This document shows, in pieces, positions 1 to 42,298 of a stretch of 42,298 bases of DNA. Both the position numbers and the translations under genes were made by a program. Source of the DNA: Methanolobus psychrotolerans (GTDB lineage: Archaea; Halobacteriota; Methanosarcinia; Methanosarcinales; Methanosarcinaceae); contig NZ_MBKP01000024.1 in the NCBI RefSeq assembly GCF_002243045.1, forward strand, positions 1 through 42,298, read 5' to 3'. Position 1 is the first letter of the stretch, and the number at the start of each line of letters is the position of its first letter. The notes beneath the pieces are model-generated. The model saw nothing but the letters and a program-made list of their open reading frames with translations. It was not told where the DNA came from and ran no database searches.

Positions 1-230
1 AACACTCTCTTTGCAGTAACTCCTTTCATAATCTTAACAATATCAGTAGGTGCTATGAATGGTTGTGTAGATATGAAAAGATGGATATGTTCAGGCATGA
101 CTTCAAGTTCAAGAATTTCCCATTCCTCAGAATCAGCAATTGTTCTTATTTGGTCATCAAGAAATTCCTTTAATTCATCGTTCATAACCTGTTTTCGATA
201 TTTAGTACACCATACAATATGATACTTCAT
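1..230 (-). pseudogene. tnpA: IS200/IS605-family TnpA (Y1 transposase), partial
   Basis: Reading the minus strand from 230 gives MKYHIVWCTKYRKQV, followed by an EHIHLF segment, the HUH (His-x-His) metal-binding motif of IS200/IS605 Y1 transposases. The frame is open to the window edge, so the catalytic tyrosine lies outside. The first ATG sits inside the 18-bp inverted repeat of the neighbouring IS4-type element. TnpA proteins normally have about ten further residues before KYHIVW, so I infer that the 5' end was cut off when that element arrived and that the present ATG is accidental. Family assignment is confident from the motifs. Functionality is doubtful. Confidence 0.8.
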
Positions 231-245
231 GTGTCATCGGTTAAG
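228..245 (+). repeat. Left terminal inverted repeat of the IS4-family element
   Basis: The sequence CATGTGTCATCGGTTAAG is an exact inverted match to 1734-1751. Similarity stops immediately inside the repeat on both sides. Confidence 0.85.
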
Positions 246-365
246 AAATAAAACGATTTTCATGATGCTGTTTTTCTAATATCAGCGATTCCTACTGGGA
301 TTCTATCCCAAGCTTAGATATTTATATACTCGACTGCCTTTATTTTATTGTCTGAGGGGACAACA

Positions 366-1737
366 ATGACAAACGATCCACAAATTATTGAGAAAAACCT
401 TTGTAGTATTTTCTCTCCTGATTGGCTACGCCAAACTGCTCACGAAACAGGTCTTGTCAAACGGGAACGAAAAATCGATCATGTGATAATGTTTTGGGTT
501 CTGACCTTGGGATTTGGTGTTCGGCTTCAACACACTTTGGCCAGTCTGAAACGTAGTTATGAAAAAGCAGCTACTCAGAAATTAAGTGATGGTAGCTGGT
601 ATGAACGTTTTACTCTTGAACTGGTAGCATTTCTGAGAGCTTGTGTTATGCATGGGATCGAATAACTTGCTCAAGAACATTTCATAGTTGTTGGCAATAG
701 AGCACCCATGATAATGTGTTATGCATGGGATCGAACAACTTGCTCAAGAACAGAACAAACATCTATCAGAGAAACTCTCTCAATTTGAAGATGTACTTAT
801 CCAAGATAGCAGCATTGTTCGTCTACATAGCTCATTATCTGAAAAATGGCCTGCAGCACGGACAAGAACAATAGCTGCAGGTGTAAAAGTAGGATTACTG
901 GTTAGTGCAGTAGCCAATGGACCGAAAAATGTAGCTCTCTATGCTGAAAGCACTAATGAATTGAAGACATTGCATATGGGACCATGGATCAAGAATAGAA
1001 TCCTCCTCATTGATCTTGGATTCTATAAGCATCAACTATTTGCAAGGATACAGGATAACGGTGGTTATTTTGTGTCCAGATTGAAGAAAAACGCTGATCC
1101 ACTGATTGTCAACGTTAACAGTATCCATAGAGGCCGAAGTATCGATGTCAAGGGAAAATGTATAAGTGAAGTTTTACCACATCTGAAAAGACAGGTTCTT
1201 GATGTAGATGTGGAAATTTCTTTTAAACGTCGAAGCTATAACGGCAAGCAGAAAAACGATACTGAAAAGTTCCGATTGATTGCGATAATGAATAAAGAGA
1301 CAGAGGAATATCACACATACATCACAAACATTTCATCGGATGTACTGGATTCAGAAGACATTGCAAAACTCTATGGAGCCAGATGGGATATTGAATTGGT
1401 ATTCAAGGAACTCAAAAGCAGGTATGCAATGGATGTTGTAAATACAACCAATCAGAATATTGTTGAAGCATACATATGGATAGCAATACTGACACTCATT
1501 GTTAGTAGAAGGATATACACAATTGTAAGAAGCCACAATGAAAAAGAGATGAAGTTAAGGTATACACAACTGCGATGGAGCACGATATTCTCAGAGAATG
1601 CTAATGATCAACTTCGATCAATTTTAAAATATTGTGGAATAGAAATGTCACTTGAGATGTTTATGGAAGTATATTCGAGTCAAGCACTAGATCCACATGT
1701 CAATAGACAACGATTTAGAGATGAATGGTGGGCTTAA
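366..1737 (+). pseudogene. IS4-family transposase, disrupted by a 73-bp internal duplication
   Basis: The frame starting at ATG 366 (preceded by GAGGGG) stops at 663-665. A second frame resumes at 721 and runs to 1737. Residues MHGIE are encoded twice, because 642-679 is repeated at 715-752 with one substitution that turns CAA (Gln) into the TAA stop. Removing 73 bp (642-714) restores a single frame of about 432 residues, the normal size for IS4 transposases. The downstream part has the DDE core: an aspartate in DVLIQDSS, one in LLIDLGFY, and the IS4 signature Y-(2)-R-(3)-E-(6)-K in YGARWDIELVFKELK. This copy should not make active transposase unless the duplication is a sequencing or assembly artefact. 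Confidence 0.85.
642..752 (+). repeat. 38-bp direct repeat pair within the transposase
   Basis: Copies lie at 642-679 and 715-752, with one mismatch (t663 against c736). They are separated by 35 bp that belongs to neither half of the transposase frame. The 73-bp offset is not a multiple of three, so it both frameshifts and introduces a stop. Confidence 0.9.
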
Positions 1738-1751
1738 CCGATGACACATGT
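1734..1751 (-). repeat. Right terminal inverted repeat of the IS4-family element
   Basis: This is an exact inverted copy of 228-245. It contains the transposase stop codon at 1735-1737. The ppcA reading frame on the minus strand runs into it. Confidence 0.85.
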
Positions 1752-2400
1752 ATTTACACGAAAGGGTGCTAGCAACATGACCAAATGTCAATGCAGAATC
1801 AGATTTTCCAATAAATATTCTGTACTTTTCAAATTTATCATTTAGCTGATCCTGGCAGCCAAGGATTGCATTGGAAATAATATCTTTTGCATTCAGAAGA
1901 CATGGTACATCTTCAATTAAAGGTATTATATGCGGAGGTTCCATTTCGAAATTGAACTCTTTTTTTGCCAATTCACTTACGTCTATCATATGTTGCTGTG
2001 CCTCTACGATCTCTTTAATTGTACTTGTCATGGGATGTACCAATTCAGAGATTGCCTGAAAATCTGAATATTCATAGGCATTATAGTTAGCTTCAGCAAC
2101 AGACATCATAACCATAAGTTGTCTGAATCTGTTTTCGTGAACTGCGCTTGGTGCTCTGGGGGTAATGAATGCATCCTTACCAGGAATAAGTCCGGTTTCT
2201 TCAATGATCTTTGATACAATCTGAACATTTTGATGATATGGTGTGGTCTTCCCCTCATAGTCAGGCATGTATTCATCGCAACCATATTTTGTGATAGCTT
2301 CAACGGATTCTGTAATCTCTTCCTGGGTTGAGATGTACTTTGACACTGAATCCGGATGCTGTGTACACATCACTTTTGGAAAATCAATATTTAATGTCAT
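1752..2400 (-). pseudogene. ppcA: Phosphoenolpyruvate carboxylase (archaeal type), truncated by the IS
   Basis: Archaeal-type PEP carboxylase converts PEP and bicarbonate to oxaloacetate. The N-terminus (FPKVMCTQHPDSV), the GCDE...YEGKTTPYH segment, the LVHPMTS segment and the late FIGKSDSALTFGHVAS segment match this family. Only about 216 native codons remain of the roughly 480-530 expected. The frame then enters the right end of the IS4 element and closes with about 20 foreign residues. The start at 2400 has AGGTGTGA upstream. The promoter carries a tandem 10-bp motif (2416-2435) shared with the purine genes. The missing 3' half is not on the other side of the IS inside the window, which suggests rearrangement rather than simple insertion. 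Confidence 0.85.
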
Positions 2401-2415
2401 ATTTGAATCACACCT

Positions 2416-2435
2416 AATATGAATAAATATGACAA
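2416..2435 (-). promoter_or_regulatory. Two tandem 10-bp operator-like units, ppcA promoter
   Basis: On the plus strand the units are AATATGAATA and AATATGACAA. On the gene strand they read TTGTCATATT-TATTCATATT, lying between the likely TATA box (TTTTAAAT, around 2440-2447) and the ppcA start at 2400. They match the unit found at purE, purC and the purC scrap. Confidence 0.5.
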
Positions 2436-2511
2436 ATTATTTAAAATTATGGGAATATATGAGTATTGTGCGTGGTTTATGACAGATGAGAACATCAATC
2501 TGTTTAAATAT

Positions 2512-2541
2512 ATTGTCATATATTTAAATATACTTTCATAT
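2512..2541 (+). promoter_or_regulatory. Phased 10-bp operator-like units, purE promoter
   Basis: ATTGTCATAT at 2512-2521 and ACTTTCATAT at 2532-2541 are exactly 20 bp apart, with the TATA-like ATTTAAATAT between them. The purE ATG is at 2565 with AAAGGTGA upstream. A further related half-site (TTATGACAGAT) lies near 2478. Confidence 0.5.
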
Positions 2542-2564
2542 TAATAAATAAAAAAGGTGAACCG

Positions 2565-3045
2565 ATGACTGATGTAACAGTAATACTCGGAAGCAAATCA
2601 GATAGAGATGTAGCCAAAAAGACGATTGAAATTTTTGATAAATTCGATGTTGAATATGCAATTACAGTCGCATCAGCACACAGAACACCCAGCAGAGTAA
2701 TTGAGATAATCCAAGAAGCTCATGAAAATGATGTAAAGATCTTCATAGCTGTCGCAGGGCTCGCAGCACATCTTCCTGGTGTGGTGGCAAGCACACACGA
2801 CAAAACCAGTTATCGGAGTTCCTGTAAATGCTGAACTTGACGGAAATGATTCTCTGCTCTCTATTGTTCAGATGCCTCCAGGTATTCCAGTTGCATGTGT
2901 GGGGATTGGAAGAGGAGACAACGCAGGAATTCTAGCCGTTCAAACAATGGCAATTAATAACAAGGAATTGGAGATAAAGTTGGCAGATTATAGAAGAGAA
3001 CTTGCTGAAAAAGTAGAAAGGGATGCTCTAAGCTTATTTGAATAA
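2565..3045 (+). pseudogene. purE: PurE (AIR carboxylase / N5-CAIR mutase), +1 frameshift
   Basis: PurE acts on carboxylated aminoimidazole ribonucleotide in purine synthesis. The first frame has the family motifs GSKSD near the N-terminus and SAHRTP, and runs correctly to [12 protein letters not shown]. It then goes out of frame at one extra base near 2793, within a GCACACACG stretch. The +1 frame continues as [17 protein letters not shown] and [11 protein letters not shown] to the natural end at 3045. Ignoring the extra base gives a normal PurE of about 159 residues. Everything else is well conserved, so this is either a very young lesion or a sequencing error. The start at 2565 follows AAAGGTGA. 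Confidence 0.88.
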
Positions 3046-3062
3046 ATTCCAGCGTTTTCTAA

Positions 3063-3300
3063 ATTATGTCCAGGCGCTTAACAATCATAGTTGTTGATGT
3101 TGGACATTCAATGTAATTCTTAGGTATGTCATTACGTTCTAGTATCTTAAACCAATATTCTGCCAACTTACAAGTAATTTCACCCTTTTCGTGATATTCT
3201 GATTTCTTTTTACCGTCAAAGACAGTTACTCTATCATTGAATTCAAAAAGAAGTGTTTCATTTGAGTATCCATAGATATTCTTTGTAATACCAATGCTTT
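3063..3300 (-). pseudogene. purC: purC-derived fragment (SAICAR synthetase scrap)
   Basis: The minus strand encodes TKNIYGYSNETLLFEF, then DRVTVFDGKKKSEYH, EKGEITCKLAEYWF and IECPTSTTMIVKRLDII. It aligns without gaps to residues of about 14-88 of the intact purC, at a constant spacing of 3428 bp (3063 corresponds to 6491). DNA identity is high over about 220 bp and fades beyond about 3290. It has no start codon and stops right after RLDII. It is the remnant of a second purC copy, next to purE and convergent with it. Confidence 0.85.
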
Positions 3301-3319
3301 AGCAGCCACCTGTATTTTT

Positions 3320-4195
3320 TTATGGTGATCGGTCATTAAGCAGGGCATCTAATTTTTCATCCATTTTATTGAGGCGATCAATGATATTTTCCTGCTTTCC
3401 TTTTTCAGCCAATTTATTATAGGCAGGATATTCATTCACCATTTCTTCTTTCATCTCATCCATACTATTAATGACCACTCCGATTGCAAAATTAAGAACT
3501 ATTAATCCACCAATTAATACAAAGGATGTGAAAAATAATGCTGCTCCAATAGGAGATGCGGATGGATTCGTGCATTCCAATCTTGCGCCTTCATATCCAT
3601 ATTGATCGCATCCATACATGTTAATATACATGACATCGGTCCAGTCTTCAAAAGTGACCATTCGAAAGAGTGTCAGCAAAGATGTTTGCAAATTTTCAAA
3701 ATGAATTGGATCATTTTCTGAAAATGCAAAGGTTGCCATCACTGCATAGATATAAAAAATAATTCCAAGCAACAGAAAAACATGGATCATGGAAGGAATA
3801 CTTTTTAATAGGGCCCCTACAATTAATCTCATCTTAGGTATTGTTGTGATAAGTCTAAAAACCCGTAAGACTCTTAAAAGCCTTAACACCGGTAAAAATG
3901 AGCCTCCCAACGGGAGAAGGACGCCTACGACAATTATAAAATCAAATACGTTCCAAGAGTTTTTGAAATACTGAAGAGGGCGTGGCATTTCAGAAGCAAT
4001 TTTGAGTATTGCCTCAATTACGAATATTATTATAATTAATGTGTCAAGGGCTGTGATAAGATCATGGTGCTTTGCAGAGAAATCAGGATAAGTCTGCACC
4101 CCAACCAATATTCCTGCTAAAATGATAATAGATATTATAAACACTTCAAAATATTTGTGAGTGACTATTTTCTTAAGGTTGTCGAATGTTACCAT
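3320..4195 (-). CDS. Voltage-gated cation channel, single-domain six-TM type
   Basis: The 291-residue protein has six predicted membrane segments. S4 carries arginines every third residue (R105, R108, R111, R114 in LPVLRLLRVLRVFRL), which marks a voltage sensor. A pore loop with selectivity filter TFEDWTD (181-187) precedes S6 (about 215-245), and the C-terminus is a short charged helix, probably a coiled coil for tetramer assembly. It resembles bacterial NaV-type homotetrameric channels. The filter has acids where NavAb has TLESWSM and the engineered CavAb has TLDDWSD, so calcium permeation is plausible (inference). Two cysteines after the filter (C196, C208) could form a disulfide. The gene is isolated between two purC scraps. 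No good Shine-Dalgarno precedes the ATG at 4195. Confidence 0.85.
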   Translation of the reverse strand: MVTFDNLKKIVTHKYFEVFIISIIILAGILVGVQTYPDFSAKHHDLITALDTLIIIIFVIEAILKIASEMPRPLQYFKNSWNVFDFIIVVGVLLPLGGSFLPVLRLLRVLRVFRLITTIPKMRLIVGALLKSIPSMIHVFLLLGIIFYIYAVMATFAFSENDPIHFENLQTSLLTLFRMVTFEDWTDVMYINMYGCDQYGYEGARLECTNPSASPIGAALFFTSFVLIGGLIVLNFAIGVVINSMDEMKEEMVNEYPAYNKLAEKGKQENIIDRLNKMDEKLDALLNDRSP

Positions 4196-4216
4196 TTTAT
4201 CCCAATATTTGCAATG

Positions 4217-4244
4217 ATTTATTTATTTATTTATTTATTTATTT
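4217..4244. repeat. Tetranucleotide microsatellite (ATTT)7
   Basis: Seven perfect ATTT units begin 22 bp upstream of the channel gene start (AAAT on the gene strand). This is the only such tract in the window. It lies in the leader or promoter, where copy-number change would alter spacing rather than reading frame. Confidence 0.9.
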
Positions 4245-4339
4245 GAGGGGCAGAACAATTATCTGTGGAATCAGTATTTTTCCTTTTTCTGCTCCACAAA
4301 GATGTTTACCTGGCCAGTAAAAGATCATATTGCAGGCAG

Positions 4340-4385
4340 CTGTTTCATAAATCTCCTTTGCTTTTCCTGATTATGCATATTCCAT
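4340..4385 (-). pseudogene. purC: purC N-terminal scrap with in-frame stop
   Basis: Read from ATG 4385 the minus strand gives M-E-Y-A-stop-SGKAKEIYET, the characteristic start of SAICAR synthetase (the intact copy has FSGKAKDIYEKS), with TAA at the fifth codon. After the threonine codon the similarity ends and no purC sequence follows. The upstream region looks like the purC promoter, with a TATA box (about 4421-4430) and three tandem 10-bp units (4431-4460). Together with 3063-3300 this suggests a second purC copy split by the segment that carries the channel gene. Confidence 0.6.
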
Positions 4386-4430
4386 GTTATTTTTACCATG
4401 GCAGTTTGATGCAACTCAAAGTTTAAAAAT

Positions 4431-4460
4431 ATTGTCATATATCGTCATATATTGTCATAA
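4431..4460 (-). promoter_or_regulatory. Three tandem 10-bp operator-like units, purC-scrap promoter
   Basis: On the plus strand ATTGTCATAT, ATCGTCATAT and ATTGTCATAA follow one another without spacing, immediately upstream of a TATA-like TTTTTAAAC on the gene strand. The orientation and position relative to the TATA box match those at the intact purC. Confidence 0.55.
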
Positions 4461-5638
4461 AATGGTCATTGTTTGGTCCTTGCTATAATGGTACTTTTTT
4501 CCTGCAATCCATGCAGCTCCAAACTTGGCAATGATCGTAGCGCCTATCATCCAGAATCCCAAGATGAGCTGATTTCCCCCTTCAAAGAAAGGATGAATAT
4601 TTGTAAGTATTCCCACTGAAAGAAGGAAAAAAGGTATGAACAGTACGTTTCCGGCAAACTCTATTCTATTCATGGGAGGAATGGTATTTGGAATTAGACG
4701 GTTAAGCAGAAGGCTGGCAAGGAAAGACCCAATAATAGGTTCGTTCCCGGCAATTTCTGCAAGATATGCAAGTATAAACGCTATAGCCAACACAAAAAGA
4801 AATTCAAAATAACTCTCATCTGTAAGTTTACTGAAAAACCATCGTGCAATACGAGGAACAATAAACAACGATCCTACAAAGAAAACGACCAACCCGAAAA
4901 GCAACTTCATCCAGAAGAACATATCAAGCCTCCCCTCAGTGAAGAAACCACAACAGCCAGGACCATCAGGGTCAGTGTATCAGTAAGTAAAGTAGCCCCA
5001 ATTGCAGCAGTAATGTCCTCATTGTTGACAATACCAAGCTTCTTGATAACCGAACATGTAAGTAAGGTTTGTGAAGCAAATACGGAAGCGAAAAGGAGGG
5101 CTTCAGTGAAAGACAGACCCAATACTTAATATCATGCAGCCGTCCCTGCAACCTGTGGAATTAAAAATGATAATGTACCAAAGACAAAGACCAGGCTCCG
5201 ATCTATCTTCTCAATGAACTTGTTAATATTTATCTCCAGTCCTGCTATAAACATCAGGTAAACAAGACCAATTTCGCCAAGAAGCACAATGGTCTCTCCC
5301 TCTCAAGTATATGCAAAGCATTGGGACCGATTAATCCTGACTTCCGCCTTTTTAGGCGCATACGCGTCTCTTGATGCGGAAATATGTGCTTATATTTTAC
5401 AACATTATTCCGTTTGGCAAGAAGTAAAAATCAAATTCTAGTGGCGTTTTCTATTTGCATCTCCTGCTGATATGCGCTTAAAACTTGGGAACTCAGGATT
5501 AATGCACCGGCAAGAATTACACATTATCCCCGGTAATCTTAGTTATTTGAATAGAAGAGGTGCTATAAGGAAAATAAGCATCGACAACGCAAAGATCAAT
5601 ACAGACTCATGTAGAGGGATTGATGGGAATATGCTCAT
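4455..5638 (-). pseudogene. Cation:proton antiporter (CPA2/KefB-like), decayed
   Basis: Pieces of one membrane antiporter are read in order on the minus strand: PLHESVLIFALSMLIFLIAP from ATG 5638, [63 protein letters not shown] (to 4922), and MFFWMKLLFGLVVFF... to KDQTMTIL (stop at 4455). Lesions include a stop (TAA after LLFK), a frameshift before VILAG, a 161-bp insertion at GALI/GPNAL, a frameshift after LERE, two stops before GLSF (TGA and TAA), and a frameshift before MFFWMK. The 3' end runs straight into the purC-scrap promoter, so the C-terminal half is gone. It lies 30 bp downstream of a small regulator gene. Family is confident; subfamily is not. Confidence 0.8.
5336..5496. mobile_element. 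MITE-like insertion in the antiporter pseudogene
   Basis: A 161-bp non-coding segment interrupts the antiporter frame exactly between G-A-L-I and G-P-N-A-L. GATTAAT occurs on both sides (5329-5335 and 5497-5503), as expected of a 7-bp target duplication. Deleting the insert and one copy restores GALIGPNAL in frame. The ends (5337-5362 and 5471-5496) are imperfect 26-bp inverted repeats, identical at 20 positions, beginning CTGA and ending GCGCATA. It contains no reading frame of note. These are the features of a non-autonomous miniature element. I do not recognise its parent family, and I saw no second copy in the window. Confidence 0.75.
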
Positions 5639-5667
5639 TCTCTGCAATAATCAACGCATATTTGTGA

Positions 5668-5955
5668 TTAAAAATATTTATCTTCCATTTTCTGCAATAC
5701 TTTCTTCCCGAGATCAGTTACAATATATTTCTTCCATGTTGACTTATCGGGGGTTAAACACACAATTAAATTTTTATATTCCAGTTCTTTCAAAGCACGG
5801 CTGATATTTTGAGTTGACCTGTTCGTTTCATGAGCAATATCTGAAGCTGTGATAACATTATGACTTCGCATAGATTTCATAAGAATAAGACGTCGATCAA
5901 CAGTTATTAGCCATATAAGCAGCTCATCAATTGAATTCTCTTTCGGATCTTGCAT
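5668..5955 (-). CDS. Small winged-helix transcriptional regulator
   Basis: The 95-residue protein is a single winged-helix domain. ITASDIAHETNRSTQNISRALKEL is a helix-turn-helix with recognition helix, and LIVCLTPDKSTWKKYIVTDLGKKVLQ gives the wing and final helix, as in archaeal MarR/ArsR-like regulators. The gene starts 30 bp after the purC stop and ends 30 bp before the antiporter pseudogene start, so the three were probably one transcript. GAAGGTAT precedes the ATG. The frame is intact although its downstream neighbour is ruined, which suggests a retained role. A possible role is control of the adjacent purine promoters (speculative); the older role may have been antiporter control. Confidence 0.8.
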   Translation of the reverse strand: MQDPKENSIDELLIWLITVDRRLILMKSMRSHNVITASDIAHETNRSTQNISRALKELEYKNLIVCLTPDKSTWKKYIVTDLGKKVLQKMEDKYF

Positions 5956-5985
5956 TGTGATACCTTCAAATGTGAGTTTTCAATA

Positions 5986-6753
5986 TCATATATTTGTCTT
6001 TTGGATTTTGTTAAAAATTTCCCTATATGCAAGGCTCAGATCACCAATATTCTTCCTGAACACATCTTTATCGAGGCTTTTTATAACCCCCTTTTCAAAT
6101 TCTTCCATTTTCCAAAAGCGACATCCATCTGGAGTTCCCACTTCATCTGCAAGAATTATTTCGCCACTAGAAGTCCGTCCATACTCCACTTTAAAGTCTG
6201 CTAATATTATGTTACTGTTAGCCAGTTCCTGGACCAATATTTCATTAATGTTTTTTGTTATGTTAGTTATAGTTTTTATTTCTTCTTTGTTTAGCCAGCC
6301 ATTGGATATTATTTCATCTATATTTACAGGCCTGTCCACAGCTTCAAATTTTGTCGTGAATTCAATCATTCCATTGGGTATCGCTGAACCTTCGATTGGT
6401 TTCGCACCTTCCGGAAGCATTATATCTCCTACTTCATAACGCCGTAAGAGGGATCCTGCCACGAAATTTCTCCAAATTACTTCTACAGGTATTATGTCCA
6501 GGCGCTTAACAATCATACTTGTTGATGTTGGACATTCAATGTAATGTGTAGGTATGTCATTATATTCTAATATCTTAAACCAATATTCTGCCAACCTACA
6601 AGTAATTTCACCTTTTTTGTGATATTCTGATTTCTTTTTACCGTCAAAGGCAGTTACTCTATCAGTAAACTCAAAAAGGAGAGTATCGATGGATTTTTCA
6701 TAAATATCCTTGGCCTTCCCAGAAAAAATGTATGCTGTTTTTTCTTGTTGCAT
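5986..6753 (-). CDS. purC: Phosphoribosylaminoimidazole-succinocarboxamide synthase (SAICAR synthetase)
   Basis: PurC joins CAIR and aspartate with ATP to make SAICAR in purine synthesis. The 255-residue protein has the family features: GKAKDIY near the N-terminus (glycine-rich ATP loop), DGKKKSEYHKKG, ECPTSTSMIVKRLDIIPVEVIWRNFVAGS, an ILADFKVEYG segment, and the ADEVGTPDGCRFW segment near residue 210. Length is typical of the short prokaryotic form. The TATA box (AATATTTAAATT, about 6774-6785) leaves almost no leader and no Shine-Dalgarno is visible, so the mRNA may be leaderless. Two 10-bp operator-like units lie just upstream of the TATA box. This is the only intact purine gene in the window. 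Confidence 0.95.
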   Translation of the reverse strand: MQQEKTAYIFSGKAKDIYEKSIDTLLFEFTDRVTAFDGKKKSEYHKKGEITCRLAEYWFKILEYNDIPTHYIECPTSTSMIVKRLDIIPVEVIWRNFVAGSLLRRYEVGDIMLPEGAKPIEGSAIPNGMIEFTTKFEAVDRPVNIDEIISNGWLNKEEIKTITNITKNINEILVQELANSNIILADFKVEYGRTSSGEIILADEVGTPDGCRFWKMEEFEKGVIKSLDKDVFRKNIGDLSLAYREIFNKIQKTNI

Positions 6754-6785
6754 ACTCTATTAAATCAGACTCATAATTTAAATAT

Positions 6786-6805
6786 TTTATCATATTTTAT
6801 CATAT
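6786..6805 (-). promoter_or_regulatory. Two tandem 10-bp operator-like units, purC promoter
   Basis: On the plus strand TTTATCATAT occurs twice in direct succession. On the gene strand it reads ATATGATAAA twice and sits just upstream of the TATA box, where an activator or a TFB/TBP-blocking repressor could bind. The unit differs from that at purE mainly by T for G or C at the variable positions. Confidence 0.5.
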
Positions 6806-6829
6806 ATTTGAATCGGGTGTATTTTTATA

Positions 6830-7233
6830 ACTATCAATAAATATTATGTGATGTGTTGCATGATATTGGAATATATTTTAGTCCATATAGGGTGATTTTA
6901 ATAGTTTTCTACAAACCAAAAAGTATATTGCTAAATTATGTACCTGGACACAATGACTCAAGAAATATTGATGATTTGTTTCATATCATCTGGCGTAAGC
7001 TCATGATGGATGGGTTTTCTACTTCCTTTGTGTAGTATCAGATGAGATAGTTCAGACTGAAGCTAATTAGATAAGGAACGAATGTGACTGTATATTGGTG
7101 CGAGGGAATGAGTGAAGTTGAGTGCAGGATTGATGAAATGCTGACATGACTCGGGGTAGTAGAACATATGGCAAAGGGAAAGTTCCATATCATACTTTTG
7201 ATGTGTATTTTCCTCTTTATTCTTTAAATGCAG
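6830..7233. other. Gene-poor stretch, unexplained
   Basis: About 400 bp between purC and the membrane regulator gene has no convincing gene. A 60-codon open frame at 6853-7035 has no recognisable motif and no ribosome site. The segment 7070-7190 is G-rich and purine-rich compared with its surroundings, so it may be a decayed element or an RNA. I could not assign it to any family. Confidence 0.4.
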
Positions 7234-8073
7234 TTATACATTTTGATTTAGATCTTCCTCATCTTTACTTTCCTCAAGAATTATCACATTACCCCGACCT
7301 TTCTTGAATTTCCGGACGATGCCACGGCTCTCAAGATCAGACACCATAAGGCTGACCTTGGCTTCGGAATGTCTGACCTTTGCACGCAGTTCCTTCTGAG
7401 TGATTCGGCCATCATTCTTTGAAATGATACTTATTACTTCTCTTAGATCATCTGGCAATCCCTGCCACATATCTGCCGGCATTATCGGATCAAACTCTTC
7501 GTTAGAGATATGGCTGCTTCCATAACTTAAAGTAGACTTGCCACTGCGTTGTTTCACAATATAATAGACTCCTGCGGATAGTATCACAAGAATGAAAAGA
7601 ATACCAATCATGCCCAGAGAAAAGGGACTGGGATCCTGCTCATCATCCTCATCTGAAAAGCTTGCGATCTCATCAAGTTCCTCAAACTCATTTTCACCCA
7701 GAGAATCATAGTATACTGGAAGCAAAATAAGGTCCAGTACATAGTCACCATCACCAGTGACCGTAATTTCTTCTTCTGTGTATGCAACCAGATTATTAGA
7801 ACTGTAAAAACTGGCAGATATAAGATAATCCCCTGGCTCCAGATTAAAAGAATATATGCCGTATTTTGCAAGCATGGACTGGGAAGGCGTGGAATTAACC
7901 TCAATAATAACATCCTCAAGAGGATCAAATGAATCCCACTCATACACCGCACCATGGATAGTTGCTACCTCTGTGGCATTTGAAAATTGCACCCCTCCAA
8001 GTAATATGAGGCAGATTACACCAAGCAGGGCCATTTTTTTGATTAACACAGGATGTATATTTACTAAGTACAC
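7234..8073 (-). CDS. Membrane-anchored winged-helix protein with extracellular beta domain
   Basis: The protein (up to 279 residues) begins with a signal peptide (IKKMALLGVICLILLGGVQFSNA). An extracellular region of about 100 residues resembles a carboxypeptidase-regulatory/PEGA-like beta sandwich (IHGAVYEW...EPGDYLISASFY). An acidic linker, one membrane helix (about 151-172, LGMIGILFILVILSAGVYYIV) and a cytoplasmic winged helix (about 205-270, ITQKELRAKVRHSEAKVSLMVSDLESRGIVRKFKKGRGNVI) follow. This layout is known from archaeal one-component membrane regulators. The start is uncertain: GTG 8073 gives the full frame and ATG 8034 a cleaner signal peptide. Neither has a good ribosome site. A secreted-protein cluster lies beyond it on the other strand. 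Confidence 0.8.
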   Translation of the reverse strand: MYLVNIHPVLIKKMALLGVICLILLGGVQFSNATEVATIHGAVYEWDSFDPLEDVIIEVNSTPSQSMLAKYGIYSFNLEPGDYLISASFYSSNNLVAYTEEEITVTGDGDYVLDLILLPVYYDSLGENEFEELDEIASFSDEDDEQDPSPFSLGMIGILFILVILSAGVYYIVKQRSGKSTLSYGSSHISNEEFDPIMPADMWQGLPDDLREVISIISKNDGRITQKELRAKVRHSEAKVSLMVSDLESRGIVRKFKKGRGNVIILEESKDEEDLNQNV

Positions 8074-8520
8074 CCATATAATAGTTACTTACAATCAAAC
8101 AAAATAACATACCATCAAGCAATTAAAGCCCTTTTAAGTTTTAACCTTAAAGCCTAAACACAAATCATTAAAGAATGAAACTGTAGCAAAGAAAACTGCA
8201 GCAGAGGAAATAGGGGGCCACACAATAAATCAGTTGCTAAGAAGGCACTTAGAGCGAAAACATGACTTATACTAATTAATCTAAAACACAAGTCATCTCC
8301 ATAGTTACTCTAAAGCCTGATAAAGCTTTATCAAGTTAAATAAATCTTTCAAAGACTCCTTTATACCATAAAGTATGCTTAAAGATCCCATAAAGTAAAG
8401 TATGCTTATATCCGGCTTTGCCAATCAGGGAATTGCAGGTGTAAGCTGAGCGCACCACCAACCAAGTATTGCCTGGCTTACATCTATAATACCTACAATA
8501 AGAAAATAGGAGAAAATAAT
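8074..8520. other. Long divergent intergenic region with repeats and inverted repeats
   Basis: No gene is seen in these 447 bp. They contain a perfect 16-bp palindrome (TGATAAAGCTTTATCA, 8318-8333), a short direct repeat (AAAGTATGCTTA, twice around 8370-8410), and a 7-bp stem (TGTAAGC 8440-8446 with GCTTACA 8476-8482, loop 29 nt) just before the secreted DxDGDG gene. If transcription starts from the TATA-like CTTATAT near 8405, the stem lies in a leader. If it starts from TCTATAAT near 8483, the stem is upstream of the promoter. Confidence 0.4.
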
Positions 8521-8847
8521 TTGAAAATAAGAGCATTTACATTGATTGCTGTGGCCATTATGCTTGTCAGTTTATTTACAATAACTGCTATGGCAGCAGA
8601 TCAGCAAAGAGACAGAGATCAAGATTGTACAGGTGTACCTGAAGATGCATTAAGAACACAGACAAGAGCAGGCATCAATGCCGGTGGCATGGTTACTGGG
8701 GTATGTGATAGCAGCAACTGTGATGGAGATGGTGTTTGTGACAGTTTCGTAGACGAAGATGGTGACGGTATCTGCGACAACTGTCAGGGTGATGGAGTAC
8801 CAGATAGACTTCACCAGAAGCTAAGAAATGGTTCATGCCAGGAATAA
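8521..8847 (+). CDS. Small secreted DxDGDG calcium-binding-type protein
   Basis: The 108-residue protein has a signal peptide (MKIRAFTLIAVAIMLVSLFTITAMA) and a short mature domain. Its second half has Asp/Gly loops (CDGDGVCD, DEDGDGICDNC, GDGVPD) like thrombospondin type-3 or EF-hand-type calcium loops. It also has regularly spaced cysteines. The start is TTG at 8521, chosen because AGGAGA lies a few bases upstream and the signal peptide begins right there. It is followed on the same strand by two other exported acidic proteins. The precise role is unknown. Surface location is inferred from the signal peptide. Confidence 0.75.
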   Translation: MKIRAFTLIAVAIMLVSLFTITAMAADQQRDRDQDCTGVPEDALRTQTRAGINAGGMVTGVCDSSNCDGDGVCDSFVDEDGDGICDNCQGDGVPDRLHQKLRNGSCQE

Positions 8848-9006
8848 GAAGGTATTAACAAATTAAAGATAAATTCGGCTAATAAATAGCCGGATATTTT
8901 TATTTGTTGTATATCATAATCTTTATCACTTTCATTTATTATATCAACATAACAACAAAACAAATTGACAAAGAGAAAAAATTAAAAGATAACGTGGGGT
9001 GATCTT

Positions 9007-10389
9007 ATGGAAAAACAAGGATTGAGAATTTTTGCATACTTTGCCGCAGTACTAATGCTGATAAGTGTTCTTTCGGCTGGAGCGCTGGCAGCGTCTGACA
9101 ATGCAAAGAACAATGATGTTAAAGTAGTGACTGGCAACAATGGAAATGGCAACTTGGCTACTGACAACAGCGATGTTGAAGATGATCCTGATGATGACAC
9201 GACACCCACCTATGATAGGGGTCGTGACAGAATAATGGATAACGCATCAGAAGATGCGACCAGAAAGAGGACTGAAAGTATGAATGCTGCATCTGATTAT
9301 AAGGATGCAAAGATCAAGTTTTCCAATATAAAGTCCAAAAATCCAAATCTGGATTCTGAGGAAGCTATTAACACTACCAAGGACTACCTCAATAGTTCTA
9401 TCGATTATATGATCTCACTCCTTGATGAGGAAGATGATGCAGATTACATAGAGGCTTTGGAAGAGGAAAGAGATAGCTTAAAAGATGCAGAGACCAGAAA
9501 GGAACTTGCAGATGCTGCAAAGAACATCAGAAGTATATGGAATGATGCACGCAAGGACCGCGTTGTCACTACAGGGAAAGCCATTGACAATAAGATCAAT
9601 GCAGTTCTTAAGACATCAGAATCACTCATAGTACGTCTTCAGAATGAGATTGCGACTATGAAACAAAATGGTGAAGATGTAGATGATCTTGAGGAAATGC
9701 TTGCCGAATACGAGGGACTCATAGCTGATGCTAGAGAAAAGCAGGAACAGGCAAGAAACATCTACATGTACGGAAATGGCAGTAACGAAGAGAATATCCG
9801 GGAAGCAAACAGGTATCTTGTAGAGGCTGGAGAGGACATCAGAGATGCAAATGCCATTCTCAGGAATATGCTCAAGGAACTCAAGCAGCAGAGAGAAGGA
9901 GTGGTTGTGCTCACAGGAAATAGCTCACTGGCAGCCGAAGGTAATGGTACAGCTGTTATCTCAGGTGATGTTCATATAAATATCACAGCTAACGATTACG
10001 CTAAACTTGTCATAAAAGATCTTGCAGGCAATGCAGAGGTAGATGTAAATAATGCAGTGTATGAGACTTCAAACATAGATTCCGGCAACAGTACCGACAA
10101 CAACCGTGCATTTGTCTTTATGGACCTAACCGGTGATGTATACATTGAAGGAAGCCGCCTTACAGTCATGCTCCAGGGTTCTGATATAGAATTCACAGTC
10201 TATGGAACAGGTACTGCAGTACTTTCCGGAGAAGGAACATATGATGTTGACGGAGAAGATGGCGAGTGGGTAAGCCGCTACATAGACGATGACTCTGAGG
10301 ATGAAGAGGAATCAGAAGACACTCCAGAAGAAGAAACTGAAGAGGAAGATGACAGCACATCTGAAGATGTGAATGCAACTTCGATCTGA
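9007..10389 (+). CDS. Secreted protein: helical domain, beta domain, acidic tail
   Basis: The 460-residue product has a signal peptide (about 1-29, ending SAGALAA). An acidic linker leads to a long charged helical region (about 70-300) with heptad-like stretches (YIEALEEERDSLKDAETRKEL; LIVRLQNEIATMKQNGEDVDDLEEML). A beta-rich, Gly/Asn/Thr-rich domain follows (about 300-420, VVVLTGNSSLAAEGNGTAVISGD...). The last 35-40 residues are almost all Glu/Asp/Ser/Thr. There is no obvious anchor. GGGGTGA precedes the ATG. I do not recognise the family. The gene sits between another exported acidic protein and an acidic lipoprotein gene, which suggests a surface or extracellular function. Confidence 0.8.
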   Translation: MEKQGLRIFAYFAAVLMLISVLSAGALAASDNAKNNDVKVVTGNNGNGNLATDNSDVEDDPDDDTTPTYDRGRDRIMDNASEDATRKRTESMNAASDYKDAKIKFSNIKSKNPNLDSEEAINTTKDYLNSSIDYMISLLDEEDDADYIEALEEERDSLKDAETRKELADAAKNIRSIWNDARKDRVVTTGKAIDNKINAVLKTSESLIVRLQNEIATMKQNGEDVDDLEEMLAEYEGLIADAREKQEQARNIYMYGNGSNEENIREANRYLVEAGEDIRDANAILRNMLKELKQQREGVVVLTGNSSLAAEGNGTAVISGDVHINITANDYAKLVIKDLAGNAEVDVNNAVYETSNIDSGNSTDNNRAFVFMDLTGDVYIEGSRLTVMLQGSDIEFTVYGTGTAVLSGEGTYDVDGEDGEWVSRYIDDDSEDEEESEDTPEEETEEEDDSTSEDVNATSI

Positions 10390-10430
10390 AGGTATCAGAA
10401 AATGAGAAGCGATATAGGAGTTGATGTGAA

Positions 10431-10697
10431 ATGACAACATTAAGAAATATCGTCATCATCGCTGTCCTGCTCTTCTGTGTTCTGTTTTCCGGATGTGCTG
10501 ACAAAGATACAAATGAAGAGGAAGCAGTGACGAATGATACCATGCAGGAAGTAAGTGTTGCAGATGAGGCCCTTAGTGAAGAAATGGTGGGCATTACTGA
10601 TACTGAGATCGAGGATCTGGAAAGTGAGCTTGCAGAGCTTGAAGCACTGATCGCTGAAATGGACCTCGCAGAAGATATCGTAATCGAAGACATATGA
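10431..10697 (+). CDS. Small acidic lipoprotein
   Basis: The 88-residue protein has a lipoprotein signal (MTTLRNIVIIAVLLFCVLFSGC, with lipobox LFSGC and acceptor Cys22) followed by a short, very acidic mature part with repeated Glu/Asp (DLESELAELEALIAEMDLAEDIVIEDI), likely one helix. It starts 41 bp after the secreted acidic protein gene, so the two probably share a transcript, and a strong terminator overlaps its stop codon. Function unknown. Confidence 0.75.
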   Translation: MTTLRNIVIIAVLLFCVLFSGCADKDTNEEEAVTNDTMQEVSVADEALSEEMVGITDTEIEDLESELAELEALIAEMDLAEDIVIEDI

Positions 10698-10721
10698 ATG
10701 ATGTTCATTCATATTTTTTTT
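10692..10721 (+). terminator. Hairpin plus T-tract after the acidic lipoprotein
   Basis: ATATGAATG (10692-10700) pairs perfectly with CATTCATAT (10706-10714) across a 5-nt loop and is followed by a run of T. The stem includes the stop codon of the lipoprotein gene. Confidence 0.8.
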
Positions 10722-10891
10722 AGTTTTATTTTTTACAGTCGCCATATGGGTCAGGATCATTTTTTTAAGTTCGGTGCAATCCCGGTTATTATCTCATGGG
10801 GACTATACATAAAATATGTAGACAATCTTTTTATAGAAGAACAAACCACATATTGACACTTAGAAATGACACCATATCTAAGAGGAAAATT

Positions 10892-11749
10892 ATGGGAAAT
10901 ATGCTCAAAACAACTTTGTTACTTGCCTCCCTTACCGGTCTTCTGGTCATTGTAGGCCGTATGATCGGCGGGATGTCGGGAATGATCATTGCATTTTTAT
11001 TTGCAATTGTCTTAAACTTTGGAAGCTACTGGTATAGTGATAAGATAGTCCTGAAGATGTACCATGCACAGGAAGTAACCGCTGCTGAGGCTCCGCAGCT
11101 CTATGGGATAGTGCAGAAGCTGGCAATGCGTGCAAATCTGCCAATGCCAAAAGTCTATATTGTGAAAACTTCCATGCCAAATGCATTTGCAACCGGCAGG
11201 GATCCACAGCATGCAGCTGTTGCTGCAACCACAGGGATTCTTGAGATTCTTACACCCGAAGAAATTGAAGGTGTGCTGGCCCACGAGCTTGCACACGTAA
11301 AGAACCGTGACACACTGATAAGTGCTGTTGCTGCAACCATTGCAGGTGTTATCACTATGATAGCCACATGGGTTCAGTGGGCAGCCATATTCGGAGGATT
11401 CGGCGGAAGAGACGATGATGGCGGGAATAGTATTATCGGATTCATCGCACTGGCAATTGTGGCCCCACTTGCGGCAACCATCATACAGCTTGCCATTTCA
11501 AGATCAAGGGAGTTTGCCGCTGATGAAGAAGGTGCACGTATCTCACAGAAACCCTGGGCCCTGGCAAGCGCACTTGAGAAACTGGAGTATGGCAGTACCC
11601 ATTACTCACAGCGAAGAGGCGATGTGCGTCCTTCAGAAGCAACTGCACACATGTTCATAGTCAACCCCCTAAAAGGCAATGCCATTATGAACCTGTTCAG
11701 GACACACCCTGTGACAGAAGAGCGTGTCAGACGTCTGAAGGCGATGTGA
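10892..11749 (+). CDS. htpX: HtpX-like membrane zinc metalloprotease (M48)
   Basis: HtpX proteases degrade damaged membrane proteins. The 285-residue protein has two N-terminal membrane helices, the zinc motif HELAH (about 131-135, in [16 protein letters not shown]), two further membrane helices, and the third zinc ligand Glu207 in [14 protein letters not shown]. It ends with the typical [20 protein letters not shown] chose ATG 10892 (AGAGGA upstream, N-terminus as in the family) over an upstream in-frame start at 10796 that adds 32 unlike residues. The gene stands alone after the lipoprotein terminator. Confidence 0.93.
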
Positions 11750-11770
11750 ACAGTGATAATTGATTAACAA

Positions 11771-12205
11771 TTAAAAATTAAAGAGGCTCGTCTGTCCACG
11801 TTCTACGAGGTGGACGACCTCCACATCATTTTCTTCCAGTTTTATAGAAAGATACTGCCTATGACAACCTTTCGGACTTTTTTCCGCACACATTAGTACT
11901 ATTCTGCCATTTTCTTCATTTACTTTTCTGATAAGGTTCATAAGTTTTTCCAGACTATTCTTGAAAATATCAGTCCCCATATACTCGGCATAATTAGAAT
12001 CACGCATCCCTCCTACGCCTTCACAATGAGAATAGATGATTCCGTTCTTTGGGAGAATCGACTCAAGTGACTCCTTATTGTAGTCCTTGAATGTAGACTG
12101 CGGATATCTTCGTATATCCACAAGATAATTCACTTTGTTCTCAATGAGCATACTTATGAAATCGTCAGGCTGACGGTTTCCATATCCTATCGTGTAGCAC
12201 TTCAT
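11771..12205 (-). CDS. DUF488 family protein
   Basis: The protein (144 residues) opens with MKCYTIGYGNRQPDDFISML and contains LVDIRRYPQSTFKDYNKESL and, late, VLMCAEKSPKGCHRQYLS, the Cys/His-containing signature of DUF488. No enzyme activity is established that I can name; nucleic-acid-related roles have been suggested for the family. The ATG at 12205 has GGTGA five bases upstream and gives the family N-terminus. The in-frame ATG at 12217 lies in that ribosome site and is less likely. It is convergent with htpX, with only about 20 bp between the stops. Confidence 0.85.
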   Translation of the reverse strand: MKCYTIGYGNRQPDDFISMLIENKVNYLVDIRRYPQSTFKDYNKESLESILPKNGIIYSHCEGVGGMRDSNYAEYMGTDIFKNSLEKLMNLIRKVNEENGRIVLMCAEKSPKGCHRQYLSIKLEENDVEVVHLVERGQTSLFNF

Positions 12206-12518
12206 TCTTCTCACCATCTATGATAGGTAATGTAAGAAGTGTTATTTTAATTTGACATTGAAGTGTTAATCCGGGAGTCTGATAGAATAACTCATAAAGA
12301 ACTTACAGAGCACATCCCACAGCATCAAAACATTGCCCCTGCTAATCGATAAGAATATCACTGAGAAAGGCCATCTTGTCCATAATTATAGCATATGGGA
12401 GAATTCATATTAGTTTTGTTCAAACTAAAATGTACATCCTTTAAGAAACATATTGGGAACGGCATTTGGAATACATCAAGTCATCACATCTTATTCAAAT
12501 CTGTATAAAGAGGATAAA
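12206..12518. other. Intergenic region upstream of aroA
   Basis: About 300 bp with no supported gene. An inverted repeat TTAGTTT (12410-12416) / AAACTAA (12422-12428) with a 5-nt spacer lies about 90 bp before aroA and could be an operator. A TATA-like CTTTAAG lies near 12440. Confidence 0.35.
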
Positions 12519-13796
12519 ATGAAAGTATCTGTCAGCACTTCGAAGATCAATGGTGAAGTATTTGCACCACCATCTAAAAGTTATACCCACCGGGCAATCA
12601 CAATTGCCGCCCTGTCGGATGAATGTGTGATCCATCGCCCTCTTATGTCAGCAGATACCCTTGCAACAATACGTGCATGTGAGGCATTTGGAGCATGTAT
12701 TGAAAAGTCAGAAGGAAAGCTGTACATAAGAGGAATAAATGGCAAACCTTTTGTCCCCGGTGATGTGATAGATGTTGCAAACTCAGGAACCACTCTGCGT
12801 TTCATGACGGCCATTTCAGCACTTACAAACGGAGTGACTGTGCTTACAGGGGACAACTCCATAAGGAACAGGCCAAACCAGCCGCTTCTGGATGTATTGA
12901 ACAAACTTGGAGTAGAAGCATATTCTACCCGTGGTAATGGATGTGCTCCTCTTGTAGTGCGCGGAGGACTCAAAGGCGGCAGTACAATGATAGATGGCTC
13001 AATAAGCTCACAGTTCATTTCCTCGCTTCTTATTGCGTGTCCTCTTACAACCCAAAGCACAACCCTTTCCCTCAAAGGAGAAATGAAGTCAAGGCCTTAT
13101 GTTGATGTTACCATTGAGTTGATTGGGATGGCAGGCGGTGAGATACTTGTGGAGGAAGGTAATACTACTAAATTCATGATCCCCGCTAACCAAAGATATA
13201 ACTTAAAAGAGTATACGGTCCCCGGTGACTTTTCATCAGCTTCCTACCTGCTGGCTGCCGCAGCACTAACAGGGTCAACAGTTATCGTGAAGAATCTTTT
13301 CCCTTCAAAACAGGGAGATGTGGATATAATCGACGTCCTTGAACGTATGGGCGCGGAAATCTCATGGGATAAGGGGAATGGAGTAGTAAAGGTTACAGGA
13401 AACGGCCTTAAAGGAACAACTTTCGATGCCGGAGCAACACCTGATCTTGTGCCTACAATTGCCGTACTTGCAGCATGTGCTGAAGGTGTTACGGTAATAG
13501 AGAATGCAGAACATGTGCGTTACAAGGAAACTGATAGGCTGCACGCAATGGCACTTGAACTGGCCAAGATGGGCATATCTGTCAAAGAAGAACCGGACCA
13601 GCTGATTATTACTGGTGGTACATTGCAAGGTGCTGAACTGCACGGATGGCATGACCACAGGATAGTGATGGCACTCACAATTGCCGGAATGGTAGCCGGA
13701 GACACAACAATAGATACTGCTGAATCCGTGGAGATATCTTTCCCCAACTTCTTTGAGGAAATGATTTCTCTTGGAGCAAAGGTAACTCTTTTCTGA
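12519..13796 (+). CDS. aroA: 3-phosphoshikimate 1-carboxyvinyltransferase (EPSP synthase)
   Basis: EPSP synthase joins shikimate-3-phosphate and PEP in aromatic amino acid synthesis. The 425-residue protein shows the family motifs: PPSKSYTHRAI near the N-terminus (Lys/Ser binding), SGTTLRFM (the NSGTT phosphate/PEP loop), RNRPNQPLLDVL, DGSISSQFISSLL, PGDFSSASYLL and the late DHRIVMALTIAG and FPNFFEEM. The start at 12519 follows GAGGAT. An in-frame upstream start (12453) would add 22 residues before the conserved N-terminus and is rejected. It stands alone and is convergent with the hydantoinase-type gene, sharing a hairpin terminator. Confidence 0.96.
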   Translation: MKVSVSTSKINGEVFAPPSKSYTHRAITIAALSDECVIHRPLMSADTLATIRACEAFGACIEKSEGKLYIRGINGKPFVPGDVIDVANSGTTLRFMTAISALTNGVTVLTGDNSIRNRPNQPLLDVLNKLGVEAYSTRGNGCAPLVVRGGLKGGSTMIDGSISSQFISSLLIACPLTTQSTTLSLKGEMKSRPYVDVTIELIGMAGGEILVEEGNTTKFMIPANQRYNLKEYTVPGDFSSASYLLAAAALTGSTVIVKNLFPSKQGDVDIIDVLERMGAEISWDKGNGVVKVTGNGLKGTTFDAGATPDLVPTIAVLAACAEGVTVIENAEHVRYKETDRLHAMALELAKMGISVKEEPDQLIITGGTLQGAELHGWHDHRIVMALTIAGMVAGDTTIDTAESVEISFPNFFEEMISLGAKVTLF

Positions 13797-13804
13797 TAAA
13801 ATAA

Positions 13805-13836
13805 GAACAATAGGGAAGATCACTTCCCTGTTATTT
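13805..13836. terminator. Bidirectional hairpin between convergent aroA and the hydantoinase-type gene
   Basis: GGGAAG (13813-13818) pairs with CTTCCC (13823-13828) over a 4-nt loop. The flanking A/T-rich arms extend the stem with a G-T pair. The plus-strand side is followed by TTATTTT and the other strand by TTGTTCTTATTTT, so it can end both transcripts. The stop of the minus-strand gene lies at its edge. Confidence 0.65.
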
Positions 13837-15879
13837 TCCCGAATAAGAATTTTCTGCAGATCTGCTGCTGATAGCTTTTTTATGCATGTAGTCAGGAATT
13901 ACGTCTTTTTCCACTACCAGTTTGGACGTACCAATCCCAACCACAATGACCTTACTCTCAACCGGTTCTTCGCCTTCCCTTATCATAAGGTCCTTTTTGG
14001 TTACTTCTATCTCTACCTCGTCTTTGGAGTAGCCTGCAGCCCTCATGTAATCCATTATAAGTTCTTTACCCGTTTCTCTGGCAAACTCATATGCATCCAT
14101 GTACTGAGGGAATACAGATCGGTTCCCAGGCGAGAAAACAAAGTACCTGATAACTTCTTTAACAGTCTTTAATTCCTCATCTGTGATGTTCTCCCCTGTT
14201 ATCGGAGCAAAGTCCCTCTTTATAAGTATCTCTACACGCTTGATGCCTTTACCTACAAGAGAGCCTACAGCATTGCCTACGTTGGCATGTTCGGGAACAA
14301 CTATGCTGGCATCTATCAGCTTTTCCATCTCTTCTTTATAGGCAACTACGGGACCACCGAGCAATACAACAGGAGTCTCAACTTTAAAGCGGGTAAAATT
14401 CTCCCCGGAAAGCATCCTGTCAACAACTGATCCAGGGATGCCTTCTACAAGATAAGAAACAAGATCTGATGCCATGTTCCTTGCAACTTTTTGTTTTACC
14501 ATGGAACAGACTTCTTCCTTGCTGATCCTTAGCTGTTTGGCAAGCCTTTCAGCACCTATCACAGATGCTTCGGTTTCCCACTGCCTGAAATCACCAAGCA
14601 CATGAAGAGCATCGGTGGGAGTGAAACCAATGGATTGTACCAGACGTTTCTGTATGAGACTGTCAAGAGCACGGACACTTGGCTGTTTCTTCAGGCGCTG
14701 GAATATATCCACATACGAAAGAGGCATCCCCTGAATTACATCATATATCTCTTCTTCTGTCCTTGTAAGTTCAAGAGACGTGGCTCCGGTGCGGACAAAG
14801 AATTTGGTTGGCTGGACATTCTCACACAGAAGTTTTCTGGAAGGGGATTTACATTCTTTAATCCTTTCAAGGAAACCTGTATATTCAACAGCAGCGCGGC
14901 AAAGAGGTATCACTCTTCTTGGCCCTATGAAAAACTTTTGCTCCTGGACCCATACGTGACTGTCACCACCTGTTGCAGAGGTTTCCATTCTTATGGCTTT
15001 CACCATGGTCTTCCAGCCACCTACCACAGCTCCCTGGTCACTCAGCTCTGGAACACCGTTCCTGATAAGGGCAACATCCGTACTTGTACCCCCTACATCC
15101 ACCATGACGCATGTATCATATTTTGTGAGGAAGGCCGCACCTACAAGACTTGCAGCAGGTCCGGAAAATATTGATTCAATGGGGCGCTCCAATGCCTCTT
15201 CCATGCCAACCACCGAGCCGTCACATTTGAGCATAAGGAGATTTGCATCGATACCCCTTGATTTTATGTCTTGCATGATGGACTGGATGAATTTATGTGT
15301 GATAGGCAGGAGCTGTGCATTAAGATATGCGGTTATGGCCCTGTCATATGCACCTACTTCCTGGGAAAGCTCGTGCCCGCACACAACAGGCAGTCCTGTA
15401 AGTTCGCGGATAATGTGTTTTACACGGAGTTCATGCTCAGAATTACGGTTACTGAAAAAAGAAGATACCGAGAATGCCGCAACCTGGTCCTTCACATCAA
15501 GGGCAAAAAGTTTTACTCCTTCTTCATCAAGGGGGGCAGCTTCTTCACCATTGCTGGTATGGCCGCCGCTGAGCCTGACATAGTATTTGGCAGGGAACCC
15601 CTCTGCAGGAATCACGTAGTCGCCAACAAGGATTACACCGACTGGAAAACCTGTATCCTCAAGAATTGTATTAGTAGATAGAGTGGTTGAAACTGAAACT
15701 AGTTTTACGTCTCTGACATAATCAGGGTTCAGCGAGTCTATTACTTTTTTAATTCCACCTATTGGGTCTGGATACGTAGTAAGCACTTTAGTAGCATCCA
15801 GTATCACGCCATCCGAATCACGGATAATGACCCCGTCTGTGAAAGTTCCTCCGGCATCAATGCCCAGACTGTATTGCAT
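13831..15879 (-). CDS. Hydantoinase/oxoprolinase-type ATPase (HyuA-like)
   Basis: The 682-residue protein starts with MQYSLGIDAGGTFTDGVIIR, the phosphate-1 loop of the ASKHA fold, and has a second nucleotide motif VMVDVGGTSTDVALI near residue 270. Length fits the HyuA subunit of hydantoinase/5-oxoprolinase-type enzymes, which use ATP to activate cyclic amides or carbonyls. No HyuB partner gene is nearby, so the substrate is unknown. It is encoded just downstream of mcrA on the same strand, but after the mcr terminator with about 150 bp of own upstream region, so it is probably separate. A link to methanogenesis or MCR maturation is only inference from position. Confidence 0.85.
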   Translation of the reverse strand: MQYSLGIDAGGTFTDGVIIRDSDGVILDATKVLTTYPDPIGGIKKVIDSLNPDYVRDVKLVSVSTTLSTNTILEDTGFPVGVILVGDYVIPAEGFPAKYYVRLSGGHTSNGEEAAPLDEEGVKLFALDVKDQVAAFSVSSFFSNRNSEHELRVKHIIRELTGLPVVCGHELSQEVGAYDRAITAYLNAQLLPITHKFIQSIMQDIKSRGIDANLLMLKCDGSVVGMEEALERPIESIFSGPAASLVGAAFLTKYDTCVMVDVGGTSTDVALIRNGVPELSDQGAVVGGWKTMVKAIRMETSATGGDSHVWVQEQKFFIGPRRVIPLCRAAVEYTGFLERIKECKSPSRKLLCENVQPTKFFVRTGATSLELTRTEEEIYDVIQGMPLSYVDIFQRLKKQPSVRALDSLIQKRLVQSIGFTPTDALHVLGDFRQWETEASVIGAERLAKQLRISKEEVCSMVKQKVARNMASDLVSYLVEGIPGSVVDRMLSGENFTRFKVETPVVLLGGPVVAYKEEMEKLIDASIVVPEHANVGNAVGSLVGKGIKRVEILIKRDFAPITGENITDEELKTVKEVIRYFVFSPGNRSVFPQYMDAYEFARETGKELIMDYMRAAGYSKDEVEIEVTKKDLMIREGEEPVESKVIVVGIGTSKLVVEKDVIPDYMHKKAISSRSAENSYSGK

Positions 15880-16004
15880 TTTGGTTCACTCCTTGAAAAC
15901 AAAATTAAAGATAATAGTGATAATGTAAAAATAAATGGTTTTGCAATATTTAAGCATTACCACGCAATGCCGGACAAAATACAGAGTAAAAACAGAAATA
16001 GGAA

Positions 16005-16043
16005 CTGAAATAAAAAAGAGTAAGTAGCAGGCATAAAGCCTGC
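16005..16043 (-). terminator. Terminator of the mcr operon
   Basis: On the minus strand GCAGGC (16043-16038) pairs with GCCTGC (16032-16027) across TTTAT and is followed within a few bases by a T-rich tract (CTTTTTTATTT). It starts about 14 bases after the mcrA stop. Confidence 0.85.
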
Positions 16044-16056
16044 ACTTGTTTTAAAA

Positions 16057-17775
16057 TTATTTTGCCGGGATGATGAGTGATCTCTCACCAGCAGGCTCGA
16101 ACTCTCTGAGAGCTCCTCTTGCAAACTCCTTCCTTGGCTTTGTGAAGTCAAATGGCAGGAGGCTGTCTGCGAAACAGACCTTGATGAGTGGGTTTGCTGC
16201 GAATGCATCTCCGCGTCCTGCGTGTGCAGCGGAGGTGATTGCAGCGTATCCGCCCTGGTGACCTACGTTCATTGCGTAGTTTGGATAGTTTGGTCCACGC
16301 AGTTCAAGAGCCAGACCTTCGTCGGACTGGTATGAGAGAACGTTTGTTGCACCACACTGGTCCTGCAGGTCGTATCCAAAGAAACCGAGTCTTCCGAGTG
16401 CTTCCTTGTGCAGGTACATTGAAAGGTACCAGCCAGAAAGACCAGCGTTTCCGTTTCCTGTTGCGATTGCTACAGCGGAGCCAGCTGCGGCTGAAAGGCT
16501 TGTTGCTCTCTGTGATCCGCCGAAGTGGTCTTCGAGGGTTGTTGGGTACTTCTCGTAGTTCTCAATACCGTAGATCGTGGATTCGGTTGCGATATCCTTT
16601 ACAACTTCGAGTGTTGCCTTTACCTTGTTGCCTGTACCGGTTGTTGCTGCACCATCGTACTTGTCGTTGATGTAGTCTACGTTGTAGTAGAGGTTGTCAT
16701 CAAGGATGTTGTTACAGTATGCTGCTGTTGCGTACTGTGTGAAACCGACACCACCAGACATGTATGAACCGAGCCATATCTGATCGTAGAGCATACATCC
16801 AGCACCAACTACCTCAAGAGCAACGTTTGCTGGGTTCTCAGGAGTCTTGCGGCTTGTCTGTACGATATCTGCGAAGTGGCCGAAAGAGATTCCACCAGGC
16901 TCATTTGGACCACGTGCACGTCTTGCCGGGAGCATTTCACCCATTGAGATAACACCTGCGTGCTTTGCTGCATATGAAAGGTCAGCTACTGCTGCTTCAC
17001 CAGCACACATGCTGTATGCTGAAATGAATGACATACCGACCTGCATAGCCATCCACCTGCTTGTCTGGGCACCGTCTGTTACTCTGCTGACAATGGTTGG
17101 GATGTGAGCTGCCTGCCAGGAGGTCTTTCCAATAGCTGCTTTGAGTTGCTCTGCCTGTTCAGCCGGGAATTCCTTGTTGATGTCGATAAGGAACTGCTTG
17201 TCAATTTCATCTGCAAGTTCATCGTCACCGGTGAACATCTTACAGTAACAGTCATCTACAAGTGCCGGGTGGGTCTCGACCATGTGTTCCTGAACGACTG
17301 CTCCTCCAGGGAGTGCGTGGTTGAGTGTCTCAAGGTAGTGGTTGATGGTTTCTGGTGTGACTTCGATACCCAATCTTTTCTCGAGGGTCTCGTGTGCCAT
17401 GTCCATACCTACAATTACGGTCCTTCTGATGTCATCCCACATCTGCTGCATTGCAGCGTTGTTGACGTAGTGGAGGTCATCGATCTCGACCATGTCGTCT
17501 GTGCCTGAAAGGAATGATGGGGTAAGTGCTCTCTGACCGAGTGGGATACCACCACAGTGCATCATTGGGTTGTAACCTACAAGACCCCTCTTTGCTGCGA
17601 GTTCAACACCAGCTTTTTTCATTTCTAACTTTCTTGGGTTCTGATCGACACCAAGTCTGTGGTATGTTACAGTCTTGTCTGTGATTTCGCCGCCGACCAT
17701 TTTGTTGGTACCATGTTCTTGTGTGAACTTGATCTCCATATGTTTTGCAAACATTTTCTTTCTGTCATTTGCCAT
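16057..17775 (-). CDS. mcrA: Methyl-coenzyme M reductase, alpha subunit
   Basis: McrA carries the F430 active site that releases methane from methyl-CoM and coenzyme B, in an alpha2beta2gamma2 complex with McrB and McrG. The 572-residue protein is full length and matches Methanosarcinaceae McrA throughout: [55 protein letters not shown], and GYDLQDQC at about 467-474, which corresponds to residues 445-452 of the M. marburgensis enzyme (thioglycine 445, Asp450, Cys452). The [19 protein letters not shown] segment used in mcrA surveys is present. I chose ATG 17775 (GAGGTGA upstream; the start follows mcrG by 10 bp). The frame continues further upstream but overlaps mcrG. Last gene of the operon. 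Confidence 0.99.
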
Positions 17776-17785
17776 TATCATCACC

Positions 17786-18535
17786 TCAGTTTTCCGGCTT
17801 GAAGCCATAAATGGTTCTCTTATCGAATACCCTGTGTACCCATTCAATGACTTCTGCATCGTCTCTGAATGCAACGTTGTCAACACGGTATATGGTTGTT
17901 CTCTTTGCTGCCTCTGCTTCGGACATTGGCTTTCCGAGGTTGACCTTCTTGTCGATCGGTCTTCCTACCTGGTCCTTGTGCATTACGATTACGTCGCCTT
18001 CTTTTCTAACCCTGTCGAGCATGTCGAACATTACGCCATCCTCTGGAAGCCTGAGTGAGTGACCGTGAACTGTTGCGCCTCTAAGGCCAGCAAGTGCCGG
18101 ACATGTCATCTCTGTTTCGATCTGGAACTTTGCGAGCTCTTCCATATCCCTTTCACGGGCTTCAACGACCTGACGACCGGAAAGTGTACCTGGGTCGACA
18201 CCTCTGAAATTGATTGCTGCAGCGTAGGACCTGAAGTATGGTGTTGCTGGTGCGTTGTACATTGAGTCAACAAACTGTACGTACCTTACCCTGTCACCAG
18301 CTTTTGCGCCTGGTGTTGGTTCTACGATCTCTCTGATTGAGCATTCTGGCTCGCCCATTTCTGCGAGTGGTGGGTGGGTGCTTGGGTAATCGCTACCTGG
18401 TGCACGGTGTCCGAGAACAAGTGTCAGGTCATCATCGGAGATCTCTCTGAGTTTCTCCACTTTACCAGACATGTGTTTTCTTCTGTTTTCAGCAACTGAT
18501 GTTGCCCCTGGATAATATTGTAGTTCATATGCCAT
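17786..18535 (-). CDS. mcrG: Methyl-coenzyme M reductase, gamma subunit
   Basis: McrG is the smallest structural subunit of MCR and contacts F430 and coenzyme M. The 249-residue length is normal and the sequence matches the family throughout ([68 protein letters not shown]). It lies 12 bp after mcrC and 10 bp before mcrA, so tight translational linkage is likely. TAGGAGTG precedes the start. Confidence 0.98.
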
Positions 18536-18547
18536 AATTATTCACTC

Positions 18548-19162
18548 CTAATTCTCTAATGATCTCATTGTGGTTTTCACGGCTTTCACGAGTTCGTTCA
18601 ATTTTTCCCTTGAACATGATTCGCCTCGTGTAACTCCTGTCACAATTTCCATTACCCTTCCTTTTGTTAAAATATCACTATCCTTTGGTTTTACAAGCCT
18701 TGTCCTTACTCCTGCAATTGCAAAATCCTCGAAATCAACGAGGGTCTGGCAAACAACTACTGCAGGAATCTCTGCTTCTTCTAGTATTGCCTTTACCTTC
18801 CTGACCACATGATCCCTGATGTTCCCTGTGTGGATAACAGCAACCTTATGCCTGTTTATCTGTGCGATCTCTTCAGGACTGAGTCCAAAAGAACCGGAAC
18901 CCATATTGGAATCCGGAACACCCGAACCGGTGTTCAGCACAAGCACACTCACCTGGATCTCTTCGCGGCGCATCCCATATGTGAGTTCACAGACAGGTTT
19001 TGTGATATGCCTTCTGCCGGGGCTCATTGCAACTGCAATTACATCAGGCCTGCCAGTCTCGGAAAGAGTACCGCGTTGTGCAAGTCCTCCTCCTCTGCCA
19101 AGACCCATTCCGTGTCTGCAATCCACAACCTGTGTTTCCCGGTCAAACATAATATCACTCAT
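18548..19162 (-). CDS. mcrC: Methyl-coenzyme M reductase operon protein C
   Basis: McrC is not part of the core enzyme. In methanogens it is found in the ATP-dependent MCR activation complex. The 204-residue protein has the conserved start region (TQVVDCRHGMGLGRGGGLAQRGTLSE), a hydrophobic core and Cys residues (CRHG, CELTYG, CQTL) typical of the family. Its start overlaps the end of mcrD by 8 bp, indicating coupled translation. Confidence 0.96.
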   Translation of the reverse strand: MSDIMFDRETQVVDCRHGMGLGRGGGLAQRGTLSETGRPDVIAVAMSPGRRHITKPVCELTYGMRREEIQVSVLVLNTGSGVPDSNMGSGSFGLSPEEIAQINRHKVAVIHTGNIRDHVVRKVKAILEEAEIPAVVVCQTLVDFEDFAIAGVRTRLVKPKDSDILTKGRVMEIVTGVTRGESCSREKLNELVKAVKTTMRSLEN

Positions 19163-19649
19163 CCTGCTCTGGTTTAAGGATACATATTGGATGTTTGCTT
19201 AGTTTTCCTTTAGGATCTGTCATTCCGATCATAATTGGGTCTGCATCTGGTCCACGTTTTGCATAATCGCTGACTGTCTGCATTCTCGGAATGAAGTTGC
19301 CTTCCCTGAATTCAAATGATACGGGAAGAACCCGGTCACAAGCGTCCCTTACCTGCTCTTTCACATCAGCATCGAGAACTTCCATACGGATGCCACCTAC
19401 GTATACAGCAAGTTCTATTGCCTGGCCGGCAACTTCTATTACCTTGTTCCCGGGATGCTGCACAGGAACTCCGGTGGCTGGCCCATATGGAACGGTCTGA
19501 GGGAGTCTTGGGCCATGAATGAACAGCCTGATGATACCTTCGATCTCAGCTATCTCGTTAAGTAGCGATTGGGCAGTTTCGGGTTTAAGCAGTCTTGAAG
19601 GAAATATTTCAAGCTGTACAGTGTTTGCGTCTGAAAAAGCTTCGGACAT
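19155..19649 (-). CDS. mcrD: Methyl-coenzyme M reductase operon protein D
   Basis: McrD binds MCR and is thought to help assembly or F430 delivery. The 164-residue protein matches the family: VQLEIFPSRLLKPETAQ, IHGPRLPQTVPYGPATGVPVQHP, VYVGGIRMEV, and the FEFREGNFIPRMQTVSDYAKRGP stretch. AAAGGTAAC precedes the ATG. Placed between mcrB and mcrC, the usual order. Confidence 0.96.
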   Translation of the reverse strand: MSEAFSDANTVQLEIFPSRLLKPETAQSLLNEIAEIEGIIRLFIHGPRLPQTVPYGPATGVPVQHPGNKVIEVAGQAIELAVYVGGIRMEVLDADVKEQVRDACDRVLPVSFEFREGNFIPRMQTVSDYAKRGPDADPIMIGMTDPKGKLSKHPICILKPEQDE

Positions 19650-19699
19650 TTTTGTTACCTTTTTGATTACCTATGATATTTAAGGAGGGGATTTATGTC

Positions 19700-21004
19700 T
19701 TAGAGAGCTCCTGCCACTGCTTTGATTGGCTCCTTGAACTCTGATATTGAACCAAATACGTTTCCAACAAGTGCTGATGTCTTTTCGACTGTAAACATCT
19801 GTGTACCTGCGTCAAGTGAGCAAGCTGCACATACACAAGGAATTGCGAAACCTCTGGAGTGCCTGGTTACAACGTGGTTACCGTTGAAGATACCTGGTCC
19901 GCCACCACCATAGATGGAGTGACTGAAGAATGAGAAACCTACTGCTGTACCCTGAGCTCTACCCATGTCACAGCCAGGAAGGCCTGTTTCCTTCTCAAGG
20001 ATGTCGTTGAAGTAGAGGATGGTTGAGGATACGTTCTGAGCTGCCCTTCCGGCACCACAGTTTACAAGTGTTGCTGCAAGCTGACCTGCTGCTGCACATG
20101 CGTTCCACATGGAAACATCGTTTGCCTTGTAGAAGTTGTATCCGGATGGTGCGGTCTTGTCTACTGATATTACACCAAGCTCAAGAGCCCTGTCTACAAC
20201 TGACTGGATCACAGTACCGATTGTACCGTTCTTGCCGTTCTCTTTTACAATGTCGTAAACGATGTTGTTTGCGTTAAGACCCTGGAATGCAAAACCAAGT
20301 AACTGGTGTCTCTCGAATGGACCTACAGCGTTACCCATTTCGTACATACCTACCTGTTCGAAGATGGATGAAAGTGCTGCTGCATTCATTGCCCTCTTGC
20401 CAGTGATCGCTGCAATGTGGTTTGTTGTGATGTTCCTCATTGAGAAACCAAGACCCTCATTGTTCTGTGGGATACTGAGGATGGATGCAATATTTCCACC
20501 GGACATGTCCATTGTCTGTGGGTAGCTTCCCCATACAGCGGACTTTACGATTGGTGCATCGAACATGTCAGTCTTGAACATGTCAATAATTGCCTGGACG
20601 ACTGCTGCGCCTGTTACGGTACTTGCAGATACGTAGTCAGCACCGACCTGTGCCCTTATGCTTGGTACCTGGACAATCATCTGCTTTCCGCCACCAAGCT
20701 GTTTTACGTTGGTGTCGTCACCATCTTTTACGCTCACAAGCTTTGCGACTGCATCCTGAATTGCACCTGCATTGCCAATGATGTCATAATTAAGTTCCCT
20801 TCCAAGGATCTGCTTTTTGCTGCCACCCATTGTACCGGTCTTAAGTGCTTTCTCGATTCCAGCGAGGTTTACTGCAACTGTCCTCTTGGTATCTTTAATG
20901 ATATTTTGAATCGCTGCGTTTCTTGTTGGCGCAATATCCATAAGATCAACGCCGCTTTCCAACAGTTTACCTCTGTCGTCGTAAATGTCTATTTTATCAG
21001 ACAC
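19700..21004 (-). CDS. mcrB: Methyl-coenzyme M reductase, beta subunit
   Basis: McrB lines part of the substrate channel and binds coenzyme B. The 434-residue protein is full length and matches Methanosarcinaceae Mcr[81 protein letters not shown]. It is the first gene of mcrBDCGA. The start is GTG at 21004, with a strong ribosome site (TAGGAGG) about 9 bases upstream. The leader upstream is long and structured. Confidence 0.98.
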
Positions 21005-21047
21005 GTATATTTTCCTCCTATGTTTCTATTCAGAAATCACCCTTTAT

Positions 21048-21119
21048 GGAAACGTACAGATGAACGAATGAATGTAAATTACTCTGTACCACACAGTAAT
21101 TTCTGTACGAAAAGTTTCC
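21048..21119 (-). promoter_or_regulatory. Nested stem-loop in the mcrB leader
   Basis: Three nested pairings are visible: GGAAAC (21048-21053) with GTTTCC (21114-21119), GTACAG (21054-21059) with CTGTAC (21103-21108), and AAATTACT (21076-21083) with AGTAATTT (21095-21102). Bulges of 15 and 5 nt interrupt the arms. All 20 pairs are Watson-Crick. The structure lies between the likely transcription start and the ribosome site. It could stabilise the abundant mcr mRNA or respond to a signal; which is unknown. Confidence 0.6.
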
Positions 21120-21154
21120 ACTGGGAATTCTCGGAATTATTAAGCAACGATGAC

Positions 21155-21168
21155 GTTTAAACCTTTTG
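21155..21168 (-). promoter_or_regulatory. mcr operon TATA box / BRE
   Basis: On the minus strand AAAAGG (BRE-like) precedes GTTTAAAC (21162-21155). Transcription would start about 25 nt further, near 21131, giving a leader of about 127 nt before the mcrB GTG. The position is inferred from sequence alone. Confidence 0.5.
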
Positions 21169-21390
21169 CATCATTTATGAACAATTTCGCAATCATCAAA
21201 CGCGAGCAAAAATTGCCGATAAAAATAATTGATTATGTTATCCGCAGATATATGAACTAAAAAACTATAAATAATAGATGCCTCAAAAACGAGGAATTCT
21301 GGTAAAAACAGGAAGGATACGGGATAGGACAAACGGATGTATGATCTCATCCGCAAACATTTAAGTACCTATATAATTGTAATCCGTTCT

Positions 21391-22626
21391 ATGGAGATAA
21401 TCGCTGACGTAGGAGGCAATCCGGGAATCGATTGCAAAGGTTTCTGCACATACTGTTATTTTAAAAAAGTAAAAGAAAACCCTCCGTTTGGATGTAAATA
21501 CTGCTTTCCCTTCAAAAAAGGTTGCGACTACTGTACAAGAGGGATCAGGGAAGCGTACTCCGGCTTCAAACCAGGACAATATGTATTCCAGGAACTTTAC
21601 CAGAGACTCAGAATGACCTCCGGGGACATAGACAAAATAACCATTAGCGGTGGCGGGGATGTGAGCTGTTATCCCGAACTTATGGAGCTTGTTGCCAACC
21701 TTTCACAGTTCGGCTTACCCATACACCTTGGATACACCAGTGGGAAAGGATTCAGTAAAGGAGATGAAGCTGAATTCTTCATCGAATATGGAGTAACTGA
21801 AGTATCATTCACCGTATTTGCGACTGATCCCGAACTCCGAAAAGAATACATGCGTGATCCTGAACCTGAGGCTTCACTTAAAGTCTTACGTAAGTTCTGC
21901 CAGCATTGTGATGTATATGCTGCAATAGTCCTTATCCCCGGAATCAATGACGGGATAATCCTTGAAAATACCCTCAATGACCTTGTAGAAATGGGGGCAA
22001 AAGGAGCCATACTCATGCGATTTGCCAACAGAACTGAGGAAGGGCTCATACTGAACAATGCTCCTGTCATGGAAGGTATTAAGACCCACAGTATAGATGA
22101 ATTCATAGAAATTGTCCGCGATTCTGATGCAAAGTTCAATATACGCATTACAGGAACACCACTTGAAGATCCACTCATTGGATGCCCATATGCCATCCGG
22201 AATGAAATAGCTGCCCTTGACAAACTCCCTTATATAAGAAAAGATGCAACAATACTCACAAGCCGGGCATCTGTGGGCCGGCTTCAGGAAATCTTCACAA
22301 AGCTTGGAAGCACCGTCAATGCCGTTGCAGTTGACAAGGATATCGCATGCCTCATTACTATAGAAGACCTGGAAAAACTTAATCTTAAAGATGTAAAGGA
22401 AACAGTCATAATACCAGGCAGGGCATTCGTACATGATCCTGAGACTGCAAAAGCACTTTCAAGAGATGGGGTCCCGCGTTTTGTCCGCAGGGGGCCTGAC
22501 ATGTTAACCTATGACGGAGAGATGTCGATCGGACTTTCAAAAGAAGAAGTCCTTGATTTTGAAATCCAGCAGTTCACAGAACTCATCCACGAGATTAATG
22601 CTATCGGATTGCCCGTCAAGGAATAA
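21391..22626 (+). CDS. mmp10: MCR-arginine methyltransferase Mmp10 (methanogenesis marker 10), radical SAM
   Basis: Mmp10 is the cobalamin-dependent radical SAM enzyme that installs 5-methylarginine in McrA. The 411-residue protein has the radical SAM cysteines C15-x3-C19-x2-C22 ([13 protein letters not shown]), a second cysteine cluster ([16 protein letters not shown]) characteristic of Mmp10, and [13 protein letters not shown] (SAM-binding). I chose ATG 21391 because the family starts MEIIADVGG; an in-frame ATG at 21337 would add 18 unlike residues. A TATA-like TTTAAG lies about 30 bp upstream, so the mRNA may be leaderless. It is transcribed divergently from mcrB, beside its own substrate's operon. 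Confidence 0.95.
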
Positions 22627-22686
22627 TGCGAAAATAATCGGGAATATTATAAATCACATGGGTCATAGTAGCAGATAAAGGGGCAA

Positions 22687-25600
22687 CTACATGAACTCCA
22701 GCAGCCCTGTCTGCTTTGAGCGGTCATTCTCAAAGAGGGATTTCATATCAAGCCCGATAAGTTCTATTCTTTGTTTAGTATAACTTGAGACATTGTAATC
22801 ATGGGCTACTTTCTTTGAAACCTCAAGGTACTTTTTCACCGAACCTTCGTGAACTGTCAATATAACGCTTCCACCACATTTGGGACATACTCCTGTCAGC
22901 GGAGGGCGACGGTACTTTGCAGCACACTTAAGGCATCTTGTACCCTGCCGGGAGAAAGCTCTTAGATTGCCGAACATGTCTGGCAGGAAGTGGGATATAA
23001 GCACCCTTTCAGCCACATCAGAAGAATCAACTGCACGTATCTTGTCTGCCAATGCAAGCTGGGCATCCATTTTCTCTATCATGCTCCCAAGGGTCTTGTA
23101 GGCACTGTGAAGGGGGCCTGCGGCAATATTGCCGGTATCATGGGTGAACATAAAATGATCGTACTGTTCCGTAGTTCCAAGCCTGCTGCTTATAAGATCC
23201 ATTTTAGACTCTAACTCCTTGGGGTTTGTAAAGTTCAGGGTCGCTTCATAGAACTCCAATGGATAATGATCACACACATCGATATTATGTGCTTCCTTGT
23301 CAACCTCACTTGGATCTATGCGCATGGTAAGCACAAGGGGAGCATCCATTTTTCCACCCCTCTTTTCAGGTAGATAATCCCTTGAGAAATTGATCAGGCC
23401 ATCCATAAGCAGCATGACACAATCCTCATCTCCGTCACAGTTTCGTCTTTTTGCCGCATGGAAGAACGGATGCGCATAACCCACTGATGCTTTTGTGAAA
23501 CCTACAAGTCTTCCAAGAACACCTGCTGATGTATGTGGTGCAAGGCCCATTAGCATTACACCCACCAGATCATCAATTGTCTCTGCTTTATAGTAAGGTT
23601 CCTCATGATAGTACTTCACAAGCAGGTCATCTATATACTTAGTAATGCGAAGGAGGTATTCACCACAATCGTATGAAACAACAAGGTCCTGCACTTTAAG
23701 GCAAGTTATCTGATCATCCCTTTCAAGTGGGTTGCCATATATATCCTCTGTATAACCAATATTGATCAGCTTCTGAACCTTGATACCAAGCTCATCGGCA
23801 CGAATGTGTGTAAGTGGAATATCGGACATATCATACCTGACAGTTCCGTCCTTGAAAGTGAAAAGGTCATGTTTTGCCCGTAAAATGCCTTTTTCAAGAG
23901 GTTCTGGCGTCATTGTTCCAGACATCATGCGTTTGACACCTTTGACCTCTATGTTGTCCCGCTCGCCAAGATTTTCAAAAGCTGCCTGGTATATAGCCTT
24001 GAAATCGATATTCTGCATCTTCACACATGTGGTCTTTGTACCGCATTTAGGGCACTTGTTCTTCTGTATAGATATACCACATCTTGGGCAGGATAATTTA
24101 GGAACCGTGAACTCACCACAATCACAACGATACTGGAAGTTATCCATTCCACATGCAGGACATACTCTGTTACCGATCTCGACCCTGATCTGTCCGATCT
24201 TCCCGTTCATGGAAGCCATGTAACCGGCAGCAGCTTCCATTTTACGAGTATTTCCTGCAGAATCGCCTATGGGGAACAGCACATGCGGAGCCGGGGACAT
24301 TTTCCTTTTGTCAGATTTCTCAGGGCGCCCCATCCTGGCACCAATCCTTACAGGTGCACGCGGGCGTACGACCAGGCCGCTCAATTCATTGACCGCTCCA
24401 ATAGTATCTGTGGATTCTACTGTATTCCATTTCTTGTTCAGGTCCCGATCAAGACCCAGACATCTGATGAAAGGCAGTGGTGCATCAATGATGATCTTGT
24501 CTTCATTTACTTTGTGCAGGACAAGTACATTCTCAAGAATGGTCTTAATTCCCTCTTCAGTGGTTAGGATCTTTGGAAGTTCAAGAATTGCCCCATCATG
24601 TGAAAGGGTTCCGTTTTTAGATATAAATGAGGCAAGCATAGTAAATTCGCTAATTGTGATATCATGCCATAGATAAGTGAATGCAGGATGAAGGGGAACA
24701 GCATATGTATCACTCAGTTCAAGTGCAAATTCCTGGGAAGGTGACTTCAACTCACTTCGGGAATAAGTTGCAGTTTTAGTCAGTTTCTCAAATTCCTGCA
24801 CCCACCACTCGAAACAATAGGAAGAAGGCACAAGAGGATGATTGTTCTCAAGGAAATCACCATAATTGATAAGTATCTCGCCTATGTCTATTATGCATTC
24901 CACATCAGGCTGGACCTTTTTTGCAAGCTCCTCATCATCTACCCTGATTACATCTCCAGACCTTAACCGGACAGTCGGACCTTCTATACTATCCACTGGC
25001 GCCATACCTGCGGCTTTTCCAGGACGTTCCACCTTAAGCTGGGTACCTGCAACGATGAAACTGTCCATTATATACATACTTGCAGGACTTATGCCGGCAG
25101 CTGCAAATGAGGTATGCCTTGATCTCCCGTACCTTAACCTGAAACCACCCGGACGCATCGGATGAGAGAACACCGGCCTTCCTGCGATCAGGTCACGCAG
25201 ATATTTGTCCTTTGGTTTTACACCAATAAAACCATCATCATCATCCCCCGAACTCTTTGTTCCTGCTATGAGTTTATCCAGCCATTCCCATCCATCCATT
25301 TGCAGTTTTAAAACATGTTTCTGGACTTTTGGGGCTTTCAGAGCCAGACCCTCTGCAAGGACAAGTGCCATTCCACCGCGAACCCTGTTTGTTTCTATCC
25401 TGTCAAGGTTTCGGTAACCTTCAACTTCTTCAGCTTCTGTGGGTTCACCATCAATACAGATCGGGCAGTTTTCCACAATAAGCCTGATCTCATCTTCTGA
25501 AGGTGTATACTGTAATGTTGCTACGCGCCTGTAAAGCAGGATCTCTTCAACATACCGTTCAACTTCTTCCTTGCGTGGCTTGTACCGGTCAATGCCAACA

Positions 25601-26106
25601 GCGCGGCGCACATAATCGCCCACAAGTACCGAAAGGGCCTGCGCAGTGCCTCCTGCACTGCGTATAGGACCTGCATAATAAATCCTGATGAACTCGCTCC
25701 CATCATCATTCTTGCCTATTCCTACGCGGTCAATCCCTTCAATAGGTGCAGCAACCACGCCTTCTGTGAGCATTGCAACTGATACGCGGATGGCAGCTTC
25801 GATTGCTTCGACTTTGGACTCAAACTCCCCGACTGCACCCTCTGCAACAGCTTTTCCGATTGCAAGGGCACCTTCTTCACGGGACATGGTCTCATCGAAC
25901 TTGCGTATTTGTTCTGCGACACCCTTTACGCCAATCAGATTTTCCACCCTATCTGCGAGGTCTTTTGCAAGAGGGATCTCGACATGTGGTTTTGGATCTT
26001 TGCCTTTTGAACGGGCACGGTTTGCAATATCAATTTCATTGTGGAGCTTTGACTCTAGCGCCTCAAAATAATCTCTCATGGAATCGCTAACTACTATTTC
26101 ACCCAT
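22687..26106 (-). CDS. polC: DNA polymerase D, large (catalytic) subunit DP2
   Basis: DP2 is the catalytic subunit of the archaeal replicative polymerase PolD (partner DP1 is not in the window). The 1139-residue protein is full length without an intein. Visible features are [26 protein letters not shown] near the N-terminus, [18 protein letters not shown], zinc clusters ([28 protein letters not shown]), the catalytic N-x-D-G-D motif in [18 protein letters not shown] (about residue 888), and a C-terminal zinc finger ([10 protein letters not shown]...CPKCGG). The start at 26106 is the first plausible ATG. It is convergent with mmp10. Confidence 0.97.
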
Positions 26107-26236
26107 TCAGAACAGCCCTCAGTAAGTTTTTACTTATGTATTCGTTATTAAAAATGGTTTTCCTGCTAAATGCATGAGTTATATATTAATAATATAATAA
26201 CTATAAAATATTAATTACAATATAGGAAGGATTTGG

Positions 26237-26698
26237 ATGAAATCACAGATAATCATGTTGATATTGATAATGACTGCACTCATACCTGTAGCCAGTGCAG
26301 ATATTGTTGGCGATCTTGACCTTAAAGTCAACGAGTACAATGAGAATGCTGACCAGTTACCCTCTTTTCTAAAAAGTCTTCTGGGTAATGAAGTAATCAA
26401 ACTGTCGATAATGACAAATGATGGAAAAGAGATCTATCTAAAATTAGTTACTGAAGATGCATATGTCACCATATTTGAGAAAATCGATAAAAACACTGAG
26501 ATTGGTGAAACTATTGTTATAGGAACAAGCGAAGACACGATCCAAAAGATACTCAGTTCTGAAGATCCACTGACGACTTTCCTTGACGCAAAGGAAAATG
26601 GTGAGATTGTAATTGAACCTGTAGGCTTTGTCAACAATATTGCATTTACAGTCGCAAATGTATTGTTGAAAATATCACAATTTCTTGGTTTTGCATGA
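26237..26698 (+). CDS. Small secreted protein, unknown
   Basis: The 153-residue protein has a signal peptide (MKSQIIMLILIMTALIPVASA) and an alpha/beta mature part (IVGDLDLKVNEYNENADQLP, NGEIVIEPVGFVNNIAF) ending in a hydrophobic helix (VANVLLKISQFLGFA). The middle resembles small lipid-binding SCP2-like proteins in its charge pattern, but I cannot confirm that. AGGAAGGAT precedes the ATG. Monocistronic, divergent from polC. Confidence 0.7.
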   Translation: MKSQIIMLILIMTALIPVASADIVGDLDLKVNEYNENADQLPSFLKSLLGNEVIKLSIMTNDGKEIYLKLVTEDAYVTIFEKIDKNTEIGETIVIGTSEDTIQKILSSEDPLTTFLDAKENGEIVIEPVGFVNNIAFTVANVLLKISQFLGFA

Positions 26699-26715
26699 TA
26701 CCCGATTAAAATAAG

Positions 26716-26733
26716 CAATGTTAAGCAACATTG
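26716..26733. terminator. Hairpin between convergent genes
   Basis: CAATGTT (26716-26722) pairs with AACATTG (26727-26733) across AAGC, exactly between the stop of the secreted protein and the stop of the winged-helix copy A. Confidence 0.5.
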
Positions 26734-27012
26734 TCATCGAATTTCCAGTTCATTAGCCATCCCTCTATATATTCGTCCTTTGTCAGTCGTGACGAAAATA
26801 TTTCCATTTTGTTCAATTAGTTCTTTTTCTTCCAGACTGGCAAGATACTTGTTTGCAATTGTGGAATTCAGGTTTGCACCATAAACAATCTGGGTCTTTT
26901 TTGCACCATTCATTGCTATCTTTAAGATAGCAACTGTTATGTCTAATCTACTACGCCTGATAGTAATGCCCCCACACTCTATTTGATAGTACCATTTAAA
27001 GAAGGTCAGCAA
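26734..27012 (-). CDS. Winged-helix protein, duplicate copy A
   Basis: This 92-codon frame is almost identical to copy B directly upstream. It encodes a small winged-helix domain: RRSRLDITVAILKIAMNGAKKTQIVYGANLNSTIANKYLASLEEKELIEQNGNIFVTTDKGRIYRGM. This resembles archaeal ArnR/PF14947-like regulators that start with RRSRLDI. The nominal TTG start (27012) and the codons for about 8 residues before YQIECGG are created by the duplication junction. Copy A has lost the promoter of B and lacks a good ribosome site, so expression is doubtful and would rely on read-through from B. Confidence 0.65.
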   Translation of the reverse strand: MLTFFKWYYQIECGGITIRRSRLDITVAILKIAMNGAKKTQIVYGANLNSTIANKYLASLEEKELIEQNGNIFVTTDKGRIYRGMANELEIR

Positions 27013-27270
27013 ATCTCCAGTTCACTGGCCATTCCTCTATATATTCGTCCTTTGTCAGTCGTGACGAAAATATTTCCTTTTTGTTCAATTAGTTCTTTTT
27101 CTTCCAGACTGGCAAGATACTTGTTTGCAATTGTGGAATTCAGGTTTGCACCATAAACAATACGAGTCTTTTTTGCACCATTCATTGCTATCTTTAAGAT
27201 AGCAACTGTTATGTCTAATCTACTGCGCCTAATAGTAATGCCCCCACATTCTATTTGATAGTCCTGTATA
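26739..27270. repeat. Tandem duplication, unit about 272 bp
   Basis: The segment from about 26741 is repeated from about 27013 with constant offset 272 and only a handful of substitutions. It spans nearly all of the winged-helix gene. The unit is not a multiple of three, so two separate frames result rather than a fusion. Confidence 0.88.
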
Positions 27271-27308
27271 GGAAACGATATGAAATTATATTGATTGTAT
27301 AACGTCAC
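27006..27308 (-). CDS. Winged-helix protein, copy B
   Basis: The 100-residue frame is the upstream, probably ancestral copy. It has the same winged-helix domain as A (RIVYGANLNSTIANKYLASLEEKEL, wing KGNIFVTTDKGRIYRGM) after an N-terminal extension of about 16 residues. The start is GTG at 27308, where the ribosome-like AGGTGA overlaps the start codon. A start close to IECGG is also possible. It lies about 160 bp from tRNA-Leu, divergently. A DNA-binding role is inferred from the fold; targets unknown. Confidence 0.75.
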   Translation of the reverse strand: MTLYNQYNFISFPIQDYQIECGGITIRRSRLDITVAILKIAMNGAKKTRIVYGANLNSTIANKYLASLEEKELIEQKGNIFVTTDKGRIYRGMASELEIC

Positions 27309-27471
27309 CTAATAAAAATATCATAGTACCAATATTTAACCTCATCGATATGTAATTATACTCAGTAAATATGTTACTAATCAAATAAATATTGGAGGAA
27401 AGCAAAGCAAAACACTGGCAACAGTTAGATTTATAATTAATACTGCAATAGAGGTAACGTTAATCTCAGAT

Positions 27472-27557
27472 GCGGGAGTAACCAAGCGGCCAACGGTGGT
27501 AGACTCAAGATCTACTCGCGCAGGCGTTCGGGGGTTCGAATCCCTTCTCCCGCACCA
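27472..27557 (+). tRNA. tRNA-Leu (anticodon CAA)
   Basis: The acceptor stem GCGGGAG pairs with CTCCCGC. The anticodon stem GTAGA/TCTAC encloses the loop CTCAAGA, which places CAA at 34-36. The variable arm is long (type II, as expected for leucine) and the T arm carries GGTTCGAATCC. Discriminator A and CCA (27555-27557) are encoded. A TATA-like TTTATAAT lies near 27430. fumA begins 20 bp after the CCA. Confidence 0.95.
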
Positions 27558-27577
27558 TCCATCAAAGGTGATCTTTT

Positions 27578-28417
27578 TTGCCAAATCCTATTGATCATGA
27601 TACTGTTGTATCAGCTGTTGTTGATATTCTGGAAGAAGCGCAGACCAGGTTGCCACAGGATGTTATCAATTCTATTAAAAAAGCTGCGTCAGAAGAAACC
27701 TTCTCTGTTGCAAAAGAGCAACTCGAAGCTATCCTTAAGAACATCGAAATTGCGGGCAACAGAAAAGTCCCCATATGTCAGGATACAGGCATACTTATCT
27801 TTTTTGTCGAACTGGGGCGCAAGGCTTTATTGGATTTTAGTCTGGAAGATGCCATCCTCAAAGGTGTTAAGATCGCAACCAGAAACATCCCGCTTCGCCC
27901 AAATGCCGTAGATCCCCTCAGTCGAAGGAACAGCGGGGATAATACAGGATGCGGCATACCGGATATTAAATACGAACTTACTGAAGGCAGCAGTATAAAG
28001 ATCACTGTTGCCCCAAAGGGCGCAGGCTCTGAGAATATGAGCGCCATCAAAATGCTCAATCCCACAGAAAAGGACCGAATACGTAACTTTGTTCTTGAGA
28101 CTGTGCTGAATGCAGGTGGCAAGCCTTGCCCGCCAATAATCGTTGGAGTGGGCATCGGAGGTTCCTTCGATAAGGCTGCAAGACTTGCAAAATCAGCGCT
28201 TCTTGAAAAGACTGATGATATGAATAAAGAGGAACTGAGCTTACTTGAAGATATCAATTCCCTTGGGATCGGGCCAATGGGACTTGGCGGAAAGACAACA
28301 GCACTTGCCGTACACATCAAAACAGCATATTGTCATACTGCATCCCTTCCTGTGGCTGTAAATATCCAATGCTGGGCAAATCGTCATGCTTCAATCACCC
28401 TGGGAGGCGATGAGTAA
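27578..28417 (+). CDS. fumA: Class I fumarate hydratase, alpha subunit
   Basis: The two-subunit iron-sulfur fumarase interconverts fumarate and malate. The 279-residue alpha subunit has the cluster cysteines in the usual contexts ([45 protein letters not shown]) and the [14 protein letters not shown] and [14 protein letters not shown] segments. The start is TTG at 27578, chosen because AAAGGTGATC lies just upstream. It overlaps the beta subunit gene by one base (TAATG). It follows a tRNA gene. Confidence 0.95.
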
Positions 28418-28992
28418 TGGAATACAGGCTTACCATACCATTAAAAAAAGAAGATATCAATAAGCTCAACGCCGGGGACATTGTTTACCTCACAGGGACC
28501 GTATTTACAGCCAGGGACGAAGCCCATGCCAGAATTCTTGAAATGGCAGAGGAAAATAAAGAACTGCCGTTTGATCTGGAAGGGTCTGTTATCTATCACT
28601 GCGGACCCCTTATGAGAGAAAACAAAGGTAAATGGGAAGTAGTTGCCGCAGGACCCACTACAAGTGCCCGTATGTCTAAAATGACACCTAACCTCCTTGA
28701 AATACACGAAGTTCGTGCTTTTGTGGGAAAAGGTGGCATGGATGATGTCGCACATGCCCTTAAAAACAAAGCTGTCTACCTCGCCTTTACAGGAGGATGT
28801 GCAGCACTGGCTGCCATAAGCATTGAAAAAGTAATTGCGGTCCATTGGCTAGACCTAGGCATGCCTGAAGCTGTATGGGAACTTGGTGTAAAGGATTTCG
28901 GACCGCTTGTCGTCGGGATAGACTCGCACAACAGCGACCTGTTTTTAGAAGTCAGTAAAAAAGCAAAAGAGGCTTATTCTAAACTAGAATAA
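28417..28992 (+). CDS. fumB: Class I fumarate hydratase, beta subunit
   Basis: The 191-residue beta subunit has the family motifs: [60 protein letters not shown]-like VGKGGMDD, and GGCAAL. Its ATG shares one base with the alpha stop codon, so translation is coupled. It is convergent with the secretion-type genes that follow. Confidence 0.95.
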
Positions 28993-29021
28993 GCCATGTT
29001 ATCTGATTATACATATTCTTT

Positions 29022-30011
29022 TCAGATTACAAAAGTGAATACTATCCAGGCAATCAGAGTCAATATAATAGAGTGTTTAAGACCCTGGAACATTGAACTT
29101 TCTCCCATCTGTCCTGCTACAAGTCCACTCATAAATCCCTGAATTACTGATGCATGTAACATCAGGCGCGTATACTCTGCAGGATCGAACGAACCTATGA
29201 ACTGAGATCCCGCACCTGCTGCGGCAGCGGCTTTACCCGCTTCCGCCATGGTAGGGACAAAAGTGGACGTGAGCATGGCTATTACAAAAATGAAAACGAA
29301 GAATGACATGTAAGTGATGACCACATACACCATCATATTACCACGTCTTTCCTGCTCCAGCAATTTCACTTCCCTCGCATCGCGGGCAGCAGCCTCAAGA
29401 ACGGAAGATACGCGACCACCGGCCTTGCTTGCCTGATTGATAAGGGAAACAGATCTGATTATAATAGGGGTAGAGATCCTTTTTGCAAAATGCTGCAATG
29501 AATCCTCAAATGAGACTCCCCATGACATAGAAGCATCCATGCTCTGGACTTCCTTGGTAAGGGCACCGTATTCACCCTTTGCAACAGTATTGACAGCCCT
29601 TGGAAGAGTAAGTCCTGCCCTGCTCATTTCAGATATGTCCCTTAGGAAAGTAGGCAGGTATTCCTCTATGGTATCTGTTCTCTTATACTTCTTATGAAAA
29701 GTAATAGCTGGAGGAGTTATAGATATTAGGACTGTGAAAATGATGACATCATCTATCAATGGTGTGCCCCAGGTAATAGTAATTCCTAATGCAAAAAATA
29801 CCAGCGCAAGAGGAATGCTCAGGATAAATGCATATTCTGGATAAATGCTAAGTGTTTTGAACGGCTCATTAATGAAATCTTTGATAAGTACATTTTTGTT
29901 CGCTTCTTCAAGCTTTGCATTTATCTGGTTATCTTCAAGTTCAGAAAGCTCCTCCTCTGTAAGTGATTCATGTGATTTCCATCCTTTATTGAAAATATCA
30001 GCTATCTTCAT
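29022..30011 (-). CDS. Type II/IV pilus-type membrane assembly protein (TadC/FlaJ-like)
   Basis: The 329-residue protein has the T2SF architecture: an N-terminal cytoplasmic helix, paired membrane helices near 60-105, a cytoplasmic helical domain (FLRDISEMSRAGLTLPRAVNTVAKGEYGALTKEV), and further membrane helices at the C-terminus. It is the platform protein of archaeal pilus or secretion systems. The start at 30011 follows GGAGGC, and the first bases overlap the end of the upstream partner gene. It lies in an ATPase - membrane - membrane operon. Confidence 0.88.
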   Translation of the reverse strand: MKIADIFNKGWKSHESLTEEELSELEDNQINAKLEEANKNVLIKDFINEPFKTLSIYPEYAFILSIPLALVFFALGITITWGTPLIDDVIIFTVLISITPPAITFHKKYKRTDTIEEYLPTFLRDISEMSRAGLTLPRAVNTVAKGEYGALTKEVQSMDASMSWGVSFEDSLQHFAKRISTPIIIRSVSLINQASKAGGRVSSVLEAAARDAREVKLLEQERRGNMMVYVVITYMSFFVFIFVIAMLTSTFVPTMAEAGKAAAAAGAGSQFIGSFDPAEYTRLMLHASVIQGFMSGLVAGQMGESSMFQGLKHSIILTLIAWIVFTFVI

Positions 30012-30012
30012 T

Positions 30013-30936
30013 CTATGCCTCCGGAGTAAGCATACTGATAAGAACAACATACATTATGCTGCCAATTGGTATCAATGCGTAGATTATAATGTAAAGAAGA
30101 ACCATCTGTGCACTCCCCATAATAGACATAATAGATATGACAACTACAAGGAAAAGCGGACCGGCAACAAAAGCCGTGACATAAGTTTCTCCCAGAAGGC
30201 CCAGTGTCTCAAGGAACTCTTTCTGGTTCTGGCGGTTTTCTGATATGTACTGTTCTGTCTTAATCTGAAAATATGGCTCAAGCTGACCTCCTGAAGTCAC
30301 TACTGTAATTGCACCCTGCAGGAAATCCTGCAATGCAGCAGAAGGTGTAGTTACTGAAAGATTCTTCATCGCAGTTACAAGGTCATGACCGAGTATTTCA
30401 AGATCACGTACCAAGTAGCGACATTCCACAGACACCTCACCATAGATATCATTATTTGCAAGGGATCTGAAAAGGTCAACAGGAAGCACACCGGCACCAG
30501 ACATTGCAGACATATAGTTCACAGCATATGGAAGCATGCTGTCAATTCTTCTTTTCCTGTCACCTGCCATAATAGAAGGATATATCTGGAAAAACTTGTA
30601 GACAATCACAAACACCAACGCCGTGAATATTACCCCAAGCACCACGCCTATAACAATAGATTTATACTGAAGATATGGTGCAACCCATCCAGGAAACATT
30701 AGTCTGGTAGCTTTTAATTCAGGGACACCAAATGTCAACAAAAGGAGGGAAACACCGATAAGAGCACCAATCGCACTTATAATGGAACTTAATAATGCAC
30801 TGGACATGTAAACATCATAAGACACATCCATCCTGTTCTTCAGGAGACCATGACGAAGACCAAAGAATTCAAGTCTTCTCTTTTCATAGTATTTTCCAAA
30901 TAGATTGTAAGCAAATATAAAATAGGGATTAGCCAT
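30013..30936 (-). CDS. Type II/IV pilus-type membrane assembly protein (TadB/FlaJ-like)
   Basis: The 307-residue protein is a second T2SF-type membrane protein, with membrane helices near 48-68 and 93-115 and two at the C-terminus, flanking a cytoplasmic domain (MLPYAVNYMSAMSGAGVLPVDLFRSLAN...YGEVSVECRYLVRDLEILG). Pairs of such proteins next to one ATPase are typical of Tad-like archaeal pilus loci. It overlaps the ATPase gene by 8 bp, so translation is coupled. Confidence 0.88.
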   Translation of the reverse strand: MANPYFIFAYNLFGKYYEKRRLEFFGLRHGLLKNRMDVSYDVYMSSALLSSIISAIGALIGVSLLLLTFGVPELKATRLMFPGWVAPYLQYKSIVIGVVLGVIFTALVFVIVYKFFQIYPSIMAGDRKRRIDSMLPYAVNYMSAMSGAGVLPVDLFRSLANNDIYGEVSVECRYLVRDLEILGHDLVTAMKNLSVTTPSAALQDFLQGAITVVTSGGQLEPYFQIKTEQYISENRQNQKEFLETLGLLGETYVTAFVAGPLFLVVVISIMSIMGSAQMVLLYIIIYALIPIGSIMYVVLISMLTPEA

Positions 30937-32995
30937 ACAATTCCTGCCTTACGAGTTTCATTATCATTTCAGGTTCACGGTTATAAGCAACGATGATCTT
31001 TGTAAAATCCCTGTAATATGTGATCTTTTTAGCACGTGCCCATTCAAGGATGTCCTGACGCCGCTTTAATTCGTCCCGAACTTTCTCCTCAGACCAGCCG
31101 CGACTTTCCATGACGCTTTCTATAATATATGATCTGCCTGAATACTGGAACATATCTCTTGCAGCATCCCATGCAAAAACGTCATTGGTAAGAAGTTCAC
31201 CTGTTCTTGGGTCCACACCTACTATTTCTGTAAGTGTCTTACAGCGCCTGACACGCTCATCACCGACCTTGACCTGTATCTGTATTGCTACAAGGTCAAG
31301 TGCCTGTATCATTATCCTTGGTACATTGATGGGAGGGTTTTCCAGCCTGTGTACCACAGATTGCACCGAATCAGCGTGCATGGTCGAGAACGTAGTGTGA
31401 CCGGTAGACATTGCCTGGAAAAGCACATATGCTTCAGCTCCTCGAACCTCACCCACCAGGATATATTCAGGCCTTTGCCTCAGGGAAGCTCTCAGAAGTT
31501 CATACATCTCAATGGAACCTTTGTCCTCTCCACCAAATGCCTGCCTGGTAACACCAGGGATCCAGTTGGGGTGAGAGAGGTTCAGTTCCCTTGTGTCCTC
31601 AATGGAAACGATCTTCATTTCCGGCTGGATGAAAAGTGATACTGCATTCATTGCGGTGGTCTTACCGGATGCAGTACCTCCTGCAAAGATAAGGCTCTTA
31701 CTGGAATCTACTGCCAGCCACATGTATGCCATCATTGCAGTTGAGAAAGTATGATACTCTACAAGATTAGTAGGGGTGATTGGATTGTCCTTGAATCTCC
31801 GGATTGTAAAAGTAGTTCCGCGAGTTGTGATTTCCCTTCCCAGTGTCATCTGGATACGTGAACCGTCCGGCATTGTGGCATCAAGCAATGGCCTTGCGAT
31901 CGATATATGCCTTCCGCAAATCTGGGCGATCCGGATCGCAAAAGAGTCTAATACATTATCAGAAGGGAATTCTATGTTTGAAGGTATCGAGTTGTAGATC
32001 TTGTGGTAAATATAGATGGGAGTATTTGGACCATCACATGAAATATCTTCCAGTAATTCATCCCTCATTAACACATCTATCGGACCGTAGCCTACGTAAT
32101 CTCGAATAAGGTGATATATGATCCTCTCCCGTTTTCGTGGAGAGATGTCTATCTGGAATTCCTGCAGATACAAGACCACATTTTCTATGAGGAATTCTTC
32201 TGCATTTTTCCGGGATATCTCTTTTAGATTTACGTCAAGAGTTTCAATGAATTTCAGCTTGATAGCATCCAGAAGGTCCTGTTCCTTTTCAGTCAGGACT
32301 GGTTCAATAGACTGGTACTGGAACTCATGGGCTTCAGGATTATATGCTATCCTTATGTAGGCATAAAGAGGATTTACCTCATACAACTCAACTTCTTTGT
32401 AAGGACTGTCGACAGGAATTGAAAGATCAACTATCGGACCATGTTCTACAATATTATAAGGTTCCAGATTTACCTTCTTCCGGGAAAATAATTTATTGGC
32501 TTTATCCAGCAACGACTCTTTTTTTTCATCTTCTACAAAAACATCTTCCTCAACGGGTTCTATTTTAAAGATATCAGAGATTGTTTTTTCCCAGAAAGAT
32601 TCCCTTTCGTCCAGAATAGTATCATCATAAGATGCAATATAGAAATCATCAACCCTGCTTTTCAAGCTTTCAATACTTACGGGTTCAGAGTCCGGCAGTA
32701 TCAGGTCTGAAAGTTCACTGATAATATCGTCCTCGTCCACGGGTAGAAAACTTTCCAGTTGCTCATCAATAATGCCTTTGTTTTGTTTTGGAACCTCTGC
32801 AAAGGACAAAGCAGCAACTCCAACAAGACGCTCAGAAGAATGGACAACGGTGTCTTCAGATACATCCTCTTCCGGAATTTCGGGGTTTAATATGGGATCA
32901 TCTTCTTTTTCAGAAGCAGGCTCATCATCTTTAAATGGAAGACCCCTCACATCATCTTTATCTTCAGTTCGGTCACCTGAAATATTGTTCAACAT
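30929..32995 (-). CDS. Type II/IV secretion system ATPase (TadA/VirB11-like)
   Basis: The hexameric motor of pilus or secretion assembly. After an acidic, low-complexity N-terminal region (about 1-150), the ATPase domain shows YGPIDVLMRDELLEDISCDG, the Walker A GGTASGKTT (Lys about 441), the Asp box (IEDTRELNL), Walker B region (YILVGEVRGAEAYVLFQAMSTGH) and a conserved HADS motif, all typical of the family. I chose ATG 32995 (GGGG upstream); in-frame TTG codons at 33007 and 33001 are alternatives. The MinD-like gene lies just upstream on the same strand. Confidence 0.93.
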   Translation of the reverse strand: MLNNISGDRTEDKDDVRGLPFKDDEPASEKEDDPILNPEIPEEDVSEDTVVHSSERLVGVAALSFAEVPKQNKGIIDEQLESFLPVDEDDIISELSDLILPDSEPVSIESLKSRVDDFYIASYDDTILDERESFWEKTISDIFKIEPVEEDVFVEDEKKESLLDKANKLFSRKKVNLEPYNIVEHGPIVDLSIPVDSPYKEVELYEVNPLYAYIRIAYNPEAHEFQYQSIEPVLTEKEQDLLDAIKLKFIETLDVNLKEISRKNAEEFLIENVVLYLQEFQIDISPRKRERIIYHLIRDYVGYGPIDVLMRDELLEDISCDGPNTPIYIYHKIYNSIPSNIEFPSDNVLDSFAIRIAQICGRHISIARPLLDATMPDGSRIQMTLGREITTRGTTFTIRRFKDNPITPTNLVEYHTFSTAMMAYMWLAVDSSKSLIFAGGTASGKTTAMNAVSLFIQPEMKIVSIEDTRELNLSHPNWIPGVTRQAFGGEDKGSIEMYELLRASLRQRPEYILVGEVRGAEAYVLFQAMSTGHTTFSTMHADSVQSVVHRLENPPINVPRIMIQALDLVAIQIQVKVGDERVRRCKTLTEIVGVDPRTGELLTNDVFAWDAARDMFQYSGRSYIIESVMESRGWSEEKVRDELKRRQDILEWARAKKITYYRDFTKIIVAYNREPEMIMKLVRQELYG

Positions 32996-33074
32996 TACCA
33001 ACCCCAATATTAGTGCTCTTTATTTTTTGAATTTGATAGTTTTACAGCATTTAGCAATGAATCAGAGACGTAAT

Positions 33075-33869
33075 TCACTTCTTGTTTTTTGACAATGAGA
33101 ATCTTTTACCCTTCTTTTTCTTGTCTTTTGTCTCATCGAAGAGTTCGTAAACCGGAGTCTTGATGCCTGCTATTTCAGCAGCCTGCCGATTGAAACTGAC
33201 AGCCACCGGAGAACCAGGGTATTTTACGACCACGGGTGCTTTAAATGCGATGGAATTCTTTACATTGTTATCTTCAGCTACAGCATCCAGGATCTTGAGT
33301 CCAAGAGCAGTTTCTATTCTTTCATTGCTCAATTCATTTGGAGTAACACCGCACCTGTTCAGAAAAACCCCACGGAACTGTTTGCCCATGTTATCAGAAA
33401 TAGTCTTTATTTTCATTGCACCTGCAAGCGATACTATGTCAGGGTTCATTACCTGGATAATTTCATCTGCAAGCGATATGGACAATATGGAATTTTTATT
33501 GATTCCTGTGGGAGAATCGATGATAATGTAATCATACTTTTCTCTTATACTTTCTACAATGTCACTTAGAATATCGGCATTTGCATTTATAAAACTATGA
33601 AGAGAAATGCTTCCCGGCAAAACATGCAAATTGTTCGGACCATCGTATATGGCCTCTTTTAAATCTGAAGTACCCATCAGAACTTCATGAAGACTTGCCT
33701 TTGAAGTTTCTATTCCCAACATCAGCCCGATTGTGGGCATTCCGATATCAGCATCGATGATGATAGTTTTTTTTGCAAAACCTGCAAGTGCAGCACTAAG
33801 ATTGATAGCAGCTGTAGTTGTGCCAACACCACCCTTCCCTGAAACGATCGTAAAAATTGTTGCTGTCAT
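33075..33869 (-). CDS. MinD/ParA-like ATPase
   Basis: The 264-residue protein has the deviant Walker A KGGVGTTTAAIN (residues about 12-23), a DADIGMPTIGLMLG switch I region and YDYIIIDSPTGI (Walker B). It resembles MinD/FlhG/CpaE-type positioning ATPases. The very C-terminus is Lys-rich (DKKKKGKRFSLSKNKK), probably membrane- or partner-binding. It is 79 bp upstream of the pilus-type ATPase gene on the same strand, so it likely positions or regulates that machine (inference). Confidence 0.9.
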   Translation of the reverse strand: MTATIFTIVSGKGGVGTTTAAINLSAALAGFAKKTIIIDADIGMPTIGLMLGIETSKASLHEVLMGTSDLKEAIYDGPNNLHVLPGSISLHSFINANADILSDIVESIREKYDYIIIDSPTGINKNSILSISLADEIIQVMNPDIVSLAGAMKIKTISDNMGKQFRGVFLNRCGVTPNELSNERIETALGLKILDAVAEDNNVKNSIAFKAPVVVKYPGSPVAVSFNRQAAEIAGIKTPVYELFDETKDKKKKGKRFSLSKNKK

Positions 33870-34042
33870 AAAATGCCTCGATTGATGATTACACTATAAG
33901 TTGCTTCCTTTTCAGTTGAAGACCCATCCAAACACATTCTCCTATAAATTATATTCACCACTTAATAATACTTAAAAATATAAATACATATCTATATTAT
34001 TTTGTTCTTGAAAGTCATGGTGGCAATTATTGATATATTAGT
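33870..34042. other. Divergent promoter region (MinD-like / Tsr3)
   Basis: A very A/T-rich 170-bp region with TATA-like elements for both directions (CTTAAAAATATAAAT around 33970-33985; TATTGATATATTAG before the tsr3 ATG). No other gene. Confidence 0.45.
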
Positions 34043-34582
34043 ATGACGCATTTTGCCTACATGGCACCCGCTGAAGAAAAAGATATAAAGCTCTTCCTTT
34101 ATCACGCAAAACAATGTGACCCGAAAAAATGTACTGGCAAGAAAATGGCACGTTTCGGACTTGTTAACCTTTCTGAAAAAATAGAAAAAATACCTTCAGG
34201 GTCCATATTACTTGATCCGATGGCTGAAAAGGCCCTGTCTCCAGAGGATAATGCAAAAAAAGGCCTGACAGTTCTTGATTGTTCATGGGAGGAAGTGGAA
34301 AGAGTATTCCCGCAACTCTTGAGAATGAGACTTGAGCACCGTGCACTCCCGTACCTTGTAGCTGCAAATCCTGTTAACTTTGGAAGGCCATTTAAACTAA
34401 CCTCCGTAGAGGCTTTTGCCGCTGCGTTGTACATACTGGGAAATAAACAGCAGGCAGAGAATATTATGTCCAAGTTCAACTGGGGACATACATTCATTGA
34501 GCTGAACCATGAACCTCTGGAAGAATACTCGCAGGCAAAGGACAGCAGGGACATTTTAAGGATACAAAGTGAGTATATGTGA
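34043..34582 (+). CDS. Tsr3-like rRNA aminocarboxypropyltransferase
   Basis: Tsr3 proteins transfer an aminocarboxypropyl group from SAM to a (pseudo)uridine in small-subunit rRNA. The 179-residue protein has the N-terminal [21 protein letters not shown] motif, [13 protein letters not shown], and [32 protein letters not shown], all typical. The ATG at 34043 lacks a leader ribosome site and is probably leaderless; ATG 34061 is a possible alternative. It precedes the LOG-like gene on the same strand. Confidence 0.9.
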
Positions 34583-34617
34583 ATTTACAGAATACAAATC
34601 AGCTGGTGTGACAAACA

Positions 34618-35070
34618 TTGATACAGATAGGAGTTATTGGTGCAGGTTCGTGTGATGCAAATCTGCGGGAAACTGCAGAAGAAGTTGGTGCTGAAATTGC
34701 ACTAAAAGGTGCACTGCTCATTTGCGGCGGACTTGGAGGAGTGATGGAAGCTTCGGCTGCCGGTGCTAAGAGAAAAGGAGGAACTACTATTGGAATCCTT
34801 CCAGGTGACAGTCGCAAGAGTGCAAATGCCTACATTGATATAGCGATCGTGACTGAAATGGGACATGCAAGAAATGTAATAATTGCGCGCTCTGCGGATG
34901 CATTGATAGCTGTTGGCGGGGAATATGGCACACTTTCTGAAATAGCACACTCGCTTAAAATGGGAAAAACTGTAGTCACAATCGATTCCAAATGGGAGAT
35001 CGAAGGAACCATAAAAGCAAAAGACCCTGCAGATGCCGTCAGGATAGCAATAGACAGCATCAGACAGTAA
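34618..35070 (+). CDS. LOG-like Rossmann protein (TIGR00725 type)
   Basis: The 150-residue protein has a nucleotide-binding Rossmann-like fold of the SLOG class: IGVIGAGSC at the N-terminus, LICGGLGGVMEASAAGAK, GILPG and VGGEYGTLSEIAHSL (the LOG-type GG-x-GT-x-x-E). Some relatives cleave nucleotide 5'-monophosphates, but this short subgroup has no settled substrate. The start is TTG at 34618. It follows the Tsr3 gene by 35 bp. Confidence 0.82.
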   Translation: MIQIGVIGAGSCDANLRETAEEVGAEIALKGALLICGGLGGVMEASAAGAKRKGGTTIGILPGDSRKSANAYIDIAIVTEMGHARNVIIARSADALIAVGGEYGTLSEIAHSLKMGKTVVTIDSKWEIEGTIKAKDPADAVRIAIDSIRQ

Positions 35071-35108
35071 TTACATGATTGTTTTTTTATCCGGATTCCA
35101 GTTTTATA

Positions 35109-35882
35109 TTATATCTCAAGGTCAATACCAAGAGGACAGTGATCAGACCCCATCACATCTGGCAGGATGAATGCATCTTTTATCTTGTCTGTAACATTGT
35201 CGCTTGCAAAGAAGTAATCTATCCTCCAGCCAACATTTCTTTCCCTGGCTTTTGTCCTCATACTCCACCAGGTATAGTTTTCAGGATCAGAATTGAACAT
35301 CCTGAAAGTGTCCACGTAACCATTATCCAGCAACTTATCTATCCATGCACGCTCATGTGGCAGGAAACCAGAAATGGTTTCATTCTCTTTCGGACGGGCA
35401 AGATCAATTTCCTTGTGTGCAGTGTTGACATCTCCGCATATGATGAGTTTTTTACCTTTGGACCTGAGCGTGTTAGCATACTCAAGAAAAGCATCATAGA
35501 ATTCCATTTTGTAATCGAGTCTTTCATCAGATGCTTTACCGTTGGGGAAATATATGTTAAAAAGAACAAAATCCCCGTAATCAGCTATCTGGGTACGGCC
35601 TTCACTGTCAAACTTCTCAATTCCAAATCCACATTTAATATTAATGGGCTCTTTTTTACTATAAAGTGCTACGCCACTGTATCCTTTTTTCTCAGCAGAG
35701 GCAAAATAGCTGCGATAGCCATCAATTTCCAGCAGCTCTGAAGGAAGCTGGTCCCTGCTGGCTTTTGTTTCCTGTATGCAGAGTATATCCGGTTTTTCTT
35801 CATTGATCCAGTCAAGAAAACCTTTTTTATGAACTGCCCTGATGCCATTAACATTCCATGAAATTATCCTGATCTTGCTCAT
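35109..35882 (-). CDS. xth: Exodeoxyribonuclease III / AP endonuclease (Xth)
   Basis: Xth repairs abasic sites. The 257-residue protein has the complete EEP fold motifs: [10 protein letters not shown] (metal-binding Asn), CIQETKA (catalytic Glu), [16 protein letters not shown] (Asp/Asn), [23 protein letters not shown] and the C-terminal [13 protein letters not shown] (catalytic His). The start at 35882 is the first good ATG. It is convergent with the LOG-like gene, which ends in a T-rich tract. Confidence 0.96.
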
Positions 35883-36151
35883 TCCGTATCTCCGGGATTT
35901 TTTATGACTATTTGATAACTTATCTATTAAGTAACTTGCTCAAAAGACCGTTTTTTGTTTCTACTGGTAAATTAATTTGTATGTATGATTAAAAATATCA
36001 TAAGTGTATGTAATAAGTGTATGCAATATATAGGTCTAAATAGTTCTCAATACTAAGTGATAACAAAGCTTAAATAAGAATAATTATTACATAGGTTATG
36101 TTCTTACATAAGATTTGTTAGAAACATGAACAACAGAAAAGTGGGACTCAA
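35883..36151. promoter_or_regulatory. Divergent xth / PerR-like promoter region
   Basis: About 270 bp without a gene, A/T-rich. A perfect palindrome AATAATTATT lies near 36080 upstream of the PerR-like gene and resembles the A/T-rich dyads bound by Fur/PerR proteins, so self-regulation is possible (inference). Confidence 0.4.
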
Positions 36152-36547
36152 ATGAAAGAAGCAGACATCAAGTACACAAATCAGCGGATTGAGATCCTGG
36201 ATTTCCTCAGAGGATTTGATGGTCATCCTACTGTAGATGATGTCTATGAAGGAGTCAGGTTGAAATTAACACGGATAAGTAAAGCTACAGTTTACAATAA
36301 TCTAAAGTTCCTGGCCGAAAAGGGCCTGATAAAGGAGGTGAACGTAAAGGGAGTTTCAAGGTTTGAATCTAATCTTATACCCCATCATCACACAATTTGT
36401 CTGGAGTGTGGGGAAATAAAGGACTATGAATCAGAAGAGCTTAGTGAATATGCTATGAGTATAGCAAAAGACATAGACGACTTCAAAATAGAATCTGCTG
36501 ACACTAATTTTTATGGTATATGCAAGAAATGTATGGAGATGAAATAA
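36152..36547 (+). CDS. Fur/PerR family metal-dependent repressor
   Basis: The 131-residue protein has the Fur-family winged helix (YTNQRIEILDFLRGFDGHPTVDDVYEGVRLKLTRISKATVYNNLKFLAEKGLI), the HHHTICLECGEI metal motif and a C-terminal CKKC pair forming the structural zinc site with the first CxxC. Residues fit a PerR- or Fur-type sensor; iron or peroxide sensing cannot be told apart here. It is followed after 2 bp by peroxiredoxin and then a Dps-like ferritin gene, which favours a PerR role. Confidence 0.9.
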   Translation: MKEADIKYTNQRIEILDFLRGFDGHPTVDDVYEGVRLKLTRISKATVYNNLKFLAEKGLIKEVNVKGVSRFESNLIPHHHTICLECGEIKDYESEELSEYAMSIAKDIDDFKIESADTNFYGICKKCMEMK

Positions 36548-36549
36548 GT

Positions 36550-37224
36550 ATGGAAGAAGAAATTGTAACAATGCCACTTATAGGCGATGATGCACCCTCA
36601 TTTACAGCAAGAACGACAATGGGGGATATTAGTTTCCCTAAAGATTACAAGGGAAAATGGGTAATCCTTTTCAGCCACCCTGCTGACTTTACACCTGTAT
36701 GTACAACCGAGTTCATGACCTTTGCAACAATGCAGGAAGATTTCAGGGAGCTGAATACAGAACTTATCGGACTTTCAATTGATAGCATATATGCGCACAT
36801 TGCCTGGTTGAGGACAATCAAAGAGAAAATTGTTTACAAGGGAATGAAAGACGTGGAAGTGAACTTCCCTGTTATTGAAGACCTTAAGATGGAAGTTGCA
36901 AAGAAGTTTGGAATGGTGCAGCCACAGGCCTCCACAACCCAGGCTGTAAGAGCAGTATTCATAATGGATCCAAAAGCAAAGGTAAGGGCAATCCTCTATT
37001 ATCCACTCTCAAATGGCAGGAACATGGACGAGATCAAAAGACTGGTCCTTGCAATGCAGAAATCCGACTCTGAGAACATAGCAACACCGGCCAACTGGCA
37101 GCCTGGTGATGATGTCATCATTCCACCACCAGGATCATGTGGAACTGCAAAAGAGAGGGTAGAATCCAAGGAAGAAGGAAAGTACTGCCTCGATTGGTTC
37201 ATGTGCCTCAAGAAACAGTCTTAA
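36550..37224 (+). CDS. Peroxiredoxin (archaeal Prx6-like)
   Basis: Peroxiredoxins reduce peroxides via a peroxidatic cysteine. The 224-residue protein has FSHPADFTPVCTTEF (Cys51), WLRTI, MVQPQASTTQAVRAVFIMD and a C-terminal extension with two further cysteines (PGSCGTAKERVESKEEGKYCLDWFMC), as in archaeal 2-Cys Prx6-type enzymes. I chose ATG 36550, with GGAGATG upstream. It lies 2 bp after the PerR-like gene. Confidence 0.94.
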   Translation: MEEEIVTMPLIGDDAPSFTARTTMGDISFPKDYKGKWVILFSHPADFTPVCTTEFMTFATMQEDFRELNTELIGLSIDSIYAHIAWLRTIKEKIVYKGMKDVEVNFPVIEDLKMEVAKKFGMVQPQASTTQAVRAVFIMDPKAKVRAILYYPLSNGRNMDEIKRLVLAMQKSDSENIATPANWQPGDDVIIPPPGSCGTAKERVESKEEGKYCLDWFMCLKKQS

Positions 37225-37259
37225 ATACAAACTAAAGAAAATGTCCATAGGTGACCAAT

Positions 37260-37757
37260 ATGGGAACAAAAGGAATCGAAATACTCGGCATAGATGTTGA
37301 TGAATTGATCGAATTATTGAACAAGGCACTGGCAGATGAATGGTTTGCATACTACCAGTACTGGGTTGGTGCAAAGGTCATCAAAGGCCCAATGAGAGAG
37401 GCAGCGGCAGCAGAACTTATTCAGCATGCGGCCGATGAGCTTCGCCATGCAGACATGGTATCCAACAGGATCATACAGCTTGGAGGGACTCCTGTTCTTT
37501 CGCCAAAAGAATGGGAGAAATACAGTAACTGTGGATACGATGCTCCGGAAGATCCTTTTGTGAAAAAAATCCTTGAGCAGAACATCAAAGGTGAACAGTG
37601 TGCTATCCAGGTTTACAACTCCATTCTTGGAAAGGTCAAAGATAAGGATCCTGTAACATATGGGGTAGTTTTGCAGATCCTTACTGATGAGATAGAGCAC
37701 GAGGATGACCTGCAGGCCATCATGGAAGACATCGAACTTATGCAAAGAAGGGATTAA
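37260..37757 (+). CDS. Dps-like ferritin-family protein (DPSL/thioferritin type)
   Basis: The 165-residue protein has a ferritin-like four-helix fold with the diiron residues ADEWFAYYQYWVG and AADELRHADMV, and later helix IEHEDDLQAIM. The segment YSNCGYDAP...IKGEQCAIQV contributes a pair of cysteines at the positions that mark DPSL thioferritins. It stores iron and consumes peroxide. GGTGACC precedes the ATG at 37260. It lies 35 bp after peroxiredoxin and before a strong terminator, so perR-prx-dpsL is one operon. Confidence 0.85.
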   Translation: MGTKGIEILGIDVDELIELLNKALADEWFAYYQYWVGAKVIKGPMREAAAAELIQHAADELRHADMVSNRIIQLGGTPVLSPKEWEKYSNCGYDAPEDPFVKKILEQNIKGEQCAIQVYNSILGKVKDKDPVTYGVVLQILTDEIEHEDDLQAIMEDIELMQRRD

Positions 37758-38069
37758 ACCCTAAATGGTTGGATAAGACTGGTCATTTCCTGTCCCGGAC
37801 AAAATGGACAGGAAATGCATCATTTATTTTTATTATTGTGTGTTAATGCACACTTACCTTCATAAATAAATATTGCCCATTGCTGCTGTTTTTGAAACAC
37901 TCATGATTTTCTTCGTTTCACTTGGATTTGCGATAGATATATTTAGAAGAATGTTTGTTAGATTTAATCATTAAATAACCGTGTAAAAATAAAGATTTTC
38001 TCCGGGAAGTCCCTGATCTAACAGATAAGAACTCATTTATTACACTATTTCAAGAATTATGGAGATATC
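37758..38069. other. Intergenic region between dpsL and topA
   Basis: About 310 bp. The first part is the strong terminator listed separately. A short dyad (GTGTGTTAATGCACAC) lies near 37838-37853. TATA-like elements for topA are near 37970-38000. No gene is seen. Confidence 0.45.
37784..37830 (+). terminator. Strong terminator after the perR-prx-dpsL operon
   Basis: CATTTCCTGTCC (37784-37795) pairs perfectly with GGACAGGAAATG (37806-37817) over a 10-nt loop and is followed by a T-rich tract (CATTTATTTTTATTATT). This is the longest perfect stem I saw in the window. Confidence 0.85.
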
Positions 38070-40307
38070 ATGCATCTCATCATAGCAGAAAAACACATCG
38101 CAGCAAAAAGGATAGCGTCAATCCTGACATCAGATAAGACAAAACATGTCCGTGTAAGCGGAGTAGATACTTATGAATATGAGTCTGAAGATGGTAAAAA
38201 AGTATTCATGGGACTTAGCGGACACATCGTAAAGCTTGACTTCCCTGCGGCTTATAACAACTGGCAAAAAGTAGAAGCAAATGAGCTTATCGGTGCTGAT
38301 ATAATTACAACATCAACACAGGTAAAGATAGTAGCTGCACTTAAGAAACTTGGAAAAACTGCCACAAAAGTAACCATTGCAACTGACTATGACAGGGAAG
38401 GAGAGCTCATCGGAGTTGAAGCCCTTGACATAATCAGACAGGTAAACCCTGATGTAGTATTTGAGCGTGTGCATTACAGTGCAATCACTCCAAAGGCTAT
38501 TGATGATGCTTTTTCAAACCCTGTAGATGTTGATTTTAACCTGGCAGATGCCGGGCATTCACGACAGGTAATAGACCTTGTATGGGGTGCTTCGTTAACG
38601 CGTTATATATCACTTTCTGCAGGACGTCTTGGAAAGATGTTTCTTTCAGTTGGGAGGGTGCAGTCACCCACACTTTCATTGATAGTGGAACGTGAAAAAG
38701 AAAGGGAAGCTTTTGTTCCAAAAGCCTACTGGGAACTTTCAGCAATACTAAAAAGCAAATCTGGCGAAGAGTTCATAGTAGAGCACCATACAAAGCGTTT
38801 CTGGGAAAAAGCGGAACTAGATGCCGCAATGGAAAAGATCGCTGTTGGCGATAATGCTCTTGTGACAGAGCTTACCACTTCCGAGAAAATAGACAAGCAA
38901 CCTACTCCTTTTAACACCACCGAGTTTATCAGTGCTGCAAGCTCCATTGGTTTTACAGCATCCAACGCGATGAGAATTGCTGAGACACTCTATACCAATG
39001 GTTACATCTCATACCCAAGGACTGACAACACTGTCTATCCTGAAAGCCTGGAACTGCGGGCACTGATAGAGATATTCAAGACCGGTGCTTTCAAGGAATA
39101 CGCACTTAAACTGCTTGAAAAGAAAGAACTTGTACCCACGAAAGGCAAGAAAGAAACAACCGACCACCCGCCAATCTACCCTGCATCCCTTGCCAAGAAA
39201 TCAGATATGAACGAGCAGGAATGGAAACTTTACGAACTTGTGGTCAGGCGCTTCTTTGCAACATTCGCAGACCCTGCAAAATGGGAGACCATCAGGTCAA
39301 AGTTCGACATAAAAGGAGAGGAGTTCAAGGCAAATGGTGCAAGGCTTGTTGTTCCCGGATGGAGATGGTATTATCACTACAATGCACCTGAGGACAGGCT
39401 ATTACCAGAGCTTAACGAAGGTGACAAACTTGCGGTGCAAAAAATTGAGACCGAGGCAAAAGAAACACAGCCTCCCGGAAGATACGGGCAGGGAAGACTC
39501 ATTAAGATAATGGAAGATATGGGCCTTGGCACCAAGGCGACACGCCACGAGATCATCAGCAAGCTCTATTCCAGGGCCTACGTACATGGAAACCCTCTTC
39601 AACCTACAAAAACTGCAGTTGCTGTTGTTGACACTCTTGAAAAGTTCGCATCCACCATGTCCAGACCTGATATGACCAGCAAACTTGAGGCTGATATGGA
39701 CAGGATAGCAGAAGGCGAGATACCCGAAGAGGAAGTGTTGAAAGAGTCCAGGGAAATGCTGGAACTTGTGTTCAGGGAACTTGAAGAGAACAAGGAAGAC
39801 ATAACTGAATCTTTGCGTGCCGGCCTTCGTGAAGACAAGATAATAGGAATTTGTTCTGCCTGCGGGTCGAACCTCATGGTCATGAGATCAAAGCGAGGCT
39901 CCCGTTTTATAGGATGTGACGGGTACCCTGGGTGTAATTTTGCACTACCTCTTCCACGATCAGGACAGATAGTGGTGACAGACAAGCTCTGCGAAGAACA
40001 TGGCATGTACCATGTCCGCATCATCAATGCCGGAAAAAGACCATGGAACCTGGGTTGCCCGCAATGTAATTTCCTGGAATGGCAAAAGTCACAGGCAGAA
40101 GAAAAAGAAAAACAGGGCACTGATAATAAAGAACGGCCAAAGACCATTAACGATATATCCGGAATCGGGAAAGTCACTGCGGAAAAACTTGCCGATGCAG
40201 GAATTTGTAGTGTGGATGAGCTGTGCGCTGCAGATGCTGTTGAACTTGCAAAAGTTACAAGTATACCTGTTAAGAAAATAAGGAACTGGCAATCTGAGAT
40301 TGTCTGA
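38070..40307 (+). CDS. topA: DNA topoisomerase I (type IA)
   Basis: Type IA topoisomerase relaxes negative supercoils. The 745-residue protein has the TOPRIM motif (LIIAEKHIAAKRIA; ATDYDREGELIGVE), the catalytic region NGYISYPRTDN with Tyr315, a C-terminal zinc finger (CSACGSNLMVMRSKRGSRFIGCDGYPGC), a second Cys cluster (CPQCNFLEW) and a helix-hairpin-helix-like tail (DISGIGKVTAEKLADAGICSVDEL). The end overlaps the start region of the next gene slightly. Start at 38070 agrees with the family N-terminus. Confidence 0.95.
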   Translation: MHLIIAEKHIAAKRIASILTSDKTKHVRVSGVDTYEYESEDGKKVFMGLSGHIVKLDFPAAYNNWQKVEANELIGADIITTSTQVKIVAALKKLGKTATKVTIATDYDREGELIGVEALDIIRQVNPDVVFERVHYSAITPKAIDDAFSNPVDVDFNLADAGHSRQVIDLVWGASLTRYISLSAGRLGKMFLSVGRVQSPTLSLIVEREKEREAFVPKAYWELSAILKSKSGEEFIVEHHTKRFWEKAELDAAMEKIAVGDNALVTELTTSEKIDKQPTPFNTTEFISAASSIGFTASNAMRIAETLYTNGYISYPRTDNTVYPESLELRALIEIFKTGAFKEYALKLLEKKELVPTKGKKETTDHPPIYPASLAKKSDMNEQEWKLYELVVRRFFATFADPAKWETIRSKFDIKGEEFKANGARLVVPGWRWYYHYNAPEDRLLPELNEGDKLAVQKIETEAKETQPPGRYGQGRLIKIMEDMGLGTKATRHEIISKLYSRAYVHGNPLQPTKTAVAVVDTLEKFASTMSRPDMTSKLEADMDRIAEGEIPEEEVLKESREMLELVFRELEENKEDITESLRAGLREDKIIGICSACGSNLMVMRSKRGSRFIGCDGYPGCNFALPLPRSGQIVVTDKLCEEHGMYHVRIINAGKRPWNLGCPQCNFLEWQKSQAEEKEKQGTDNKERPKTINDISGIGKVTAEKLADAGICSVDELCAADAVELAKVTSIPVKKIRNWQSEIV

Positions 40308-40323
40308 AAGGAGGCAGGTACAT

Positions 40324-41562
40324 ATGGAGCTGGAATTCAAGGGCGCATGCAGGGAAGTCGGAAGATCGGCAGTCCTGATAGATGAAAAACTGATGATGGA
40401 TTACGGAGTATCTCCGGGAGAACATATTAAGTACCCGGTAAATGGAGCACGTCCGGAAGCTGTGTTTGTATCCCATGCACACATAGACCATTCCGGTGCA
40501 GTTCCAAACCTCATGGATCTAGAACCTGATGTCTACATGACACCACCTACTTTTGATCTTGCTCATATGTTGGCAATGGACACCCTGAGAATCGCAGAAA
40601 GGGAGGGAGAAATGCCTGCATATGATTCCATTGACCTCTCCAAGTTTGCCCATCAGACAAAAACAGTAGATACGGGAATTGAATTTCATACACACGGATA
40701 TGATGTGGAGTTCTTCGATGCCGGGCACATACCCGGTGCCGCAGCAATATATGCAAGAGATAAGGAAAATAAAAGCCTGTTCTATACAGGGGATATCAAT
40801 ACTGCAGATACCCGACTGGTCTCCGGTGCGGTTGATTTTCCAGATGCAGATATACTAATTACTGAATGTACATACTTTGGAGATGAGCACCCTCCGCGCA
40901 AGGAAGTTGAAAAGGAATTCATAGATTCCGTGCAGGATACACTCAACATGGGGGGCAGTGTCATAGTTCCTGCCTTTGCTATTGGGAGGACACAGGAAGT
41001 ACTGATGCTGCTGGACTCATACGGTATCAGGGCCTATGTTGATGGGATGGGTGTTCAGGCATACAAAATAATGGCAAAGCATCCTGAGTACATTCGCAAC
41101 CCCACACACCTTAAAAAGGCATTTGACAATGCCATTATGGTAAGTGGTCGTAAAAGAGATAGCATACGACTTGAATCATCCGTAATTGTAACTACAGCCG
41201 GCATGCTCAACGGAGGTCCTGTACTATATTACATTAATAAGCTATACAAAGATCCGAAATCAAAGATAATATTGACAGGATATCAGGTTGAAGGCACTAA
41301 CGGCAGGATGGCAATGGATACAGGCATTATTGAAAATGATGGGGTTATCCAACACCTGAAACCCAAAATAGAACAGTATGACTTTTCTGCCCACAGCGGA
41401 GACCGGGAACTTAAAGAAATGGTACAGGATTTCTGTGACAGAGGAACAGAACATATCTTCACTATGCATGGGGATGACTGTGAAGGATTTGCAGACTGGA
41501 TCACAGAAGAAACCGGAGTTAAGGCATTTGCGCCGAAACTGAGCGAGCACTTTATAATATAA
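40324..41562 (+). CDS. Beta-CASP metallo-beta-lactamase ribonuclease (aCPSF2-like)
   Basis: The 412-residue protein lacks the KH domains of aCPSF1 and so fits the shorter archaeal beta-CASP group. Motif 2 HAHIDHSG is at residues 51-58. Later motifs are visible: GHIPGAAAIY, YTGDIN, ECTYFG, FAIGRTQEVLM, TTAGMLNGGPVLYYI, TGYQVEGTNGR and FSAHSGDREL. It likely acts in RNA 3'-processing or decay. I chose ATG 40324 because GGAGG lies upstream. The start is 17 bp after topA's stop. Confidence 0.9.
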   Translation: MELEFKGACREVGRSAVLIDEKLMMDYGVSPGEHIKYPVNGARPEAVFVSHAHIDHSGAVPNLMDLEPDVYMTPPTFDLAHMLAMDTLRIAEREGEMPAYDSIDLSKFAHQTKTVDTGIEFHTHGYDVEFFDAGHIPGAAAIYARDKENKSLFYTGDINTADTRLVSGAVDFPDADILITECTYFGDEHPPRKEVEKEFIDSVQDTLNMGGSVIVPAFAIGRTQEVLMLLDSYGIRAYVDGMGVQAYKIMAKHPEYIRNPTHLKKAFDNAIMVSGRKRDSIRLESSVIVTTAGMLNGGPVLYYINKLYKDPKSKIILTGYQVEGTNGRMAMDTGIIENDGVIQHLKPKIEQYDFSAHSGDRELKEMVQDFCDRGTEHIFTMHGDDCEGFADWITEETGVKAFAPKLSEHFII

Positions 41563-41588
41563 ATCCTGATGCAAATAGAAATATTCCA

Positions 41589-42230
41589 TTATAAATAGGA
41601 ATAACTTGGATATTGCATCTCCTCGTTCATCTGTTTGGTTTTTACCATTGCAGCCTTGAGATTTTCTATTGCATCAGTATGGTCAGGGTCTATCTTAAGG
41701 ACTCTGATAAAACATTCAGCTGCATCTTTATATTTTCCAAGACCAAAATAAGCAAGTCCTTTTTTATTCCACACGATAGCAAACTTGTCATCCAGCTCGA
41801 TTTCCTTGTGTACCATGCTGTAGCATTCGATAGCTTCGTTGTGCTTTCCCATTACACTGAATATGTCACCTTTGTTTACCCATGCATTCTCATTATCCGG
41901 ATCAATGGTAAGTATCCGGTTGTAGCATTTAATGGATTCTTCGTATTTGCCTGTATTAAAAAGAACCACGCCCATGTTACACCACACATCAACATCATTT
42001 TTATTGAGAAAAACAGACTTCCGGAAGCATTCCACCGCTTCTTCATCCCTGCCAAGAAAAGAAAGTGCTATTCCCTTGTTGTTCCATACCAGGGCAATGG
42101 CCTCATTGCTCCATAAATGAGGATCAAGATCTTCACATTCCAATATTAGAGAAAAATATTCTACCTTTTCTTCTGGATCTTCGGCATCAAATGCTAATTT
42201 GAACCATTCCTCCGGTGCGTCAGGATCCAT
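41589..42230 (-). CDS. TPR-repeat protein
   Basis: The 213-residue protein is built of about four to five tetratricopeptide repeats (VWNNKGIALSFLGRDEEAVECF; VWCNMGVVLFNTGKYEESIKCYNRILTIDPDN; AWVNKGDIFSVMGKHNEAIECY; VWNKKGLAYFGLGKYKDAAECF). It is cytoplasmic, with no signal peptide. TPRs mediate protein binding; partner unknown. It is convergent with the beta-CASP gene. The start at 42230 lacks a clear ribosome site. Confidence 0.88.
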   Translation of the reverse strand: MDPDAPEEWFKLAFDAEDPEEKVEYFSLILECEDLDPHLWSNEAIALVWNNKGIALSFLGRDEEAVECFRKSVFLNKNDVDVWCNMGVVLFNTGKYEESIKCYNRILTIDPDNENAWVNKGDIFSVMGKHNEAIECYSMVHKEIELDDKFAIVWNKKGLAYFGLGKYKDAAECFIRVLKIDPDHTDAIENLKAAMVKTKQMNEEMQYPSYSYL

Positions 42231-42267
42231 TCAGCCAATCAACTCCAATACAAATATTATCCGAATA

Positions 42268-42298
<31 letters not shown>

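Follow-up and report, generated by a model that had tools for sequence, protein, structure and literature searches.

A MITE with IS1634-type ends interrupts an antiporter pseudogene in Methanolobus psychrotolerans

What is the short segment that splits an antiporter gene in Methanolobus psychrotolerans, and which element put it there? The window, by which we mean the whole 42,298-nucleotide stretch of contig NZ_MBKP01000024.1 that was analysed, contains a gene that we take, from its sequence and general knowledge, to encode a Kef-type sodium/proton antiporter. A preliminary description had read the interrupting segment as a MITE whose parent it did not recognise. Its 161-bp non-coding insert is indeed non-coding but measures 162 bp, and no open reading frame of at least 50 amino acids lies within it, as befits a short element without a transposase gene. 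The duplication is real, although its length is 6 bp (ATTAAT) and not 7 bp (GATTAAT), the G being the terminal base of the element itself. The inverted repeats are likewise imperfect as described, but they extend over 27 bp rather than 26, match at 21 of 27 positions and start with CCTGA rather than CTGA. The features are collected in Table 1.

Table 1. Coordinates of the MITE and its host gene in the window
Feature	Position	Strand	Evidence
MITE body	5336–5497	− (puts the IS-left-like end first)	nine own-genome copies; empty site in relatives
Target-site duplication ATTAAT, copy 1	5330–5335		occurs once only in the G014 ortholog
Target-site duplication ATTAAT, copy 2	5498–5503		flanking sequence
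Terminal inverted repeat matching IS right end	5336–5362	+	24/27 to the C104 copy; 26/27 to the UBA470 IS
Terminal inverted repeat matching IS left end	5471–5497	−	25/28 to the own-genome IS, contig C41
Internal half-site of the repeat core, TATAAGCACATA	5383–5394	−	58 bp from the right end; motif shared with the IS transposase start codon
Host gene, degenerate antiporter	4461–5638	−	pieces 5638–5522, 5296–4925 and 4937–4461; tblastn/blastn against the G014 ortholog L123

When the source genome (3.16 Mb in 106 contigs) was searched, nine full copies of the MITE were recovered, in both orientations, which bore out the earlier prediction that more copies would be found, flanked by short direct repeats. 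Seven of them differ from one another at 0–3 of 162 positions, whereas the copies on contigs C27 and C63 are identical to each other and stand 13–14 positions (91% identity) from the other seven. Eight of the nine are flanked by a perfect 6-bp duplication (ATTAAT, ATAAAT, TTAAAT, CTTTAT, TAACAA, TTATAC, CTAGAC or CTACAG), each with a chance probability of 1/4096. A 7-bp repeat is absent from all the other copies in this genome, which rules out GATTAAT as the duplication; a 7-bp repeat was seen at one MITE copy, in another genome (G027). The exception among the nine, the C27 copy (L008, 337–498), has unlike flanks (ACACAA versus TTTAAA) despite its sequence identity to the C63 copy, possibly through recombination between copies. 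A dispersed repeat, GGAAAATATCCGTTTTTCTCTAGACATCTGCGGAAAGTCGG, contains or adjoins two of the MITE copies (L007/L002 flanks; L014 near 2760–2835) and recurs on contigs C6, C45, C58 and C89.

Empty sites provide the complementary evidence. When the MITE and one ATTAAT were deleted in silico, the antiporter DNA aligned without a gap over the junction to the ortholog of a congener, G014 (91% identity over 1016 alignment columns). The empty site was matched continuously in ten congeners: G014, for which the alignment was also inspected base by base and holds ATTAAT once, and nine others for which continuity of the match is the evidence (G003, G004, G006, G010, G012, G017, G021, G023 and G026). It follows that the window insertion is real and that, of the genomes searched, this one alone has it. 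The preliminary description had allowed that orthologous antiporters might carry the segment as coding sequence, or that further copies might be lacking; the orthologs are without the segment, and other copies exist. Three further MITE sites have continuous counterparts as well: L003 in G004 and G016; L009 in G011, G021, G026 and a tandem paralog; and L007 in paralogous repeats within its own genome. Taken together, the perfect duplications at eight of nine copies and the continuous DNA at the congeners' empty site exclude a chance origin. They also bear on a more trivial reading, that the segment is an artefact of a draft assembly in 106 contigs. The window copy is internal to its contig, is framed by a proper target duplication and corresponds to an empty site in relatives, and eight other copies have differing flanks, so that an artefact is barely credible.

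The family extends well beyond this genome. Related elements in the Methanosarcinaceae are 153–162 bp long and 62–78% identical overall to the main copy; their hosts include Methanosarcina spelaei, Methanosarcina sp. Ant1 and UBA5, and most delimited copies have 6-bp duplications. Matches occur in 29 of 112 Methanosarcinaceae genomes and 6 of 14 genera, a count that includes one or more chance matches as well as TIR-only matches, which may be IS ends. One match, L028 in G024, lies inside a kinase-like coding frame and was discarded as chance. So wide a distribution, together with a predicted transcript that folds well (z = −3.6), might suggest that the segment is not mobile at all but a fixed gene for a non-coding RNA, or a regulatory repeat. 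Part of that folding is explained by the pairing of the terminal inverted repeats, however, and the segment has no match in Rfam. Copies in both orientations, at unrelated sites with fresh 6-bp duplications and empty counterparts in congeners, contradict a fixed locus. We thus reject a non-coding RNA identity and regard any immobile RNA gene or repeat as very improbable.

The host gene has suffered more than the insertion. The preliminary description held that removing the insert restores the protein, which is true locally, through ...ALIGPNAL..., but not overall. Compared with the 684-aa ortholog in G014, its reading frame is broken by three in-frame stops and by three frameshifts (a 2-bp deletion and two 1-bp deletions); it also has a 6-bp in-frame insertion, and no antiporter sequence is recognisable in the window beyond codon 336 of about 684, so the C-terminal half is lost. 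Full restoration by removing the MITE is thereby ruled out; the ‘clean case’ claimed earlier is an overstatement for a gene with several further lesions. The antiporter is a multi-lesion pseudogene and should be treated as such. Its mismatches to G014 still fall mostly at third codon positions (14/16/49 by position), and hence all of the decay looks recent. The same genome has a related antiporter gene that is intact (680 aa), on contig C63. In the window, a short tandem-like run, tattgtcatatatcgtcatatattgtcata, lies directly beyond the point of truncation, at 4425–4465.

Which element, then, moves the MITE? The insertion sequence with matching ends that the preliminary description predicted was found, and belongs to the IS1634 family (NF033559). 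The two dissimilar MITE ends map one-to-one onto the left and right ends of this IS1634-type parent (CCTTAGTTCCC..TTTAAGCGCATA and CCTGACTTCCGC..TTTAAGCGCATA; the ends of the partner-type IS are also given as CCTTAGTTCCCAAAATTTAAGCGCATA / CCTGACTTCCGCTTTTTTAAGCGCATA). In the source genome, a longer element that shares the terminus is represented by its right end at the ends of contigs C58, C54 and C104. The MITE right end matches the first two at 25/27 positions; at the C104 end there is one further change. From the C104 fragment a 125-aa transposase C-terminus (P0001) can be read, which scores 93.7 bits (1.3e-26) against NF033559, just below a cut-off of 100 bits that is meant for a whole protein; a full-length relative from G032 reaches 297.7 bits (1.8e-88). 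The left end on C41 starts with CCTTAGTTCCCAAAATTTAAGCGCATA and runs into the transposase start, MKSTLRIKKINGIEYWYED. Of this C41/C104-type IS only the ends are assembled (C41, C54, C58 and C104), the body having been collapsed during assembly or left out of it, while the complete element on C27 belongs to a sister IS1634 subgroup. On contig C6 (L014, 1501–1800) there is also what is left of an IS1634 element, in degenerate form: a right end, CCTGACTTCCACATTTTTAAGCGCATA, and fragments of the transposase. It appears to be an IS copy with an internal deletion.

Two full-length relatives from other Methanosarcinaceae measure 1733 bp (G032, JASGVX010000107.1) and 1735 bp (UBA470, DAKU01000063.1), the latter with a 6-bp duplication, ATGCAG. 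IS1634 elements are described as 1500–2000 bp long, with ends C-----YT and AT-rich duplications of 5–6 bp (De Palmenaer et al. 2008, PMC2266710). Both sizes fall in this range, and the end pattern is seen in CCTGACTT / CCTGAGTT / CCTTAGTT. The 19 six-bp duplications gathered here are 80% A+T, in agreement with the IS1634 type. Neither relative has a transposase that is certainly active, since there is a stop within the UBA470 frame and the G032 frame (L096, 928–2499), though open, has Asn for Asp (LVYNLSSF versus LVYDLTSF). The replaced Asp stands in LVYDLTSF/LIYDITSI of other transposases and is probably their first catalytic residue.

The resemblance is not confined to the termini. The MITE interior resembles the 5′ region of the IS, including TATAAGCACATAT ahead of the start codon. 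Compared with the G032 element, the interior was equalled by 0–6 of 1000 shuffles in six of eight MITE subfamilies; outside the TIRs the homology is short, and for the Methanosarcina subfamilies Ant1 and M. spelaei it is weak. The C27-type element deserves consideration as the main mobiliser in place of the C41/C104-type element. Its transposase is open and complete (517 aa), and its ends, CCTGACTTCCCA..TTAGGCACA, have CCTGACTTCC and a TTAGGC core in common with one MITE end. Against this, the C27 ends differ from those of the MITE in spacing and core, and the C41/C104-type ends are closer, matching at 24–25 of 27–28 positions with no indel and with the GCGCATA core in common. Mobilisation mainly by the C27 type is accordingly unlikely.

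We conclude with high confidence that the segment belongs to the MITEs, being a relative of an IS1634-family element that has lost its interior, and that an IS1634-family transposase most likely moved it in trans, with a 6-bp duplication. Copies, duplications, empty sites, shared ends and, in the same genome, transposase fragments are all directly observed. We infer the identity of the mobilising transposase, most likely of the IS1634 family, and any present-day activity; the MITE has probably been mobile in recent time. In this reading, the MITE has both terminal repeats, left and right, together with what is left of the region surrounding the transposase start codon, and no transposase gene. 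An IS1634-family DDE transposase would recognise both ends in trans, and a 6-bp staggered cut in AT-rich DNA would yield an insertion with a 6-bp duplication.

The remnant around the start codon is of interest in its own right. Where an IS has a transposase related to P0001, an inverted repeat of the inner TIR core is found no more than about 35 bp from the transposase ATG. In L067, L069, L071, L077 and L088 it lies in the stretch just before that ATG. The TIR core and its repeat vary in step among subgroups: the C41 type has the TIR core TTTAAGCGCATA and the start region TGTGCGCTTATATTATAAGCACATATG, the C27 type TTAGGCACA and TGTGCCTAATTATTATGCACAATG, and G050 TTAGGCACTAT and ATAGTGCCTAATATAGGCATTATG. 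The TIR could be delimited with confidence in six elements (L067, L069, L071, L075, L077 and L088); for each of these, none of 51–58 control windows of equal length from the same element scored as high. These counts are descriptive, as the feature was first noticed and then tested on mostly the same elements. A further element, L070, shows the same arrangement by eye, with TTAGGCACA in the TIR and at the start (its TIR was mis-called computationally). The count leaves aside most other distant elements, whose TIR calls are unreliable, and loci L154–L166. In L147 and L149, two distant IS1634 elements whose TIRs are clear, the core is absent from the start codon. This rules out a trait of the whole family and makes the feature one of a subgroup, with TIR cores TTTAAGCGCATA / TTAGGCAC.

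In the MITE, the corresponding half-site starts 58 bp before the right end in all nine sequences tested. It is the best-conserved interior window in an alignment of the eight subfamilies, with a mean pairwise identity of 0.85–0.88 against an interior median of 0.60 and 0.84–0.93 in the TIRs. This conservation suggests a candidate transposase binding site, an operator in the IS that is retained in the MITE. More tentatively, and with somewhat less than an even chance of being right, the start-codon core, an inverted half-site or palindrome just downstream of a TATA-like box, may serve as an operator for self-repression of the transposase. The MITE half-site could then be bound by transposase within the element as a requirement for transposition, or act as a decoy that titrates transposase. 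A covarying TIR core at the start codon thus offers a testable idea on the self-control of these archaeal elements.

A parent family can now be assigned to an unannotated repeat family of about a quarter of the sampled Methanosarcinaceae genomes, and its exact ends and duplication length can be used for annotation. The elements agree with the IS1634 family (PMC2266710) in their C-----YT ends, AT-rich duplications of 5–6 bp, 1.73-kb parent and NF033559 transposase, whereas the MITE, unlike IS1634 insertion sequences, has no transposase. Within that family, the archaeal subgroup is set apart from L147 and L149 by repeating its TIR core at the transposase start codon. IS1634-derived MITEs are a kind already published for Methanosarcina: an ISMba11-related MITE of M. 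barkeri (247 bp, 23 copies, 20-bp inverted repeats, 6-bp direct repeats) and an ISMac10-related MITE of 249 bp in M. acetivorans (PMC3852290). Compared by published description rather than by sequence, those elements are longer (247–249 bp) than the 153–162 bp found here. They are nonetheless alike in being non-coding, in having an IS1634 partner and methanogen hosts and, in the ISMba11 case, in the 6-bp duplication.
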